DNA of 64,000 bases. It comes from Candidatus Obscuribacter phosphatis. Its GTDB lineage: Bacteria > Cyanobacteriota > Vampirovibrionia > Obscuribacterales > Obscuribacteraceae. The stretch is from positions 124,001 to 188,000 of the forward strand of contig MOYA01000001.1 of the NCBI GenBank assembly GCA_001899315.1. Reading direction: 5' to 3'. The position numbers and the translations under genes are program-made. Of the stretch, positions 1 through 64,000 are shown one piece after another. The notes under the pieces were generated by a model that saw only the letters and a list, made by a program, of their open reading frames with translations, was not told where the DNA came from and ran no database searches. Positions within the stretch are counted from its first letter, which is position 1. Every line of letters starts with the position of its first letter.

Positions 1-556
1 GAGCCGAATAGCTGTAAGCCATCAACTCATGTCCGTAAGCATCTTCCTTCTTTTCCAATTTGAACTTTTCTTTTATGCAGGCTATAGCCTCGCTATGACG
101 ATTCATCGATTGATAGAGTTTGCAAAGCCAGATTGCTGTCTCGCCGGCTTTATCCCCCAGTTGTGCGCTCTTGAGGCAATCGTTGAGGGCGGCTTCTTCG
201 TCGAAATTATCGATGTGTGCTAAAGCTCGCCAGGTATAGATGTGTGGATAGCGCTTCGCTGAAGGGTCTGCCTCTATTAGTCGATTGCATTCTTCCAAGC
301 GCGGTGGCTTTTCCGCGACTCTCCCAATCCGTATCTTTTCATACAGCAAAGAAAGATCGTGCGGATATTTACGGCAAAGTGCCTCATACAGTTTGAAGCC
401 GGCTGCCGGAGATTTTTCACTGACGCTGCGCGCCTGCTTAAGCAGAAAGGCTTGTCCTTGAGCCGCAGCGGTTGACTGTGATAGCACCGTTAGTAGTACC
501 AAAGAAATTAGCATGCGCTCTGTCTTGCTGAGAAAACTCTTGGGTTTATTGTTCAT
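1..556 (-). CDS. Exported TPR-like protein, 3' part cut by window edge
   Basis: The frame runs leftward from an ATG at 556-554 and is still open at position 1, so only about the first 185 residues are present. The N-terminus has a lysine-rich start, a hydrophobic stretch (residues about 14-28, MLISLVLLTVLSQSTAAA) and an Ala-rich cleavage region, so export by Sec is likely. What follows is helical, with repeating 34-residue-like units containing AWRALA-type and CLKSAQLGDKAGE segments, as in Sel1/TPR proteins. Its ATG overlaps the TGA of the upstream vWA gene in an ATGA arrangement, so the two are probably translationally coupled and act together at the cell surface or in the periplasm. The specific function is unknown. 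Confidence 0.75.
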   Translation of the reverse strand, partial: MNNKPKSFLSKTERMLISLVLLTVLSQSTAAAQGQAFLLKQARSVSEKSPAAGFKLYEALCRKYPHDLSLLYEKIRIGRVAEKPPRLEECNRLIEADPSAKRYPHIYTWRALAHIDNFDEEAALNDCLKSAQLGDKAGETAIWLCKLYQSMNRHSEAIACIKEKFKLEKKEDAYGHELMAYSYSA

Positions 557-2070
557 TGATAAGTCTTATTGGCGTTGCGCTTTAGAGTGGTTTCTTTTTC
601 ATCTATTTCAATAGGTTTCGGGGTGGCGCTTGCCGCTTCTGGATTTACTCCGGTGGGATGTGCCTTTACCGGTGGTGCCGGCTTGACCAGCTTATTGGCT
701 GCACTGCTGCCTGGCGTCTGTCCGCTTGCTGCGCTTGTTGGTGTTGTTGTGCCGGGAGTTTTACTGGAAGTTGTTCCAGGCGCTGTTCCTGTTGGATGGG
801 CTTTCACTGGTGGCGCCGGTCTGACATTATTGATGAAGGCTGAGCTATTATAGCTGTTGACATGACCGTTCAGGGCGTCGCGGGCTGCATTCTTATCTAC
901 TGGTTTGTCTTCTTTGGGGACTGCGGCGGCAAGGGTGGCTGTCCAACCATCTTTTTGCGCTCTATCCATGGGCATGACCGTGACAACATCTGCTTTGGCG
1001 CCTTTTGGAACCAGGTCTGTATCAAGCTCTTTTAGATACTTTTCCGGCGTGCCCACTTCTATGAATACAATTGAAAGAAGTTTGGGATCGCTCAAACTGT
1101 TGACTCGATCGATTATCACTTTCTTCAAGTTTTCAGCGTCGGTTGGTCGACCATCTGAGATTATGGCAATCAGGGCTGGTTTCCCACCTTCTAGGGGTCT
1201 TCTTACCAGGGCAAGGGATTCTTGCAGTGCCTGTGCCATATTTGTCTCGCCATCAGGTGCGATTTCTTGAAATACAGATGAAAGTTGTCCGGCGCTGCAA
1301 TTCCGAAACGAACGAAACTGCGAATCGAAGGTTACGATTGAGATATCATTAGCAAGTAAGCCATTGTCCGCTAGATAGATTTCGCCTATGTGCTGCTTGC
1401 ACCATTGCCAACGGGACAAGCCTCCAGGGCAGTCTTTGGTATCCATAGAAGCCGACTTGTCTATCATAAAGACCAAGCTGCGCTCATGAAGTTTCTGCGC
1501 GGCGCTTCTTTCTAGGCCTGCTTTGAGCGGATCCTTTCGGTTTGGTTGGCTTTGCTGAATAAGAGTCGCTACATCTATGCGGCACAAATAGCGCTTGCCT
1601 GCCCGCTCAACAATGAGATCGGCGATTGTTCCTCGTACTCCTCTTGCCAGAATCTTATCGCCTGCGGCAAGACCGGCTCTATAGGCTAGCGAGTTGGGTG
1701 CAACATAGACGACATTCTCTGGAGGGCTCTTCTGTTGGCTCTCTGCCAGGTATCCGAGCTTATTTACCGGCCGAGGCGGACTTTCCTGAAGCATTTCTGT
1801 TTTGCCGACACCTCCAAGCAAGCGCTTTGGCGGCGGCAAGGTGTCAAGTGTTGGTGTCGCCGACTTCAATTGTAAGCCGGTGTCTTGGTCCTTTGATTGC
1901 GAGCCGGCTCTGCTGCAGATCTGCTTCGGGCGGCTAGGGTCTCGATTTGGCGTTGCTTTTGCCTGCTCAATCGGCTGTGATATGGCAACAATGGCAGCTG
2001 CAAAGGACGAAGCTTTCATGGGTCCTTTACTTTTCAAGCTTTTCAAGAAATTGGAGATGGTTGCTTTCAT
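553..2070 (-). CDS. Exported PDZ-like and von Willebrand factor A domain protein
   Basis: 505 residues. The N-terminus (KGPMKASSFAAAIVAIS) looks like a signal peptide. A second in-frame ATG at 2019, with AAAGGA just upstream, is a credible alternative start. A PDZ-like segment lies near residues 117-170 (NVVYVAPNSLAYRAGLAAGD). A vWA domain spans about residues 196-375, with an intact MIDAS motif D204-x-S206-x-S208 (FMIDKSASMD), and probably binds a metal-dependent ligand. The Pro/Thr/Ser/Ala-rich tail carries two copies of the unit PAPPVKAHPTG. It is upstream of, and ATGA-coupled to, the TPR protein at the left edge. vWA proteins paired with TPR proteins are known from surface and chaperone-like complexes, but the partner and ligand here are not known. 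Confidence 0.8.
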   Translation of the reverse strand: MKATISNFLKSLKSKGPMKASSFAAAIVAISQPIEQAKATPNRDPSRPKQICSRAGSQSKDQDTGLQLKSATPTLDTLPPPKRLLGGVGKTEMLQESPPRPVNKLGYLAESQQKSPPENVVYVAPNSLAYRAGLAAGDKILARGVRGTIADLIVERAGKRYLCRIDVATLIQQSQPNRKDPLKAGLERSAAQKLHERSLVFMIDKSASMDTKDCPGGLSRWQWCKQHIGEIYLADNGLLANDISIVTFDSQFRSFRNCSAGQLSSVFQEIAPDGETNMAQALQESLALVRRPLEGGKPALIAIISDGRPTDAENLKKVIIDRVNSLSDPKLLSIVFIEVGTPEKYLKELDTDLVPKGAKADVVTVMPMDRAQKDGWTATLAAAVPKEDKPVDKNAARDALNGHVNSYNSSAFINNVRPAPPVKAHPTGTAPGTTSSKTPGTTTPTSAASGQTPGSSAANKLVKPAPPVKAHPTGVNPEAASATPKPIEIDEKETTLKRNANKTYQ

Positions 2071-2137
2071 CAGGTCATTTTATTCAAATTTTTTGTAGTA
2101 TATCTATCTCTAGTGTTGAGTTGAGGAGGTTTGTTTC

Positions 2138-2359
2138 ATGTCCAAGCTAAAGGATCTTGTTGATGATAAGCTCCAGAAGTTTTTTGCCACGCCAACATTT
2201 GTCGTTCAAGATATAGTGCCCGCTGACGATGTTTCCAAATCAATTATCGAGCACCAGAAGTATCGCTATCAGCTTGCCAGTCTGACGCCTTTGACTGTCG
2301 GTCCCCATGGCGGCCGCATTCTGCTAATCTATCATTACACAGGCGGTGCCGTGGCTTAG
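2138..2359 (+). CDS. Small uncharacterised protein
   Basis: 73 residues, starting at an ATG with a strong ribosome-binding site (GAGGAGGT, 7 bases upstream). I do not recognise the family. It begins with a charged helix (MSKLKDLVDDKLQKFF), has a middle with VVQDIVPADDV, and ends in short beta-like segments. There is no signal peptide. Its stop codon lies inside the first codons of the following SanA-like gene (14-base overlap with the GTG at 2346), which suggests a two-gene operon. The strong ribosome-binding site and the overlap are the main reasons to call it a gene. It is divergent from the vWA gene across a 67-base gap. Confidence 0.6.
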   Translation: MSKLKDLVDDKLQKFFATPTFVVQDIVPADDVSKSIIEHQKYRYQLASLTPLTVGPHGGRILLIYHYTGGAVA

Positions 2360-3056
2360 TTTGTCTAGTCCAGAGCCACTCAGCCAGTCTATAGATGCAA
2401 GTACCGTTGCTCCGCTCAATCGAAAGAGGCCCTCAGCGGTACTTTCCCTCTTGTCAATCGCTTTGTTTCTGCCGTTCATTTTCTGTACTTTTGTCTACTG
2501 GCAGGTGAATAGAGAGACAGGTCAGATCTATTCGAACATTGAGTCCATTCCTTCTAGACCGGCCGCCCTTGTCTTTGGTGCTGGGGTCGGGTCTTCTGAA
2601 GCGCGCGACCGAGTTCTGGCTGCCGTAGCTCTTTATAAAAGTGCTAAGGTAAAAAAGCTGATAATGACCGGCGACAATGGCGAAATTTACTACAATGAGC
2701 CCGTCGCAATGAAGCGCCAAGCTCTAGAACTGGGAGTTCCATCATCAGATGTGATTTGCGACTATGCAGGTTTTCGCACCTATGACAGTCTCTATCGCGC
2801 TCGTGATATCTTCGAACTCAATAGTCTAATTCTTGTCAGTCAGCGCTTTCATTTGCCAAGAGCCCTCTACATTGCCAGAAATCTGGGTCTCAATGCCATA
2901 GGCTTTTGTGCGGACCGAAGTTCTTATGGCGACATGGCAAGATGGTACGACTTGCGAGAATTCGGTGCTGCGCAAGCAGCTTGGCTAGACATCCTTTCTA
3001 AGCGTAAGCCGAGATATCTTGGCGCGAAGGAGCCGGTTTTCCCCTCACAGAACTGA
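2346..3056 (+). CDS. SanA/YdcF-like (DUF218) membrane protein
   Basis: 236 residues from a GTG start that overlaps the end of the small upstream gene. The N-terminus has one membrane segment at about residues 31-52 (LLSIALFLPFIFCTFVYW), and the rest is a DUF218 domain. Family features seen are ALVFGAGV, a KLIMTGDNG segment, a TYDSLYRAR helix, VSQRFHLPRALYIAR, and a C-terminal REFGAAQAAWLD...RKPRYLGAKEPV that closely follows E. coli SanA. SanA-type proteins sit in the inner membrane and influence envelope permeability (vancomycin exclusion at high temperature in enterobacteria); their biochemical reaction is not established. The true start may be an internal codon a few residues later. Confidence 0.8.
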   Translation: MPWLSLSSPEPLSQSIDASTVAPLNRKRPSAVLSLLSIALFLPFIFCTFVYWQVNRETGQIYSNIESIPSRPAALVFGAGVGSSEARDRVLAAVALYKSAKVKKLIMTGDNGEIYYNEPVAMKRQALELGVPSSDVICDYAGFRTYDSLYRARDIFELNSLILVSQRFHLPRALYIARNLGLNAIGFCADRSSYGDMARWYDLREFGAAQAAWLDILSKRKPRYLGAKEPVFPSQN

Positions 3057-3096
3057 CGTTATTGAGACAGATATTTTTAGACTGATGCTTCTTGGT

Positions 3097-4350
3097 TCAG
3101 TTTCGAGCTTCGGCATTTAGCGGAAAACACAGAATCTTCGGAGTTTGGTACAGCTTGAGTTTCTTAGTCTCAAGATCCCCAGTCTTTAGACAGGCATCAA
3201 TTATTGACCGCTCGCTTCGGACAGTGCTGAAACTCAAGAGTTTTGCAATAGACAAGTACAACTGCAGATACTTTCTGCTGATTCCTTGAAACTCTCTCCG
3301 GATTAGTCTATCAAATTCTTTTCTGAGCACTGACTTGTGCTTTTTTGCATTGCCTGGTTCTCTCGTAATTAGCTCTGATTCCATTTCTATTTGATAGGAA
3401 TCCAGTTCATCAACACAGTGGTTTCCTCCTTTAGGAGCTGATTCAAGCTCTCTTGATGTAAGTTCAAATCGACCGCCGAATGTCATCTTGATCAGTCCTG
3501 AAAGCTCTAAGTCTGTGAGGCGTTCGTTCAACTTAGCAATTTCCAGCTCAGTTCTAGTTGAGAGTTCGTCAGGATGCAGAGCGCCGGCTTGTCTAAGGCA
3601 ATCCAAAATAAGTTGGTGCTCCGGCTCATTATGAAAGGTCAAGTTCGAGCTGTTATCCGTCCTTGTGAATTCGTCTGCATCTGAGCTGTCTGAGATTGGC
3701 TCCTGTTGGGTCTTTTCGAAAATGTCTGAGTCCTTCATGTCAAATGGAGCTGATTCTTTCTTTTCTTTCTGATTACTCTCTTGCTCCTGTTCAGATTCTT
3801 CACTGCTTGGATGAAGCCCTCGAATAGACCAGATGCTCCTCTTGATGAAATGTGGCAGAAATTCTCTCGACCAGACGTTTTCAGATTCTGGATTGTATTC
3901 TAGATCAACGGAATACATTAGAAGATGGTAGATGTTCAGTGCGGTTGCTTGAGCGACTCTTACTATCTTGCCGAACCAGTTGGAGCTGATGAATACGCCG
4001 TTTTCCATGAACCACATCGCTGCGTACCAAGGACGTAGTTTTCTTCTTCTGTCAAAGAACGTTCCTGCAGTGGTTCTATAGGAGTTTTCGCATTTTAAGC
4101 AGATTGCTAGTCGATAGTCATCCTCGAATCTAAATTGGCTAGAGTTAGAATCATCTGTAAAACAGTAGCAAGCAAGTAGACCTCTCTTCGTGAGCAAGTC
4201 AGCAAGATCTTTGGCACAGTCTCTCTCTGAGGGAAAGCGCTCGCAGAACTCGGCCCAAGCTTTCTTTGCTTGTTCCTTAATTTCTGTACTTTTCCCTCTG
4301 GCATAGTCTATTTGCATGAGTGAAATCAGATTGTGGGGATCGCTTTTCAT
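3097..4350 (-). CDS. IS1595-like zinc-ribbon protein with DprA-like winged helix
   Basis: 417 residues. Residues about 58-145 resemble the N-terminal zinc-ribbon/HTH part of IS1595-family transposases: C61-x-C63, C84-x-x-C87, then YRTTAGTFF (91-99), W108 and a helical segment. No DDE nuclease domain follows. Instead there is an acidic, Gln/Ser-rich linker (about 180-240) and a winged helix (about 245-300: CLRQAGALHPDELSTRTE, then LELSGLIKMTFGGRFEL) like the C-terminal domain of DprA. The last 110 residues are basic and helical and I do not recognise them. No inverted repeats or target duplication were seen at the ends. It may be a domesticated DNA-binding protein derived from a transposase. 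The first zinc knuckle is CxC, not the usual CxxC. No function is assigned. Confidence 0.7.
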   Translation of the reverse strand: MKSDPHNLISLMQIDYARGKSTEIKEQAKKAWAEFCERFPSERDCAKDLADLLTKRGLLACYCFTDDSNSSQFRFEDDYRLAICLKCENSYRTTAGTFFDRRRKLRPWYAAMWFMENGVFISSNWFGKIVRVAQATALNIYHLLMYSVDLEYNPESENVWSREFLPHFIKRSIWSIRGLHPSSEESEQEQESNQKEKKESAPFDMKDSDIFEKTQQEPISDSSDADEFTRTDNSSNLTFHNEPEHQLILDCLRQAGALHPDELSTRTELEIAKLNERLTDLELSGLIKMTFGGRFELTSRELESAPKGGNHCVDELDSYQIEMESELITREPGNAKKHKSVLRKEFDRLIRREFQGISRKYLQLYLSIAKLLSFSTVRSERSIIDACLKTGDLETKKLKLYQTPKILCFPLNAEARN

Positions 4351-4535
4351 ATCTAGACCCTTCAGTGGTTGATAGATCTATAAACGTAAGACTGAACGAA
4401 AAAGTTCAAAAAAATGACCTTAAAAATTTTGGATTGCGATATCGATTTACGATTTCGACCGACATTTGCTATTCATGAAAATTGGTGCGAAGGCAATGGG
4501 CATAATGCTTGGCGGTTGCTAAGTGGCGTCCTGGC

Positions 4536-4541
4536 TATAAT
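4536..4541 (+). promoter_or_regulatory. Candidate -10 box for the 4633 gene
   Basis: A perfect TATAAT sits 92 bases before the ATG of the exported TPR gene, in the 282-base gap 4351-4632. No good -35 hexamer lies at 16-18 bases, so this is only a candidate. The rest of the gap is AT-rich. It includes a segment around 4437-4457 that loosely resembles the shared box at 13964 and 32964. Confidence 0.3.
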
Positions 4542-4632
4542 TAATCTAGTCCGTGATTTTAATAAAGTGATTCTTGTAACTTAAAGGCTTCATAGCCTGT
4601 TCAGAATTTGACATCGGTCTACAATAAATAGA

Positions 4633-5883
4633 ATGGGAATCAGGAGCAGAATATTGAACTCTCGAAAAGTCCATAGTCAGAGAACCAGGCAAAGGCAATC
4701 AACAGTACTTCTGCTTCTTTTCGCCTTTATGGTGAACTCACCTAAAGCTTTTTGTGAAAATCAGGTTTCTGATCTTTCAGACACTGGAGAATCTGCCAGA
4801 GCCTTTAGTCTTGGTCAGACTCCTGCGATTTCGCCAGCGCCCAATAAATCAGTCGGTGTTTATGGTGGTTTGCATAAGGCGATTAGCTCAAGGAAGCTGT
4901 TTCGTGGTGCAGGCATTAGTGCTTTTAATAAGGGACGCCAGGCGGTAGTGGCAGTCTATGGGTACAAAGGCGCAAATTTTCGTATGGATGCGATCTTGGC
5001 AGCTAGAGCAATCGCGGATTCTTTCAGCGGTCAATTTCTTACCTTCGCAATTAGATATTACGAACCAAATAACTCTCGAGCATATAAAGAAGTGCTACTA
5101 ACAAGCAAAGACATTACATCTCTAGAAGCCGGAACTATTAAGCTCGCTGAGTTTGCAAGTTCATTGCCGGTCGTGGAAGTTTCTGCATATGACGGCGCCG
5201 TTGTGTGCTTCGAGAAGTATCTTCTTGTTGCTGAGCAACTAATATCAAAGGGAAGCTTTTTTGAGGCGGAGCAGATTGTTGACAGTCTGGGTCCGGCGCC
5301 CGGTGGTATTGATCAGTCAAGATACACTAGAGATATGATGCACCTGGCTCAAGGCTTTGATTCATATGGTGATTCTTATCGGGCTGCCAGAATTCTGGAA
5401 TCGGTTGTTGAGCAGCGCCGAGTCTCGGGGAGCTTGTTTGGTGATGAAGCCGAACTTACTGTGGACCGATTGATAGACATTTATCTTGCTGAGAAACGTT
5501 TTGAAGATGCAGAGAAGCTGTTAAACGAGATAATCGCTGCTAACTCGAGTAACAAAGCTGGTAAGTCCTATGTCAATAACTTAGAGCGGTTAGGTGTGGT
5601 CTTGCTAAGACAAGGCAAAGGCGCAGATGCCTTGCCTAAATTTAAAGAGGTTCTTGAACTGCGCACTGCTAATGGTGAGGGATTGGGAAGGGCTCGAACT
5701 TTGGAGAATTTGGGAGATGCACAGCGCTTAGTCGGCAGTAAAGGAGAGGCATTGTCCTCATATCGAGAGTCTAAAGCTCTTTATGATAAGGCTGTAGTGA
5801 GTCCGAAACGGCATGAACAGATTGATTTTCAAGTGTATTCAGGGCGAGTCAAACAGATAGAAGAGAAAGTGAAGCATCTTTAG
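4633..5883 (+). CDS. Exported TPR protein
   Basis: 416 residues. A basic N-terminus is followed by a hydrophobic segment (STVLLLLFAFMVNSPKAFC), so it is probably exported; a lipoprotein is not indicated. Residues about 75-175 form an alpha/beta region (VVAVYGYKGANF, TFAIRYYEPNN) that I do not recognise. From about 185 to the end there are tetratricopeptide-type helical pairs, including AEKLLNEIIAANS, GVVLLRQGKGADALPKFKE and TLENLGDAQRLVGSKGEALS. The start has no clear ribosome-binding site. It is likely a periplasmic or surface scaffold and resembles the TPR proteins at 45230 and 55371 in layout. Partner unknown. Confidence 0.75.
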   Translation: MGIRSRILNSRKVHSQRTRQRQSTVLLLLFAFMVNSPKAFCENQVSDLSDTGESARAFSLGQTPAISPAPNKSVGVYGGLHKAISSRKLFRGAGISAFNKGRQAVVAVYGYKGANFRMDAILAARAIADSFSGQFLTFAIRYYEPNNSRAYKEVLLTSKDITSLEAGTIKLAEFASSLPVVEVSAYDGAVVCFEKYLLVAEQLISKGSFFEAEQIVDSLGPAPGGIDQSRYTRDMMHLAQGFDSYGDSYRAARILESVVEQRRVSGSLFGDEAELTVDRLIDIYLAEKRFEDAEKLLNEIIAANSSNKAGKSYVNNLERLGVVLLRQGKGADALPKFKEVLELRTANGEGLGRARTLENLGDAQRLVGSKGEALSSYRESKALYDKAVVSPKRHEQIDFQVYSGRVKQIEEKVKHL

Positions 5884-5972
5884 ATGATGCGATTACTTAT
5901 CTTCTTCTTCTTCTTCTTCTTTATATTAGAGCCTTTATCTCTTCCTGAATATGTGGAGCTGTGGAGGAATCT

Positions 5973-6419
5973 TTGAAAAAATACGAGTGGAATGCTTTGA
6001 CAGCTATCGGTGGTAGATGTCTGAAAGTAGAGAGAGGTTATGCCCTATTCGAATTGCCGCTTAGTGAAGCTGTGATGCAACCGACTGGGGTCTATCATGC
6101 TGGTATGATTGTCACGCTCGCTGATGAGGCGGCTTCTGCTGCTGCCTATGGTGGCAGCATTTCAATCGAAGAGATTGAAAAAAGAAAACTTGAAGGCAAA
6201 GCTTCTGAGAAGTTTCCTTATTCTGTTCAGCTGAGTGTCAATCTGCTTACAAACGACCCGGTGGGGCCGATTACGGCTGAGTCTAAGGTGGTGCGTTGGG
6301 GCAGAATGACTGTGGTTGATACTGAAGTTCGTACCTGTACAGGTGAGCTAATGACTCTGATGCGGAGCACTCATATGATGGTGGACGCTACCAAGGTCGG
6401 ACCGCATCTCAAGAAGTAG
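5973..6419 (+). CDS. PaaI-type hotdog thioesterase family protein
   Basis: Hotdog-fold 4HBT protein of 148 residues. The motif GVYHAGMIVTLADEAASAAA carries the His-Ala-Gly and the acidic residue typical of the PaaI/YdiI active-site helix, and VQLSVNLLT plus a C-terminal strand region (AESKVVRWGRMTVVDTEVR) complete the fold. Such enzymes hydrolyse acyl-CoA thioesters; the substrate cannot be told. I chose the TTG at 5973 because GGAGG lies about 6 bases upstream; an in-frame GTG at 5961 would overlap that site. It faces clpB across a bidirectional terminator. The run of CTT triplets just upstream (5900-5921) is a simple repeat. Confidence 0.8.
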   Translation: MKKYEWNALTAIGGRCLKVERGYALFELPLSEAVMQPTGVYHAGMIVTLADEAASAAAYGGSISIEEIEKRKLEGKASEKFPYSVQLSVNLLTNDPVGPITAESKVVRWGRMTVVDTEVRTCTGELMTLMRSTHMMVDATKVGPHLKK

Positions 6420-6464
6420 GCAGAAGCAAAAGAAGTCTCAAGAAGTAGGCAGAAGCAAAAGAAG
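6407..6464. repeat. 29-bp tandem duplication over a stop codon
   Basis: Two perfect consecutive 29-base copies (6407-6435 and 6436-6464), beginning TCTCAAGAAGTAGG. The first copy contains the last codons and the TAG of the thioesterase gene, and the second repeats them in non-coding DNA. A shortened AGAAGCAAAAGA remnant follows. It looks like a recent slippage or unequal-crossover product. Confidence 0.9.
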
Positions 6465-6487
6465 CAGAAGAAGCAAAAGATAAATTG

Positions 6488-6528
6488 AGAAAACGCGCTC
6501 AAACCGGTAAAACTTGAGCGCGTTTTCT
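6488..6528. terminator. Bidirectional intrinsic terminator
   Basis: A perfect 15-bp stem (6488-6502 with 6514-6528; core AAAACGCGCTCAA) around an 11-base loop. It has A-rich and T-rich flanks on the two sides and lies between the convergent thioesterase and clpB genes. It should terminate both. Confidence 0.85.
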
Positions 6529-6549
6529 ACTCTTTCTGATTTTTTTTGG

Positions 6550-9186
6550 CTAAGAGACGGCCACCAAGCTCGGTGATTTGCTAAAGGTCAGTTCATCGTC
6601 ATGCTCGTCGATAGTGATGGTATCACCATCGTTAAACTCGCCTTCCAGCAGCTTGAGCGCCAGTGGGTTTTCAATTTCACGCTGGATCAAGCGCTTCAAC
6701 GGTCTCGCTCCGTAAACCGGATCGTAGCCGGTGTTGGCCAGCCATTCGCTGGCAGCATCGGTGGGTTTGACTTCGATTTTACGGTCAGCCAGTCTCTTAT
6801 TGAGAATCGAGAGTTGGATAGTGACTATTTGCTTCAATTCTGATGCCTTCAAGGCGTGGAAGACAACCGTTTCGTCGATTCTGTTCAGGAACTCGGGACG
6901 GAAGTGGGCTCGTAGAGCTTCCATAACTTTCTCTCTCATCGCGTCGTAATGGTCCTCTCCATCCACTGCCGACTGCATCTGATAGTCGAGTATGTGTTGG
7001 CTACCGATGTTGGAGGTCATGATGATGACGGTGTTTTTGAAGTCAACAGTGCGACCTTTGGAGTCGGTCAGATGTCCTTCGTCCAAGACTTGAAGAAGAA
7101 TATTGAATACATCGGGGTGCGCCTTTTCGACTTCATCGAAAAGTACGCAGCTGTAAGAGCGGCGTCTAACCGCTTCGGTCAGCTGTCCTCCGTCGTCGTG
7201 TCCGATATAGCCGGGTGGTGCGCCGATTAATCTGGCCACTGTGTGTTTCTCTTGGTATTCGGACATGTCTATCCTGACGATTGCTTGCTCATCGTCAAAG
7301 AGAAATTCGGCTAGAGCCTTGGCTAACTCTGTCTTACCGACGCCGGTCGGTCCAAGGAATAGGAAGCTGCCGATTGGACGGTTGGGGTCTTTCATGCCGG
7401 TGCGGGCACGCCGCACTGCATTTGATACCACTTCTATTGCTTCGTCTTGACCAATGACTCGGTTGTGTAGGTGTTCTTCCAGTCTCAGTAGTTTTTGTAC
7501 TTCGCCTTCAAGCAGTTTGGTTACCGGTATTCCGGTCCAACTGCCAATGATTTCAGCAATGTCCTCTTCATCGATTTCTTCCTTAAGAAGCCTTGGACCC
7601 GTGTTGTCCGAAATTTTGGCTTCCATTTCTTTGAGCTGCTTCTCCAATTCGATAAGCTTGCCGAACTTGAGTTCGGCTGCTTTCTGCAAATCGGTGGCTC
7701 TTTCTGCTTGTTCGATCTGAACTTTAGTGTTTTCAATGTCGGCTTTCACAACTTGAATTTTGGAAATGCCTTCCTTCTCCGATTGCCAGCGTGCTCTCAG
7801 ATTGTCGGACTCTTCTTTTAAGTTGGCTAGATCCTTCTCCAGCTTCTCAAGTCTTTCTTTAGAGCTTTGGTCCTTTTCCTTCTTCAGGGCTTCGCGCTCA
7901 ATTTCCAGCTGGATTTTTCTCCTTTCCAGCTCGTCCAATTCAGTCGGCATCGAATCGATTTCTATGCGCATGCGGGCTGCCGCCTCATCCACCAAATCGA
8001 TGGCTTTGTCCGGCAAAGAACGGTCTGTGATATAGCGATTAGACAGCACTGCCGCCGATACCAGCGCCGCGTCCTTGATGCGCACACCGTGGTGCACTTC
8101 GTACCTTTCCTTGAGACCACGCAAAATGGAAATTGTCTCTTCCACCGAAGGCTGGTCGACAAAAACAGTTTGGAATCGTCTCTCCAGTGCCGGGTCTTTC
8201 TCCACATATTTGCGATATTCGTCGAGAGTGGTGGCTCCGATACAATGCAGTTCGCCCCTTGCCAGCGGCGGCTTGAGCAAGTTTCCCGCATCCATCGAAC
8301 CTTCTCCCCCTGAGCCGGCTCCAACCACTGTGTGCAGTTCATCAATAAAGAGGAGGATTTCGCCTTCCGATTCGGTCACTTCCTTGAGCACCGCTTTCAA
8401 TCTTTCTTCGAATTCTCCGCGGTACTTAGCTCCGGCTACCAGAGAGCCCATGTCTAGGGCGATTACTTTTTTGTCTTTCAATCCCTCAGGCACATCGCCT
8501 TTGGTGATTCTTATGGCTAAACCTTCTACAATAGCGGTTTTACCCACGCCGGGTTCACCCACCAAGACTGGATTGTTCTTGGTGCGGCGGCTGAGAACCT
8601 GCATGACGCGCCTGATTTCGTCGTCTCTACCGATAACCGGATCCAGCTTACCTCTCGCTGCCATTTCGGTGAGGTCTTTGCCATATCTCTCCAGAGCCTG
8701 ATAGGTGCCTTCCGGGTCCTGGCTGGTTACTTTCTGCTTGCCTCTGATGTCGGTCAGAACTTTAAGTATGCGCTCTTTCGTCAGTCCGTTTTGTTTTAAA
8801 ATCGTGCCGGCTTGTCCGCGGCTTTCGTCGCTCAGAGCAATCAAGAGGTGTTCGATGCTGATGAACTGGTCTTTCAGCCTTTCGGCTTCACGTTCTGCCG
8901 CTTCCAGTACTTGCATAAGTTTGCTGGAGACATGAATCTCGTCTTTGGCTACGGTAACCGAAGATGCTTTCGGCTGATTCTGTAGATATCTTGTTACATC
9001 GTCAATGATTTTTTGCGGTTTGACTTCTAGCTTTTCGACAATTTTGCTTCCCAGGCCATCTTGCTGTTCCATAATTGAGAGAAGCAAATGCTCAGGGGTA
9101 ACCTGGCTGTTGGCAAAGCGGCTAAGCAGGGCGCGACAACCTGTGATTGCTTCTTGCGCTTTATTGGTAAATTTGTCGAGATTCAT
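6550..9186 (-). CDS. clpB: ATP-dependent disaggregase ClpB
   Basis: 878 residues, full length for ClpB. In order: the N-terminal Clp-N repeats (about 1-145), AAA-1 with Walker [16 protein letters not shown] and Walker [10 protein letters not shown], a long Glu/Lys-rich coiled-coil middle domain (about 400-530), and AAA-2 with [19 protein letters not shown], the GYIGHDDGG pore region and a C-terminal small domain ([20 protein letters not shown]). The middle domain separates it from ClpA/ClpC, and there is no ClpP-binding IGF loop. With DnaK/DnaJ it resolubilises aggregated proteins in the cytoplasm. It is divergent from a J-domain gene, and an inverted repeat lies in the shared gap, pointing to common stress control. 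Confidence 0.98.
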
Positions 9187-9232
9187 GAGTTTTTACCTTC
9201 TGAAAGTTGGTTCTGAAAGACCTTTCTATTTG

Positions 9233-9276
9233 AATTATGGATAGCCGGTTGAAGCGCCTGTGAGAAATCCATAATT
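9233..9276. promoter_or_regulatory. Inverted repeat between clpB and the J-domain gene
   Basis: A perfect 10-base inverted repeat, AATTATGGAT (9233-9242) and ATCCATAATT (9267-9276), separated by 24 bases. It sits in the middle of the divergent promoter region. It is not the CIRCE or HAIR consensus. It could be an operator for a stress regulator; only its symmetry and position support this. Confidence 0.4.
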
Positions 9277-9312
9277 TCTTTATAAGTTCTACTAGAATAG
9301 TCTTAGCGGTAA

Positions 9313-10080
9313 ATGACTTTCCGTTACAGTCAGGCGTCCCAATTCAGGTACCAGATTAGCAGCATGCAGGAGTTCGAAGAAGACTATTACGCCACCCTAG
9401 GGGTCGAGCCTGAGGCTAGCCAGGAGGAAATCCGGCGTTCTTATCTGGGTTTGGCGAAGAAACTTCACCCGGACCGGTTTCCTAACGACCCGGAACAGCG
9501 TGCTATTGCCCAGAAAGAGTTTGCCAAGGTTACAAAAGCCCATGAGGTGCTTGGCGACGCCGATAGGCGCACCGAGTACGACACCCTGCGTTCTCTAGCG
9601 AGGCGCCGGTCCGAGATAGTTTCTACCGGTTCTTTTGTTGTCAGTTCGCTAATTCCCGAAGAGGAAAGATTGACTGGTAACGGTCCCCACGGACCCCAGG
9701 GCGAGGAAGGGCATCCCGGCGATGATCATATTAATGTAAAGTGGGCAAACAAGCACTTGACTAGGGCTGATGAGCTTTTGCGCAAAAAGCGCTATTCCGA
9801 AGCCGAAACTGCTATGAAGGAGGCTATCCGTCTGGTTCCCAACGAGCCTCGCTATCACAATAAACTAGCCGAAGTTTATCTCAGCCGTGGTTGGAAAACC
9901 CTTGCTATGACAGAAGTGCAAACTTCTCTGCGTCTTGATGGAACTAATGCAGAAGCCCGTAGTCTAGAAGTAAAGCTCAAGTCTCTGATGAAAGAGAGTG
10001 GTCAGTCTGGTTCGGGCAAGGACAGCAAGAAAAAGGGTTTTCTTGATCAAATCAAAGAGATACTCAATAAAAAGCTCTAG
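9313..10080 (+). CDS. J-domain protein with C-terminal TPR
   Basis: 255 residues. A J domain occupies about residues 22-95 (DYYATLGVEPEASQEEIRR, HPD at KKLHPDRF, then AHEVLGDADRRTEYD). After a linker, a tetratricopeptide region runs over about 145-215 (ADELLRKKRYSEAETAMKEA, KLAEVYLSRGWKTLAM), ending in a Lys-rich tail. It lacks the zinc-finger and CTD domains of canonical DnaJ, so it is a specialised co-chaperone that would stimulate DnaK on clients bound by the TPR. An internal ATG at 9364 (MQEFEEDYY) is an equally plausible start; neither has a good ribosome-binding site. The divergent clpB supports a stress role. The next gene begins 7 bases after its stop. Confidence 0.85.
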   Translation: MTFRYSQASQFRYQISSMQEFEEDYYATLGVEPEASQEEIRRSYLGLAKKLHPDRFPNDPEQRAIAQKEFAKVTKAHEVLGDADRRTEYDTLRSLARRRSEIVSTGSFVVSSLIPEEERLTGNGPHGPQGEEGHPGDDHINVKWANKHLTRADELLRKKRYSEAETAMKEAIRLVPNEPRYHNKLAEVYLSRGWKTLAMTEVQTSLRLDGTNAEARSLEVKLKSLMKESGQSGSGKDSKKKGFLDQIKEILNKKL

Positions 10081-10087
10081 AGGCGCT

Positions 10088-11644
10088 ATGAAGGGGCCAA
10101 ACTCACTGTTCAAGCTTCTCTCTACTGTCAAGGCGGTTCAATTTGTGCTGGCTTGGCTTGTGCTGGCTTGGTTTGTGCTGAGTTGGTTTGCGCCGGGCGG
10201 TGTCGGCTTTGGCATCTATGCCGAGTCCGCGCTAGCCCGCAATTCGTTTGACTCTATGAGCTTGCCAGACGAACCTGACCTAATGCCCGACTCTGCCGTC
10301 CAGACTTCTCAACCCCCCTCTCAACCCCCCTCTCAGTCCTTGTCTCAGCCCGAATCTCAATCTTCCTTTCAGACCAATTCTGAGACCAATTCTCAGCCCA
10401 ATTCTGGTCAGGCATCAGCGACCACATCCGAAATCAACAAGCAAAATTCCAGAGACACCGCCGACTCTAATGCAAACTCGAATGCCGAGACAAATATAGA
10501 AGCAAATACCGAAGTAAATATCGATGGCAATTCAGGTGGCGAAAGAGATGCAGGCATGCAGATGGGCTTGCGGTCTCCGTTTGAGAGTGAGCAGAATAAT
10601 GACGCACTTTCTCTTTTGCCTAAAGGCGAAACCTTCCAAGGAAAGCCGCTCTTGAAGGGGCGTGTTTCCACCTTACCGGAGAACAATGGGTCGCCCTTAC
10701 TTTCCGGTTCACTACAGATGGTGCCGAAGGGTACTTCTGTAGATTTGACATTGCAATGCCATCTCAACTCTGAATTGTCGCAAAAAGGGCAAGAAGTCTT
10801 TGCCCGTATTTCGCGCGATGTCATAGCCGCTGATGGTTCAAAGGTAGTTCTGCCTGGTAAATGGGTGGCCCATGGCTTTGTTACCCGGGTAGACCGGCAG
10901 AAACATAATGGGCGAGATGGTTTTGTAGAAGTAAAGTTCGACAAGATAATCAGTCCGGACGGGCAATATGAAGTACCGTTTGAGACAACCTTTTCTACAA
11001 AGGACAACGAACTCAAGTCGGTAGCGAAGGTGGTGCTGCGTGATACTAAATTTGCCACCATCGGCGCCTTGGCCGGTTCGATTATGTCGGTGCAAATGAC
11101 CGGTTTGCCTGTAGCCATATCTACATATGGAATTTCGGTCGGTATCGGCGGTGGTATTGGCGCCACTTATGGTATCGCCTGTGCCGTTGCTCGGAAAGGC
11201 AAAATTTGCTCGGTCTATCCCGGAGACCACGTCAAACTCAAGATTTCAGAGCCGCTCAGCTTGCCGGGCTTCAATCCCTTGGCGCTCGACTCGGCTCGCG
11301 CTCGCAACCATTTACCCGGGCTTTCTTTGATTGTCGCTGATTACAAGTTTGAAAAGGACCCGCTATCAAAAGATAAAAATGGTCAGATTTTGCGGGTCAA
11401 TTTCATCGCCAACAATAGAAGCAAGCAAACTCTCAGTCTGCGAAACGTTCGTGTGATTTCAGATTTTGACGAAGTCTATGCACCGCATATATCAGCGGCA
11501 ATGATGCGCTTCAAAGAGTTGAGTCCAGGGTCGTCTCAGAATATTAGTCTGCCCTTCTCGGTCGACTCGAAGAAGCAAAAGTACTGGCTGATTATGGTTA
11601 GGGACAGTGACGGCACTGAGCAGGCGCGGGTTGAGATTAATTGA
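10088..11644 (+). CDS. Exported Ser/Gln/Asn-rich protein, function unknown
   Basis: 518 residues from the ATG at 10088; a longer in-frame reading would overlap the previous gene. A hydrophobic segment (VQFVLAWLVLAWFVLSWF) followed by an Ala-rich stretch looks like a signal peptide or anchor. A low-complexity region follows (SQPPSQPPSQ repeats, then Asn/Glu-rich). A beta-rich domain (about residues 190-320) has VPKGTSVDLTLQCHL and PGKWVAHGFVTRVDR. A Gly-rich hydrophobic segment (about 340-370, SVGIGGGIGATYGI) could insert in a membrane. The C-terminal 150 residues resemble a beta-sandwich. I do not recognise the family. It is probably co-transcribed with the J-domain gene. Confidence 0.7.
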   Translation: MKGPNSLFKLLSTVKAVQFVLAWLVLAWFVLSWFAPGGVGFGIYAESALARNSFDSMSLPDEPDLMPDSAVQTSQPPSQPPSQSLSQPESQSSFQTNSETNSQPNSGQASATTSEINKQNSRDTADSNANSNAETNIEANTEVNIDGNSGGERDAGMQMGLRSPFESEQNNDALSLLPKGETFQGKPLLKGRVSTLPENNGSPLLSGSLQMVPKGTSVDLTLQCHLNSELSQKGQEVFARISRDVIAADGSKVVLPGKWVAHGFVTRVDRQKHNGRDGFVEVKFDKIISPDGQYEVPFETTFSTKDNELKSVAKVVLRDTKFATIGALAGSIMSVQMTGLPVAISTYGISVGIGGGIGATYGIACAVARKGKICSVYPGDHVKLKISEPLSLPGFNPLALDSARARNHLPGLSLIVADYKFEKDPLSKDKNGQILRVNFIANNRSKQTLSLRNVRVISDFDEVYAPHISAAMMRFKELSPGSSQNISLPFSVDSKKQKYWLIMVRDSDGTEQARVEIN

Positions 11645-11887
11645 AAGAGCGGCTGCAAGATTAGCTGTAAGTAATCTGTATATGTTATTTGGCTAATTCA
11701 TATGGAAAATGACAAATTTCTCTTTAAATTTGCGGGTTTCCCCACTGATATTATTTGCATTAAAACTATTTAGAGCTAATATGGACCAGTAGCTAAGACC
11801 TGTTCTGAAATACAGGAACATAAGAGGTAAGCACATTGCTCATTGGGCGGGCGGTGCATATCTGTAAGGTCACGCTGAGGGGGGAAG

Positions 11888-12589
11888 ATGAAGGCTCGAA
11901 TCCAGGAAATGTTGCAGACCTTTCATGGGCAGGCACATAAGGCGCCGGATCCGGTCCAGACGTCTAGGCGATCGGCCGGTGTCGGGCAACAGAATATTTC
12001 ATACGAAAAACTATTGCGTGAGAAAGACCGCGAGATAGATCGACTGCGTCACCAGCTGGCAAACGCAGAAGCGCGTTTGCAAGAGCTTATGGGTCAGGAC
12101 GTTCTGACCAGTTTGCCCAATCGTCATGTCTTCAAAGAGCATCTCACTCATTCACTCAAGCGTGCTTTGAGACTTGGTTACTCGCTTTCGCTCATGCTTA
12201 TCGATATCGACCATCTCAGAGAAATCAACCTCAAATACGGTCACGAAGTCGGTGACCAGGTTTTAGTCGAAGTTTCGAAGATATTGCGCAGTTCGGTGCG
12301 CGAAATTGACATGCCGGCTCGCTGGGGCGGCGAAGAACTCGTAACTGTTTTGCATGAAACGGATGCTGAAGGCGCCTCTGTTGTGGCTGAGCGAGTCCGT
12401 CGGCGCATTTCGATGCTCGAGATTATAGAGCCGAAGACCGGTAAACCAATCAAGATTACTGCTTCTCTGGCTGTGGCTTGTTATCCGCAGCATTCAAATG
12501 AGCCGCAAGGTCTATTAGAAGCGGCTTCAGAAGCTCTTATTCAAGCTAAAGAAGATGGTTGCAATCGCGTCTTGATTGCCAATAAGTAA
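11888..12589 (+). CDS. Diguanylate cyclase (GGDEF domain)
   Basis: 233 residues. A disordered N-terminus and a short coiled coil (about 38-68) precede a full GGDEF domain (about 70-232). The signature is GGEEL (147-151), with metal-binding Asp in LMLIDIDHLRE near 106-108. An RxxD inhibitory site (R138-D141) lies exactly five residues before the signature, so product inhibition by c-di-GMP is expected. It should convert two GTP to c-di-GMP in the cytoplasm. There is no sensory domain beyond the coiled coil, so activity may depend on dimerisation or a partner. A response-regulator gene starts 93 bases downstream. The 243-base gap before it holds no ORF or structure I recognise. Confidence 0.92.
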   Translation: MKARIQEMLQTFHGQAHKAPDPVQTSRRSAGVGQQNISYEKLLREKDREIDRLRHQLANAEARLQELMGQDVLTSLPNRHVFKEHLTHSLKRALRLGYSLSLMLIDIDHLREINLKYGHEVGDQVLVEVSKILRSSVREIDMPARWGGEELVTVLHETDAEGASVVAERVRRRISMLEIIEPKTGKPIKITASLAVACYPQHSNEPQGLLEAASEALIQAKEDGCNRVLIANK

Positions 12590-12590
12590 G

Positions 12591-12614
12591 CCCGTAAGCT
12601 AGAGAATTTACGGG
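12591..12614 (+). terminator. Hairpin directly after the GGDEF stop codon
   Basis: Perfect 7-bp stem CCCGTAA (12591-12597) with TTACGGG (12608-12614), beginning one base after the stop. No T-run follows, so it may be a weak terminator, an attenuator or a 3'-end stabiliser. Confidence 0.4.
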
Positions 12615-12682
12615 ATAGTGAACTAAAGAGAATCTGCCGAGCGGTAATCTAATGGATGCCGCTGGTGTAAACTATTCAGGCG

Positions 12683-13273
12683 ATGATTCGATTGATGATA
12701 GTTGACGACCACGCTCAGACTCGAGCTGAAGTCGGAGAAAAACTGGCACAGGGTGGTCTGATCAAGGTCGTAGCCGAGGCTGAAACTTCTCATGAAGCCT
12801 GGGTTACAGCCTCTAAGATTTTGCCTGATATCGTGCTTTTGGACCTGCATTTACCTGGTCTCTACAACACAGTGGAACTGCTTAAGCGTTTCAGTCAGCT
12901 TAAACGCACAAAGGTGGTTATCTTTGCCGGCCAGAGCAAGGCGGCTGAAGTACAAGATCTTTTGGCTGCCGGGGCTTCTGGCTACATACTAAAAGAGGAT
13001 GCGCCCGCCTTGGTAAAGATGGCGCTTCTCATGGTATCAAAAGGTTCCAAGTCAGTAATTTCACCCAGTCTGCCTAGACATCTCACCAGGCTAACCGCGC
13101 AGGAGCGAACCATTCTTCGCTATCTGACAATGAAAGGCAAGCTCTCAACCGCTGCCGAGCGCATGGGTATTAGCCAACAAGAATTAGATGACCTTCTCGA
13201 ACATCTGGTGGAGAAATTGGAACTCGAATCTCCCGAGAAGCTTTTGCGCTGGGCCCGCAAACACGGCTTCTAA
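12683..13273 (+). CDS. Response regulator with LuxR/NarL-type HTH
   Basis: 196 residues. A receiver domain (1-115) has the acidic pair D8/D9, the phosphoacceptor D54 (VLLDLHLPG) and K104 (YILKED). The usual Thr/Ser of the switch is Ala (A82 in VVIFAGQ), which is uncommon. A C-terminal helix-turn-helix (about 133-196) begins LTAQERTILRYL as in NarL/FixJ proteins, but its recognition helix (GISQQELDDLLEHLVEKL) is less typical than VKxHxxxI. It should be a DNA-binding transcription factor. No histidine kinase is adjacent. Its closeness to the diguanylate cyclase suggests a shared signalling context. It meets the next, convergent gene with 3 bases between stops. Confidence 0.88.
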   Translation: MIRLMIVDDHAQTRAEVGEKLAQGGLIKVVAEAETSHEAWVTASKILPDIVLLDLHLPGLYNTVELLKRFSQLKRTKVVIFAGQSKAAEVQDLLAAGASGYILKEDAPALVKMALLMVSKGSKSVISPSLPRHLTRLTAQERTILRYLTMKGKLSTAAERMGISQQELDDLLEHLVEKLELESPEKLLRWARKHGF

Positions 13274-13276
13274 TAC

Positions 13277-13951
13277 CTAATGATTGGCTTGGGGGACAAA
13301 TTCGGCTCCAAACCAATTCAAGCCAAGCAAGCTGGCACCGGCGATGATGAGAACCAGTTCGACAGGATTGAAAGCTTGTCTTACCAATAAACGATCATTT
13401 TCATAAAGCTTCCAATGTTTGTTCAGCCAGTTTTGCGGAATTGCTAGAAACAGGCTGCTGACTGAAAAGAAAATGAGTAACTTGATGTGCTCTGCTAAGA
13501 AAGGCAATTTAAGCAAGAGTACGCAAGAGCCGAAACCTAAAGCCATCAAAAAGGCTGTCAGCTTGCTGTTTCTTTTTAAGGGGGTTTCTTCTGGAATAAG
13601 CAGGCAAATCTGGTCAATAACCCGCATCAGGGCAATTAAATTGAGAATCGGCACAGCAAACATGAGGGTGAACATCCCCACCGGCCATTTCGCCAAAGCT
13701 AAGAAAGTATCTTTTGTGCCGGCGTTTTCAAGGCGCATTAGTGGTCCGGTTTCCGGACTGTTGGCGGCGGCATTGTGCAATTCTTTCAGGGCCTTATAGA
13801 ACCAATAGAAGTTATAGATGCCGCAGGAAAAGACTGACAGTGTTACTACATGCCAAGCGGGTATCTGCTTTGAATCTGGAGCCGGTTGGTCAGATTTAAT
13901 CTTCTCATCTGAGTTTTTAGAATCGTTTCCGGCCTGGGGCGGGTTTGCCAT
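13277..13951 (-). CDS. DUF4234-like integral membrane protein
   Basis: 224 residues. A polar N-terminus of about 35 residues precedes a first membrane segment with VVTLSVFSCGIYNFYWFYKA, the Gly-Ile-Tyr-x-x-Tyr-Trp pattern seen in DUF4234-type proteins. At least three more hydrophobic segments follow (MFTLMFAVPILNLIALM, LTAFLMALGFGSCVLLL, LLIFFSVSSLFLAI), with a last one near the C-terminus (LVLIIAGASLLGL). The function of the family is not known. It is divergent from ssb, with the repeated box at 13964 between them. Confidence 0.75.
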   Translation of the reverse strand: MANPPQAGNDSKNSDEKIKSDQPAPDSKQIPAWHVVTLSVFSCGIYNFYWFYKALKELHNAAANSPETGPLMRLENAGTKDTFLALAKWPVGMFTLMFAVPILNLIALMRVIDQICLLIPEETPLKRNSKLTAFLMALGFGSCVLLLKLPFLAEHIKLLIFFSVSSLFLAIPQNWLNKHWKLYENDRLLVRQAFNPVELVLIIAGASLLGLNWFGAEFVPQANH

Positions 13952-13963
13952 TTTTTTCTTCTA

Positions 13964-14002
13964 TTTGAGATGCTTATTCGTTATCAATTTAGATTTTTGC
14001 AC
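13964..14002 (+). promoter_or_regulatory. Shared box upstream of ssb (possible promoter)
   Basis: About 36 of 40 bases match a second copy at 32964-33006. Read as a promoter it gives TTGAGA, a 17-base spacer and TTTAGA, 46 bases before the ssb start. It may be a conserved promoter type or a dispersed operator of this genome. Only two good copies were seen in this window. Confidence 0.4.
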
Positions 14003-14042
14003 ATTGTTGATATTCTATATGTCTCACTAGGAGCTTTAGACT

Positions 14043-14390
14043 ATGGTTAATTCCGTAATACTTGTGGGGCGCGCCGGTCGCGATCCCGAAATGCGTTATT
14101 TTGAATCAGGCAGGGTGAAAACCACCTTCTCTTTGGCAGTCAACAGACCGACCAAGGAAAAGGAAACCGATTGGTTCGATATCGAAATCTGGGGACGTCA
14201 AGCTGAGATTGCCGGTGAGTATGTGCGAAAAGGCTCTCTTATTGGCGTCGAAGGTCGACTCGACTTCAACCGGTGGACTGATGATGGCGGTAACAAAAAT
14301 GTCAAGCCGATCGTTCACGCCCAAAATCTGCGCCTGCTCGGAAGCAAGCGCGATAATGCCGGCGAATCGTTTGATTCTGACTTCCGCTAG
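14043..14390 (+). CDS. ssb: Single-stranded DNA-binding protein
   Basis: 115 residues with a complete OB fold: VNSVILVGRAGRDPEMRY at the N-terminus, FSLAVNRPT, the WFDIEIWGRQAEIAGEYVRKG core and GVEGRLDFNRW. It binds single-stranded DNA in replication, repair and recombination. It is short: the flexible linker and the acidic DDIPF-type tail that recruits partners in E. coli are missing, and the chain ends DSDFR, as in the compact SSBs of some cyanobacteria. It could be a secondary SSB. It probably shares an operon with the symporter, which begins 20 bases downstream. Confidence 0.93.
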   Translation: MVNSVILVGRAGRDPEMRYFESGRVKTTFSLAVNRPTKEKETDWFDIEIWGRQAEIAGEYVRKGSLIGVEGRLDFNRWTDDGGNKNVKPIVHAQNLRLLGSKRDNAGESFDSDFR

Positions 14391-14410
14391 TATCAAAGAA
14401 ATAAGAGTTT

Positions 14411-16105
14411 GTGGATAAAGCCGGACCGACTTCACCACAGTTAATCGACTACCTTGTGGTGCTTGTTTACTTTATTTTTGTGCTTGGTGTCGGTTTCAAG
14501 CTCAAAAAAAATATGCACACGGCTGAAGACTTTCTTCTTGCCGGGCATGGCAATGCCGCCGACGGCAAAAGCAAGATAGTCATTCCGACTTGGGTTTGTG
14601 GACTGGCTTTTCTGTCGGCCAACCTCGGTGCTCTGGAAGTAATGGGAATGGCAGCCAATGCCGCCCAGTACGGCATCATGACTGCCCATTTCTATTGGCT
14701 GGGTGCTATTCCGGCAATGGTGTTCCTGGCTGTCTTCATGATGCCGTTTTATTACAAGAGCAAAATCAAGTCGGTCCCCGAGTATCTACGCAAGCGCTTC
14801 AACGAGCCTACGAGGGCATTTAACGCTTTCTCTTTCGCCATTATGACTGTGCTTATGTCGGGCATGAACCTTTATGCCATGGCAATTGTCTTTCAAATGG
14901 TTCTTGGTTGGCCTATCCACGCATCCGTCTTGCTTGCCGCTGTGGTGGTTCTTGCCTACACAATTACAGGCGGTCTCACTTCATCTATCTATAACGAAGC
15001 CATACAGTTCTTTCTCATTATTTTTGGACTCTTGCCTCTGTCAATAATCGGCATGATGCGTTTTGGATCTTGGCAGTCGGTGGTGGAAAGTTTGAATGCG
15101 CCTGGAATGGCGCATTTATGGCTGGAAGTGGGGCGTGCCGGTAATCCCATGGGCACTGACTTACTGAGTTTAGTCATGGGTCTTGGTTTTGTCTTGTCTT
15201 TCGGATATTGGTGTACCGACTTTCTAGTCATTCAAAGAGCCATGGCTGCTAAAGACCTATACGGCGCCCAGATGACTCCAATTGTGGCTGCTTTTCCGAA
15301 GATTCTCTTTCCTGTTTTGACTGTTTTCCCCGGTCTTTTGGCCATCATTGCTATGCCTCAGCTGGGCTCGAACAATACAACTCTTTCTTTCAACAATGCC
15401 ATTCCCTACATGATGGCGGCGGTCTATCCTAATGGCATGTATGGGCTTGGCTTGACGGCTTTGCTGGCTAGCTTCATGTCTGGTATGGCCGGCAATGTCA
15501 CCGCATTTAATACCGTCTTCACCTATGATATTTACCAGACTTATTTCGCTAAGAACAAGTCTGATGCGCATTATCTCTGGGTCGGTCGTCTAGCCACCGC
15601 GGTCGGCATCGTTATATCTGTGGCGGCCGCCTATTTGGTTATGGGTTTCCCGTCCATAATGGACTATATGCAGACTGTTTTTTCTTTCTTCAATGCGCCT
15701 CTTTTGGCGACATTTTTGCTTGGTATGTTCTTCAAGCGGACTTCGCCTTGGGGGGCTTTCTCTGGTTTGGTGGCTGGTACTTTCGGCGCTTTCATTCACT
15801 ATTTACTCTGTCTGCAAGGCAAGCTCCATTTCTCAACCGAGATGGCTGGAAATTTCCATCGTTCGGTGGTGGCTTGGACTGTTTGCTTTGTGATCACCAT
15901 AATGATCTCTTACTTGACCAAGCCAAAAGACGAGTCGGAACTGGCTGGTTTGGTCTGGGGTGTGAAAGCCAGAGGTGCTTCCAGTTTTGATTCTGTCTCT
16001 GCCCTAGCCAGCCTTGAGAGTAAACCGCCTTTTTATCTCACACCAGGCTTTCTCGGGATCGTGCTCTTGCTAATTACTTTGGCGTTAAACCTGGTCTTCT
16101 ATTAG
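14411..16105 (+). CDS. Sodium/solute symporter (SSS family)
   Basis: 564 residues from a GTG start. The hydrophobicity pattern suggests about 13-14 membrane helices, with typical SSS features: LIDYLVVLVYFIFVLGVGF as TM1, AEDFLLAGHG after it, GLAFLSANLGALEVMG in the unwound TM1/TM2 region, and AYTITGGLTSSIYNEAIQFF. The sequence is closest in style to the SGLT branch, which takes up sugars or other small organic solutes with sodium. The substrate cannot be read from the sequence. It lies between ssb and a small two-helix membrane protein with short gaps on both sides (20 and 19 bases), so these three are likely one transcript. Confidence 0.9.
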   Translation: MDKAGPTSPQLIDYLVVLVYFIFVLGVGFKLKKNMHTAEDFLLAGHGNAADGKSKIVIPTWVCGLAFLSANLGALEVMGMAANAAQYGIMTAHFYWLGAIPAMVFLAVFMMPFYYKSKIKSVPEYLRKRFNEPTRAFNAFSFAIMTVLMSGMNLYAMAIVFQMVLGWPIHASVLLAAVVVLAYTITGGLTSSIYNEAIQFFLIIFGLLPLSIIGMMRFGSWQSVVESLNAPGMAHLWLEVGRAGNPMGTDLLSLVMGLGFVLSFGYWCTDFLVIQRAMAAKDLYGAQMTPIVAAFPKILFPVLTVFPGLLAIIAMPQLGSNNTTLSFNNAIPYMMAAVYPNGMYGLGLTALLASFMSGMAGNVTAFNTVFTYDIYQTYFAKNKSDAHYLWVGRLATAVGIVISVAAAYLVMGFPSIMDYMQTVFSFFNAPLLATFLLGMFFKRTSPWGAFSGLVAGTFGAFIHYLLCLQGKLHFSTEMAGNFHRSVVAWTVCFVITIMISYLTKPKDESELAGLVWGVKARGASSFDSVSALASLESKPPFYLTPGFLGIVLLLITLALNLVFY

Positions 16106-16124
16106 GAGCAAATAGGAACAAATA

Positions 16125-16445
16125 ATGCTGGATGTTCGTTATCCAATCGGCTATCTCTTCTTGATTCTGGGCATTATTTTGGCCGGTTATGGCTATGCCA
16201 ACCCTGCCACTTTTAATACCGCCGGCGGCCCCTTGCCTCTCAATATCGACGTTCCTTGGGGAATCTTGATGTTCTTGTTTGGACTGGCTACTGTTTCGGT
16301 CTCAAAGCTAGATGAGGTACGGGCTCTTGAGGCTTTATCGCTTCAGGAGACAATAAAAGAGACAGCAAAAGAAGCGGAAAAAGAGACAGAGAGAGAGTCG
16401 GCGCCCGAAGGCAAGCCTGATACTGAGAACAACTCAGATACCTAA
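16125..16445 (+). CDS. Small two-helix membrane protein
   Basis: 106 residues with two hydrophobic segments (YLFLILGIILAGYGYA and PWGILMFLFGLATVSV) separated by a Pro/Gly-rich loop, and a highly charged Glu/Lys/Thr tail (KETAKEAEKETERESA). I do not recognise a named family. It follows the symporter by 19 bases and could be an accessory subunit, a common arrangement for transporters with an extra small membrane gene, but this is inference. Confidence 0.7.
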   Translation: MLDVRYPIGYLFLILGIILAGYGYANPATFNTAGGPLPLNIDVPWGILMFLFGLATVSVSKLDEVRALEALSLQETIKETAKEAEKETERESAPEGKPDTENNSDT

Positions 16446-16472
16446 ATTATGGCGGAATCTGACGGCAAAGCC

Positions 16473-16503
16473 GAGTAAGAACTGCAACTGCTCTTACTCT
16501 TAA
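16473..16503. terminator. Bidirectional terminator-like hairpin
   Basis: Perfect 8-bp inverted repeat GAGTAAGA (16473-16480) and TCTTACTC (16492-16499) with an 11-base loop, between the convergent genes ending at 16445 and 16525. T/A-rich flanks are short. Confidence 0.6.
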
Positions 16504-16524
16504 TGCAAGTCTGCCAGATTCTGG

Positions 16525-17355
16525 CTATTGCAGCGGGCGGAAACCTGTTAATAGCTTGCCTGTCGATACATCGTAAAGGGCGATCATCTGCCAGGGCGCA
16601 ATGCCACTGCCGTGCGGCGGGGTCTTGAGAGGGGCTGCTTGGCGAATGGCGTTCTTTAGAGCGGCGACTATGCTGGCTGATTCGTTCTGGTCGGCCAGGG
16701 GCTCGGTGGCGAGCTCGCCTAGGCGGTCTAGTACCTGAATGTTGATGGCTTTACCTTCTTTGGTCAGGTGGAAACCAATGAGATAGCGGTATTTCTTGCT
16801 CTCTGACTCAACCAGGGTGGCTTGTTGCGGCACCCTGATGCCGCCTGAGATTTTGTCCGCCACTTCTTTGTTATAGTCTGCAAGAGCTTGTTCTTTAGCT
16901 TTTCTTGCCTCTGCACTCAACTTTGCGGCGCTGGTTGCCGGCGACCAGACATAGGTCGGCTGGCTCTTCAGGCTGGCTCCCAAGGTGTTGAGCTCGTTTT
17001 GACTGCTCGGTTCTTGTGTCTTTTCTTTCTCTTTTGCTTTGGCTTTTGCTAGAGCCTCGGCTTTGGGACCGAGTTTGGGCGCCGGCTTTTGTGCTTCCGG
17101 CTGCGGCTTCACCTTTACTTCGTACTTAGGCAGAGACCAGAGACCATCCTGCGTAGAGCTTTGTGAGCTGGCTTGAGAGCCAGATAGGGAAGAATCTTGA
17201 GCACCGGCCTGGCTCGACGTGGTTGCATCGGAGCTCAAGGCGGCTTTGCTGTTTGCTGGGTCGGATGCCTGGGCCAGCGCTGCTGGCATAGTGACCGCCA
17301 AGCTCATAGAAGATGCTATAGACAAGGCACTGAATATCACCGAAAGCTTACTCAT
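16525..17355 (-). CDS. Exported protein with TonB-like C-terminal domain
   Basis: 276 residues. The N-terminus (SALSIASSMSLAVTMPAALA) is a clear signal peptide. A Ser/Ala/Gln-rich and Lys/Glu/Pro/Ala-rich stretch (about 30-125) should span the envelope. The last 110 residues resemble the C-terminal domain of TonB/TolA: ISGGIRVPQQ, then YRYLIGFHLTKEGKAINIQV, and a final region with NAIRQAAPLKTPP. There is no N-terminal anchor other than the signal sequence. It is last in the leftward alr-nadD-yqeK run, 52 bases after yqeK. Its role is unknown; an envelope scaffold is the simplest guess. Confidence 0.7.
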   Translation of the reverse strand: MSKLSVIFSALSIASSMSLAVTMPAALAQASDPANSKAALSSDATTSSQAGAQDSSLSGSQASSQSSTQDGLWSLPKYEVKVKPQPEAQKPAPKLGPKAEALAKAKAKEKEKTQEPSSQNELNTLGASLKSQPTYVWSPATSAAKLSAEARKAKEQALADYNKEVADKISGGIRVPQQATLVESESKKYRYLIGFHLTKEGKAINIQVLDRLGELATEPLADQNESASIVAALKNAIRQAAPLKTPPHGSGIAPWQMIALYDVSTGKLLTGFRPLQ

Positions 17356-17407
17356 GACTCAACCCTTATTAAATCCGATAATAAAATGAGAAAATATCGA
17401 GTCTATT

Positions 17408-18271
17408 CTACCCGGCTAATTTCTCCGCCGCTCTAACTATACCCAGGAAGTGGTTCCTGACATCAACGGTGAGGGGGTGTATGGGCCTCCTCGATTTCAA
17501 AAGGTGTTCTAGGCTTAGGTCGCAGGCGACAAGCATAGCTTTGTCCACATCTATTGAGCCTTTCACCGCTTGCGCCCGCCCTTTGCCGCCGGTGAGGGCG
17601 GCCCAGATTGGTTGGGTGAAATCATCGGGGCGGCTGGCTTCTAGACAGTCGGCCAGATAAACAATTTTGGCTATCTCGGTCATATTGGTGGCGCCGAGAG
17701 TGTGCTGCGACATAGCGGCAAGAACAGCTTTATTGCTTATCTTCAGCTCCTTCTTTACTAATCTTGCCGCCACCGGACCATGCAGCAAATGACCGCTGCT
17801 CTTTTCGATTTCGGTGAGTTCGATACCTAAATCCCTTGCCTTTTCCACCAGTTCATAATCTTTCATTTCTTTGCAACTGTCGTGCAGCCAGCAAGCTAGA
17901 CCAACATAAAAGCGCTCGGCTTGATTAAGTCCATAAAGTCTCGAAAGTTCTTGCCCTACTGCCACTACACCCTGCACGTGGGCAAAGCGTTTCTTGGAAA
18001 TACGAGGCTCCACCCATTTTGCTACTTTGGCTAGAGTTAGGCCTTCCGGAACGCCCTTGATTGCAGAGGCTTTTTTAACTGTACTCTTTTTAGCGCCGCT
18101 TTTCTTGACCGCGCCTTTCTTGACCGAACTCTTTTTTACCGAAAGTTTTTTTGCTGAAGCGGGGGCGGTCTTTTTGCCTGAAGACTTGCCTTTATAGATA
18201 GCGTTTTTGCCGGCTACTTTCTTTACTTTTTTGACTAGTGTTTTTTTTGCTTTCATAGTCTTTGATTTCAT
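17408..18271 (-). CDS. yqeK: YqeK-type HD-domain hydrolase with Lys-rich N-terminal tail
   Basis: 287 residues from the ATG at 18271, 14 bases after the nadD stop. A longer reading from 18337 would overlap nadD by about 50 bases. The C-terminal 190 residues carry the YqeK HD domain: His in KRFAHVQGV, the HD pair in ACWLHDSCKEM, a later His in HLLHGPVAA, AMSQHTLGATNMTEIAK and VYLADCLEASR. YqeK hydrolyses Ap4A symmetrically and is usually next to nadD, as here. The first 80 residues are unusual: a run of Lys-Lys pairs with Ser/Ala/Val (SVKKSSVKKGAVKKSG), like histone H1 or AlgP tails, which could bind nucleic acid. Confidence 0.9.
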   Translation of the reverse strand: MKSKTMKAKKTLVKKVKKVAGKNAIYKGKSSGKKTAPASAKKLSVKKSSVKKGAVKKSGAKKSTVKKASAIKGVPEGLTLAKVAKWVEPRISKKRFAHVQGVVAVGQELSRLYGLNQAERFYVGLACWLHDSCKEMKDYELVEKARDLGIELTEIEKSSGHLLHGPVAARLVKKELKISNKAVLAAMSQHTLGATNMTEIAKIVYLADCLEASRPDDFTQPIWAALTGGKGRAQAVKGSIDVDKAMLVACDLSLEHLLKSRRPIHPLTVDVRNHFLGIVRAAEKLAG

Positions 18272-18285
18272 AACGTGTTCTGTTT

Positions 18286-19050
18286 CTACTTGACCATGGG
18301 TACTTTGTAATAGCCGTTCTTGTCGATTAACTGGCAAACTGCCGGGGGCACCATATAAAGTACCGATTTGCCTTCTTTGATTCGCTTCCTTACCTCTGAA
18401 GCCGAAATAGCTATTCCGGGAAAGTCTACCAGTTCCACTTGCGGATAGAGACTGAGATAGTGGGCGAGCGTCTGGCTAGAATCCAGGCTGGCTGTCATTT
18501 CCTCGGAATTCTCGCTTCTGTTATTGTCGCTTTCAGAAATGTTGCTTTCAGAAATGTCGCTTTCAGATTTGTTGTTTTCAGATTTGTTGTTTATTTGACT
18601 TTGAGCCAGAACAGTTGTACCGCCCTCTGCCGTTGCTTGCACTACCCTCAGGCGCGGCACCACCAAAAGTCTTACCTGCTTAGCCAGGTCTTGGTAGCGG
18701 TGCCAGGTGTCGAAACTTTTGAGATTATCCGAGCCGATAATGAGGCTGATGCGCGCATCGGGGAACTGTACTTTCAGGCTTTCTACAGTGTCGATTGTGT
18801 ACGACTTACCCTGGCGCTTCAGCTCTAGGTCGGATGCCTGAAAATACTGGTTCTCGGCAATCGCTCGGCAAAGCAGCGAATAACGCGCCTCGCCGTCCAG
18901 TAGCTCTCGATTGTTTCGATGGGGCGGATGCGGACTGACAACGAAAATGACTTTATCGAGAGCAAACTGACTGCGTGCCGCCTCGGCGATGAGCAGGTGT
19001 CCCAAATGTACCGGATTGAAAGTTCCGCAGAAAAGTCCGATTTCTTGCAC
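18286..19050 (-). CDS. nadD: Nicotinate-nucleotide adenylyltransferase
   Basis: 254 residues. The nucleotidyltransferase signature is present as GLFCGTFNPVHLGHLLIAE, with SYTIDTVESL, IIGSDNLKSFDTWHRY and the C-terminal ISASEVRKRI motif. It adenylates nicotinate mononucleotide in NAD synthesis. It is about 50 residues longer than usual because of a low-complexity insertion at residues about 139-195, rich in Asn, Ser and Glu, between LLVVPR and the LVDFPGIAISA segment. The insertion is built of repeated short DNA units. The chain is intact on both sides, so the enzyme is probably active. It lies in an operon with alr (15 bases upstream) and yqeK. Confidence 0.95.
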   Translation of the reverse strand: MQEIGLFCGTFNPVHLGHLLIAEAARSQFALDKVIFVVSPHPPHRNNRELLDGEARYSLLCRAIAENQYFQASDLELKRQGKSYTIDTVESLKVQFPDARISLIIGSDNLKSFDTWHRYQDLAKQVRLLVVPRLRVVQATAEGGTTVLAQSQINNKSENNKSESDISESNISESDNNRSENSEEMTASLDSSQTLAHYLSLYPQVELVDFPGIAISASEVRKRIKEGKSVLYMVPPAVCQLIDKNGYYKVPMVK

Positions 19051-19065
19051 AGGGGCTCCAGGTGT

Positions 19066-20298
19066 CTAGCGAAGGCGCTCTCTCGTATAAACTTTCGGCA
19101 ATCTGGCCCTCAGTCTGCAGGCCAACTCGTAGGTTATCGTATCGAGCCTTTCGGCCCATTGGCACAAGTTAATGCACTTTTGAGCCGAGCTGCCGATTAG
19201 GGTGACTAGGTCACCTTCCTGGGCATGTTTGCAGTCGGTAATGTCAAGCAACATTTGGTCCATGCTGATGCGTCCCACCTGCTTGACCCAATTGTCTTCG
19301 ATAATGGCTTCCATGCTATTGCTGAGGCCGCGGTCCACACCATCGGCATAGCCTATCGGAATCATAGCCAGCCTGCTGTCGCGCTTAGCAGTCCAGGTGA
19401 AGCCATAGCCAGCCGACTCGCCTTCTGGCACTGGACCTATATGATTAATTCGTGCCTTTAGAGACAAGGCCGGGCGCAATTCTGGTAGTGTCGTATTTGG
19501 TGCTAAGCCCCAGAGATAAAGTCCGACTCTAACCATGTCATAATGCGTATCGGGGAAGAGTCTTGTCGCCTCAGAAGAAGCCAGGTGCAACAAGGTGCCC
19601 GGCGGTACTATCTTGATGGCCGCCTCGAAGCGACCCTTTTGAAAATCAACTGCTTCTCGGTTGTCGGCCATGGCTAGATGAGAGAAGACACTCATCAGTT
19701 GCAGATGGGGATCTTTGTCTACCAGCTCAAGTGCTTGCGCTGTGGTAACCGGCTCGATGCCGAGGCGGTGCATGCCGGTGTCTATTTTTATATGAACGGC
19801 AGCTTGCAGATTAAGACGCTTGGCTGTGCTGCTGACATCCTCGATTTGCTTTAGGCTGGTGATTGAAATACCGAGGTTGTTTTCAAGGGCGGTATCAAGG
19901 GCCCAAGAGGGGGTTGGGCTCAAAACCAAAACCGGTAACTTGATGCCCGATTGTCGCAGTTGCAGACCTTCATCTATAGATGCAACGCCCAGATAGTCCA
20001 CGCCTGAAGCTTCGAACAGCTGTGCTGTGGTTGCCGCCCCGTGTCCATAGCCGTCGCTTTTCACCACAGCCATTACCTTGGTCTTGCTTGTCGATTTAGC
20101 CGTTTTGTTTCTTGGCGAAGGCTCTTGACCGGGTTTCTTTTGCAGCCACTCAGTCCTAATAACCTCCAAATTGTGCTCTAGGCACGATAAAGAGACCTCC
20201 ACCCAAGCGTCGCGCCGGAGGGATGTGGGTGCCTGTCTGTAGTTTGAGCTGCTCATTAGTAAATTATTGGCATTGCCGCCTTGTTCTGGTTCTAACAT
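19066..20298 (-). CDS. alr: Alanine racemase
   Basis: 410 residues. Fold-III PLP enzyme with the cofactor lysine in KVMAVVKSDGYGHGA, the HIKIDTGMHRLG segment, VGLYLWGL, and the C-terminal domain catalytic region AGYGFTWTAK followed by IPIGYADGVDRGLSN. It makes D-alanine for peptidoglycan. The N-terminus is about 25 residues longer than usual and the true start may be an internal ATG (MSSSNYRQ, codon at 20256-20254). First gene of the leftward alr-nadD-yqeK run and divergent from hup across the long structured gap. Confidence 0.96.
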   Translation of the reverse strand: MLEPEQGGNANNLLMSSSNYRQAPTSLRRDAWVEVSLSCLEHNLEVIRTEWLQKKPGQEPSPRNKTAKSTSKTKVMAVVKSDGYGHGAATTAQLFEASGVDYLGVASIDEGLQLRQSGIKLPVLVLSPTPSWALDTALENNLGISITSLKQIEDVSSTAKRLNLQAAVHIKIDTGMHRLGIEPVTTAQALELVDKDPHLQLMSVFSHLAMADNREAVDFQKGRFEAAIKIVPPGTLLHLASSEATRLFPDTHYDMVRVGLYLWGLAPNTTLPELRPALSLKARINHIGPVPEGESAGYGFTWTAKRDSRLAMIPIGYADGVDRGLSNSMEAIIEDNWVKQVGRISMDQMLLDITDCKHAQEGDLVTLIGSSAQKCINLCQWAERLDTITYELACRLRARLPKVYTRERLR

Positions 20299-20920
20299 TG
20301 AATGAAACTTATGCTAGCATTGCATGCAGTCCGCCATCATGATTACCTCTGAAGGGGCAGGCGACTTCCGAAAAAATTGCCGGACAAAAGCAAAATTGCC
20401 CGGCAACAAAAAGCGGTGGAAGTTTGTTCCAGGCTTGGGATCTGAAAGCTCAGCTCAAAAGTGAAGAGACTGATTTAATGAAGGCGACCGGTTCTGAACG
20501 ATGGGCCGGGCTCTGGAAATCAGAAGTGAGAGTTAATCTCAATTCTGTTGATTCAGAGGCTCTCAGGAGGATCTCCGGAGGCAAAAGATGATCTTGCCGA
20601 ATTAATAGAAGGAATTCTAGAAATTCGGGGAAATTCTAAAAACTCCACAAGAGAACAATCCCGAGACTCTTATAAAGAATGCCGCTTGAAATTTCGAAAG
20701 CAAATTTCTTAAGGCAAACTGGATGAGTTGGTTGACAGATTCTTCTGAAAATCTGAAAAGCCGTCTCTAAGTTAGTTCACAAGGAAACCCTAAAGGAAAC
20801 CCTGGATATCGCGGCAGATTAGTGCAAATCTGATCTAAAGCCCTATATCCGGCGAGTTTAAATGACTCGCTTGCAGCAAAAAAATTCAGCACAGGTTCTA
20901 ACTAAAAAGGGTGAAAAGAC
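20299..20920. other. Long non-coding gap rich in hairpins (alr/hup)
   Basis: 622 bases with no credible ORF on either strand, the largest gap in the window. Inverted repeats seen: 20377-20383 with 20400-20406 (TTGCCGG); 20562-20569 with 20573-20580 (CTCaGGAG stem); 20580-20584 with 20594-20598; 20688-20694 with 20702-20708 (GAAATTT); a nested pair with GGATAT 20804-20809/20845-20850 outside and CAGATT 20815-20820/20827-20832 inside; and GCGAGT 20852-20857/20865-20870, which ends 50 bases before the hup start. A direct repeat AAGGAAACCCT lies at 20781-20803. I compared it by eye with SRP RNA, tmRNA, RNase P RNA and 6S motifs without a match. It could hold a long hup leader or a separate small RNA. 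Confidence 0.5.
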
Positions 20921-21202
20921 TTGAATAAAGCAGAATTGGTAGACGTCGTCGCTAAGGAAGCCGGCACCACAAAGAAAGATGCCGAACTCGTCATCAATAA
21001 AATGATGGAAACGATTATCGGGCAGGTCGCTCACGGCGTAAAAGTAACACTCGTTGGATTTGGCACGTTCGAAGCTCGCCAGCGCAAGGCTCGCACCGGT
21101 CGTAATCCAAAGACAAACGAGCCCCTCAATATTCCGGCTAAGCGCGTAGCTGGTTTTAAAGTCGGCAAAGAGTTTGCTGATGCTGTAAACAAGCGCAAGT
21201 AA
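20921..21202 (+). CDS. hup: HU-family DNA-binding protein
   Basis: 93 residues from a TTG start (the residues after it, NKAELVDVVAKEAG, match the family N-terminus, and AAGGGTG lies upstream). The dimer core and the arm motif VGFGTFEARQRKARTGRNP are complete, followed by NIPAKRVAGFKVGKEF. It is a small histone-like protein that bends and compacts DNA. An IHF subunit is less likely given the single gene and the sequence. The long structured leader and the TTG start may limit its expression. The next gene begins 66 bases downstream. Confidence 0.96.
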   Translation: MNKAELVDVVAKEAGTTKKDAELVINKMMETIIGQVAHGVKVTLVGFGTFEARQRKARTGRNPKTNEPLNIPAKRVAGFKVGKEFADAVNKRK

Positions 21203-21268
21203 GAGGAAAATCGACTAAGTAGATTTCCGGATAATGTGCCGGAAGTTTGAATAGTTAAGGAGGTCAGG

Positions 21269-22255
21269 GTGGGTCTACCTAGAGTTGCGCTAATCGGTTG
21301 TGGAAACTGGGGAAAGAACCTGGTTCGCAACTTTCATCATCTGGGGGCCCTCTCTACCGTCTGTGACAGCGATCACAAGCGGCTCGACTATGTCGCCAGA
21401 GAGTTTCGCGGGGTAAAAATAACCTCCGACTACCAAAGCGTGCTGGACGATGCTGAAGTGAGCGCTATCGTTATCGCCACCCCATCCGATACGCACTTCA
21501 ATCTGGCTAGACAAGCCTTGCTTGCCGGTAAACACGTTTATGTCGAGAAACCTCTAGCCCGTGACGTCAAACACGCAGAAGAACTCGATGCTCTGGCAAC
21601 TGAGCGCAATCTGGTTCTCATGGTTGGGCATCTATTGCTCTATCATCCTGCCGTGAATTGCCTCAAAGACTTGATTGCATCAGGTGAACTGGGCGAATTG
21701 CTTTTCGTGCGGTCCGACCGCATGAACTTTAATCTCTCCCGCCGCGACTGGAGTGTTCTCTGGGATCTGGCTCCCCATGACATTTCCATGATGAGTTATC
21801 TTCTCGATTGTGCCTCACCCGAAGTCAGCCGGGTGGGCGGCTGGGATACGCTGGGTGATGGCTTGGTTGACGTTGCCTATCTCGATCTGGCTTTCCCCAT
21901 CGGTGACAAGGTAGTCCCCGGTCAGGTGCGCAATAGTTGGATTGATCCCCAGAAAGTCGTCAGACTGACTGTGAACGGTACAAAGAAAACCGCCGTACTC
22001 AACGACACCCAACAAGAAGACAAGCTGGCGCTCCACAGCCTTACATCCGAAGGGCGCATGGTTGTCGAATATCCCTATTATCCCGACTCTGAACCTCTTC
22101 ATCTTGAGTGTGAGCACTTCTTGCAGTGCATCCTGCGCGGTGAAAGACCGCGTACCGATGCCAACAATGCTTACACTGTGGTGAGAGTGCTTTCCGATGT
22201 CGAGAAGAGACTGTCGTCAAGACCTGGTCTCCGTAAGCCTGTCGGTTCGGTTTAG
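21269..22255 (+). CDS. Gfo/Idh/MocA family NAD(P)-dependent oxidoreductase
   Basis: 328 residues from a GTG preceded by AAGGAGGT. A Rossmann fold begins at VALIGCGNWGKNLVRNF, and the family motif HVYVEKPLARDVKHAEEL is present with its catalytic Lys. The C-terminal domain (VGHLLLYHPAVNCLKDL, LWDLAPHDISMM, HLECEHFLQCILRGERPRTDA) is typical of the sugar-nucleotide and UDP-GlcNAc 3-dehydrogenase-like branch (WlbA/WbpB type). It likely oxidises a sugar or sugar nucleotide, but there are no polysaccharide genes nearby, so the substrate is open. The tRNA-Gly follows on the same strand with its own likely promoter. Confidence 0.9.
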   Translation: MGLPRVALIGCGNWGKNLVRNFHHLGALSTVCDSDHKRLDYVAREFRGVKITSDYQSVLDDAEVSAIVIATPSDTHFNLARQALLAGKHVYVEKPLARDVKHAEELDALATERNLVLMVGHLLLYHPAVNCLKDLIASGELGELLFVRSDRMNFNLSRRDWSVLWDLAPHDISMMSYLLDCASPEVSRVGGWDTLGDGLVDVAYLDLAFPIGDKVVPGQVRNSWIDPQKVVRLTVNGTKKTAVLNDTQQEDKLALHSLTSEGRMVVEYPYYPDSEPLHLECEHFLQCILRGERPRTDANNAYTVVRVLSDVEKRLSSRPGLRKPVGSV

Positions 22256-22346
22256 CAAGCTCAGGCGCTTCTACTTAATTGCAAAAATAAAAGTCAAAAT
22301 AAGTAACAGCGTATTGCAATTGCTATCTGCTAACTGAGTCGAGGGG

Positions 22347-22352
22347 TATAAT
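22347..22352 (+). promoter_or_regulatory. Likely -10 box of the tRNA-Gly promoter
   Basis: Perfect TATAAT, 38 bases before the first base of the tRNA and outside the upstream gene. No strong -35 hexamer is present at the ideal distance. Confidence 0.45.
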
Positions 22353-22390
22353 AAATTTCTGGTTGCAAGACCAAGTGCTGAATCGCCCGT

Positions 22391-22465
<75 letters not shown>

Positions 22466-22470
22466 TTTAG

Positions 22471-22500
22471 AAAGCTGCCTTTCGGGGCAGCTTTTCTTTT
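22471..22500 (+). terminator. Intrinsic terminator of tRNA-Gly
   Basis: Perfect 9-bp stem AAAGCTGCC (22471-22479) with GGCAGCTTT (22486-22494), a 6-base loop and a T-rich tail (TTTTCTTTTT). Confidence 0.92.
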
Positions 22501-22575
22501 TCTGTCTCACATCCTGATATATTAGAGCTAGCGTTAATCTAGCGGTCAAAGTTAGGCAAGGGCAAGGACTTTTTC

Positions 22576-23235
22576 ATGTCAGAAGAAAAGAGCGAAAACT
22601 CCGACTCGCAGGTTCAAGAGTCGTCCTCTGGTTCTCAAGCAGAAGCGCATAAAGACTCTGCAGCTAGCTCTGAAGTCAAGGTAGAGCAGTCACCGGATAC
22701 TCAAGACAAGCCTGAAAGCAACCCTGAAAGCAAGGCTGAAACTATCTCAGAAAATTCGACAGACGCCACTGCTGCGTCCTCATCTGAGCTCAAGCAAGCC
22801 GCCCCGCCGGTTGCTTTCGATGAAGCGGCTAAGAGGCGCAGCCCCTGGCAAGCGGCAGGCGCCGCCCTGCAGTATGTGCAAGAGTCGACACGCACCGATT
22901 CGATTCAGCTGCGTACTTCAGACCGAGTTACGATCATTGCCTTGCTTGTCTGTTGCATTTTGGAAGTTCTTTCGCTGTCTTATACGCCCTTTGCCGGTAT
23001 GCGACTGCCGGTTGTGATCGTTTGCGATGTTGTACTGGGCGTCTGCACCATACTATTTTTGGTTTACAGACTGGGCATCCTCTGCTCTCTTTCGCCCAGG
23101 CAAGCGCTTGTCTGCTGGCAACTGATGATGGGTTGCGTCTTTTTTGGCATCTTTCTGTGCATCAATATAGGTGTCGGTGTTGCCTTTGCTGTAAGCGGCA
23201 TGGGCGCAGATGAGAACACGGTGCAGAGTCCTTAG
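22576..23235 (+). CDS. Acidic low-complexity membrane protein
   Basis: 219 residues. The first 85 are Ser/Glu/Gln-rich and disordered (SESNPESKAE-like units). The rest is hydrophobic with three membrane segments: VTIIALLVCCILEVLSL, PVVIVCDVVLGVCTILFLVY and ALVCWQLMMGCVFFGIFLC, plus a hydrophobic C-terminal end. Several Cys lie in the membrane segments. No family recognised and no catalytic motif. It stands alone between the tRNA-Gly terminator and a terminator hairpin at 23236, so it is likely monocistronic. Confidence 0.7.
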   Translation: MSEEKSENSDSQVQESSSGSQAEAHKDSAASSEVKVEQSPDTQDKPESNPESKAETISENSTDATAASSSELKQAAPPVAFDEAAKRRSPWQAAGAALQYVQESTRTDSIQLRTSDRVTIIALLVCCILEVLSLSYTPFAGMRLPVVIVCDVVLGVCTILFLVYRLGILCSLSPRQALVCWQLMMGCVFFGIFLCINIGVGVAFAVSGMGADENTVQSP

Positions 23236-23263
23236 ATTAAACAGATGAGACTGTTTAATGTTT
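23236..23263 (+). terminator. Terminator hairpin after the acidic membrane protein
   Basis: Perfect 9-bp stem ATTAAACAG (23236-23244) with CTGTTTAAT (23251-23259) starting directly after the stop, followed by GTTTGTTTG. Confidence 0.65.
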
Positions 23264-23434
23264 GTTTGCGCGCCTGTGGGCGTTTCAGTCTAATTCGATA
23301 ACTAATAAATAAATAGATTTGCCCTCCAAAACCTTGTAAACTTTAGGCATCTTGGGCGTTTTAGCTCGTTTTCAGCGTGTTAAAATCGCTCGTCTATGTA
23401 TTTGTACACTTACGAATTTTGAGAGAGAAAACAA

Positions 23435-24793
23435 ATGAAGGTCACCCTTGAGCGGGAAGGCAAAAATGTAGTAAAGCTCGGTATAGAGCTTGAAGCCGAA
23501 AGAGTAAAGCGCGCCTATGAAATGGCTTGCAGAGAACTAAGCAAACAGGTTCGCATTCCTGGTTTTAGACCCGGTAAGGCACCTAGAATGATTCTTGAAA
23601 AGACCATCGGCGAAGACAATATCAAGAATGAGGCTCTTCAGTCTCTGGTTCCTGAAGTGATTTCAGAAGCCGTTCTCAAGGAAAATCTTGACTTGATTAC
23701 CGCCCCTGAGTATTCAAAAGTGGAATTCAAGCTTGGCGAGCCGCTCAAGCTTGAGGCTAAATTTGAAGTGAGACCGGAAGTCAAGCTCGGCAAGTATAAA
23801 GAGCTTGAAGTCAATGTTCCGGAAGTGACTCTTCCTGCTGATGCTCTCGAGAGAGCTTTGGCAAATGTGGCTGAAACCCGATCCTCTTTGGCTCCTGTTG
23901 AAGGTCGTGCCTCCGAGATGGGTGATACAGTCGTTCTCGATTTCAAAGCCACTATCGACGGCGCCCCCATGGAAGGTGGAAATGCCGAGAGCTTCGTGAT
24001 GGAATTGAAAGAAGGTGCCTTCTTGCCCAATTTCTGCGAGCAAATTGTCGGCAAGAGCAAAGGTGATCAGTTTGAAGTGAAGGCTTCCTTCCCCGAAAAC
24101 TATCGCCGCAAAGATGTAGCCGGTAAAGAAGCTGTATTTGCAGTTGTCTTGAAGGAAATTCGTCGCAAATTCGTTCCTGATATCAATGATGAATTAGCCA
24201 AAGCCGTCGGACATGAAAGTCTTGATGCTCTCAAAGATTCTCTGCGTGGCGAACTCGATGAGCTGGTCAAGCAAGAAAACGAAGCAAGAGCGCAACGCAT
24301 GGTTGTAGAAGCCGTTTCTCATTGTGCCGAAGTGGACATTCCTGAAACCATGATTCAGCGTGAGAAAGAGCTTCTGGTCAACCAGATGCGTCGTTATATG
24401 GAACAGCAAGGTCAGTCTTTTGACGAAGTGGCTTCCAACCCTGATTTCCAACAAGTTATCGCCAGCAAAGATGACGAGGCTAAGCAGAGAGTCCTTACTT
24501 CTCTGGTTCTTGGTGCTGTTGTCAGAGCCGAGAACATAACTGTTGAAGAAGAAGAGATGGGTCCATATTTCGCAGACTTGGCCATGCGCTACAACCTGCG
24601 TCCCGACCAATATCAGGAATTTGCCGCTAATCAGGAAGTGAGAAGGCAAGTTGCTGAAGAAGTGCTGACTGGTAAAGTGGTCGAGCTTCTGGTCTCCAGT
24701 GCCAAGATAAATTATGTAGCTGATACCGAATGTAGTGAAGATCACGACCATTCGGTGCACGAAAAGAAAGAAACTGAAGCCGCCAAGAGCTAA
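23435..24793 (+). CDS. tig: Trigger factor
   Basis: 452 residues. N-terminal ribosome-binding domain with the signature GFRPGKAPRMILEK, central FKBP-like peptidyl-prolyl isomerase domain (about 150-235: MGDTVVLDFKATIDG, ESFVMELKEGAFLPNFCEQI), and a helical C-terminal cradle ending in a His/Glu/Lys-rich tail. It binds nascent chains at the ribosome exit tunnel. First gene of the run tig, clpP, clpX, lon, an arrangement known from many bacteria. A strong terminator after tig means clpP is largely expressed from its own promoter or by readthrough. Confidence 0.97.
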   Translation: MKVTLEREGKNVVKLGIELEAERVKRAYEMACRELSKQVRIPGFRPGKAPRMILEKTIGEDNIKNEALQSLVPEVISEAVLKENLDLITAPEYSKVEFKLGEPLKLEAKFEVRPEVKLGKYKELEVNVPEVTLPADALERALANVAETRSSLAPVEGRASEMGDTVVLDFKATIDGAPMEGGNAESFVMELKEGAFLPNFCEQIVGKSKGDQFEVKASFPENYRRKDVAGKEAVFAVVLKEIRRKFVPDINDELAKAVGHESLDALKDSLRGELDELVKQENEARAQRMVVEAVSHCAEVDIPETMIQREKELLVNQMRRYMEQQGQSFDEVASNPDFQQVIASKDDEAKQRVLTSLVLGAVVRAENITVEEEEMGPYFADLAMRYNLRPDQYQEFAANQEVRRQVAEEVLTGKVVELLVSSAKINYVADTECSEDHDHSVHEKKETEAAKS

Positions 24794-24802
24794 AGTCTCA
24801 AA

Positions 24803-24840
24803 AAAAGAGGGAGCTCCGAAGAAATTTCGAGCTCCCTTTT
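24803..24840 (+). terminator. Intrinsic terminator after tig
   Basis: Stem GGGAGCTC (24809-24816) with GAGCTCCC (24829-24836), extended by a bulge and by A/T pairs, then TTTT. It begins about 15 bases after the tig stop. Confidence 0.88.
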
Positions 24841-24926
24841 AATGTCTAAATGCTCTATTTCAGTAAGATATTGCCAGTGAAATTTCTAGAGCAATCTAGA
24901 GTAAAAGAGAGGAATACACAAAGCAT

Positions 24927-25634
24927 ATGTCACAGTCAAAAGAACAAGCTGGTCGTTATATTCAAGAGCCGCCCACCAAGCGCGGTCTTTATGAGTTGTT
25001 CAGCTCTACTCCCTATGTCAGCCCTGAAGCAATGTATGCGCCTACAGTAATTGAAACCACTGCTCGCGGCGAAAGAGCCTTCGATATTTTCTCTCGCTTG
25101 CTCAGAGAACGTATCGTATTTCTCGGCACACCCATCGACGATATGGTTGCCAATTTGATCGTTGCTCAGCTTCTCCTTCTCGAAGGCGAAGATCCAGAGA
25201 AAGATATCCGTTTGTATATCAACTCGCCCGGTGGATCGGTCACTGCCGGTTTGGCTATCTATGACACAATCCAGCACATTCGCTCCCATGTATCGACAAT
25301 CTGTCTTGGACAGGCTGCCAGTATGGGTGCCTTCCTTCTTTCTGCAGGTAAGAAAGGTAAGAGATTGGCTCTCCCCCATTCGCGCATCTTGATTCACCAG
25401 CCTCTCGGCGGTGCCCAAGGTCAAGCTACAGACATCGAAATTCAAGCTCGCGAGATCATCCGCATCAAGCGTCAGCTTAATGAATTGATGGCTGAGCACA
25501 CCGGTCAGTCGGTCAAGACTATCGAGAAAGATACCGACCGCGACAATATCATGACAGCTGAAGAAGCCAAAGAGTATGGTCTAGTTGATGCTGTAATCAG
25601 CAAACTTGACCAAGCTCCTCTGAGCGCAGTCTAG
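24927..25634 (+). CDS. clpP: ATP-dependent Clp protease proteolytic subunit
   Basis: 235 residues. Catalytic triad S132 (GQAASMGAF), H157 ([10 protein letters not shown]) and D206 (DTDRDNIM), with the spacing of E. coli ClpP (25 and 49 residues). The handle and oligomerisation segments are present. Compared with mature E. coli ClpP (start near ALVPMVIEQT) there are about 36 extra residues at the N-terminus (residues 1-37), longer than the usual propeptide, containing [10 protein letters not shown]. It may be a long propeptide or a regulatory extension. It degrades substrates unfolded by ClpX, encoded next. Flanked by terminators on both sides. Confidence 0.97.
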
Positions 25635-25642
25635 TCACATTT

Positions 25643-25675
25643 CGAGAAAGAGGGTGTTTTGCGCCCTCTTTCTCG
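25643..25675 (+). terminator. Intrinsic terminator after clpP
   Basis: Perfect 12-bp stem CGAGAAAGAGGG (25643-25654) with CCCTCTTTCTCG (25664-25675), starting 8 bases after the stop. The T-rich part lies within the descending arm. Confidence 0.8.
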
Positions 25676-25797
25676 TTAAGATATCTCTTGACTGCTAAAT
25701 AATTTAAGTAGTTTTGTAGGTTGTGTTACAGTATGTTTAACTCGGGATCATCTTCAGTCTCGTCAGCATCTATATAAGTCCTAGATAGGGAAACTAA

Positions 25798-27102
25798 ATG
25801 GCAAAGCAATCGGACAATCGACTCAAGTGCTCGTTCTGCGGTAAGAGCCAGGACCAAGTAAAGAAACTAATCGCTGGTCCAGGCGTATATATCTGCGATG
25901 AGTGCGTCGACCTTTGCAACGAAATACTCGACGAAGAACTCTTCGAAACCACCACGGCGGCAGCTCCGGCTCCGGCTCCAGAGAGCGCAGCGCCTCAGAT
26001 GGTCGATATTCCAAAACCACAAGAAATAAAGAACTTTCTCGACCAACACATTGTTGGCCAGAATGTCGCCAAGAAAATTCTTTCTGTGGCGGTTTACAAC
26101 CACTACAAACGCATTTCACACAATAGCGAGCTTGCCGATCAAGTCGAGATCCAGAAATCAAACATCTTGCTCATCGGTCCCACCGGCTGCGGCAAAACCC
26201 TCTTGGCGCAGACCTTGGCTAAATTGCTCGATGTGCCCTTTGCCGTCGCCGACGCCACCACTCTCACCGAAGCCGGTTATGTGGGCGAAGACGTTGAGAA
26301 CATCTTGTTGCGTCTCTATCAGGCTGCTGACTACGATGTCAAAAAAGCAGAACGCGGCATTATATATATCGACGAGATAGATAAGATATCTCGCAAATCG
26401 GAAAACACCAGTATCACCCGTGATGTCTCTGGTGAAGGTGTACAGCAAGCCCTGCTCAAGATGATTGAAGGTACGCTTGCCAACGTACCGCCCCAAGGTG
26501 GACGTAAGCATCCCCATCAAGAGTTCATTCAGATCAACACCGCCAACATACTCTTTATATGTGGTGGCGCCTTCGTCGGTCTCGATAAGATTGTCGAAGC
26601 TCGTGTTTCTTCCAATCGTTCCATCGGCTTTGGTTCTGAAAGACCACTCACCGCATGGGAAAGAGAGCAACGTTCTTCCAAGATCTTGAAAGAAACAGCT
26701 CCCGATGACCTTCTCAAATTCGGTCTCATTCCCGAATTCGTCGGTCGTATGCCGGTCACCGCTGTATTGGAAGCCCTCGATGTCGATGCTCTGGTGCGCA
26801 TCATGGTCGAGCCCAAGAACGCCATCATCAAGCAGTATCAGCAGTTGCTGGCTCTTGACGGCGTTGAACTCAAGTTTGACCAAGACGCTATACGTGCTGT
26901 CGCCGAAGAAGCCATCAAGCGCAAAACCGGTGCCCGCGCTTTGCGTTCCATCGTAGAAGAGATAATGCTCGACATTATGTACGAAGTGCCTTCACGCACC
27001 GATATCAAGGTGTGTCATATCACTAAGGAACTTGTCGAAAAACGTTCTACGGCAGAACTACTTCAGCATCCAAAGGCTAAACTTAAGGGTGAGATCGCCT
27101 AA
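25798..27102 (+). CDS. clpX: ATP-dependent Clp protease ATP-binding subunit ClpX
   Basis: 434 residues. N-terminal zinc-binding domain C11-x-x-C14 and C33-x-x-C36 ([18 protein letters not shown]), then AAA+ with Walker [10 protein letters not shown], pore loop AGYVGEDVE, Walker [11 protein letters not shown] and the sensor and small domains. The Ala/Pro stretch after the zinc domain (about residues 55-65) is a short low-complexity linker. It unfolds tagged substrates and feeds them to ClpP. Its spacing from clpP and the intervening terminator suggest its own promoter. Upstream, TTGACT at 25688 is a possible -35 with no good -10. Confidence 0.98.
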
Positions 27103-27105
27103 ACT

Positions 27106-27128
27106 CTAAGTGAGTGCCACTCATTTAG
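27106..27128 (+). terminator. Hairpin between clpX and lon
   Basis: 10-bp stem CTAAGTGAGT (27106-27115) with ACTCATTTAG (27119-27128), one G-U pair and a 3-base loop GCC. No T-run follows, so partial termination, processing or mRNA stability are all possible. Confidence 0.4.
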
Positions 27129-27169
27129 TTCGGGCGATATTTGCAACTTCACTCTAGAGGGTCCGCCTT

Positions 27170-29563
27170 ATGGTAGACATAAGCACCACGGTGTTTCCTT
27201 TGATTCCCTTACGGGATGTGGTCGTCTACCCTCAAATGGTTACACCACTCTTCGTTTCAAGACCACGGTCGATTGCCGCGCTTGAGCAAGCTCTTTTGCG
27301 CGACGATCGACTTGTGGTACTTGTCGCTCAGAAAGATCCTGAGACAGAAGAGCCCAAGGTAGAAGACCTTTATCAGGTCGGTACTTTGGCCGAAGTAATG
27401 CAGATGTTGAAGTTGCCCGACGGCACGGTCAAAGTGCTGGTGGAAGGTTCATCGAGGGTAAATGTTCGCGAATTCTCTGAAGTACCCGAACACTTCACCG
27501 CTTCGGTCACCAGTATTACTGAAGCCGTCACCGACGATGAAACCACTCGCACCTTAATCAAGATCACTGTCGATAAGTTTGAGCAGTACGTCAAATCGAC
27601 AAAGAAAATCAATCCCGAGAGCTTATTGGCTGTCTCAGGCATAGGTCAGCCCGGTCGCTTGGCCGATATCATCGCTACTTATCTCGGTTTGTCTTTGGCT
27701 GAGCGTCAGCATTGTCTTGAAATAGTCGACTCCACTGAACGCCTCGAATATATTGGCCAACTCTTGAGCCGTGAACTTGAGCTAGCCGAGTTGGAGCAGC
27801 AGATTCACGACCGGGTGCGCTTCAATCTTGAGAAGACCCAGCGCGAATACTATTTGCGTGAGAAGCTGCGCATTATCCAAGAAGAGCTTTCTTCAGACGG
27901 CTCCGAGCTTGGTGAAATCAACGAGTACAAACAGAAAATCAAGAAGAGCAAAATGTCTGGTATGGCTCTAGAGAAAGCCATGAAAGAACTTTCTCGTCTT
28001 GAGAAAATGATGCCGCAATCGGCAGAGGCCGCCGTTATCAGAACTTATCTCGATACCTTGGTGGGTTTGCCTTGGGGTAAGCGCTCGAAAGAGTCTATCG
28101 ATCTCAATCTTGCTGAAAAGATATTGGCAGAAGATCACTATGGTCTAGATAAAGTAAAAGAGCGCATCGTCGAGTATCTAGCAGTGAAGAAACTAGCTAA
28201 AGAACCGACCGGTACCATACTTTGTCTGGTTGGACCGCCTGGTGTGGGCAAGACCAGCTTGGTCAAATCTATTGCTAAAGCGATGAACCGAGAGTTCGCC
28301 CGCATCAGCCTGGGCGGCGTCTCCGATGAGTCCGAGATTCGCGGTCACCGCCGCACCTATATCGGTGCCATGCCGGGACGTATTTTGCAGGCTATTAAAC
28401 AAGCCGGTACAAAAAATCCGGTTATCTTGCTCGACGAAATAGAGAAGATGACCAGAAGCTATCAAGGCGATCCGATGGCGGCCATGTTGGAAGTTTTGGA
28501 TCCAGACCAAAACGACAGCTTTACCGATCACTATCTAGATGCACCATTCTCCCTTTCTGAAGTGGTTTTTGTCGCCACAGCCAATAATCTAGACTATGTG
28601 CCCAAACCTTTGTACGACCGTCTGGAAGTCATTCCAATCTCCGGCTATACAGAAGAAGAGAAACTTTCGATTGCTGAACAGCACATCATTCCAAAGACTT
28701 TGAGAAAGCACGGGCTTGGTTCTAAGTTTCTCAAGATTCCCGCGCAGGCTGTGCGTCGTATCATTCAGGAATACACAAGGGAAGCCGGTGTGCGGTCTCT
28801 TGAGAGAAATCTAGCCAGTATTTGCCGCAAAGTTGCGGCAATGATCGTCAAGGGCGAAGCCGAATCGGTCAAGCTCACACCAAATACGGTGCCAAAATTT
28901 CTCGGACCGCCGCGTATAATTCGCGAGAACGAAGTGAAAGGTCCGCAAGTCGGCATTGTCACCGGCTTGGCTTGGACTGAAACGGGCGGCGAAACTCTAT
29001 CAATAGAAGTCAATATAATGCCGGGCAAAGGTCACTTGCAATTGACCGGGCAATTGGGCGACGTTATGAAAGAGTCCGCCCAGGCTGCCTTTAGCTTTAT
29101 TCGCAGCCATGCCGAAGGGCTTGGCTTAGAGCCCACCTTCCAGGACAACATAGATATTCATATCCACATACCCGAAGGGGCTACTCCTAAAGACGGTCCC
29201 TCGGCCGGTGCAGCTATGTGTTGCGCCATGATTTCAGCTTTGACTAGGCGCCCGGCGCGCGGCAATTTGGCCATGACCGGCGAAATTACTCTGCGTGGTC
29301 GCGTGCTTGCCATCGGCGGTCTGAAAGAAAAAATTCTCGCGGCGGTGAGAGCTGGAATCAAGACCGTTATTTTCCCTCGCACTAACGAAAAAGATTTGCA
29401 GGATCTGCCCGACTATGTAAAAGACAAAGTAGAGCTTGTGCCGGTGGCGCATCTCGATGAAGTCTTTGCCATTGTTTTCAAAGGGGCATCTAAGTCGGGC
29501 AAAGCCAATAAGTCTCGTACCGTTTCTTCAACCAGGCGGTCTGCTCTTGGGCGCGTCAAGTAA
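27170..29563 (+). CDS. lon: ATP-dependent Lon protease
   Basis: 797 residues, full length. LAN domain (1-200), coiled coil, AAA+ with Walker [15 protein letters not shown] and Walker [11 protein letters not shown], and a C-terminal protease domain with the Ser-Lys dyad S678 ([10 protein letters not shown]) and K721 ([10 protein letters not shown]). It degrades misfolded and regulatory proteins in the cytoplasm. The C-terminal 30 residues are Lys/Ser/Arg-rich and beyond the usual end ([17 protein letters not shown]). Last of the tig-clpP-clpX-lon set. The next gene probably begins inside its 3' end. Confidence 0.98.
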
Positions 29564-30596
29564 ACAAGCAAGCCATCTCGCCCGAGGTTTTTGCTTGCTA
29601 TTGCTCGGACTCCGCCTTCGCCTCAGCCGCTTGCCGTGGTCTTTTTTGTGTTCTCCTTTATGTTCTCTTTTAGTTTCTTTGCTAGGTGTATTGCTTTTCG
29701 CTGAAGCCGGCATTGCCTTTGATTCTCAGCCGGCAAATACAAGCAAAGTAAAGAAGGGCGAGGCTAAGAGCGGCGAGCCCAAAAAAGAAAAGGGCTTGAG
29801 CGCTAACACCTTGCCACCGTCAGTGACGGCACAGCCAAATAGTCTAAAGCTCATGCCTGAGACGCCCAAACTTGACCAAGAGTTGAGCCGTCGACACTCG
29901 CAGTCTTTGCCGGCCGTGACTAAGTTAAGAGCCGGTGTGACATTCACCAATGCCGAGATGGAGCTTCTTGAGAAGAAAAGCCCCACGGCCAATATGTGGT
30001 TTCGCATACCCAATTCTTTGGCTGGTCGCTGGTCTTATTATCAGGGCGAGACTACTTCTTTCTTTGATCTAAAGAGCGGTTCTCGTCAGTTCCGACAGGG
30101 GGTTGTGCCTAGTAGCGTAATTCTTGATTGGGGCTACCAGCGCGATGAGCATGGCGATATCTGGCAGTTCGACGACTCACCAAATACAGTATCAACAAGA
30201 AATGGTGAAACTGTTACTGTCTATACCAGGCAAAGCTTGGAACCGCTTGAACAGACTGACGATAGGCTTGTATGTCGTTCGCATTTCGTCTATTCGACAG
30301 TTGATCTTTCAGACAACAAAATAGCGAAGACTTTTCAGAGTGAAAACATAGTGAACTATGAGTGCAAGGGCGATGATCTTGTGCGTACAACCTCGTCAAA
30401 AATCTTTGACGAAGATGGCTGTGCCATCGCCGTTACCACCGCCTACAGCCGGGCCCGCAAGATTTATCCTTTTGTGCCGGTCAACAAGAAAGGCGAGCTC
30501 AATTTGCGACGTCAATTTAGGCAATTTCTCATTGACAGCGGTCTGAAAGAACTTGTGCCTTTGCGCGGTCCAGACCAAGAAACTGATATTTGGTGA
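29547..30596 (+). CDS. Exported protein of unknown function
   Basis: About 349 residues if it starts at the TTG at 29547, 17 bases before the lon stop. There is no ATG or GTG in the useful range, so the start is uncertain. The N-terminus has a long hydrophobic stretch ([20 protein letters not shown]) and then an AEAGIA-type cleavage region. A Lys/Gly/Ser-rich linker follows. The main domain (about 130-345) is beta-rich with [36 protein letters not shown] and a C-terminal [14 protein letters not shown]. It may be a calycin-like or other beta-sandwich domain. No known family is recognised. Overlap with lon suggests translational coupling. Confidence 0.6.
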
Positions 30597-30667
30597 GTTC
30601 TCTAAGATTCTTCTACTTGGTTGTCTTGTTTAGTTCTCTAAGATTCTTCTACTTGGTTGTCTTGTTT
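30596..30667. repeat. 36-bp tandem duplication, then short T-rich repeats
   Basis: Two perfect 36-base copies (30596-30631, 30632-30667), beginning AGTTCTCTAAGATTC. They are followed to about 30712 by degenerate units of GTTTTATTAGTTT. It lies between convergent genes. No stable hairpin was seen, so it is a repeat and not an evident terminator. Confidence 0.9.
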
Positions 30668-30723
30668 AGTTTTATTAGTTTGATTGGTTTTATTAGTTTT
30701 ATTAGTTTGTTTCGCTTTTCGTA

Positions 30724-32058
30724 CTAGACTTCTGGTTTCTCAACCGAGTCATCGCCCGCTTCTTTCGAGAAGAGAATTTTGTCGATGCGATGTCTATCCA
30801 TATCAATAATCTCAAAGCTATAGCCTTGCCAAATCCAAACATCGCCGCAAGCTGGTATGCGTTCCATGTGGTGAATGAGTAGCCCCGCTAAAGTATTGAA
30901 AGAATAATCGCTTCCGGCGATGTCCTCAAAGTGAAAGAGTTCAAGAAACTCAGTCAATGGCATTTGACCATCTAAAAGCCAAGAGCCGTCTTCTCTTTCC
31001 ACTACTTCCCATTTCGGCTCAGAATCTTTAACGGGCATGGTGCCTGCAATGGCCTGCAGAATATCGTCTCTTGTAACAATGCCTGAGAATGTTCCATATT
31101 CATCGAGAACAAAGGCAACCTGCTGTGCCTCATCTCTAAACCTAGTCAACAGTTGCAGGGCCGTGAGATTTTCGGGCACATAAATCGGCTTTCTAGATAT
31201 TGTGGACAGATCTATCTCACCGCGTGCTTTCAGTGAGGCAAGCATGATGTCTTCCAGCTCCACCACCCCGACTAAGTGGTCTAGATCTTCCATGACCAAG
31301 GGCATATGAGTATGCGGATTTTCGCCTATGCGTTCGAGCATTTTGTCTATGGTATCGCCAAGCGCTAGATAGACCACTTCAGATCGCGGAGTCATAAGGC
31401 TGGTCACCCGTCTATCATCAAGTTGCAGCACGCGACTGACCATGTCTTGCTCCGAAGCCTTGACGACTCCTGCCTCGGTCGCCTGTTCCACCAGTACGGT
31501 AATTTCGGCTTCTGTTACGGGTGGTTCGGCGTTTTCTTTGATGCCCAAGACCTTGACGCAGAACTTGGTCATAAAGGCTAGGGATGCCACCAGTGGCTTG
31601 GTAAATCCTGCAATCACTGTCATTGGTTTGGCTACGGCAGCTGCGATTTTCTCCGCATACTGCAGGGCAATCTGCTTCGGCACCAATTCTCCAAGAAGCA
31701 GTGACAGCAAGGTAATTGTTGAAACAACCAGGGTCATGCCGAAGGCATGTGAATAGTCGCCTATAACCGGAAGAGGCTTTACCAATTCGGCGATTTCTCG
31801 GGCCAGTGTGTTGCCGCCAAAGGCGCCAGCGAAGATTCCAATTAAGGTGATGCCAATTTGAACAGTCGCCAAAAAGCTAGTTGGGTCATTGGCCACAACC
31901 AAAGCCTGTCTGGCCCCGCGATTGCCTTTGTCCGCCATTTCCTGCAGCCTGGCTTTTCTTGCCGAGACGATAGACATCTCAGCCATGGCCAATAGACCAT
32001 TCAGGAAAATCAAAAACAGAACAATCAGGACTTCTTTGAATATACCTTCCAGTAGCAT
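30724..32058 (-). CDS. CorC/HlyC-type membrane protein (DUF21-CBS-CorC)
   Basis: 444 residues. N-terminal DUF21/CNNM region with about four membrane helices (VLIVLFLIFLNGLLAMAEM, LATVQIGITLIGIFAGAFGG, LVVSTITLLSLLLGELVPK), a CBS pair (about 205-335, DRRVTSLMTPRSEVVYLAL, FVLDEYGTFSGIVTRDDIL) and the C-terminal CorC_HlyC domain (WLLDGQMPLTEFLELF, YSFNTLAGLLIHHMERIP). Relatives are implicated in magnesium or cobalt efflux and divalent-metal homeostasis. The role as a haemolysin implied by the old name is not supported. It is 6 bases downstream of the SMI1/KNR4 gene, so they form one operon. Confidence 0.93.
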   Translation of the reverse strand: MLLEGIFKEVLIVLFLIFLNGLLAMAEMSIVSARKARLQEMADKGNRGARQALVVANDPTSFLATVQIGITLIGIFAGAFGGNTLAREIAELVKPLPVIGDYSHAFGMTLVVSTITLLSLLLGELVPKQIALQYAEKIAAAVAKPMTVIAGFTKPLVASLAFMTKFCVKVLGIKENAEPPVTEAEITVLVEQATEAGVVKASEQDMVSRVLQLDDRRVTSLMTPRSEVVYLALGDTIDKMLERIGENPHTHMPLVMEDLDHLVGVVELEDIMLASLKARGEIDLSTISRKPIYVPENLTALQLLTRFRDEAQQVAFVLDEYGTFSGIVTRDDILQAIAGTMPVKDSEPKWEVVEREDGSWLLDGQMPLTEFLELFHFEDIAGSDYSFNTLAGLLIHHMERIPACGDVWIWQGYSFEIIDMDRHRIDKILFSKEAGDDSVEKPEV

Positions 32059-32064
32059 TGCTGC

Positions 32065-32856
32065 TTAGTTCTCCAGACTGCTCTGGTACTGCTTTAAATG
32101 CGCGATTATGCCCTTATGGTCGGCATCGGGGTAATTAAATTGCAAGGCGTCTTCGGCAATTGAGATTGAAGACTCTATTTTTGCGCCGCGGCTGGTAAGC
32201 AAGCTGACCATTGGCAAATCCCCCAGACTGGCTGCATTTTCCAACATAGTCAGATAATTATCATCGATGGTTTCTATATCAAAGCCAGCATCTAGAAGGG
32301 CTTCAAGGGCATCAAGGTCCCTTTCGGCAAAGATGCGTGCTACTTCTTCTTCGATTTCCGCTGAGCTGCTTAGCTCTGAAGTGAAAGCTCTTTCGAACTG
32401 GTTTCCGAAGTCGCTCTCATTATCTTTAAGCTGGTGCAGAAACTCTTCGAAACTACCTGCAATATAGGCCGGCTCGTTACCAAACTCTTTCTGTCTAGTC
32501 TGACGCAGGTCGGCGAAATAAACAGACCCAAAGTCTTTGCTTGCAAGCGAAAGACAGATGAGATTGCCGAATGAATCGCAAGCCACCGGCAGCATCTCAT
32601 CGCCTAGTCGTTCTTTATGTTCAGTCAAAAAATGGCGCAGGTCGTTTTTGTCATTAAGTCCAAAGATACAAAGACAGTCCAGGTCTTCTTCATATTCATC
32701 CAACTGGAAAAGATTCGGGGCGGGCGCCGCTCCATTGAAAGCGAGCAGAAACTCTCTGAAGTCGTCCGGCAGTCTTTTGCCAATTGTACTTTCGAAAGAC
32801 TCCAAGTCTTCCTTAGTAGCTGGTTCACTTATATCGAAGAAGTTGGGCAGAGGCAT
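32065..32856 (-). CDS. SMI1/KNR4-family protein with ankyrin-like C-terminus
   Basis: 263 residues. Residues about 8-145 match the SUKH (SMI1/KNR4) fold: PATKEDLESFESTIGKRLP, DFREFLLAFNGAAP, PVACDSFGNLICLSL and a final helix ending before AYIAGSFEEFLHQL. Residues about 175-260 are two to three degenerate ankyrin-type units (DLDALEALLDAGFDIETID, SLGDLPMVSLLTSRGAKIE). SUKH proteins are frequently immunity proteins against nuclease or deaminase toxins, and ankyrin units also occur as immunity modules. No toxin is encoded nearby. It precedes the CorC gene with a 6-base gap. A housekeeping binding role is also possible. Confidence 0.85.
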   Translation of the reverse strand: MPLPNFFDISEPATKEDLESFESTIGKRLPDDFREFLLAFNGAAPAPNLFQLDEYEEDLDCLCIFGLNDKNDLRHFLTEHKERLGDEMLPVACDSFGNLICLSLASKDFGSVYFADLRQTRQKEFGNEPAYIAGSFEEFLHQLKDNESDFGNQFERAFTSELSSSAEIEEEVARIFAERDLDALEALLDAGFDIETIDDNYLTMLENAASLGDLPMVSLLTSRGAKIESSISIAEDALQFNYPDADHKGIIAHLKQYQSSLEN

Positions 32857-32963
32857 ATTAAAAGGTACCGGGGCAGATTAAACGAGATTTCCGAACTGGC
32901 AATATTAGCATGTGCCCGTGTTTCGGGGCTTTCAGGCTCTAATCTGACTAAGAAATCTAACTG

Positions 32964-33006
32964 TTTGAGATGCTTAGTCGTTATCGATTTAGGATTTTTC
33001 TAGCAC
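32964..33006 (+). promoter_or_regulatory. Second copy of the shared box (upstream of the DUF4241 gene)
   Basis: Nearly identical to 13964-14002: TTTGAGATGCTTAGTCGTTA, then CGATTTAGGATTTTT. It lies in the 256-base gap between the divergent SMI1 and DUF4241 genes, 107 bases before the latter. As a promoter it reads TTGAGA, 17 bases, TTTAGG. Confidence 0.4.
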
Positions 33007-33112
33007 TTGCCAACGCGGGCAAGCCCCCACCGAGACAGCGTCATAGCCAAAACAGCCAAGATTAAATCAAGAGTCGTAGATTAAACGGGCAATGTGCTAG
33101 ATTGGCCAACTG

Positions 33113-33943
33113 ATGAAAGCCTTTGACTTATTCAATATTTTGGCAATTGTCATTGCCTTCTTTCTTTTGCTGGTGCTTCTCTTTTTCATTTGGCAGATGC
33201 TAAGAAGTCGTCAGCAAACTTTTCCGGGTTTCGAAGAATGGATGATTCTTGGCTCGGTTCATCGCTTTCCTGAGTTATTCGAGATGTTTGCCCTAGCAGA
33301 GATGTCTCAGGCTAGCACTGGTTCGTCTGAGTTGCCCGTCAGGCTTGAGACTCTTGGTCAAATAGAGCTGGCCAGCGGTTACCTTGTAGTCGGAGACCCA
33401 TTCTATTTCCACTCTAATGACTTCGAGCCCTTTGATGAGACCTTACCGGCGGGCAAGCATACTATTGAAGCTCTTATTGTTAGCGATAAGAACCAGGTTT
33501 CTCGCGTTGCCGCCTTGCGCATCATGTTCCCAAAGTCCAGAGAAGTCGACCACAAGAATGTCCCACTGGAATCATGGGAACTGAGACCGGCCTTTCCAGC
33601 CGATAGTCGTTTTCGCTGTCTCGAGCAGCGCTATTTGCCTGCCTTTGGCGTTCAGTCCGGCTATGCGGGACTAATTTCTAAAGAGGACTTATTGGCTTTT
33701 AAAAATTGCTATCAGTCGGACGCGCCAGCCCCTGTCGATTTAACCCAAGCAGTTGGCTCGGACGTCCCACTCCACAAAAAAGTTTCCTTTTCGAATTTAC
33801 AGAGTCAGATAATTCTAACCAAGGCGGGCGCTGGAGTTGGTTCGTACCGCTCTTATTTCATTAGCTTGAAAGGGGAGCATCTGGGCTTTTTGGTTGATTT
33901 TGCAGTAATTGGGCAACCCGAGCCGGTCGAACTTGATCGCTAA
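33113..33943 (+). CDS. Membrane-anchored DUF4241-domain protein
   Basis: 276 residues. One N-terminal membrane helix (ILAIVIAFFLLLVLLFFIW) and a DUF4241-like domain (about 75-272): QIELASGYLVVGDPFYF, the PAGKHTIEALI segment, RVAALRIMF, SGYAGLISKEDLLAF and the closing GVGSYRSYFI with GFLVDFAVIG. The function of DUF4241 is not established. The orientation is N-terminal anchor with the domain on one face of the membrane; the side cannot be told from the sequence alone. It is divergent from the SMI1/KNR4-CorC operon. Confidence 0.75.
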   Translation: MKAFDLFNILAIVIAFFLLLVLLFFIWQMLRSRQQTFPGFEEWMILGSVHRFPELFEMFALAEMSQASTGSSELPVRLETLGQIELASGYLVVGDPFYFHSNDFEPFDETLPAGKHTIEALIVSDKNQVSRVAALRIMFPKSREVDHKNVPLESWELRPAFPADSRFRCLEQRYLPAFGVQSGYAGLISKEDLLAFKNCYQSDAPAPVDLTQAVGSDVPLHKKVSFSNLQSQIILTKAGAGVGSYRSYFISLKGEHLGFLVDFAVIGQPEPVELDR

Positions 33944-34084
33944 AAATCCGAAGATTTAATCTCATAGCAGAGGGGTTTTGCGGTTTTCCCCAAGTGACTC
34001 CATCAACTTCTGTCACTTATATTGGACCGATATTCAACCCCTCAACCCCTCAACCCTTTTGTTCGACCTCTAGGAGGTTTTTTT

Positions 34085-35707
34085 ATGGCATTTGAAGAGT
34101 CCGGAAAGCCCAAAGCACCGGAGAAATTAGAAGGTCAAGATAAGGTAGAAGATCCAGCAAAGGCGGCGGCGGAGAGAGGTCTCGCTGAGACAAGAAATTT
34201 AAAGTTGCCTGAGGCAAAGGCTGCTGACCCTGCTGCTAGCGGCTTCCCTTCTGCCGACCAGATCTTTGACGGGCAGAGAAATGGTGAGGGGACTGTGGAC
34301 AAAGCCCAGCCCAAGGCTGAAGCCAAGCCCGGTGACGGAGCAAAGCCTGCCGAAGCTGGCGACAAGCCGGCTGACGGAGCCAAGCCTGCCGAAGCTGGCG
34401 ACAAGCCCGCTGACGGAGCTAAGCCTGTCGAAGCAGGCGACAAGCCGGCTGACGGAGCTAAGCCTGTCGAAGCAGGCGACAAGCCCGCCGATGGAGCCAA
34501 GCCTGTCGAAGCAGGCGACAAGCCCGCCGATGGAGCTAAGCCTGCCGAAGTCGATAAAGATCCTGAGCTGAATGCCGAGCAGAAGAAAGCTCTGGAAGAG
34601 CACATGGCTAAGTTCAAGCAAGATTTGGATGCCAAAAACTTTGATGTTGATGGCATCATGAAGGGCAAAGGTCCGTACCACTCTTTAGAAAAGATGGTAG
34701 CCGAAGGCAAAATTCAGATGAGTCACGATGACATACTGAAAGAGTCTCGCCGTATCGTAAAACGCGATTTGCCCATCAAGGATGAGAAGCATCCTGAGGG
34801 ACGCATGTGGTACTACCAGGGCGAAAAACCGAAGTTCTGGTCTGAACAGGAAATCACCAAGAAAGTAGAGGACGAGCGGGCTTCCTTCAAACAGGGCCTG
34901 ATTAAGGCTGAGGAAGAGCGCAAGGCCCAAGAAGCTAAAGCCGCTGAAGAGGCTCGCGCCAAAGAAGAGGCTGCTAAGCGCCAAGCCGAGGCACTTGCTG
35001 TCGCCGTTGACAGTCATGTTCCGAAAGTTGAGCTTATCGATGGTGCCCAGAAGGCTGCCGGTATGACTGGTGACCCGCAGGCGCTGCGCGACAAGATGAA
35101 AGACGTAGTGACCAAAGGTGTGGCTGGTGGACAGTTGGACCAGTCCGAGCTAGAAAAGCCGATGCCCAAGTTGGCCGCTGTTTATCTGGCAACCGGTGCG
35201 CTCACCGAAGAAGAGCTGAACAAGGGCATCGATGAAATGCAGAAGCGGGCTAAAGAAACCGCTGAAGGGCAAACTCCTCCAGATCTCAGGCAGGTGCTCA
35301 AAGATATCCACAAAGATTCGCCTGAAAAGTTGGCCAGCTTGGAGCAATCGAACAAGTTCTACGATAATCTCAAGCAAGAAGCCGAGAAACAGCGCGCAGC
35401 AGATGATGCAGCCAAGCAAGCCGAAGCAGCTAAGCAAGCTGAAGCAGCCAAGCAAGCCGAAGCAGCTAAGCAAGCTGAAGCAGCCAAGCAAGCCGAAGCA
35501 GCCAAGCAAGCCGAAGCAGCCAAGCAAGCCGAAGCAGCTAAGCAAGCTGAAGCAGCTAAGCAAGCTGAAGCAGCCAAGCAAGCCGAAGCAGCCAGGCAAG
35601 CAGCCGCAGCTAAGCAAGCCGAAGCCGCTAAGCGTGGCGGTCAACCAGATGCTGTGCCGGTGCCGGATGATCAGAGAATCGTGCAGGAGCCAAGAAAACC
35701 GATCTAA
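34085..35707 (+). CDS. Long repeat-rich charged protein, no signal peptide
   Basis: 540 residues from the ATG at 34085, which has AGGAGGT 7-9 bases upstream. There is no signal peptide or membrane segment. An N-terminal disordered part is followed by five tandem 13-residue units of the GDKPADGAKPAEA type (about 92-156). A predicted helical region follows with no family match (about 160-430, YHSLEKMVAEGKIQMSHDD, RMWYYQGEKPKFWSEQE, PMPKLAAVYLATGALTEEE). The C-terminal run is AKQAEA units (about 443-514). The AKQAEA run should form a very long alpha helix. It may be an intracellular scaffold. Strong terminator downstream. Function unknown. Confidence 0.75.
   Translation: MAFEESGKPKAPEKLEGQDKVEDPAKAAAERGLAETRNLKLPEAKAADPAASGFPSADQIFDGQRNGEGTVDKAQPKAEAKPGDGAKPAEAGDKPADGAKPAEAGDKPADGAKPVEAGDKPADGAKPVEAGDKPADGAKPVEAGDKPADGAKPAEVDKDPELNAEQKKALEEHMAKFKQDLDAKNFDVDGIMKGKGPYHSLEKMVAEGKIQMSHDDILKESRRIVKRDLPIKDEKHPEGRMWYYQGEKPKFWSEQEITKKVEDERASFKQGLIKAEEERKAQEAKAAEEARAKEEAAKRQAEALAVAVDSHVPKVELIDGAQKAAGMTGDPQALRDKMKDVVTKGVAGGQLDQSELEKPMPKLAAVYLATGALTEEELNKGIDEMQKRAKETAEGQTPPDLRQVLKDIHKDSPEKLASLEQSNKFYDNLKQEAEKQRAADDAAKQAEAAKQAEAAKQAEAAKQAEAAKQAEAAKQAEAAKQAEAAKQAEAAKQAEAAKQAEAARQAAAAKQAEAAKRGGQPDAVPVPDDQRIVQEPRKPI
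34358..34552 (+). repeat. Five tandem 39-bp units (GDKPADGAKPAEA)
   Basis: In-frame tandem units of 39 bases coding GDKPADGAKPAEA or GDKPADGAKPVEA. They differ mainly at synonymous sites and at an Ala/Val codon. A partial unit precedes them. Confidence 0.9.
35411..35626 (+). repeat. Twelve tandem 18-bp units (AKQAEA)
   Basis: Ten perfect AKQAEA units plus two diverged ones. Two DNA variants occur, differing at two linked synonymous sites (GCC...GCC or GCT...GCT), in the order C T C T C C C T T C. This shows recent duplication of single and paired units. Confidence 0.92.
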
Positions 35708-35745
35708 AAAAATCGCAATAGTGAACAGTTCGTTTTGGTTTATCG

Positions 35746-35775
35746 AGAGGGCACCAGCGGTGGTGCCCTCTTTGT
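35746..35775 (+). terminator. Intrinsic terminator
   Basis: Perfect 11-bp stem AGAGGGCACCA (35746-35756) with TGGTGCCCTCT (35761-35771), tetraloop GCGG, then TTGTTGTT. Confidence 0.92.
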
Positions 35776-35815
35776 TGTTCACACTTTGTTCAGACGTACC
35801 TGCTAATATAGGCAA

Positions 35816-36514
35816 ATGAAAAATATCAGAGATGCCAATATTGCCCGATTTAGCATATTTTTGGCTGACCACAAAGTTGCGCTTAAATTTGCTGTTGCCA
35901 CTCTGGGGCTCTTTTTGACCATTGCCCTGGGCTCAGACTTTGTTAGGGCTCAACCAGCCGCATCCGGCAAAAGTATTTCAGCTGGTCAAACTAAAGGGGC
36001 TGGCAGTAAAGTGGTGGTGAAAGAAATCTTGGTGGGTAAGCTCAAATACGTAGTTGGTGAACTGCGTATGCCAATTGCACCGGCTAAGGTCTGGGATAAG
36101 ATCAGTGATTATGAGAATGCCACTGCAATCTTTGCCAATTTGAAAAAGTGCGAGGTCAAGTCAGCGCAGGGCGCAACCAAGCTGGTTCGGCAGGTGGTAA
36201 AGCCCGGCTATTTTCCCTTCACCTTTGACTATACGGTCAAGATAAGCGAGAACCCCGTAAGCGGAATGAGCTGGACCAGAGTTTCCGGTTCATTGCGTGA
36301 ATTCAAGGGATTCTGGAAGATTGTGCCGGTCAATGCTTCGGGGCAAGAGGTTGCGTTAGATGAAGCTGTTGAAAGTTTGGTAAGTTATGGCGTTCATATG
36401 GATGCCGGCATTCTTATACCCGGTTGGCTGTTGGAAAAGAGCTTGAAGAGCTATATGCCGGAGGTGCTAAACTCATTGAGCGCCGCCCTTGAGGTAAAAC
36501 CTCGGGCACTCTAA
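35816..36514 (+). CDS. Exported SRPBCC (START-like) domain protein
   Basis: 232 residues. N-terminal signal or anchor segment (VALKFAVATLGLFLTIALG). The SRPBCC domain spans about 85-225: MPIAPAKVWDKISDYENAT, LKKCEVKSAQGATKLVRQ, a GYFPFTFDYTVKISE strand pair, GFWKIVPVN, and the C-terminal helix (LEKSLKSYMPEVLNSLSAAL) that closes the cavity. It probably binds a hydrophobic ligand in the periplasm. Related cyanobacterial proteins act on lipids or are of unknown role. It may be co-transcribed with the PGQQ-repeat protein 23 bases downstream. Confidence 0.8.
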   Translation: MKNIRDANIARFSIFLADHKVALKFAVATLGLFLTIALGSDFVRAQPAASGKSISAGQTKGAGSKVVVKEILVGKLKYVVGELRMPIAPAKVWDKISDYENATAIFANLKKCEVKSAQGATKLVRQVVKPGYFPFTFDYTVKISENPVSGMSWTRVSGSLREFKGFWKIVPVNASGQEVALDEAVESLVSYGVHMDAGILIPGWLLEKSLKSYMPEVLNSLSAALEVKPRAL

Positions 36515-36537
36515 TAAAGCCACATTTGGGTACGACC

Positions 36538-37515
36538 ATGCTGAATATTTTTGATAAAGCTCAGGCAGTGAAAGTCGCTGTTCTTCTTTCTTTTGCCGCT
36601 TTAGTTTCATTTGCTGAGGTTTCTGCTTCTCGGGGTGATCAGCTGGACCGCTCTACTAACAAGTTTGTTGATGCAGTGAGGGTTAATCTCACCATGCAGG
36701 GGGCTTGGCCGCCTCCCACCGGCTCTCAACAGTTTCAGCTTTGCCAGGCTCTAGAGGTCTTTTCTCGAGCGGCTAGAGAGACGCCCGATCTCAGAAGTCA
36801 AAGCGGAAGCCCCAGCGAACGTTTCTTAGCAGTGCAGCGGTTGCAGTCGGCGGCAGCTTCGGTCGATTCTCTGATTGGCAGCTGCAATCTCACTACCGCT
36901 CTGCCGGCTTGGATGGAAGTGAAGAATCAGCTCAATTCGCTCACCGCCTTGAACGGTGCCGCTACCAGCTATGGATACAACTATAATTCGGGTTTTCCTG
37001 GCCAAATGCCCGGTCAGCAGTTAATGCCTGGTCAACAAATATTCCCTGGTCAGCAATTTATACCAAGTCAGCAATATATGCCCGGTCAGACTTTTATTCC
37101 TGGCGCCTACTATCCTGGCTTTAATCAGCAGATTGGCGGCTCACCCTATGACGCCAATAATTTTTTCAATTCCTCCTTTATTGGTGCAGCGCAAGCCCTA
37201 GAGAGCGATTTAAATGGCTTTGTTTCGGTATTTCAAAAGAGTCTTGGTGCTGGAGGTTTGACTGCCACCGATCCCAATTTGATTATGAATTGCGGAGGTT
37301 CGCTTACACTCTTGCAAAATACGGTCAAGACAAATGTGCGAGCCCTCAAGTCTTCTAATAATTTTGCCACTAGGCAAGTTCATCTCAATCAAATTCTTGC
37401 CGCCAGTGATCGCTTCGAAAGTGCTATGACAGCGGCTTCTCCTTCCTTGGTCATACAGATGCGCTGGAATCAGTATAAACAAAGACTTTCTAGTCTGATT
37501 CAAACCAATAGATAG
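36538..37515 (+). CDS. Exported protein with PGQQ repeats
   Basis: 325 residues from the ATG at 36538; an upstream in-frame TTG at 36526 is less likely. Signal peptide (VKVAVLLSFAALVSFAEVSA). Two helical segments flank a Pro/Gly/Gln/Tyr-rich middle (about 150-195) with repeated PGQQ-type units (MPGQQLMPGQQIFPGQQ). The flanking helices have similar content (QFQLCQALEVFSRAA, ILAASDRFESAMTAA) and may be related. Disulphides are possible (Cys near C67, C117 and C256). The family is not recognised. The repeat is of the kind found in surface or matrix proteins. Confidence 0.7.
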   Translation: MLNIFDKAQAVKVAVLLSFAALVSFAEVSASRGDQLDRSTNKFVDAVRVNLTMQGAWPPPTGSQQFQLCQALEVFSRAARETPDLRSQSGSPSERFLAVQRLQSAAASVDSLIGSCNLTTALPAWMEVKNQLNSLTALNGAATSYGYNYNSGFPGQMPGQQLMPGQQIFPGQQFIPSQQYMPGQTFIPGAYYPGFNQQIGGSPYDANNFFNSSFIGAAQALESDLNGFVSVFQKSLGAGGLTATDPNLIMNCGGSLTLLQNTVKTNVRALKSSNNFATRQVHLNQILAASDRFESAMTAASPSLVIQMRWNQYKQRLSSLIQTNR

Positions 37516-37531
37516 GATCGACAGGCGCTCA

Positions 37532-38941
37532 TCAGGGAGTACCTGTCTGTCCCCGATTTTCAGGTTCTGCTTTTTCTGGTCTAGGCTCTTGAGCTGATTT
37601 TGGAGTTGTCTCTGATTTTTGTGTGGCCCTTGAAGCGGGATCGGGTTCTTTTTGAGATGACGGCTCTGTTTGAGATGACGGATCTGTTTGTGCGGCCCTT
37701 GAAGCAGGAGCGGGTTCTTTTTGCGATGACGGCTCTGTTTGCGATGACGGCTCTGTTTGAGGGGCTACAGCTGCCGCCCCCTCCTCCGTCAGCGGCTCGA
37801 CTTCGGTGATTTCTTGGGCGGCAATCAACCGCACCCGCAATTTGATTTTCAACGAAGTTTCTTTCTCTAGAAAATTTTGCACCAGAGCAACTTGTTTGGG
37901 TTTGATTGCATCAGGTTTGCCCACCACTGTGACCAAGACCCGCACCGGTTGTTTGAAGCGAAGCACTTCTACCTTCTCTAGGCGCAAGCTTCTAAATGTC
38001 TGGGTGCGTTCCATCAAAATGTTGCTTATTTTGCCGCTCAGTATATTCTCTAATATCAACTCTCTCATGCTGAAACCGAGAGGCACAAGCAGAGTCGTTA
38101 CAGCCAGCGCGGCAGTGAAGAGTCCTTGGTGTGCCGTCTTAGTCGTTGGCTTCACCCCAAGCAAATAAAAAACAACCGTGCCGGCAAAAGTGATGCCGAT
38201 AAGATTGGTGGCATAGAGCAAAGCGGCTCCCTGCCAGATGTTATCCAGGTTGCGGTTTAGTCCGATGCCGACACAACTGAGAGGCGGCACTAAAGCTACG
38301 GCAATTGAAACACCGGCGAGCGAGTCGGCAAGATTTCTTTTAGACTGGCAATATGCGCCAATGGCGCCGGCTGCCATGGCTACGCCTAGGTCTAAAAGAG
38401 TTGGTTTTGTGCGCCCCATAATTTCGCCGGTCATCTCCAACTGCGGCATAAGGGCGGCGATACAATAGGCAAGAGTAAGTGCCAGGGCTGTTCCTAGTGC
38501 AAGAGTCAGCAGTGCTTCTTTGATTTTTTGAGCGTCTCCGGTCAGGCAAAAAAGTGAAAGGGCTGAGAGTGGCCGCATCAAAGGTGCCACAATCATGGCT
38601 CCGATTATTACTGCCGGGCTGTTTTGAAAGAGCCCAAGGCAAGCGATAACTGTTGCCGCCGCCAAAAGGGCCATAAAATCTCTTGAGAAAATGCCGTTTT
38701 CAGCCAGCCGAATAACTAGATCTTCACTTATTTCAAGCGCCTTTTCTGTGGGTTTGGCTTGGCTGCTTTGCTCTCTTTCACTTTCAGACAAAAGCGTTCT
38801 TCCTTCCGGTCTTTCCCTAAAATTACACTCACTATTGTGCTTGCTATTTTTCGCCAGCAAGCTTAGAGCCTTTTCACAGGATAGCCTAAGTCGCCACCGC
38901 GCTTGAAAATTTGTCTCAAGTGGGGCGCTTCTTTGCAACAA
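37532..38941 (-). CDS. DUF389 membrane protein with repetitive C-terminal tail
   Basis: 469 residues from a TTG; there is no ATG near the start, so the exact start is unsure. The DUF389 region (about 75-275) carries GLFQNSPAVIIGAMIVAPLM, LDLGVAMAAGAIGAYCQSKR, and ALVPPLSCVGIGLNR, with about six membrane helices. A soluble part follows (VRVLVTVVGKPDAIKPKQV). The final 80 residues are repeats of TEPSSQTEPSSQKEP and PASRA. The DUF389 function is unknown; transport is likely but unproven. Convergent with the PGQQ-repeat gene (16 bases between stops). Confidence 0.88.
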   Translation of the reverse strand: MLQRSAPLETNFQARWRLRLSCEKALSLLAKNSKHNSECNFRERPEGRTLLSESEREQSSQAKPTEKALEISEDLVIRLAENGIFSRDFMALLAAATVIACLGLFQNSPAVIIGAMIVAPLMRPLSALSLFCLTGDAQKIKEALLTLALGTALALTLAYCIAALMPQLEMTGEIMGRTKPTLLDLGVAMAAGAIGAYCQSKRNLADSLAGVSIAVALVPPLSCVGIGLNRNLDNIWQGAALLYATNLIGITFAGTVVFYLLGVKPTTKTAHQGLFTAALAVTTLLVPLGFSMRELILENILSGKISNILMERTQTFRSLRLEKVEVLRFKQPVRVLVTVVGKPDAIKPKQVALVQNFLEKETSLKIKLRVRLIAAQEITEVEPLTEEGAAAVAPQTEPSSQTEPSSQKEPAPASRAAQTDPSSQTEPSSQKEPDPASRATQKSETTPKSAQEPRPEKAEPENRGQTGTP

Positions 38942-39084
38942 TAGATGTCAGGTGAAGGCTCGCAAATACCGACAGAAAGCTAAATATGGAAGAAGTTACA
39001 CTTTTTAATTGATATCATTTACACATTCGCAATGTTTCTGCGGCAGGGGCTAAAAGGTCCCTCCGTCGTTTGAAGGAGCGTTTT

Positions 39085-40386
39085 ATGGTGATGGCTGAGA
39101 CAAAAAACAAAAACCAGGCCTATCTGGAAATGGACGATAAGTACGTCAATCCGGTTCTATCAAGGTCTGCACGAATCGTGGCTGAAAGAGCCAGCGGTTC
39201 TTACATCTATGATATGAACGGTGACGCTTACCTCGACCTTAGTACAGGTATTGCCGTCAATTCGGTTGGTCATTGCCATCCGAAAGTGGTTGCTGCTGCT
39301 AAAGCTCAGCTTGATGAGTTGATGCACACATCGGTCACCGTTCATCACAAGCGCTATATCGAGCTTTCCAAAAAGCTGACTGAAATAGCACCGTCCAAGC
39401 GTCTTGATTCGGTCTTCTTGACCAATTCAGGCGCCGAAGCTGTGGAAGGCGCCATGAAAATGGCTCGCTATGTGACCGGACGTCCGGCAATCATCAACTT
39501 CCGCGGTTCTTTCCACGGGCGCACCATGTTCACCACTGCCCTGACGACAAGCAAACTCTATTACCGCGAAAAATATGAGCCGCTACCAGGTTCTATTCAC
39601 ACAGCTCTCTTCCCTTATGAGTACAGAAGCCATTTCCGCGGTCAGCCCGAGAAAGTCGTCGATGAAGTGTTCGAAAACATCGACATGCTCTTCCACCAGT
39701 TTGTTCATCCCGAACAAGTGGCTTGCTTCTTGGTGGAACCAATTCAAGGCGAAGGCGGTTATATCGTTCCGCCGCAGGGCTTCTTGCCTCGTCTTAGAGA
39801 ACTGGCTGACAAGCATGGCATCATGCTCGTCATCGACGAAGTGCAGTCTGGTTTTGCCCGCACCGGCAAAATGTTTGCTATCGAGCATGAAGGGGTTGAG
39901 CCCGACATTATGCTCATGGCTAAAGCAATTGCAGGCGGCTTGCCGCTGGCTGCCTTCATCTCTAGAAGCGATTTGACCCATAAATGGCCTGCTGGTAGAC
40001 ATGGCTCCACATTTGGTGGCAACCCTGTTTCTTGCGCTGCCGCTCTTGCCACTATCGAAGTCATGCAAGAAGAGAAGCTTTGTGAGAGAGCACACAAGCT
40101 AGGTGAGATGATGATGAGTCGCCTCAAGGCTTTTGCCAAAGGCAAAGACTATATCGGTGAAGTTCGCGGTCGCGGTCTGATGATCGGTATCGAGTTCAAC
40201 GATAAAGACGGTGGACCGTCTAAAGAGTTAGCCGACAAAGTGGCCGAGCGCTGCTTTGAGCATAAGATGATCGTTCTTACCTGCGGCAACGCCGGTCAAG
40301 TAATTCGTCTCATTCCGCCTCTGACTATGTCGGATAGCGAAGCTGAAAAGGCTCTGGAAATTCTCGAGAAAAGCATGACATTTTAG
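39085..40386 (+). CDS. Class III aminotransferase (4-aminobutyrate/5-aminovalerate type)
   Basis: 433 residues from the ATG at 39085 (AAGGAG 7-10 bases before). Fold-I, class III PLP enzyme with GSYIYDMNGDAYLDLSTGIA, VFLTNSGAEAVEGAMKMAR, FHGRTMFTTALT, LVIDEVQSGFARTG and the cofactor Lys in IMLMAKAIAGGLPLAAF. The GHCHPKVV and HGSTFGGNPVSC segments match GabT/DavT and acetylornithine relatives. Followed by an aldehyde dehydrogenase and an acyl-CoA dehydrogenase, so GABA or 5-aminovalerate is a plausible amino donor. No arginine-pathway genes are near, which argues against ArgD. Confidence 0.9.
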   Translation: MVMAETKNKNQAYLEMDDKYVNPVLSRSARIVAERASGSYIYDMNGDAYLDLSTGIAVNSVGHCHPKVVAAAKAQLDELMHTSVTVHHKRYIELSKKLTEIAPSKRLDSVFLTNSGAEAVEGAMKMARYVTGRPAIINFRGSFHGRTMFTTALTTSKLYYREKYEPLPGSIHTALFPYEYRSHFRGQPEKVVDEVFENIDMLFHQFVHPEQVACFLVEPIQGEGGYIVPPQGFLPRLRELADKHGIMLVIDEVQSGFARTGKMFAIEHEGVEPDIMLMAKAIAGGLPLAAFISRSDLTHKWPAGRHGSTFGGNPVSCAAALATIEVMQEEKLCERAHKLGEMMMSRLKAFAKGKDYIGEVRGRGLMIGIEFNDKDGGPSKELADKVAERCFEHKMIVLTCGNAGQVIRLIPPLTMSDSEAEKALEILEKSMTF

Positions 40387-40503
40387 TTCAGGTTCTCTCT
40401 AGAGAACTAAAACTAAAGTGTCGAAGTCGTTGGTATTTACTGGTAATTTACCGGCTGGCAAAAGACCGGCTGGCAAGCAACCGAATAGAATCGGGAGAGA
40501 AAA

Positions 40504-42060
40504 ATGAGTACACAAACCAAAGCGCCTGAGGCAGCCACTGCCAATGGCGGCAAGCCCCAGACCTACGGCAACTATATCAATGGTCGCCAGGTTAAGTCGG
40601 AAAGCGGCGAAACTTTCGCCAGTTACAATCCGGCCAACCGTGATGAAGTAATCGGTTACTTCGCTTCCTCCACTGCTAATGATGTGAAGGCTGCCGTTGA
40701 TGCTGCCGCCAAGGCTTTCCCTGTGTGGAAGGCTACTCCCGCTCCGCACCGCGCTGAGATCATTCTCAAAGCCGCGCACTTGCTTGAGACCAGAAAAGAA
40801 GAACTGGCTCACACAATGGTGCGCGAAATGGGCAAAGTCTTGAAAGAAGCTAGAGGCGATGTGCAAGAAGCCATCGATATGGCTAAGTTCATGGCTGGTG
40901 AAGGTCGCCGTTTGGTTGGTCAGACCGTGCCTTCCGAATTGCCCAACAAGTTCGCTATGGCTGTTCGCCAGCCCATCGGTGTAGTTGGTCTCATCACTCC
41001 CTGGAATTTCCCGATTGCCATCCCCAGCTGGAAGACTCTTCCGGCTCTGGTTGCCGGCAACACCGTGGTGATCAAGCCTGCCACCGATACGCCGCTTTGT
41101 GCTTTGATGTTCGTTGAAATTCTCAACGAAGCCGGTTTGCCTCCGGGTGTGCTCAACCTGGTTACCGGCTCTGGTTCGAAAGTGGGCATGGCACTGGTGG
41201 AAGATCCTAGGGTTCGTGCTGTTTCTCTCACCGGTTCTACCGAAGTCGGCCGCAGAGTGGCTGGACGTTGCGGCGAACTGATGAAGAAAATATCTTGCGA
41301 ATTGGGTGGCAAAAACGCCATCTGTGTAATGGAAGATGCCAATCTGGAACTGGCTCTCGAAGGCGCTCTCTGGGGTGCATTCGGTACTGCCGGTCAGCGT
41401 TGCACCGCAGCCAGCCGTGTCATCGTGCACCGTTCACGTTATGAAGAGTTCTGCAAAGCTTTCAAGGCTCGCACCGAAGCTCTCAAGATTGGCTATGGTC
41501 TAGATGAAACCAATGAAGTCGGACCGGTGGTCAATCAAGGTCAGCTCGACACAGTCAAAGAGTATGTGGAAATTGGTAAGAAAGAAGGCGCCAAGCTGCT
41601 TTGCGGCGGTAATGCTCTCACTACCGGTGATCATGCTAAAGGTTTCTTCCACGAGCCGACAGTGTTCTGCGATGTGAAGCCGACCATGCGTATTGCCCAA
41701 GAAGAAATCTTTGGACCAGTAACCGCAATCATACCGGTCGATAGCTTTGAAGAAGCCATTGAAGTGGCTAACGGCACTCAATATGGTCTTTCTCTTTCGA
41801 TGTACACCCAAGACGTCAATCGTGCTTTCAAAGCCATTGAAGAGCTTGAGTCAGGCATTGTTTATATCAACGCTCCCACAATCGGCGCTGAGATTCAGCT
41901 TCCTTTCGGCGGCGTCAAGCAGACCGGCAACGGTCATAGAGAAGCAGGTTCTGCTGCTATCGACTATTTCACCGAGTGGAAATCGATATATGTAGACTAC
42001 TCCGGCCGTCTACAGAAAGCTCAGATCGACACCGATGAACTGACCGGCAAAGTTAACTAA
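40504..42060 (+). CDS. NAD(P)-dependent aldehyde dehydrogenase
   Basis: 518 residues. ALDH family with the catalytic Cys in GTAGQRCTAASRVIVH, the general-base Glu in KISCELGGKNAICV, the Rossmann segment TGSTEVGRRVAG and VVGLITPWNFPIAIPSWK. It is likely to oxidise a semialdehyde such as succinate or glutarate semialdehyde from the aminotransferase upstream. The exact aldehyde cannot be fixed. Ribosome-binding site GGGAGAG. The 117-base gap to the aminotransferase has a direct repeat CCGGCTGGCAA twice (40451-40461 and 40466-40476). Followed 41 bases later by the acyl-CoA dehydrogenase. Confidence 0.9.
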   Translation: MSTQTKAPEAATANGGKPQTYGNYINGRQVKSESGETFASYNPANRDEVIGYFASSTANDVKAAVDAAAKAFPVWKATPAPHRAEIILKAAHLLETRKEELAHTMVREMGKVLKEARGDVQEAIDMAKFMAGEGRRLVGQTVPSELPNKFAMAVRQPIGVVGLITPWNFPIAIPSWKTLPALVAGNTVVIKPATDTPLCALMFVEILNEAGLPPGVLNLVTGSGSKVGMALVEDPRVRAVSLTGSTEVGRRVAGRCGELMKKISCELGGKNAICVMEDANLELALEGALWGAFGTAGQRCTAASRVIVHRSRYEEFCKAFKARTEALKIGYGLDETNEVGPVVNQGQLDTVKEYVEIGKKEGAKLLCGGNALTTGDHAKGFFHEPTVFCDVKPTMRIAQEEIFGPVTAIIPVDSFEEAIEVANGTQYGLSLSMYTQDVNRAFKAIEELESGIVYINAPTIGAEIQLPFGGVKQTGNGHREAGSAAIDYFTEWKSIYVDYSGRLQKAQIDTDELTGKVN

Positions 42061-42101
42061 CCAAAACTCATTGCACCAATACACTATTTGGAGAAACGAA
42101 A

Positions 42102-43295
42102 ATGGACTTTGATTTCACTCCCGAACAAATTGCAATGCGTAAGCATATGCGCGAATTCGCCGAGCGCGAAATTGTTCCCAAAGCGCAGATGAACGACAGA
42201 GAATGCAAGTTCGATTGGGATATCGCCAAGAAGATTTTTGCCGAAGGTTTCCTCGGCTGCCCCGTTCCTGAGAAGTACGGCGGTTTGGGTATGGATTATA
42301 TTGCTTACGGTCTGATGACCGAAGAAGTAAACAGAGTCTGCTCTTCCACACGTACTCTTTTCAGCGTACAGACTTCTCTAGTTGCTCTCACTATCCTCAA
42401 ATGGGGAACCGAAGAGCAGAAGAAGTTCTACTTGCCCAAACTTTGCTCCGGTGAGTTCATCGGTTGCTATGGTCTGACCGAGCCCGAAGCCGGTTCAGAC
42501 GCTGCCAATCAACAAACTCGCGCTGTCAAAGACGGCAACGATTACATCTTGAGCGGTTCCAAAACTTGGATCAGTTGCGGCACCATCGCTCACTATGCGC
42601 TCATCTTCGCCACCGTTGATTCTTCCCTCGGTCACAAAGGCATCACCTGCTTTATCGTAGACACCAAGTCGAAGGGCTTCACTGCCCAGCCCATCCACGG
42701 CAAACTCGGTCTGCGCGCTTCCGATACAGCTGCCCTCTTCCTCGACGAAGTACGCGTGCCTGCTGAGAACATGCTCGGTCAGGTTGGTGAAGGCTTCAAA
42801 ATTGCCATGTCGGCCCTCGACAATGGTCGCTTCTCGGTTGCCGCCGGTGCCGTTGGTGTTGTCCAAGGTTGTATCGACGCTTGCACCAAGTACGCCATGG
42901 AACGCCGCACTTTCGGCAAGCCCATCGGCGAACACCAACAAGTACAAGCAATGATCGCCGACATGGTTGCCGATGCCGAAGCCGGTCGTTTGCTCTATCT
43001 CAGAGCCGCCCACCTCAAGAACAAAGGTGTTCGCAACACCCGCGAAACATCTATCGCCAAGCTCTTCTGCGGCGAAGCTGCCAACAAGCATGCTCATAAC
43101 GCTGTCCAGATCTTCGGCGGCTACGGCTTCTCCGATGAGTATCCCGTCGAGCGTTTCTTCCGCGATGCCAAAGTATTGAACATCTACGAAGGCACCCGCG
43201 AAATTCAGCGCTTGATCATCGGCCAAGATGCTCTCGGCATCAGATATGCCAACGGCAAGCCGGTTGAGTCGGTTCAAGCCCTCGCCATGGTCTAA
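42102..43295 (+). CDS. Acyl-CoA dehydrogenase
   Basis: 397 residues, full length. Three-domain fold: N-terminal helical part (DFTPEQIAMRKHMREFAE), FAD-binding beta domain (GCYGLTEPEAGSDAANQQT, SGSKTWISCGTIAHYAL) and C-terminal part with YAMERRTFGKPIGEHQQVQ, QIFGGYGFSDEYP and the catalytic Glu in NIYEGTREIQR. The Glu position is that of short-chain and butyryl-CoA-type enzymes and of glutaryl-CoA dehydrogenases. Context with an aminotransferase and an ALDH fits lysine/5-aminovalerate or GABA breakdown. A thioesterase or CoA ligase for the acid is not in the window. Confidence 0.93.
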   Translation: MDFDFTPEQIAMRKHMREFAEREIVPKAQMNDRECKFDWDIAKKIFAEGFLGCPVPEKYGGLGMDYIAYGLMTEEVNRVCSSTRTLFSVQTSLVALTILKWGTEEQKKFYLPKLCSGEFIGCYGLTEPEAGSDAANQQTRAVKDGNDYILSGSKTWISCGTIAHYALIFATVDSSLGHKGITCFIVDTKSKGFTAQPIHGKLGLRASDTAALFLDEVRVPAENMLGQVGEGFKIAMSALDNGRFSVAAGAVGVVQGCIDACTKYAMERRTFGKPIGEHQQVQAMIADMVADAEAGRLLYLRAAHLKNKGVRNTRETSIAKLFCGEAANKHAHNAVQIFGGYGFSDEYPVERFFRDAKVLNIYEGTREIQRLIIGQDALGIRYANGKPVESVQALAMV

Positions 43296-43333
43296 GTTCT
43301 ATAGCTAGGAAGTCTAGTCAAGAATTCTAAGAC

Positions 43334-43387
43334 CGGTGCAAGCACCGAATAATAAATTGGAAAGGGGACGATAACTCGTCCTCTTTC
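43334..43387 (+). terminator. Terminator region after acyl-CoA dehydrogenase
   Basis: Two hairpins: CCGGTGC-AA-GCACCG near 43334-43348, and an 11-bp stem AAAGGGGACGA (43362-43372) with TCGTCCTCTTT (43377-43387), one G-U pair, followed by a CT-rich run with several copies of TCTTTCTCTT. Confidence 0.7.
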
Positions 43388-43516
43388 TCTTTTAGTGCTC
43401 TTTCTCTTTCAGACCTCTTTCTCTTGTATATTTATTCAGTTGGTGGCGAGCTTTTGTCTTGACAAGGCTTGCTAGATAGAGTGTTCTCTGTGAAAAATTT
43501 GGCTTAGGAGGTCTTT

Positions 43517-44308
43517 GTGACTGTGACTTATGGAACGAGCATTGCATTGACGGTAGCTACCGTTATTGCCTCAGTTGCCGGTCTTCTAATATTTCGCAAA
43601 CTGCTTGCTCCCGATACTCTCAAGAGCAATCACGATGTTGCCGATCCCTATTCGCAGTTTGTCGGCATGCTCTTTGCCGTGCTCTTAGGCTTTATGGTGG
43701 CTGATGCCATGTCGCGCTTCAACAATGCCCGCCAAATAGTCGAGCAAGAGGCTTCTTCCATCGGTAATGTCTTTAGGCTTGCCGACGGTTTGCCCGAGGC
43801 TCCCCGCCTCAAGATACAGAGACTTTGTGCTAAGTATCTCGAGACAGTAATCAATGATGAATGGCCGCTTCTAGCCAAGCATGATACTTCTAAGCAAGCC
43901 TGGATGACTTATAAAGATCTTTGGAGAGCTTGTGTAACTTACGAACCTGTCGCCGCCCGCGATACAGATGCCCATCAAGCCATGCTGCCCCATATGGCGG
44001 ACGTTGGCACCAATAGACGCTTGCGTGTAGATGCCTTGCATAACGGGCTGCCGGCGCCTCTCTGGTGGATTCTTGGAGTGGGCGGCGTGGCCACCATTCT
44101 CTTCACCTACTTCTTCAATGTTGAACATCTGCGTCTGCAAATTGTTATGGTGTCTATAGTCAGTCTAGTTATCTGTCTAAATATTTTCTTGCTGGCCACC
44201 TATGACGATCCCTTTTCGGGTGATATGACTGTCTCTCCATCAGCTTTTGAGACACAGCTCAAGCTAATCAAGGTAGACCTCGATGGTGTCATACCAGACA
44301 AACTTTAG
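43517..44308 (+). CDS. DUF4239 membrane protein (bestrophin-like)
   Basis: 263 residues from a GTG with TAGGAGGT upstream. An N-terminal helix (IALTVATVIASVAGLLIF), a second (QFVGMLFAVLLGFMVADAM), a soluble middle with VEQEASSIGNVFRLADGLP, and two C-terminal helices (PAPLWWILGVGGVATILFTYFF, IVMVSIVSLVICLNIFLL). The layout and the QEA(S)SIGNVFRLAD segment match DUF4239. The family is sometimes compared with bestrophin channels, but function is unproven. It is convergent with the methyltransferase gene, with 7 bases between. Confidence 0.82.
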   Translation: MTVTYGTSIALTVATVIASVAGLLIFRKLLAPDTLKSNHDVADPYSQFVGMLFAVLLGFMVADAMSRFNNARQIVEQEASSIGNVFRLADGLPEAPRLKIQRLCAKYLETVINDEWPLLAKHDTSKQAWMTYKDLWRACVTYEPVAARDTDAHQAMLPHMADVGTNRRLRVDALHNGLPAPLWWILGVGGVATILFTYFFNVEHLRLQIVMVSIVSLVICLNIFLLATYDDPFSGDMTVSPSAFETQLKLIKVDLDGVIPDKL

Positions 44309-44315
44309 GTGACCC

Positions 44316-45113
44316 TTAATTGGGCTTGATACCGAAAGTGGTGGTGACTGTGATTTCTCTAAGCCAGGGGTCAAACTGATTGGCTTCGGCATAGCGTCTG
44401 AGACGACTCAGCCCCCGCTGAAACGACATCTGGTCCATCAAGTGAAAGACTGAAATATATTTGCTCTCCACCATCTTTACTCTTTCGGCTGCCGAATTGC
44501 AAAGTTTATAGGTGTTCTTGTCTGAACTGATGCCGCTAAGTCCTGCCGATTTCAGCAGATATTCCATTTGAATTCTCGCTGGTGTGCGACGAACATCTAG
44601 CTCTGAGGCTTTCTCAAAAAACTTGTGGTCTGGGTCTTTGATTATGTCTTCCAAGGCTCCGAAATGATTGAGCAAAAGCCCTCCTGGCTTCAAAACTCTG
44701 GCACATTGCTGAATAATGTCGAGAGGATTATTGAAATGATGCAAGAGATTGCTCATAAAGACAACGTCGAAACTTTCGTTTTCATAGCTTAGTTTGACCG
44801 CGTCTTCTTTATGCCAAGCGATGCCGCGTCCTTCCGGTTTAGAGCGGGCAATGGCGAGCATTTCTTCTGAATTGTCCGCGCCGGTGACCGCCATCGGCAA
44901 TCTTCCGGCTAATAAGGTGGTGAAGACACCGGTACCGCAGCCCAGGTCCAAGATTCTACCTTCTCCGGCGGTGTGCTCAAAAATGAGCTTGACCAAGTCA
45001 TCGAGGCGCTTGGGTTCAATTTTTCGGTCACACTCATAATTGCGGGCAATTTGCCGGTTATAAGTGATTGTTACTGCATCGGTTTTCAGACTGTCTTTTG
45101 CGAGGGTAAGCAT
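44316..45113 (-). CDS. Class I SAM-dependent methyltransferase
   Basis: 265 residues. Rossmann-type methyltransferase with motif I ILDLGCGTGVFTTLLAG, acidic residue at GADNSEEMLA, motif with WHKEDAVKLSYENESFDVV, post-motif SNLLHHFNNPLDII and VLKPGGLLLNHF. It resembles the UbiE/Methyltransf_11 group. Substrate unknown. Ends convergently against DUF4239. Confidence 0.88.
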   Translation of the reverse strand: MLTLAKDSLKTDAVTITYNRQIARNYECDRKIEPKRLDDLVKLIFEHTAGEGRILDLGCGTGVFTTLLAGRLPMAVTGADNSEEMLAIARSKPEGRGIAWHKEDAVKLSYENESFDVVFMSNLLHHFNNPLDIIQQCARVLKPGGLLLNHFGALEDIIKDPDHKFFEKASELDVRRTPARIQMEYLLKSAGLSGISSDKNTYKLCNSAAERVKMVESKYISVFHLMDQMSFQRGLSRLRRYAEANQFDPWLREITVTTTFGIKPN

Positions 45114-45229
45114 ATTCAGTTCTCCCAGCCTTTTGCCAGTTTTTCCATAGAATTGCTCAGTAAGGCTTGGGTGACAATGTAGAATCTACGTATTCGAGTC
45201 TAAATTCCTATATCGTTTGCGGGTGCCCC

Positions 45230-46708
45230 ATGCCATTCAAGCTCAAGCTTAAGCTCAAGTATCGCAGTATTCTGGCTCTTTCACTTTTCACATTGACCTC
45301 TTTTTCTCTGGCAAACCAAGCTTTTGCCCAGGGTGAAAGTTCATTCGAAGATGCCTCGGTGGAGCATGCTCTCAATAACGGTGATTATCAGGCGGCCCAA
45401 AATCTCATAGCAAGAAGGCAGAAGACCGCTGCCAAACAGAGTCTGCAGTCTGCCTACTTAGCCACATGTATGATGGAAGCCTGCTTGTGGCAGGGGCGCA
45501 TCTCAGAAGCACAGAGCAACGCCAAGAAAGCCGGTCAGATTATCGACTATCTTATGTCCGGTAAAGCGGCCCTCGATTCCAGCCAGTTGCTGCCCCTCAA
45601 AGAGCTCAAGACACGTTATTTGGATGCCAATGCCTGGCTTTTAGAGGCTCTTGGTCAAGATGCAAAATGTTATGCCTGCCTTGATGAAGCCATTGCTATG
45701 ATGCGCGATCTACGTGCTCTTGACCGGGCCACCTGGCGCCTCAGCGATTGCCTTGCCCATAAAGCCAGTATGGAAGCCCAGAATGGTGAATTGCTCAAAG
45801 CTAAAGAGCTTATGGAAGAGGCAATCAAACAAGCCCAAGGCTCGCACTCTATATCAAAATATACTGTCGGCGATCTGGAAGAAAATTTGGGCGGCTTGCT
45901 GTATAAATTAGGCGACACCCAAGGGGCGCAAGAACATTTTGCTCGGGCTGTGGCCATCAAGAAAGACAGCGACGCCCTGCAGAAACGTTTCAGCCCGCAT
46001 CCATATTGGCTTAGTCCTACCTATCGCTATATCAAGGGCGCGCCTTGGTCTAGTGAAAGTTTTGAAGGTGGTTTAGAGCACCGGCGCATAGATGTCGGCA
46101 GAGCCTGTCTGGAAGCTTATCTGATGAAAGACAAAGCCACCGGCAAGCGGGCTGTGCGGGTCGGAATCAAGCTCAGCAATCGAACCGATAGTCCACTGCA
46201 GTTCTTGCCTCGCAAACCCGAGCTTTTTGTGCTCAATCCCAAAATTGCTATCGGCAATATGCTTGATGCTGCTTCATTGGCCCAGACAGTAGAGACTAAA
46301 AGCGCCAAGAAGGCTGATTCAATCAGACAAGACGGTCGCAATGCCACTCGCACGATGACTACTTATTATCCAAATCCTTACAACTATTACAACAATAATG
46401 GCAGAGGTCGCCAGGGTTTTTGGCGTTCTCTCCTCAGTGACAGCGGCAATACAGGCGTCACTCAGGTGCCAGACTTTCAGGCGGAAGCCCAGGCCATGCA
46501 GAAAGCGCAAGAAGTGGAAGAAGCCGGTAAGCTATTGGCGGAAGAAATTCGCAAAGAGGGCGTCGGACCTTGCGATGTGCCTCCTCATGGCGAGCTAAAC
46601 GGCTTCATCTTTTTTGAGTTGAAGTCGCCTGATAAAGCCACCAAGGTTATTTTCAAGGTGCCGGTGGGCGATGCTCAGTTTGAATTTCGTTTTGATGCCT
46701 TGCCTTAG
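45230..46708 (+). CDS. Exported TPR-like protein
   Basis: 492 residues from the ATG at 45230; a longer in-frame reading starts at 45167 but has no signal peptide layout. Signal peptide with LKLKYRSILALSLFTLTSFSLAN and an AFA cleavage site. The N-terminal half (about 25-240) has helical repeats (AEAQ-like, NAKKAGQIIDYLMS, LLKAKELMEEAIKQA). A middle region has ACLEAYLMKDKATGKRAVR, and the C-terminal half contains an Asn/Tyr/Gly-rich loop (YYPNPYNYYNNNGRGRQ) and a final beta part (FIFFELKSPDKATKVIFKV). The C-terminal beta unit resembles a domain fused to TPR in secreted proteins; family not recognised. Confidence 0.7.
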   Translation: MPFKLKLKLKYRSILALSLFTLTSFSLANQAFAQGESSFEDASVEHALNNGDYQAAQNLIARRQKTAAKQSLQSAYLATCMMEACLWQGRISEAQSNAKKAGQIIDYLMSGKAALDSSQLLPLKELKTRYLDANAWLLEALGQDAKCYACLDEAIAMMRDLRALDRATWRLSDCLAHKASMEAQNGELLKAKELMEEAIKQAQGSHSISKYTVGDLEENLGGLLYKLGDTQGAQEHFARAVAIKKDSDALQKRFSPHPYWLSPTYRYIKGAPWSSESFEGGLEHRRIDVGRACLEAYLMKDKATGKRAVRVGIKLSNRTDSPLQFLPRKPELFVLNPKIAIGNMLDAASLAQTVETKSAKKADSIRQDGRNATRTMTTYYPNPYNYYNNNGRGRQGFWRSLLSDSGNTGVTQVPDFQAEAQAMQKAQEVEEAGKLLAEEIRKEGVGPCDVPPHGELNGFIFFELKSPDKATKVIFKVPVGDAQFEFRFDALP

Positions 46709-46720
46709 AGTAGGAATTCG

Positions 46721-46745
46721 AGCCCCAGCCTGGGCTGCTTCTTTG
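46721..46745 (+). terminator. Short hairpin after the TPR gene
   Basis: 5-bp stem AGCCC (46721-46725) with GGGCT (46732-46736), followed by GCTTCTTTGG. Weak on sequence alone; it sits 13 bases after the stop. Confidence 0.3.
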
Positions 46746-46873
46746 GTCTTGAACTGGGCGGGCTAGAGGTTGCGCCAAGTCGGTAGTAACCTTAGTTCAT
46801 CTAAGTTCTCTACTGCTGACATTTTCTCCTCGATTAGCTAGACTCTTAGTGCTCCTCCATTCGGTAAAGACAA

Positions 46874-48793
46874 ATGAGTTCTAGCGGCGGTCGTAGACCC
46901 GGGTTTCTCAATGTTTCCAGCAGTCCACCGAAAGATGCCGATCCCGTTGTCGAGGCATTGACAGGAGATCTCGCTCAGAAGCCAATCTCTTATCTACTTT
47001 CGGTGGCTAATCATTATGATGCTACCGGTCATCTCAAACTCGGACCCCGCAACTGTGAGGTGATGGTGCAGTTTGGACTTGGCAAGCCGGTCTGCGCCTT
47101 TTCGCCTGTAGGGAAGGGCGACGAAGTCGTACTCGATCTTTTTACCTGGGATAGGGGCGTAGTTAGTTTCGAAAGTCAGAAACAGCCTGATTCGGTCAAT
47201 ATCAATGAGACACTGGAAAGTCTCATTATGCAGGGCGAGCGCTATAAAGAAGACACAGCTTTTTTGGCCAACTATCTTATCGACGACATGTCTATCTTGG
47301 TGAGAGGCGAAAAACTAAGCACAGAAGAATTGTCTCGCTCAATTCATGCCTGTAAGGTGGTGTCGCCGGCGGTGCTTTCTGAAATCTACGGCAATGTATA
47401 CGGCACCCTCAATCTAGCTGATGTGGCCGATCGACTTTCCTTGCGTCGCAGTCAATGGGTTATGGCGGTGGCGCATCTATTGCGGGCTGGCATCTTCCTT
47501 ACCCCCGACGGCAAGTCTCTTAAAATTACCGATCTAGAGGCCCTAGTCTTCAAAGATAATGCCAGCTTGCTTGGCTCTTACTCTGCCGCTCCGCCAGCCA
47601 ATACGACTGCCCCGACTGGCTTTCACTCGCAAAGCCCAATTCCCGCCGAAGTTCCTGGTCCTGCTGCATCTTTTCCTGCTCCAGCTGCATCTTTTCCTGC
47701 GCCTGCTTCATCTTTTCCTGCTCCCAGTGCATCCTTTCCCCCTGCCAGCGCAGCGCCCGCAGCGGCGACGCCCTTTGCCGGCGGCGGTGCCTTTCAAGGC
47801 TTCAACACCGGAAACTTCTTTGTCAATCCGGTTATTCCAACCGATGCCCCCAGTGCAAATGATTTTGATGGACAACCAGCGAGCAGTCAGCCGGTCGAGC
47901 CACAATTTCAAAATGCCATGCCGCCTGCCCCGAGTTTTCCAAATAATTCAGCGCCGCAAATTAGCGCACCGTCTTTCTCTGGTGTCGCCGGTGATGCCTG
48001 GCAACATTCAGCCAACGATGCTTGGCAGGCTGCTTCAGGTTCGGCCTTTGTCATGACTCCTCCAGCCGAAAATTCGTCTCCTAATCAAATGCCAACGGCA
48101 CCCAATTCGACAGCACCGATTTCGACGGCTCAGGCGGCGCAAGCTCCAACCAGTGCCCCATCGCCATCTATGTCGCTGCCCCCGGCTCCCCCGGCACCCC
48201 CGACCTCAGATTTAAATTCGACTCCGGCGCCTCAAGTTAATCAAGCTCCAATAGTTAATCGTCCGGAAGAGCTTGTTATGTCGATTGGCTTGCCGGTATC
48301 GCCAGTGGTGTTAAAGCTCAAAGCCGGAAAGCATTCCTTACCTCTTTTACTTAATCAAGATACTGGGCTTTTGCGCAGTGATGTTTTTGAGTATTTGCTC
48401 ACCGCTGAGTTTGAGCGAGCTTGCCGTTTTAACGGCGAGTTTAGCTTGATAGTCTTTTGTCTGCGCCGTACAGTCGAACCCAGTGCCGAGATCGCACTAA
48501 TAGATCTATTAAAGGTTTTACAGCGCATCGATGAACTGCGGCGCGAAGTAGACATACTGGGGCATTTTGGCGACAGAACTTTCGCCCTGCTATTGCCCAG
48601 CGTCAGAGCCGATGCCTGCCATGGTTTTATCGAGCGAATCGGCAATAATCTCGCTGCCGATTTGGCTCAACATAGACTGATGATGCACTTTGGCATAGCC
48701 TGTGCTCCAGCCGATGCCACTGAATTATCTAATCTCATATTGGCAGCGCAGATGGCTATGAAGTCTGCTTTTGATCGTAACGCCGTCCTATAG
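46874..48793 (+). CDS. DUF4388 (PatA-like) protein with degenerate GGDEF domain
   Basis: 639 residues. N-terminal DUF4388 domain (about 24-130, DLAQKPISYLLSVANHYDA, VMVQFGLGKPVCAF, LFTWDRGVVSFES), found in cyanobacterial PatA-type and other signalling proteins. A winged-helix-like part follows (about 160-220, LNLADVADRLSLRRSQWVM). A long Pro/Ala/Ser-rich linker (about 235-450) has FPAPAASF-type repeats. The C-terminal GGDEF-like domain (about 480-638) lacks the signature: HFGDRTFALLLP stands where GGDEF should be, so it is not expected to make c-di-GMP. It may bind a nucleotide or act as a dimerisation module. It ends convergently, overlapping the next gene by 6 bases. Confidence 0.85.
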   Translation: MSSSGGRRPGFLNVSSSPPKDADPVVEALTGDLAQKPISYLLSVANHYDATGHLKLGPRNCEVMVQFGLGKPVCAFSPVGKGDEVVLDLFTWDRGVVSFESQKQPDSVNINETLESLIMQGERYKEDTAFLANYLIDDMSILVRGEKLSTEELSRSIHACKVVSPAVLSEIYGNVYGTLNLADVADRLSLRRSQWVMAVAHLLRAGIFLTPDGKSLKITDLEALVFKDNASLLGSYSAAPPANTTAPTGFHSQSPIPAEVPGPAASFPAPAASFPAPASSFPAPSASFPPASAAPAAATPFAGGGAFQGFNTGNFFVNPVIPTDAPSANDFDGQPASSQPVEPQFQNAMPPAPSFPNNSAPQISAPSFSGVAGDAWQHSANDAWQAASGSAFVMTPPAENSSPNQMPTAPNSTAPISTAQAAQAPTSAPSPSMSLPPAPPAPPTSDLNSTPAPQVNQAPIVNRPEELVMSIGLPVSPVVLKLKAGKHSLPLLLNQDTGLLRSDVFEYLLTAEFERACRFNGEFSLIVFCLRRTVEPSAEIALIDLLKVLQRIDELRREVDILGHFGDRTFALLLPSVRADACHGFIERIGNNLAADLAQHRLMMHFGIACAPADATELSNLILAAQMAMKSAFDRNAVL

Positions 48794-49651
48794 ACCGGCA
48801 TCCAGTCTGACTAGGCGTCGCCCCGAATGGGCTACGGGGCTCTCTATCAATGCAGCCCTGGCCTCGTCTCTTTCAAAATAGAAAATTCCGTCTCTGTAGT
48901 TATCCAGCTTTATCGGCGGACCGCTCACCGGTTGCTTCAGGACCTTTGCCTGAGTTTCGCAGTCATTATAAAAGACCTCAGAAAGGTGACTCTCGCCCTT
49001 GCTTGCCAGCGAGCCTCTCAGATCATCAAAAAAGATAATTGGTTTGCCTTCCTCTTTCATCATTGAGCGGCCTCTCATGGCATGCACATAATAGGTCATG
49101 GCGGCTCCGTCAAAAGGCATAAAGTTAGGATAGTCGAGCTTGTACTTACTTAAATCGAGGGTCTTGTTTAGACCGGGTCCTTCCACCTGCATATCAACGA
49201 AATGTCTGGTGCCGAAATCGGCCTTGCACTGTATGCGGTACCAAGTCTTAGGACGCAGAGAACTACCCAGGTTTAGAATCTCCCACTTTCTTTCTTTGCT
49301 CGGTTTGCCGCTCAAGGTTGCCTCTGTGCCGCTTGCCACCCAGACAGTGCCGTTGCGTTGCAGCCCCACAAAAGCCATCCAGTCGCCCCCTTTGACATAA
49401 AGCGGGGCTGTAGTTCCTTCTATAAATTCTTGGTCAACTCCAAAAATAACATCGTCTTTTAGCTCGTCTTCAAAATAGAAATAGCTTTCTACACAAGAGA
49501 TGCCAGGGTTTTTGACAAAGTCGGCGGTCTTGCCTGCTCTGCTGAAGCCAACTAAAGCCGAGAGTCTGGCTGCGTCGGCATAGACTTTCAGCAAGGCTAA
49601 ACCGACCAACACAAGAAGCATGCAGACTATAGCCTTTTTGTTTTTAGGCAT
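48788..49651 (-). CDS. Membrane-anchored beta-sandwich protein
   Basis: 287 residues. N-terminal membrane helix (AIVCMLLVLVGLALLKVYA). The rest is beta-rich with ISCVESYFYFEDELKDDVI, GGDWMAFVGLQRNGTVW and TWYRIQCKADFGTRHFVDMQV, the alternating pattern of a concanavalin-like (LamG-type) jelly roll, with a Trp/Tyr/Phe-rich core. Exported to the outer face of the membrane or the periplasm. No family was firmly recognised. The last gene of a leftward group; its 3' end overlaps that of the convergent DUF4388 gene by 6 bases. Confidence 0.65.
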   Translation of the reverse strand: MPKNKKAIVCMLLVLVGLALLKVYADAARLSALVGFSRAGKTADFVKNPGISCVESYFYFEDELKDDVIFGVDQEFIEGTTAPLYVKGGDWMAFVGLQRNGTVWVASGTEATLSGKPSKERKWEILNLGSSLRPKTWYRIQCKADFGTRHFVDMQVEGPGLNKTLDLSKYKLDYPNFMPFDGAAMTYYVHAMRGRSMMKEEGKPIIFFDDLRGSLASKGESHLSEVFYNDCETQAKVLKQPVSGPPIKLDNYRDGIFYFERDEARAALIESPVAHSGRRLVRLDAGL

Positions 49652-49663
49652 TATTTTTCTAGA

Positions 49664-50665
49664 TTAGTTCACTTTTGAATTTAGCCCAGCTAGGCGGCTG
49701 CCGTCTTCTTTGCCGCTTTCAGTAAAGCCCTGGCTGCCCATCTGGTGATTGAGCACGGCTGCCATTTTTGAAAGGTCAGAGAGAATGCGTCTTTCTTTGA
49801 CGCCGTTTACGCTCTGTCTTAGGTCGGCAACCAAGGCATTGCCTTGTAAGGCGCTTGCCGGTGAAAATTCTGAGATTGCCAGCTGTCCTTCTTCTAGAAC
49901 TTTCATAAAACGCCGAGCGACGCCGTCTTTTGGTCTCAATTCTGAACGGGAGAGCACATGGTCGGCTGCAGTAAACTCATAACCGGGAGCCACAGTGACT
50001 GCCTTCATAGCTTTGCCGGCGAATGGTCCTTGGTCGAGTTTGGCTTTGACTTTCATACCGACGCCGTCTAGATTCTTCAGACGCAGTACGCCGTTTTCAA
50101 AGCTGATTAAGATGTCTGAATTGGCATCAAGGGCGAGTTTACCGAAAGGTGTGATGATATGGGCATGGCTGGCGGGGCTCTTGATAGAGATGAGCAGCTC
50201 GCCTGAGACCAGCTCTACCACATTGTTTTGAATCATTTTATAGATTGTGCCCGGTGCCCACTTCACCAAAATGCCGTCTGGATTATCGGGGGCGGGTGGC
50301 TCTTTTGGCACAAGACTGGGTGGAATCTTTTGGATGCCGTTTAGAGCGGCATTAGACATGGGGGCATTGAGCTGTTGAAAGTTTGCAGTGGAAGTGACAT
50401 CGGTCGGCACCACCACTGGTGGCCTAAAGGTAGGCAAAATAGGAAATGTAAAACTAGGAAAAGAAGAAGTTGCCGGTGGGTCTGGCACTACCGGCGGTGG
50501 TGCCGGTGGTATATAGGGCGGCAGAGAATCGGTGGTAGGGGGCTCCGAGCGTTCACCGCCAAGGAACGGACTGTCGGTCAACAAAATTTCCGCCGAAACC
50601 GTCTGACCCTGCCAGAGCAGTGCCGAAATAAGTGTCGCGACGGCTATTCTCTTGTTCAGAAACAT
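49664..50665 (-). CDS. Exported FecR-like protein with Pro-rich region
   Basis: 333 residues. Signal peptide (IAVATLISALLWQGQTVSA). A Pro-rich, low-complexity region (about 45-95, PPYIPPAPPPVVPDP). A beta-rich domain (about 130-235) with VVELVSGELLISIKSPASH and VITPFGKLALDANSDILIS, which resembles a FecR-type domain, then PGYEFTAADHVLS. A helical tail. FecR domains often occur in envelope sensors, but no sigma factor is nearby. Separated by 12 bases from the next leftward gene, so probably co-transcribed. Confidence 0.7.
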   Translation of the reverse strand: MFLNKRIAVATLISALLWQGQTVSAEILLTDSPFLGGERSEPPTTDSLPPYIPPAPPPVVPDPPATSSFPSFTFPILPTFRPPVVVPTDVTSTANFQQLNAPMSNAALNGIQKIPPSLVPKEPPAPDNPDGILVKWAPGTIYKMIQNNVVELVSGELLISIKSPASHAHIITPFGKLALDANSDILISFENGVLRLKNLDGVGMKVKAKLDQGPFAGKAMKAVTVAPGYEFTAADHVLSRSELRPKDGVARRFMKVLEEGQLAISEFSPASALQGNALVADLRQSVNGVKERRILSDLSKMAAVLNHQMGSQGFTESGKEDGSRLAGLNSKVN

Positions 50666-50736
50666 ATTTCACCCGCAGCAAAAGCGCTGTGAATGTTAGC
50701 ATGCTTGCCAATATCGACAATTAGCCGGGGCTAAAG

Positions 50737-52104
50737 CTATTTGTCTGTTTTGCCTTTCACCTTGTCGATAATGCCTTGCAAGAAGCCCTTGCTATTTTTG
50801 CTGCCGCTCTGACCGGCATTTTTCTCGCTTGATGAGGCTTTGGCTTTGCTTAGCTTGATTGGTTTGCCCTGCTTGATTGTCAATAAGGCTTCTTTAACCT
50901 CGCCGGCTTTGGCAAATCTATCTTCAGGTTTCTTATTTAAAAGTTTCATGACAACCAGGTTGAGGTCTTCCGGTATGTCTAAGTCTTGAAAGCGTTGTGT
51001 CAACGATTTCGGTTCTTCACTCACTTGTTTGAAGGCTAATCTGACCGGATTGGATGAACTCAGGGGCAGCTTGCCGCTCAAGGCTTCGTACATAACACAG
51101 CCCAGGCTGTAGAGGTCTGAGGAGGGGCTGAGTTTTTCGCCCAAGCACTGTTCCGGGCTCATATAAGAGGGGTTGCCGAACTCTTCGCCTTCTGGGGTCA
51201 TATACTTGGTCTCACGACCGGGATTGGGTAAAACCTTGGCTATACCAAGATCTGAGATTTTGACAAAGTCTCTTTTGTCGGTCGACTTCAACAGATAAAT
51301 ATTCGATGGCTTGAGATCGCGGTGCAACATATTTTCTTTGTGTGCATAGTCTAGAGCTTCCGCGACCTGAATAAAGATGTCTACAACCCTTGGCACATCA
51401 AGAAAACCTTCGTTCTTAATTACTTCGGCAAGCGAGGGGCCTGCTAAGAAATCCATGACCAAAAAGGGATAACCTTTGCTCGATAGTCCAAAGTCATAAA
51501 CCGAGGCTAAATGTGCATGGTCTAGTTCTTGGGCGCGTCTTGCTTCTTGTTCTAGACGTTTGAGGGTGCGTTTGTTTTCAAAAGGCTTGCGGTGAAAAAT
51601 TTTTACCGCAAGTACGTTTTCGATGTTTTTAGATTTGGCTTGATAAACATAGCTTAGCGTGCCTTTGCCGATGCGCTCTTGAAATGAATAACCCAGATCG
51701 GCTATGTCTTTCAGTTCTACGTTGGGGTCGAAGCGACGCACCGGCTTGGCTTGCTGGGGCTGATTAGCCAGTTTGATGATATGACCTTGGTCTTTATCAT
51801 CAGGCGCATCAGCACTTGGCTCGGCGCCTTCCTGACCGGCAGCCGGTTCGCCAAGGTCGTCTTCTTCAGCCAAGTTATCGGCATCACCTAGGTTGCTAAA
51901 AGCATTGAGTGAGCCTTGCTCGGCTCTTTGCTTTCTTTCATTAGGTTTCGAGGCTGACTTAATGTCTGATAGGTCTCGGTCGGCAAAACAAGCGCAAAAA
52001 CCCGGTCTTATTGTCATCGAGTCGGGAGAGACTCGCTTAACTGGAAAGACCGGTTTGCCGCACTGCGAGCAAATTTCTCTTAGAAATTTGATTTCAGATT
52101 CCAT
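50737..52104 (-). CDS. Ser/Thr protein kinase with N-terminal Cys-rich motif
   Basis: 455 residues from the ATG at 52104; an earlier reading from 52155 would overlap upp. The N-terminus has C12-x-x-C15 and C37-x-C39, a possible small zinc site (ICSQCGKPVFPVK), then a disordered acidic linker. The kinase domain (about 140-400) has the Gly-rich loop GKGTLSYVYQA, the Lys in LAVKIF, the catalytic loop HRDLKPSNI, DLG in place of DFG (KISDLGIAKV) and the SPEQ segment. C-terminal Lys/Ser-rich tail. It should be an active soluble kinase, as DLG is tolerated in bacterial kinases. In the same leftward run as upp and dxr. Confidence 0.93.
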   Translation of the reverse strand: MESEIKFLREICSQCGKPVFPVKRVSPDSMTIRPGFCACFADRDLSDIKSASKPNERKQRAEQGSLNAFSNLGDADNLAEEDDLGEPAAGQEGAEPSADAPDDKDQGHIIKLANQPQQAKPVRRFDPNVELKDIADLGYSFQERIGKGTLSYVYQAKSKNIENVLAVKIFHRKPFENKRTLKRLEQEARRAQELDHAHLASVYDFGLSSKGYPFLVMDFLAGPSLAEVIKNEGFLDVPRVVDIFIQVAEALDYAHKENMLHRDLKPSNIYLLKSTDKRDFVKISDLGIAKVLPNPGRETKYMTPEGEEFGNPSYMSPEQCLGEKLSPSSDLYSLGCVMYEALSGKLPLSSSNPVRLAFKQVSEEPKSLTQRFQDLDIPEDLNLVVMKLLNKKPEDRFAKAGEVKEALLTIKQGKPIKLSKAKASSSEKNAGQSGSKNSKGFLQGIIDKVKGKTDK

Positions 52105-52126
52105 CAACCAAGCTGAATAGAGAGCT

Positions 52127-52765
52127 TTAGGTGCCGAAAATGCGGTCGCCGGCATCGCCGAGACCAGGCACTATATAGCCTTTTTCGTTCAGTTTTTCGT
52201 CTACTGATGCACAGGTAATGTGCACATCGCTGTATACCGAATGCACTTTTTTGATACCTTCAGGGGCTGCCACAAACGACACCAGGTGAATGTTTTCTAC
52301 TTTCATCTTTTTGAAAAGATCGATGGCGGCAACGGCTGAACCACCGGTGGCGAGCATGGGGTCAAGCACAAAGACCCGGCAGTCGTTGGGTAGCGAGTCG
52401 GGTAGTTTGGCGTAATAAGACTTGGCTTCCAGAGTTTCTTCGTCTCTTTTGAGACCGACATGATAGATTCGAGCTGCCGGCAAAAGGTGCTGAGCCGCTT
52501 CAGCCATAACCAATCCGGCTCTCAGTACCGGCGCCAAAATGACATAATCGGTCATTGAGACACCTTTAGCCGGTCCGACTGGGGTTTCGACCCCGACTTC
52601 TCTTGTCTTCATGGCGCGGCAGGCTTCATAAACCAGGTGCTCTGAGAGCGAAATGGCATAACGTCTAAATTTGTGCGGGGCTGTTTGATAGTCCCTGATT
52701 TTGGTCAGCAAATGCTGCACCAGCGGGTGGTCAACTACCTGTACCTGCTTATCGAGCGCGATCAT
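52127..52765 (-). CDS. upp: Uracil phosphoribosyltransferase
   Basis: 212 residues. Salvage enzyme converting uracil and PRPP to UMP. The PRPP-binding loop is present as VFVLDPMLATGGSAVAAID, with HLVSFVAAPEG and the uracil-binding C-terminal segment GYIVPGLGDAGDRIFGT, plus the N-terminal VVDHPLVQHLLTKIRDY. Complete and typical length. The kinase gene starts 22 bases downstream and dxr ends 27 bases upstream. Confidence 0.97.
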   Translation of the reverse strand: MIALDKQVQVVDHPLVQHLLTKIRDYQTAPHKFRRYAISLSEHLVYEACRAMKTREVGVETPVGPAKGVSMTDYVILAPVLRAGLVMAEAAQHLLPAARIYHVGLKRDEETLEAKSYYAKLPDSLPNDCRVFVLDPMLATGGSAVAAIDLFKKMKVENIHLVSFVAAPEGIKKVHSVYSDVHITCASVDEKLNEKGYIVPGLGDAGDRIFGT

Positions 52766-52792
52766 CTCAAATCTCCCTGGGATGAAGATGGG

Positions 52793-54013
52793 CTACACCG
52801 CCACGAGGCTTACTGATTTTTCTCTAGCCCATCGGTCGGCTTCTAGTATATCGCCAAGCTGCGGTGCTTTAATAGGCTTGTGTGCAGATAGTGTTCTTTC
52901 TATCGTGCGGGCGATGTCAGTAAATGTAATCGTGCCCTTCAAGAAGCTATCCACGGCAATTTCATTGGCGGCATTCAAAACACAGGCGCTTGAATCGTCT
53001 GTGGCGGCAACCTCTTGCGCCATAGCCAGACAAGGGAAGCGACTGAAACTTGGTTTTTCGAAAGTGAGGTCTTTGAGCTCGCTCAAACTGAGGCGCGGCA
53101 CACGGGCAGACGGCACTCTCTGTGGATGATAGAGGGCAAAGTGAATGGGCAGGCGCATGTCGGGCAGTCCCAGTTGTCCCACTATTGAGCCATCGACAAA
53201 CTCTACTGCCGAGTGCAGTATCGATTGCGGGTGAATAACCACTTCAATTTTGTGCGCCGGAATAGAGAAGAGCCAACGCGCTTCGATTACTTCCAAGCCT
53301 TTATTCATCAAAGTCGCAGAGTCGATTGTGATCTTGGCGCCCATCGACCAATTGGGATGCTTTAAGGCATCAGATACGGTGGCACGAGCCATGGCTTCTT
53401 CCGACCAGGTACGAAATGGTCCGCCCGAGCCTGTCAGTAAAAGCTTTTCTACTTCGCCCGCTTGTTCGAGGCTTTTGCCTGCCGCCTGCGCCTTCAAAAT
53501 ACTGGCTTCCAGCGATTGATAAATAGCCGAATGTTCCGAGTCGACCGGCACGATCTTAGAGCCGTGTTTGGCTGCCAATTCATTAACTAAATGACCGGCC
53601 GCCACCATTGTTTCTTTGTTGGCTAGGGCAATGGTTTTGCCGGTTTTGATTGCTTCTAGGGTCGGCTTTACGCCAAGAAAGCCCACCACCGCCGTTACCA
53701 CTGTTTTAACAGCAGGATGGGTGGCACAGGCGATTAGACCTTCTTCACCGACAAGTATTTCAGTTTTTTTACCGCTTTTAAAATAATCTGCCAAACTGGC
53801 GCGCAATGACTCTCGGTCGCTGTCGCTCGGTACAGCCACCAACTCAGGTTCGAATTGGACAATCTGCTGGCTGAGAAGGTCAAGGTTTGAGGCGCCTGCC
53901 GCCAGTGCCGCCACCTTTAAAACCGGCGCCCCCGGTGCTAAGTGCTCGCTTTGCAAAATGTCGAGCGTCTGTCTGCCAATCGAGCCGGTTGAGCCCAAAA
54001 TACTGATAGCCAA
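52793..54013 (-). CDS. dxr: 1-Deoxy-D-xylulose 5-phosphate reductoisomerase
   Basis: About 406 residues from the TTG at 54013 (AAGGGG about 6 bases upstream), which gives the usual N-terminus; an in-frame TTG at 54040 gives 9 more. NADPH-binding ISILGSTGSIGRQTLDIL, the active-site motifs VPVDSEHSAIYQSLE, LTGSGGPFRTW, KITIDSATLMNKGLEVIEA, and PQSILHSAVEFVDGS are all present. Second step of the non-mevalonate isoprenoid pathway, which fits a bacterium of the cyanobacterial lineage. In the leftward run with upp. Confidence 0.97.
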   Translation of the reverse strand: MAISILGSTGSIGRQTLDILQSEHLAPGAPVLKVAALAAGASNLDLLSQQIVQFEPELVAVPSDSDRESLRASLADYFKSGKKTEILVGEEGLIACATHPAVKTVVTAVVGFLGVKPTLEAIKTGKTIALANKETMVAAGHLVNELAAKHGSKIVPVDSEHSAIYQSLEASILKAQAAGKSLEQAGEVEKLLLTGSGGPFRTWSEEAMARATVSDALKHPNWSMGAKITIDSATLMNKGLEVIEARWLFSIPAHKIEVVIHPQSILHSAVEFVDGSIVGQLGLPDMRLPIHFALYHPQRVPSARVPRLSLSELKDLTFEKPSFSRFPCLAMAQEVAATDDSSACVLNAANEIAVDSFLKGTITFTDIARTIERTLSAHKPIKAPQLGDILEADRWAREKSVSLVAV

Positions 54014-54080
54014 AGCAAAACCCCTTGTCTGTATAGACAAGATTGTGCCAGATAGCTGGGGTAATCACATGAAAGAACCC

Positions 54081-55226
54081 TTAAAAGCGCTTCGGAGGCA
54101 GTGCTGGAGGCAATTCTAACCTTGGAATGGCATTGCTTTGAATCAGACCCTTTAGGGTTGTCAATGCAGCTTCTCTGTAGGCGGCCTGGTCGCCGCTGCC
54201 GCCCCAGAAGCCATAGAAGCCATTGGCTCTTCTGTCCCAATAGGGATCGTAGGGTCTCATCGGCAAATAGCCATTGCCTTGGCGCTTCATACCGTTATCG
54301 CCCAGAGTATTATCCGAACTCATGCGAGCCGCCCGGTTTAAAGAGATGGCATCGTCTAATTTGCGTATCAAGACAGGATCTTTCAAGTCAACCGGCTGTC
54401 CGGTCAAAGCTTGCCCGACTATACCTTTCATTGCCTGGGCCATATAGACGTCGGCCAGCCAGATTTTCAAATAAGGATTGTCAGATGTGCGCACACCCTC
54501 TCTCAAGGTGGTCTCTAGGGTGTTGAGGCTTCTATCTGAGAGCCCCGACATGCGTTGATAATATTGAAATGCCGAAGCGGCCCCGTCTCGGTTCGGATCG
54601 GTTTGGCGATTGAAGTCAAGGAAGCCGCCTGCGCCCTGGGTTTCGGCTGTTACAGTCTGCGAAATGTCTTTGTTGTAGGCGATCATGACGTCGTTTCTAA
54701 GCTTGGTCAGATCGGTCGAATCTTTAGGCGTCGTGAGAAACTGAAGATTTGGCGGGAAATAGTGAAACTCTTTGGGTTTAGCGGTGCCGTCATTGAAATA
54801 AAAGAAGTAACCCTTGCTGTCTACCCACGGGGTTATCTTCACTCCGGGCGGCATATCGGTAATCTTGAGATTGTCAAAGTCGCGGCTATGGTATTTGCCT
54901 GCGTATGAGAGTTTCTTCTCAAAATCTTTGTCGTTATAAGAGAGCTCTAGCGTTTTGCCGGTTATATTGAGAGCCAGTCTTTCAGAGACCGGCGGCAAGG
55001 GTTGGTCGGCCGGTCTGACAATAGGACGATCCTGTGGCTGCACCGCCGGACGATCTTGTGCCGGCTGAGGTTTCACTTCTGGTTTTTGACGCAACAGATC
55101 GAGCGGATCGCCCAAAGTCGGGCGCGGACCAGTCCGTTTATCGCCGGTAACCAGGTCGAAGTTCGGCTCCTGCCTGCGGTTATTCTCTTGCGGATTGTCT
55201 GCCAAGCTGAAGTCCCCTGCTTTCAA
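54081..55226 (-). CDS. Uncharacterised Pro-rich protein
   Basis: 381 residues from a TTG; no ATG in a good position. The first 90 residues are disordered and Pro/Arg/Gln-rich (QDRPAVQPQDRPIVRPADQP). A middle domain (about 90-200) is mixed alpha/beta with LELSYNDKDFEKKLSYAG, GVKITPWVDSKGYFFYFND. A C-terminal helical part (about 210-345) contains AFQYYQRMSGLSDRSLN and KIWLADVYMAQAMKGIVG, and a Trp/Tyr/Gly-rich loop near the end (YDPYWDRRANGFYGFWGG). No signal peptide; family not recognised. First of the leftward run leading to dxr and upp. Confidence 0.65.
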   Translation of the reverse strand: MKAGDFSLADNPQENNRRQEPNFDLVTGDKRTGPRPTLGDPLDLLRQKPEVKPQPAQDRPAVQPQDRPIVRPADQPLPPVSERLALNITGKTLELSYNDKDFEKKLSYAGKYHSRDFDNLKITDMPPGVKITPWVDSKGYFFYFNDGTAKPKEFHYFPPNLQFLTTPKDSTDLTKLRNDVMIAYNKDISQTVTAETQGAGGFLDFNRQTDPNRDGAASAFQYYQRMSGLSDRSLNTLETTLREGVRTSDNPYLKIWLADVYMAQAMKGIVGQALTGQPVDLKDPVLIRKLDDAISLNRAARMSSDNTLGDNGMKRQGNGYLPMRPYDPYWDRRANGFYGFWGGSGDQAAYREAALTTLKGLIQSNAIPRLELPPALPPKRF

Positions 55227-55370
55227 CGCTCACTTTTACAGCTATAGCATAGGCTAGCCTTGCTTGCGCCGCACGTCAATGTGGCGAATACGAAAGATTA
55301 GATATGGTCAGGTGCTAGACTGGGGCATCGGAGCGCCCAGCCCTATTAGTTTTTCATAATTGAGATTGAT

Positions 55371-58300
55371 TTGCGCAAGAAACAGGCCCAAGCAAAGCTG
55401 AAAGTGTTGAACGGGGGCTTCCTCCTTTCCATTTTTATTTGGCAGACTTTTGCGCCAGTTCTAGCTCAGCCTGCCTTACTTCGCTCTGAAGAATTTGTCA
55501 GTTTGAAGCAGAACGAAAATACTGGGGTAAGCGCCTGGTTCAATGAGATAGAACTGAATTCGCCAGGTGAGACTTTTGTTTTGGCTGTCGATGGAAAGCC
55601 TCTGCAAAAGCTTTCGCTTGAGGAGATCAAGAAACTTCTTGACGGACCCTATGGTTCTACTTTGTCTTTAGAGTTGGCCGATTCTCTTGGGCAAACTGCA
55701 GTGAAAACTGTGGTTCGGCAGCCATTGATAAAGCCTACTTCCGAAAATTTAAATCCATTTTTGCATTTTCAAACTTTAGACGCTGCCAATCGCATATCCT
55801 TCGGCAATTTGCTTGAGTTGTCTAGCGTCAATTCAGATATCCTTGCCAAAGCTTCTTGCGATAAGGCAATCGAAGCGATGGAGCAAGGCGGTATGCATTA
55901 TCCGATGGCATACTTCAATGCAGTTTTGTTGCAGCAAGCAGTAGGCGATTTTGCCAGCGCTGATATTTATTTTGAGAAACTGCTCAAAGAAATGAACCGA
56001 ACGGGTGAGCCGATAGAGCCTTCAGTTTATTTTGCCGAACTTGTGCGAAATCTTGTTGCTCTAGGTAAGGTGAGCCAGGCTGAGAAGTTATGCAGAAGTT
56101 TTCAGACCATTAGCAAAGCAAGAGCAAAAGAACAAGTGGGCGGTTACCGTTCGCCCCAGCTTCTTGAGCTGACAGAACTTTATGCCATTATTCCAACTAG
56201 TTCGGCTAAGGCTTGTGGTCTGGCATTGGCTAAAGAACTTGCAGATGAAGTTTCATCTTCCAAGGCGGTAGTCTTTTCTGATGAATGGCTTCGTTTTGCT
56301 CAGGTAATTCAGTCTTATGGTATGACCGAGAGCGCGCTCTTAATCTGTGCTCAATTGGTTACTAAGCCTAAGATTGAAAGATCGAAATTTTATCTGCACT
56401 ATTGTAGAGCCAGGCTAGAGGCTGAACTTGGTCTATTTGCCGCCGCAGAAAATGAGCTTTTAAGTTTGAAAGATAGTATTGCCAAGCTTCCCGATAAACA
56501 GCGCCAGCTTCTCGACCGTTTGCCGGCATTTTTCCCCCGACTGGCTGATCTTGATAGCGCTTTGCTCAGCGTTGCTAAGCACAAAGTACCTGCTGCACCG
56601 CCTCCACTCAAGCCGACTTCGCTTACTTTCGATTATCCAGCCGATACATCGGGGCTAGTTCTGGCAAGAGACGCTCAACTTCTAATTGAGCAGCGAAAAT
56701 TTGATCAAGTGAAAGTAAAGACAAACAAACTTGTCTCAAAATTTGCTGATTCTCGGGCGGCTAAGGCGGGGCAAGCAATAAGACAGAATTATTTCAGCAC
56801 TTGTTTGCATCTGGCGAGAAAGTTGACTGATTGCGGGCAATTGAAGCAGAGCCAAGAACTTTTGAATAAATTGAAGCAAGTCTGTATGGTCAAGCAAGAT
56901 CTCGACTATGACCATGATATCTCTCTGCCGATGATTGCTTCCGAGCTTGCCTATATCAATTACAAAAAGACAGCAGATCCTGATTGGCAAGGCTTTTGGA
57001 CGGCTATGCAGGGAACCCCTAGAGCTGGTCTTGAACAATCTGCATCTAAAGAAGCTAGTTCTAAAGATTTTAGTGCCGAAGATTCTCGTTCAAATAATCT
57101 GCGTCATTTGGCCGTGGCTTTTCATCAAGCAGGTGAGAGCAAGAGAGCGACGCTCTTTATTGATGGAGCGTTGCAGCAAGCTGAGAAGAGACCTGATGCA
57201 AATGGGCTGAGTTTGCTATACACAGACGCTGCAAGAATCTATGCCTGCCAGGGAGATTTTTCTTTGGTGCGCACGCTTTGCACAAAGTCCCTAGCTTATA
57301 AGCCCGATATCGATGAGAGGGTTGCAAATTCTCTGGTCGAACTATGCCAGACGCTTGATTCACGCGGACGCACTCAAGAAGCTTTAGAGATTTTGTTAGG
57401 TTATGAAAAGGTGATATCGTTAGATGCGCGCGCCTGGATTTGTGGTCCGATAGATAGAGAGAAAGCTCTTTTGTATATGAGATTAGGCAATAATCTAGCG
57501 GCACTTTCATCTCTTAAACAAACCTTTCAAGATGATGAGATTTTGAGCCCCCGAGACAGTCTATTGTCTGCGCAAATTTCGGAACGCCTTGGCGACAAGC
57601 CAGCTGCCGCTAGAGCGTATTTGAATGCGGTCGGCCCCACTTGTACGCTATCAGAATCTGAAAAAGAGAAGATCATCAAGAAAGCAATCGACCTTTGCAG
57701 AAGCTCCTCTAAATTGGAAGCGCCAATACTCTCAAGAGCTTATCTGGAATTAAGTGGACTTGAGTATGAGCGCAATGCAGAACTTTCTCTTTCTTTAAGA
57801 GAGAAAGCTTGTGAGCTATTGTCCGATTCAGACAAGGAGAAGCCACGTTTGCTTGAGTCGATAGTTTGGCTTAAGGGCTATTTGGCAGAAAAACAGAACT
57901 CTGCTGGCCATAAGAATATTGATAAACAACGGTCAGATAGACTTTTGAGAGAAAGAATACTCTTTGCCAAAAAGGCTTTGGACCTGGCATTGCGTCAGAA
58001 AAAAGGCGATGCTGTGCATTATTATTTGGCTCTTGCTTTGCTGGAGGTGCAAGCCGGTTTAGTGGACGCTGCCATCAATCATGCCAGACAAGCCATTGAG
58101 ACATACAATTCTGAATATGCCAATTGTGCAAAGTATGAGTATTTAATTGATTGTAGATTGCCCTGTGCCCTAGTGGCGGCTGGTCGTGTGGAATTGGCTG
58201 CTTCTATCCTCGACGAGGCTCAAGCCAGGGTCGATTCGTGTGCCGGTCTCGGCAGTCTTCCTGCGCAGATTCAGATGATGCACCGCTTTAGATTTTGTAT

Positions 58301-58832
58301 GGGACAAAACGATTTTTTGCAGGCAGAGCAGATACTTGATAAATTTCTAGAAACTGATTTAAATCAAGGGCATTATGCACCACCAGAGCATAATGTCCAT
58401 ATATGCCGCGGTCCGGCAGAGTATCCTGTGGAAGCAAGTCAGAGCCTGGTGGTGAGTCTACTCGATGTAATTAGAAGCGCTTCTGGGCAAGCGACGGGTT
58501 CCCTTAAACTGAGGATGCTTGAGAAAATTCTTGCTGCCCAGAAAAAGCAGTTTGAGCCGAATGACTATCGCATAGCTTTAACTCAATGCGCTTTGGGTGC
58601 CTATCTGCAGTCGTCCGGCTTTAACGATAAGGCAGTGGTTGTCTTGCAGTCGGCGATGGAAACAATGCACATTTATGAAAACATGCACTATATTTCAGAG
58701 AAAGTAAATCCAGCATATTTTGCGGCATTGGAAAAATTACACAGACACTCCGAGATAGAATCTTTCAAGCAACTGGTCAATGATGATTGGAAGAACTGGA
58801 AACGCAAAGCTAAGTCAAGGGAGCGCCGTTGA
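55371..58832 (+). CDS. Large exported TPR protein with PDZ-like N-terminus
   Basis: 1153 residues from a TTG. Signal peptide (VLNGGFLLSIFIWQTFAPVLAQ). Residues about 65-125 look like half of a PDZ domain (FVLAVDGKPLQKLSLEEIKKL, GPYGSTLSLELAD). The remainder is a chain of TPR-type helical pairs, for example MEQGGMHYPMAYFNAVLLQQ, VASADIYFEKLL-like units, EALEILLGYEKVI, AGLVDAAINHARQAIE and FNDKAVVVLQSAME. No catalytic motifs. Base composition is slightly more AT-rich than its neighbours. A likely periplasmic scaffold. It is 146 bases upstream of the LRR-serpin gene; that gap has no clear hairpin, so co-transcription is possible. Confidence 0.82.
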   Translation: MRKKQAQAKLKVLNGGFLLSIFIWQTFAPVLAQPALLRSEEFVSLKQNENTGVSAWFNEIELNSPGETFVLAVDGKPLQKLSLEEIKKLLDGPYGSTLSLELADSLGQTAVKTVVRQPLIKPTSENLNPFLHFQTLDAANRISFGNLLELSSVNSDILAKASCDKAIEAMEQGGMHYPMAYFNAVLLQQAVGDFASADIYFEKLLKEMNRTGEPIEPSVYFAELVRNLVALGKVSQAEKLCRSFQTISKARAKEQVGGYRSPQLLELTELYAIIPTSSAKACGLALAKELADEVSSSKAVVFSDEWLRFAQVIQSYGMTESALLICAQLVTKPKIERSKFYLHYCRARLEAELGLFAAAENELLSLKDSIAKLPDKQRQLLDRLPAFFPRLADLDSALLSVAKHKVPAAPPPLKPTSLTFDYPADTSGLVLARDAQLLIEQRKFDQVKVKTNKLVSKFADSRAAKAGQAIRQNYFSTCLHLARKLTDCGQLKQSQELLNKLKQVCMVKQDLDYDHDISLPMIASELAYINYKKTADPDWQGFWTAMQGTPRAGLEQSASKEASSKDFSAEDSRSNNLRHLAVAFHQAGESKRATLFIDGALQQAEKRPDANGLSLLYTDAARIYACQGDFSLVRTLCTKSLAYKPDIDERVANSLVELCQTLDSRGRTQEALEILLGYEKVISLDARAWICGPIDREKALLYMRLGNNLAALSSLKQTFQDDEILSPRDSLLSAQISERLGDKPAAARAYLNAVGPTCTLSESEKEKIIKKAIDLCRSSSKLEAPILSRAYLELSGLEYERNAELSLSLREKACELLSDSDKEKPRLLESIVWLKGYLAEKQNSAGHKNIDKQRSDRLLRERILFAKKALDLALRQKKGDAVHYYLALALLEVQAGLVDAAINHARQAIETYNSEYANCAKYEYLIDCRLPCALVAAGRVELAASILDEAQARVDSCAGLGSLPAQIQMMHRFRFCMGQNDFLQAEQILDKFLETDLNQGHYAPPEHNVHICRGPAEYPVEASQSLVVSLLDVIRSASGQATGSLKLRMLEKILAAQKKQFEPNDYRIALTQCALGAYLQSSGFNDKAVVVLQSAMETMHIYENMHYISEKVNPAYFAALEKLHRHSEIESFKQLVNDDWKNWKRKAKSRERR

Positions 58833-58978
58833 GCGCGGTTCTTTACTGCCGATACTTTCTTTTTAGTTTGGTTTAGGTTTCTCGCCGAGCGGGAATCTTT
58901 AGGTCAATTAGAATTTGGCAGCTCAATTCGGAATCCCTGGTTTAGTAGACTGTTCGAAATTTCGGTGGGATAGAAGAA

Positions 58979-60883
58979 TTGACTTCAACAAATGTCATCA
59001 CACTCCATGACGCGCCCAAGAGAGTTGTTAGTTTTCCAGCGGAATATTCTCTGGGCATTCTAACGGCGCACTCTCCCCGCTTTGATCTATTTATTCAAGA
59101 CGAATTTGTTACTGTTCGAGACCTGGCTTTGGGGGCGGCAAAGGGCAATATTGAAGTGCCTACCAATGTTTTGCTTGGGCTAAAGCTTAATAGTGACAGC
59201 GTCTCTAAAATTAGAGAGCTTGCTATCTACAATTTTGATGTGATTAGTCTTGACGGATTGAATCTCACTGCCAGAGACATAGAAGGACTGCTTGAATTGC
59301 CTTCGCTATCGTCCTTGCGCATGACAAGAATGGCTAATGATGAAAATTTAGAGCTTGTGGCAAAATTGACCGGCTTGAAGCATTTAGATTTGAGCAAAAG
59401 CCAGATTACCGATGTGGGTTTGGCAAAGTTGGCTAATTTAGTCAATCTTGAGGAATTGAATCTATCTGGGACTGCCGTCGTCGGGCCGGGTCTTGAGGCT
59501 CTGCATAGCTTGAAAAATTTAACCAGGCTTGATCTTTCTCAAACTCAAATTACCGACCAGGCACTAAATTTTGCCACCGTCTTTGAAGCTTTAGAGAGTC
59601 TTGAGCTAAGTCATACAAGTATCACCGACCAAGGGCTTAAGCACTTGAAGTCGCTGCCCTCCTTGGTGCGTATCGGTATGCTTGAAACAAAGGTGTCGCC
59701 GCATATTATGCGGGTACGGAACTTTCAGAACCTGAGAGTGCCGGAGCAGCTAGAGCCTGAGATGCTGGAGGGCTATAATGGCTTTACCGGCAGAATGTTC
59801 ACTTTTCTCGAGAATAAATATAGGGGAAGAAATTTTGTTGCTTCACCTCTTTCGGTCTTTCTGCTTTTGCATCTGCTTGCGCATGCTGCAGCCGGTTCTA
59901 CCAAGAAAGCTTTCCAAACAGCTCTTTATGCCAGTTGTGGCTCTTTGACATCGGCAGAGTCAGCCACTAGTCTTTTGCGAGAGTTGGAGGCTGTCAACGA
60001 CTGCGTTAAACTCTGGATTGCTAATTCTATATGGTTGTCTAAATCGTTTGAGGTTAACCCTGATTTTGAAGAGTTGGCGAGACTCAGATATGGAGCCGCT
60101 TTCTCAAATCTTGATTCTGATCCATCGCGGTCTAAAGAGATTTTGAACAAATGGACAGAAGAGCAGACTGCCGGCTTAATGAAGGATTTTTTCAGCGAGT
60201 CTGATGCTCAGTCAATGATGCTTCTTGTTAATGTCGTCTATTTTAAGGGGTTTTGGCAGGCGCCCTTTTCTAATGCGCTTACACGGCCTAGAAGTTTCTT
60301 TCTCTCTGACGGCACTGTAAAAGATTGCGAATTTATGCATGCCGAAGATCACTTCGATTATCTTGATTGTCCCGGCTTTGAGTGCGTTAGTTTGCCTTAT
60401 GAGGGCAATCGAGTGCAGATGCATTTCTTCCTTCCCAAAGAAAACCTCAGCGTTGGTCAGTCCATAGACTTTCTTAGAGTCAATTGGATTCGAGTTTTTG
60501 CCGAACTAGAAAGAAAACGAGGCAAGCTCGCCTTGCCAAAATTTAAGATAGATTTGGAAGTAGAGCTAAAGCCTGTCTTTGAGTATCTTGGTCTATCAGT
60601 GCTCATGCAACCTCAAGAGTGTTGTCTGCCCGGACTCAGTCCTGCAGACAAAGATTATCAACTTTTTGTGCAGGATGCTAAGCAGAAAGCCTACTTGAAA
60701 GTTGATGAGAAGGGGACCGAAGCCGCCGCTGTTACCAAAATTTTGATGGCTTCTGGTGGACCGCCCAGAGAGATTCCGGACATATTTCACCTGACCTTCG
60801 AAAGACCTTTTTTCTTTTTGCTAAGAGATAGCATTAGCGGTTTGGTCTTGTTCTATGGCGTAGTTGAAAATCCAGAAAAATAG
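58979..60883 (+). CDS. Leucine-rich-repeat/serpin fusion protein
   Basis: 634 residues from a TTG. Residues about 110-240 are LRR units (KHLDLSKSQITDVGLAKLA, LTRLDLSQTQITDQALNF, SLELSHTSITDQGLKHL). Residues about 268-632 form a full-length serpin: NFVASPLSVFLLLHLL, VNVVYFKGFWQAPF, VSLPYEGNRVQMHFFLP, LPKFKIDLEVELKPVFEYLG, and the reactive-centre hinge E577-KGTEAAAVT-586, close to the inhibitory consensus. Counting from P17 places P1 at about G593, in ILMASGGPPREI; the loop is somewhat long. It ends FERPFFFLLRDSISGLVLFYG, as in serpins. No signal peptide, so it is probably cytoplasmic. It should inhibit a serine or cysteine protease, with LRRs for targeting. Follows the large TPR gene. Confidence 0.93.
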   Translation: MTSTNVITLHDAPKRVVSFPAEYSLGILTAHSPRFDLFIQDEFVTVRDLALGAAKGNIEVPTNVLLGLKLNSDSVSKIRELAIYNFDVISLDGLNLTARDIEGLLELPSLSSLRMTRMANDENLELVAKLTGLKHLDLSKSQITDVGLAKLANLVNLEELNLSGTAVVGPGLEALHSLKNLTRLDLSQTQITDQALNFATVFEALESLELSHTSITDQGLKHLKSLPSLVRIGMLETKVSPHIMRVRNFQNLRVPEQLEPEMLEGYNGFTGRMFTFLENKYRGRNFVASPLSVFLLLHLLAHAAAGSTKKAFQTALYASCGSLTSAESATSLLRELEAVNDCVKLWIANSIWLSKSFEVNPDFEELARLRYGAAFSNLDSDPSRSKEILNKWTEEQTAGLMKDFFSESDAQSMMLLVNVVYFKGFWQAPFSNALTRPRSFFLSDGTVKDCEFMHAEDHFDYLDCPGFECVSLPYEGNRVQMHFFLPKENLSVGQSIDFLRVNWIRVFAELERKRGKLALPKFKIDLEVELKPVFEYLGLSVLMQPQECCLPGLSPADKDYQLFVQDAKQKAYLKVDEKGTEAAAVTKILMASGGPPREIPDIFHLTFERPFFFLLRDSISGLVLFYGVVENPEK

Positions 60884-60906
60884 ACTTTAGTCTTTGGCTT
60901 TGTCTG

Positions 60907-61731
60907 TTATCTAGCTGCCTGCAGTTGCATTTGGGCAATCTTCACTTTTGACAGTCCGCCATCTACAGCCAGCACCTGACCGGTTATCCAACTGTTTTCT
61001 CTGCTCAATAGCCAGGCTATGGCCTGGGCAATATCTGCGGCTTCACCCAGCCGACCAAGCGGGTGCATAGAAAGCGAAGCCTGTCGACTATTCTCATTAT
61101 TGGTAACTGACTTGGTCAGTTTGGTTTGCACCAGTCCTGGTGCCACGCAGTTTACTCTGATCTTTTGTCTAGCATATGATGCTGCAGCCGCCAGCATCAG
61201 CCCTTCAATGCCGGCTTTGGCGGCAGAAATGGCTTCGTGGTTTGCCAAACCTATGCTGGCTGCCGCCGATGATACTAGAACGATGGCGCCGCCCTCTTTT
61301 CTCATCACCTTGCCCGAAGATCTGACACAGGCGAATGCCGAACTTAAATTGGTGTTGATCACGCTATTAAACTCTGCCTGACTGGTTAGGTGCGCGGGTT
61401 TAAGCAATAGACTGCCGACGCAGTTGGCGGCTCCATCCAGTCGACCAAATTCTTCTACGGTCTTCTCAAAGCACTTATCTACCTCGTCAAAGTTGCTTGC
61501 ATCAAGCTGAAAGTGACTGCAGCCGGTCTCTCTGGCTAGCTCTTCCAGCTTTTCTTGGTCTTTGCCAGCTGTCATAACCTGGGCGCCCTTAGAGCGCAAA
61601 AGTCGACAGAGGGCACTGCCAATGTCTCCGGTGGCGCCCATTACCAGGTAGGCTTCAGGCTCAACTATTGAATCGGTAGTCAATTGGTATCCTTCCTTTA
61701 TTTCTTGTCTATATTTAGAAGGTAGTGTCAT
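60907..61731 (-). CDS. SDR-family oxidoreductase lacking the catalytic Tyr
   Basis: 274 residues from the ATG at 61731; an upstream in-frame start at 61779 is less likely. Rossmann motif MGATGDIGSAL (a TGxxxGxG variant), CVGSLLLKP at the NAG-like position, and catalytic Ser in VLVSSAAASIG. In the YxxxK site the Lys is present but Tyr is Ile: ANHEAISAAKAGIEGL. Thus a classical SDR dehydrogenase activity is doubtful. NHEAI-type SDR relatives exist; I know of them as a group but not their activity. C-terminal GQVLAVDGGLSKV is typical. Divergent from the TetR regulator. Confidence 0.87.
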   Translation of the reverse strand: MTLPSKYRQEIKEGYQLTTDSIVEPEAYLVMGATGDIGSALCRLLRSKGAQVMTAGKDQEKLEELARETGCSHFQLDASNFDEVDKCFEKTVEEFGRLDGAANCVGSLLLKPAHLTSQAEFNSVINTNLSSAFACVRSSGKVMRKEGGAIVLVSSAAASIGLANHEAISAAKAGIEGLMLAAAASYARQKIRVNCVAPGLVQTKLTKSVTNNENSRQASLSMHPLGRLGEAADIAQAIAWLLSRENSWITGQVLAVDGGLSKVKIAQMQLQAAR

Positions 61732-61812
61732 ATTATGAACTGGTTGTGAACGAGGCAGCCTTCGTGACCTGATGACCAACTAGTTTTGGCTTCAGTTGAT
61801 CACCTAGTCGGT

Positions 61813-61818
61813 TATAAT
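61813..61818 (+). promoter_or_regulatory. Candidate -10 box for the TetR gene
   Basis: Perfect TATAAT in the divergent region, with no strong -35. If used, translation must begin after about 61825, which favours the ATG at 61882 or the TTG at 61837. A palindrome AACTAGTT just upstream (61779-61786) and TGATCA (61796-61801) could be operator parts. Confidence 0.35.
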
Positions 61819-61881
61819 TCTGCAAAGGCAAGACCTTTGGATATTGAATTGTCGGCAATTAAAGACAACATAGACGGCGGC

Positions 61882-62493
61882 ATGACGGCTGGGAGAAGAG
61901 AGCGGAAGAAAGCTCAAACCAGACGCGCCATTCTTTCGGCGGCTGCGAATCTTTTCAGTCAAAGAGGTTATGATCAATCATCGATTGACGATATAGCCGA
62001 AACGGCCGATGTTGCCAAAAGAACGCTATACAACAATTTCGAATCAAAAGAGGAGATTGTTCTAGCACTGCGATTTCAATATTTTGAAACTCTCATTGAA
62101 AAGGCCTGTCGCAGAGCTGATAGTGGACAGTCTCCTCTTGCCGCTATTGAAAATTTTGTAGTTGAGAGTGTTCGCTGGACATTCGAACAACCAGAGCTTG
62201 CTAGAGTTTTGTTCCGTGATGGTTCAATGCTTCCGCCGCCGCCTAAGCTCGGTCCTGATAATTCACTGCAGCTACCCATGCCCCCTTTCGTGCACCGTTT
62301 GTTGGAATTGGTGCTTCTTAGCCAAAAGAAAGGTGAGCTTAGAACCGATGTTGAGACTGAATTTTTAGTCCATTTGATTGGCTTTATTATTGTCTATACC
62401 AACTTACAAGCATTCCGCAATGCCAGCGAGAAAACCTCGGTAAAGCTTGCTAGAAGCTGCTTTCATGCCTTGCTAGAAGGGTTGAAAGCTTAA
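61882..62493 (+). CDS. TetR-family transcriptional regulator
   Basis: 203 residues from the ATG at 61882, giving MTAGRRERKKAQTRRAIL as the N-terminus typical of the family. HTH of the TetR type in the first 60 residues: AANLFSQRGYDQSSIDDIAE, TADVAKRTLYNNFESKEEIV. The C-terminal ligand-binding part (about 65-200) is helical, with LVHLIGFIIVYTNLQAFR. Likely a repressor acting on the divergent SDR gene and itself. Inducer unknown. Confidence 0.92.
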   Translation: MTAGRRERKKAQTRRAILSAAANLFSQRGYDQSSIDDIAETADVAKRTLYNNFESKEEIVLALRFQYFETLIEKACRRADSGQSPLAAIENFVVESVRWTFEQPELARVLFRDGSMLPPPPKLGPDNSLQLPMPPFVHRLLELVLLSQKKGELRTDVETEFLVHLIGFIIVYTNLQAFRNASEKTSVKLARSCFHALLEGLKA

Positions 62494-62511
62494 GCTTGAA
62501 GAAGAAACTAT

Positions 62512-63039
62512 TTAATTCAGGCGAAGCTCCATCATTACTTCATCTAGATAGACAGTTTTCTCTTTCGAGCTAATGCGCAGAGCCCGCTCTTCTCGTCCAT
62601 ATGCTTTGAAGCCTAGCCGTTCGTAAAGCCTCATCGCCGGCTCGTTTCCTTCTGATACGGTTAGTTGGATTGCTTCTACGGCGATGTTGCTTTTAACTCT
62701 GTCGATTAGGCCTTGCATCAAGAGTGCAGCCAGACCTTTGCCTCTTTTGCTGGGGCTGACATAGACGCCCCAAACTACACCTTTGTGTTCCAGTTTCTTG
62801 CCCTTGCGTCTAAAAAATCCGCCCATGGCGCAGATATCGCTGCCGTTCTCGTCTAGTATGGCCAGCACAAAACGGTTGCTCTCCTTTTTGATTTGTCCAC
62901 GCAAAAATTGTTCGCTTTCATTGAGGAAATCATCGAGAGAGGAGCCGAAAGCTTCCGGCGCCTGCGCCAAGGCTTCGGCGCGCAGTTTTTTGAAGCGCGC
63001 CAAGCTGAGGTCATCGTCATCTAATATAATTAGGTCCAT
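62512..63039 (-). CDS. GNAT-family N-acetyltransferase
   Basis: 175 residues. GNAT fold with an N-terminal extension (FKKLRAEALAQAPEAFGSS), the acetyl-CoA-binding site in VYVSPSKRGKGLAALLMQGL, and the C-terminal EGNEPAMRLYERLGFKAYG. Substrate unknown; the family acts on small molecules or protein termini. A 13-base duplication around the start codon makes a second, out-of-frame ATG upstream. Converges with the TetR gene (18 bases). Confidence 0.9.
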   Translation of the reverse strand: MDLIILDDDDLSLARFKKLRAEALAQAPEAFGSSLDDFLNESEQFLRGQIKKESNRFVLAILDENGSDICAMGGFFRRKGKKLEHKGVVWGVYVSPSKRGKGLAALLMQGLIDRVKSNIAVEAIQLTVSEGNEPAMRLYERLGFKAYGREERALRISSKEKTVYLDEVMMELRLN

Positions 63040-63057
63040 TTGGTAGGTCCATTTGGT
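63032..63057. repeat. 13-bp tandem duplication around a start codon
   Basis: AGGTCCATTTGGT occurs twice without a gap (63032-63044 and 63045-63057). On the minus strand the copies both carry ATGGACC; only the one at 63039 is in frame with the acetyltransferase. The upstream one reads 11 codons to a stop. Confidence 0.9.
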
Positions 63058-63098
63058 TTTGTACTTTGTGCCGGTTAATCCAAATCAAATGCTCTCGA

Positions 63099-63134
63099 AA
63101 GAAAAGAAGGGAGCGCAAGTTCCCTTCTTTTCTT
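63099..63134 (-). terminator. Intrinsic terminator of thrS
   Basis: Perfect 14-bp stem AAGAAAAGAAGGGA (63099-63112) with TCCCTTCTTTTCTT (63121-63134), lying 25 bases after the thrS stop. On the minus strand the descending arm is T-rich. Confidence 0.8.
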
Positions 63135-63158
63135 AGTCTTTACTGCTCTTAGGTTCGC

Positions 63159-64000
63159 TTAGACGTATTCTTTTTTCTCTACTTCAGCTTTCATTTTTTC
63201 AACAAAATCAACAAGCTTCATAGAGCCAAGATCGCCCTGGCGGCGATGTCTCACCGCCACAGCGTCGCCTTCCACTTCTTTGTCGCCGATTACCACCATA
63301 TATGGTGTTTGCTGCATCTGCGCTTCTCTGATGCGATAGTTGATTGTTTCACTACGTTCATCGAGATGCACGCGCATATCTAGATCGGTGAGAGCTTTTG
63401 CTGTTTTTCTGGCATGCTCTTGATGGCGATCTGAAATCGGTATGACAGCCACCTGGGTCGGCGCCAACCATAGAGGGAAGGCACCGGCATAGTGTTCAAT
63501 CAGTCCGCCGCAGAAGCGTTCCATCGAACCCAGCACGGCGCGGTGCACCATCACGGTGTGGTGCTTATTGCCGTCTTCGCCGACATAGTTGACGTCAAAA
63601 CGTTCGGGAAGGTTGAGGTCGACTTGTACAGTCGGTCCTTGCCATTCACGTCCGATTGCGTCAAAGAGTTTGACGTCAATCTTCGGTGCATAGAAAGCGC
63701 CGCCGCCTTCGTCTACTTCATAGTCCATGCCGCGTTTTTGCATGGCGCGTTCAAGAGCGCCGGTAGCCATTTCCCATTCTTCATCTGTACCCATGGCCTG
63801 GGCCGGTTTGGTGGCCAGATAGGCTTTGTATTTATAGCCGAAGGTGGTCATAAGAGCGTCAATCAAATCAAGGATGCCCGAGATTTCGCCCTCTAACTGC
63901 TCAGGGGTGCAAAAGATGTGCGAGTCGTCTTGTGTAAATCCGCGCACCCTAAGCATGCCGTGCAAGACGCCTGAACGCTCATAGCGATAGACTGTGCCCA
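63159..64000 (-). CDS. thrS: Threonyl-tRNA synthetase, 5' part beyond window
   Basis: The frame enters at 64000 and ends at 63159, so about 280 C-terminal residues are present. Class II core motif 2 (YRYERSGVLHGMLRVRGF) is at the edge; it continues with FTQDDSHIFC, the DEGGGAFYAPKIDV segment, motif 3 (VMVHRAVLGSMERFCGGLIEH) and the anticodon-binding domain (WLAPTQVAVIPISDRH, MRVHLDERSETINYRIREA, PYMVVIGDKEVE). It charges tRNA-Thr. A terminator lies directly downstream. Confidence 0.97.
   Translation of the reverse strand, partial: GTVYRYERSGVLHGMLRVRGFTQDDSHIFCTPEQLEGEISGILDLIDALMTTFGYKYKAYLATKPAQAMGTDEEWEMATGALERAMQKRGMDYEVDEGGGAFYAPKIDVKLFDAIGREWQGPTVQVDLNLPERFDVNYVGEDGNKHHTVMVHRAVLGSMERFCGGLIEHYAGAFPLWLAPTQVAVIPISDRHQEHARKTAKALTDLDMRVHLDERSETINYRIREAQMQQTPYMVVIGDKEVEGDAVAVRHRRQGDLGSMKLVDFVEKMKAEVEKKEYV

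Follow-up and report, generated by a model that had tools for sequence, protein, structure and literature searches.

What does a serpin do inside a bacterial cell, and why would it carry an array of leucine-rich repeats (LRRs)? To our knowledge, little is known on which proteases bacterial serpins restrain. The question is raised by a gene of Candidatus Obscuribacter phosphatis which lies in the window, that is, the whole stretch of 64,000 nucleotides analysed here. The initial annotation, made from the sequence alone, described an LRR array followed in the same frame by a complete serpin with an inhibitory-type hinge and without signal peptide. The features are the following.

58979-60883, plus strand: LRR-serpin gene, 634 aa, TTG start, stop codon 60881-60883
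58979-59239, plus strand: N-cap module, aa 1-87 (FP..SLG.L....G.i.VP..), common to the stand-alone LRR proteins of the family (~245 aa); from the model
59240-59686, plus strand: LRR array, aa 88-236, seven 24-residue LRRs; from Pfam and the model
59687-59755, plus strand: linker, aa 237-259; low model confidence (pLDDT <50 over 237-255)
59756-60874, plus strand: serpin domain, aa 260-632, helix A to the C-terminus; from the Pfam match (266-632), the fold model and the structure search
60707-60736, plus strand: hinge P17-P8, EKGTEAAAVT, aa 577-586; from the alignment of four orthologs
60737-60781, plus strand: variable reactive-centre loop P7-P8', aa 587-601; from the alignment, low model confidence
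60755-60760, plus strand: predicted scissile bond G593-G594; from counting and alignment only
55371-58832, plus strand: neighbouring gene of a 1153-aa exported TPR protein, ending 146 bases upstream of the LRR-serpin gene
49667-50665, minus strand: 333-aa exported proline-rich protein, with paralogs; its orthologs directly abut the LRR-serpin gene in the genomes G117 and G077 (genus g9)

The fusion protein

The gene is a single uninterrupted frame of 634 residues (58979-60880 without the stop) with a putative TTG start that is also found in the ortholog of the same genus. LRR-serpin is a real fusion of an LRR domain and a complete serpin in one leaderless protein. In Pfam the Serpin profile reaches 265 bits (cut-off 27, E = 1.2e-78) over residues 266-632 and profile positions 3-370 of 370, and before it LRR_4 (45.9 bits), LRR_6 (43.5 bits), LRR_8 (30.8 bits) and LRR_1 (24.1 bits) each exceed their own cut-off. 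No dockerin was detected in the Pfam search at E up to 1.

An AlphaFold2 model of the full protein was built from a 48-sequence alignment (mean pLDDT 86.1, pTM 0.61), and both folds are present. The N-cap, residues 1-87, consists of beta strands and one helix. It is followed by seven LRR strand-helix units with strands at residues 88, 112, 135, 159, 183, 207 and 231, that is, 23-24 residues apart. The pLDDT is about 90 over most of the serpin domain; the reactive loop (residues 591-602) is modelled with low confidence, and the linker looks flexible in the model. Foldseek retrieved antithrombin, latent conserpin and other serpins with E values down to 3e-35 and TMt of 0.80-0.90, and the closest solved sequences to the serpin domain are conserpin (5cdx) and neuroserpin (3fgq). 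Residues 579-590 are modelled as a strand, like in latent or cleaved serpins. This strand is compatible with an insertable hinge and says nothing on activity.

Orthologs and origin of the fusion

Within the Obscuribacteraceae, which belong to the non-photosynthetic cyanobacteria, the fusion is present in 4 of 50 genomes, from two genera: the window genome, G083 of the same genus (65% identity to the window protein), and G117 (39%) and G077 (38%) of the other genus. The three further genes come from separately assembled genomes, are of equal length and have neither internal stop nor frameshift; an assembly artefact or a frameshift between the two halves is therefore ruled out. In the serpin tree the four domains group together (SH-aLRT 99), separate from the family's exported serpins; the support extends to this clade and not to its deeper placement. 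Beyond the Obscuribacteraceae, no LRR-serpin was found in 386 genomes across the phylum, where other long serpins had CarboxypepD_reg, Big_5 or no named second domain. A scan of 84,980 genomes with two serpin peptide patterns, which could miss divergent LRR-serpins, gave full-length matches only in G083, G117 and G077 among the best 80 of 185 loci. Among viruses the scan gave a single distant serpin match, which did not cover the LRRs.

Some other serpins are of note. Another family of the phylum has serpins fused to CarboxypepD_reg and Big_5 domains, and these stand next to further serpins in tandem (L183:5261-8467, minus strand; L184:5790-8045, plus strand). In G001 an exported serpin is extended far at its C-terminus, and the extension holds a weak TPR match (L065:4401-6731, minus strand). 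A serpin with 27% identity is found on a 136-kb IMG/VR contig (L182:3001-4002).

Gene order around the LRR-serpin gene is alike in G083. In G117 the genes at 116993-117928 and 119914-120810 of contig C5 enclose the LRR-serpin gene, whereas in G099, a genome of the second genus without LRR-serpin, the flanking genes (C122, 14976-15794 and 15838-16614) are only 43 bases apart. Because these flanks adjoin, LRR-serpin was cleanly lost or gained. The closest window relative of one flanking gene of G117 and G099 is the gene of the proline-rich protein at 49667-50665, located 8.3 kb from the LRR-serpin gene, and common descent of the locus is therefore favoured over independent fusions.

The LRR half, N-cap included, is homologous over its full length to the stand-alone LRR proteins of ~245 residues that are common in the Obscuribacteraceae. 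These proteins (L188, L189, L187) have a homologous N-cap and LRR array but, unlike LRR-serpin, lack a serpin: behind the LRRs they close with the conserved tail LTKWLSDC.I.R. Similar arrays are also attached, as a module, to an effector domain in LRR-protein kinase fusions of the family (L160, L162, L209); there the effector is a protein kinase and the LRRs are C-terminal, whereas those of LRR-serpin are N-terminal. Since stand-alone proteins match the LRR half and related arrays recur on kinases, LRR-serpin appears to combine two existing gene types by way of a mix-and-match interaction module. It scores 23.8 bits against a cut-off of 1050 for the internalins (NCBIfam class 1) and has no signal peptide. 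Matches to internalin and XopL profiles range from 15 to 24 bits against cut-offs of 500-1600 and reflect shared LRRs only; the identity of an internalin or XopL-like effector is ruled out by these scores.

Two observations concern other LRR genes. In two genera a stand-alone LRR gene is convergent to a PLP-dependent gene, which from reading its sequence we take to be threonine dehydratase-like, and this neighbourhood is conserved (L188:11-928, L189:1916-2884). At L216:1775-5482 an LRR-bearing frame begins with a run of masked bases (N); the exported serpin of that genome follows after ~3.6 kb.

Selection and inhibitory potential

Both halves are under purifying selection. The dN/dS ratios are 0.16 for the LRRs and 0.11 for the serpin between the window gene and G083, with synonymous sites near saturation, and 0.11 and 0.14 between G117 and G077. 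With ratios of about 0.11-0.16 the LRR half is kept by selection. A recent chance fusion is ruled out by the three relatives together with these ratios. The hinge is the best conserved segment: strand 5A and hinge are 91% identical between the window gene and G083 (dN/dS 0.03). The loop P7-P8' belongs to the stretches that diverge most: identity is 27% between the genera and 43% within the second genus, figures resting on about 15 codons. Such a contrast between hinge and loop is what an inhibitor with a tuned loop would usually show.

We compared 35 positions of the window serpin with 137 serpins and found a usual residue at nearly all of them. The clear exception is Ala303, which is Gly in 135 of the 137 serpins and also in the orthologs of LRR-serpin. 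The shutter and breach motifs had been described as intact. Ser289, Ser292 and Asn418 are kept, but the shutter is not fully canonical: besides Ala303, there is Gln569 in place of the shutter His (the His334 equivalent) in all four fusions. Gln is found here in 34 of the 137 serpins and is the second commonest residue.

The inhibitory-type hinge is present as annotated, with Glu at P17 and small residues at P15-P8, and is invariant in the four orthologs save P16 and P9. From P17 to P1 there are 17 residues, the same length as in the exported serpin of the genome. Hinge and loop length follow the pattern expected of an inhibitory serpin; as a sequence feature, the hinge consensus alone is no proof of inhibition. 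Counting 17 residues from Glu577 makes Gly593 the predicted P1; all four orthologs have Gly here, followed by Gly, Ala, Cys or Ser. The real scissile bond may sit one or two residues from G593-G594. A few more serpins of the family share Gly at the predicted P1. Such a P1 is uncommon; only small-P1 proteases would be suited to it, with elastase-like and subtilisin-like enzymes as the best fit.

Location and neighbouring genes

No signal peptide was seen in any of the four LRR-serpins. The window protein has no anchor either, and the stop-to-stop frame extends it by only 10 non-hydrophobic residues upstream. LRR-serpin is probably cytoplasmic. The initial annotation regarded serpins as rare in bacteria, which is not so in the Obscuribacteraceae, where 46 of 50 genomes have Pfam Serpin matches. 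It also regarded a cytoplasmic serpin as unusual. According to a phylogenetic survey (PMC8233489) most prokaryotic serpins do carry transport peptides, and hub-like ones were proposed for intracellular housekeeping; here, however, two of the other three serpins of the window genome are leaderless as well. By a simple hydrophobicity check, a heuristic and not a dedicated predictor, most serpins of the family seem exported and roughly a fifth not. The leaderless serpins of the family thus agree with the survey. As to the target, an internal or a host protease had been considered: with no signal peptide an internal one is probable, but we see no sign of a host protease.

The TPR gene upstream is present as annotated, but it is syntenic only in G083 and conserved only within the genus. 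Distant TPR homologs (28%) in G077 and G099 are followed, on the same strand, by a gene of 374 aa and then by two exported serpins. In genus g9, the TPR protein, the 374-aa protein and the two tandem exported serpins are encoded on one strand (L206:3127-11632, L207:1999-9499) and possibly form a serpin operon. In the stretches examined around the homologs of G055, G059 and G001 there is no serpin. A functional link between TPR proteins and serpins, noticed after the fact, is suggestive and unproven, and we list the TPR gene only as a neighbour of LRR-serpin.

No protease gene is conserved beside the LRR-serpin gene. Co-occurrence gave no link to a target either, as C14 and S8 peptidases are found in carriers and non-carriers alike. 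Peptidase_C14 (caspase-fold) has 10-23 matches per genome in G000, G083, G062, G117, G077, G051, G099, G105 and G059; many of the frames are 450-1000 residues long, and the set looks unusually rich.

Proposed mechanism and alternatives

Many animal serpins depend on cofactors or surface patches. We suggest, giving it about an even chance, that LRR-serpin is a cytoplasmic inhibitory serpin with the LRR solenoid as a built-in exosite. We infer the inhibition, the cleavage site, the target and the role of the LRRs, namely that they recognize a protease. Inhibition could proceed in the following steps. The LRRs would bind a specific intracellular partner and bring the serpin to it; the partner could be a scaffold, the target protease or the complex of that protease. 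The protease would then cut the exposed loop near G593-G594. Upon cleavage the GTEAAAVT hinge would insert into beta-sheet A and the protease would finally be trapped as a covalent acyl complex.

LRR-serpin could instead be a plain housekeeping cytosolic inhibitor in which the LRRs serve for stability, dimerisation or anchoring only and add no protease specificity. We regard this as possible, if unlikely. Intracellular housekeeping has already been proposed for the hub-like prokaryotic serpins (PMC8233489), and the two other leaderless serpins of the genome work, if at all, without LRRs. LRR proteins are moreover very common (31 matches in the window genome), so that chance fusion partners abound. 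Against this stands the purifying selection on the LRR half since the two genera split.

Serpins undergo a large conformational switch upon cleavage. A protease-activity sensor, in which cleavage of the loop switches the serpin fold and thereby alters LRR binding, would use this switch in place of inhibition. By its sequence the hinge is insertion-competent, and the shutter Gln and P1 Gly could fit a substrate-like serpin. We consider a sensor improbable, however: the protein has no second signalling domain besides the LRRs and the serpin, the shutter Gln is common in other serpins, and the low-confidence, flexible-looking linker gives little reason to expect that the two halves are tightly coupled.

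An effector against a host protease, injected or otherwise exported, appears very unlikely to us. The weak LRR matches to internalins and XopL, far below threshold, would speak for it, but they are due to shared LRRs, the protein has no signal peptide or anchor, no host is known and leaderless LRR proteins are many in the family. A non-functional or degenerating chance fusion is extremely unlikely since, despite its patchy occurrence and the adjoining flanks in G099, the gene is intact in four genomes with a dN/dS of about 0.1 and the hinge as its best conserved part.

Returning to the inhibitor with a built-in exosite, one more specific version is that LRR-serpin acts as the brake of an intracellular proteolytic pathway, e.g., of caspase-fold (C14) peptidases, the LRRs docking the inhibitor on the activated protease complex. 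This version we hold to be quite improbable. The arrangement would recall the LRR-controlled proteases of eukaryotic immunity, except that there the receptor carries the LRRs, whereas here the inhibitor would.

Relation to known serpins

LRR-serpin resembles the inhibitory serpins (MEROPS I4, PF00079) in domain, fold, hinge consensus, P17-P1 length and nearly all core residues; it differs by the N-terminal LRR solenoid, the P1 Gly, the shutter Gln for His and Ala303 for Gly. Bacterial serpins with a placing module are known from cellulosomes (PMC2930009, PMC5301203), namely Doc-SERPIN of Ruminococcus flavefaciens and PinA of Clostridium thermocellum. These dockerin-serpins are exported and their dockerin binds scaffoldins, whereas LRR-serpin is leaderless and carries LRRs. 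Cofactor-templated inhibition is likewise established, also for a bacterial serpin (PMC10090351): in Chloropin of Chlorobium limicola a template cofactor speeds inhibition, and its counterpart in LRR-serpin would be the putative exosite. Chloropin, however, has a single domain and a signal peptide, and its cofactor is DNA or heparin, whereas the putative exosite of LRR-serpin would lie within the polypeptide. In the literature searched we found neither an LRR-serpin nor any paper on an Obscuribacter serpin. Thus, serpin-module fusions and template-assisted inhibition in bacteria are already known, but the LRR as the fused module of a serpin, which we did not find elsewhere in the genomes and papers searched, looks new.

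LRR-serpin suggests that bacteria can build the exosite of a serpin as a separate domain. The LRR half could serve as bait for the target, and this would put to the test the idea that bacterial serpins control proteolysis inside the cell.
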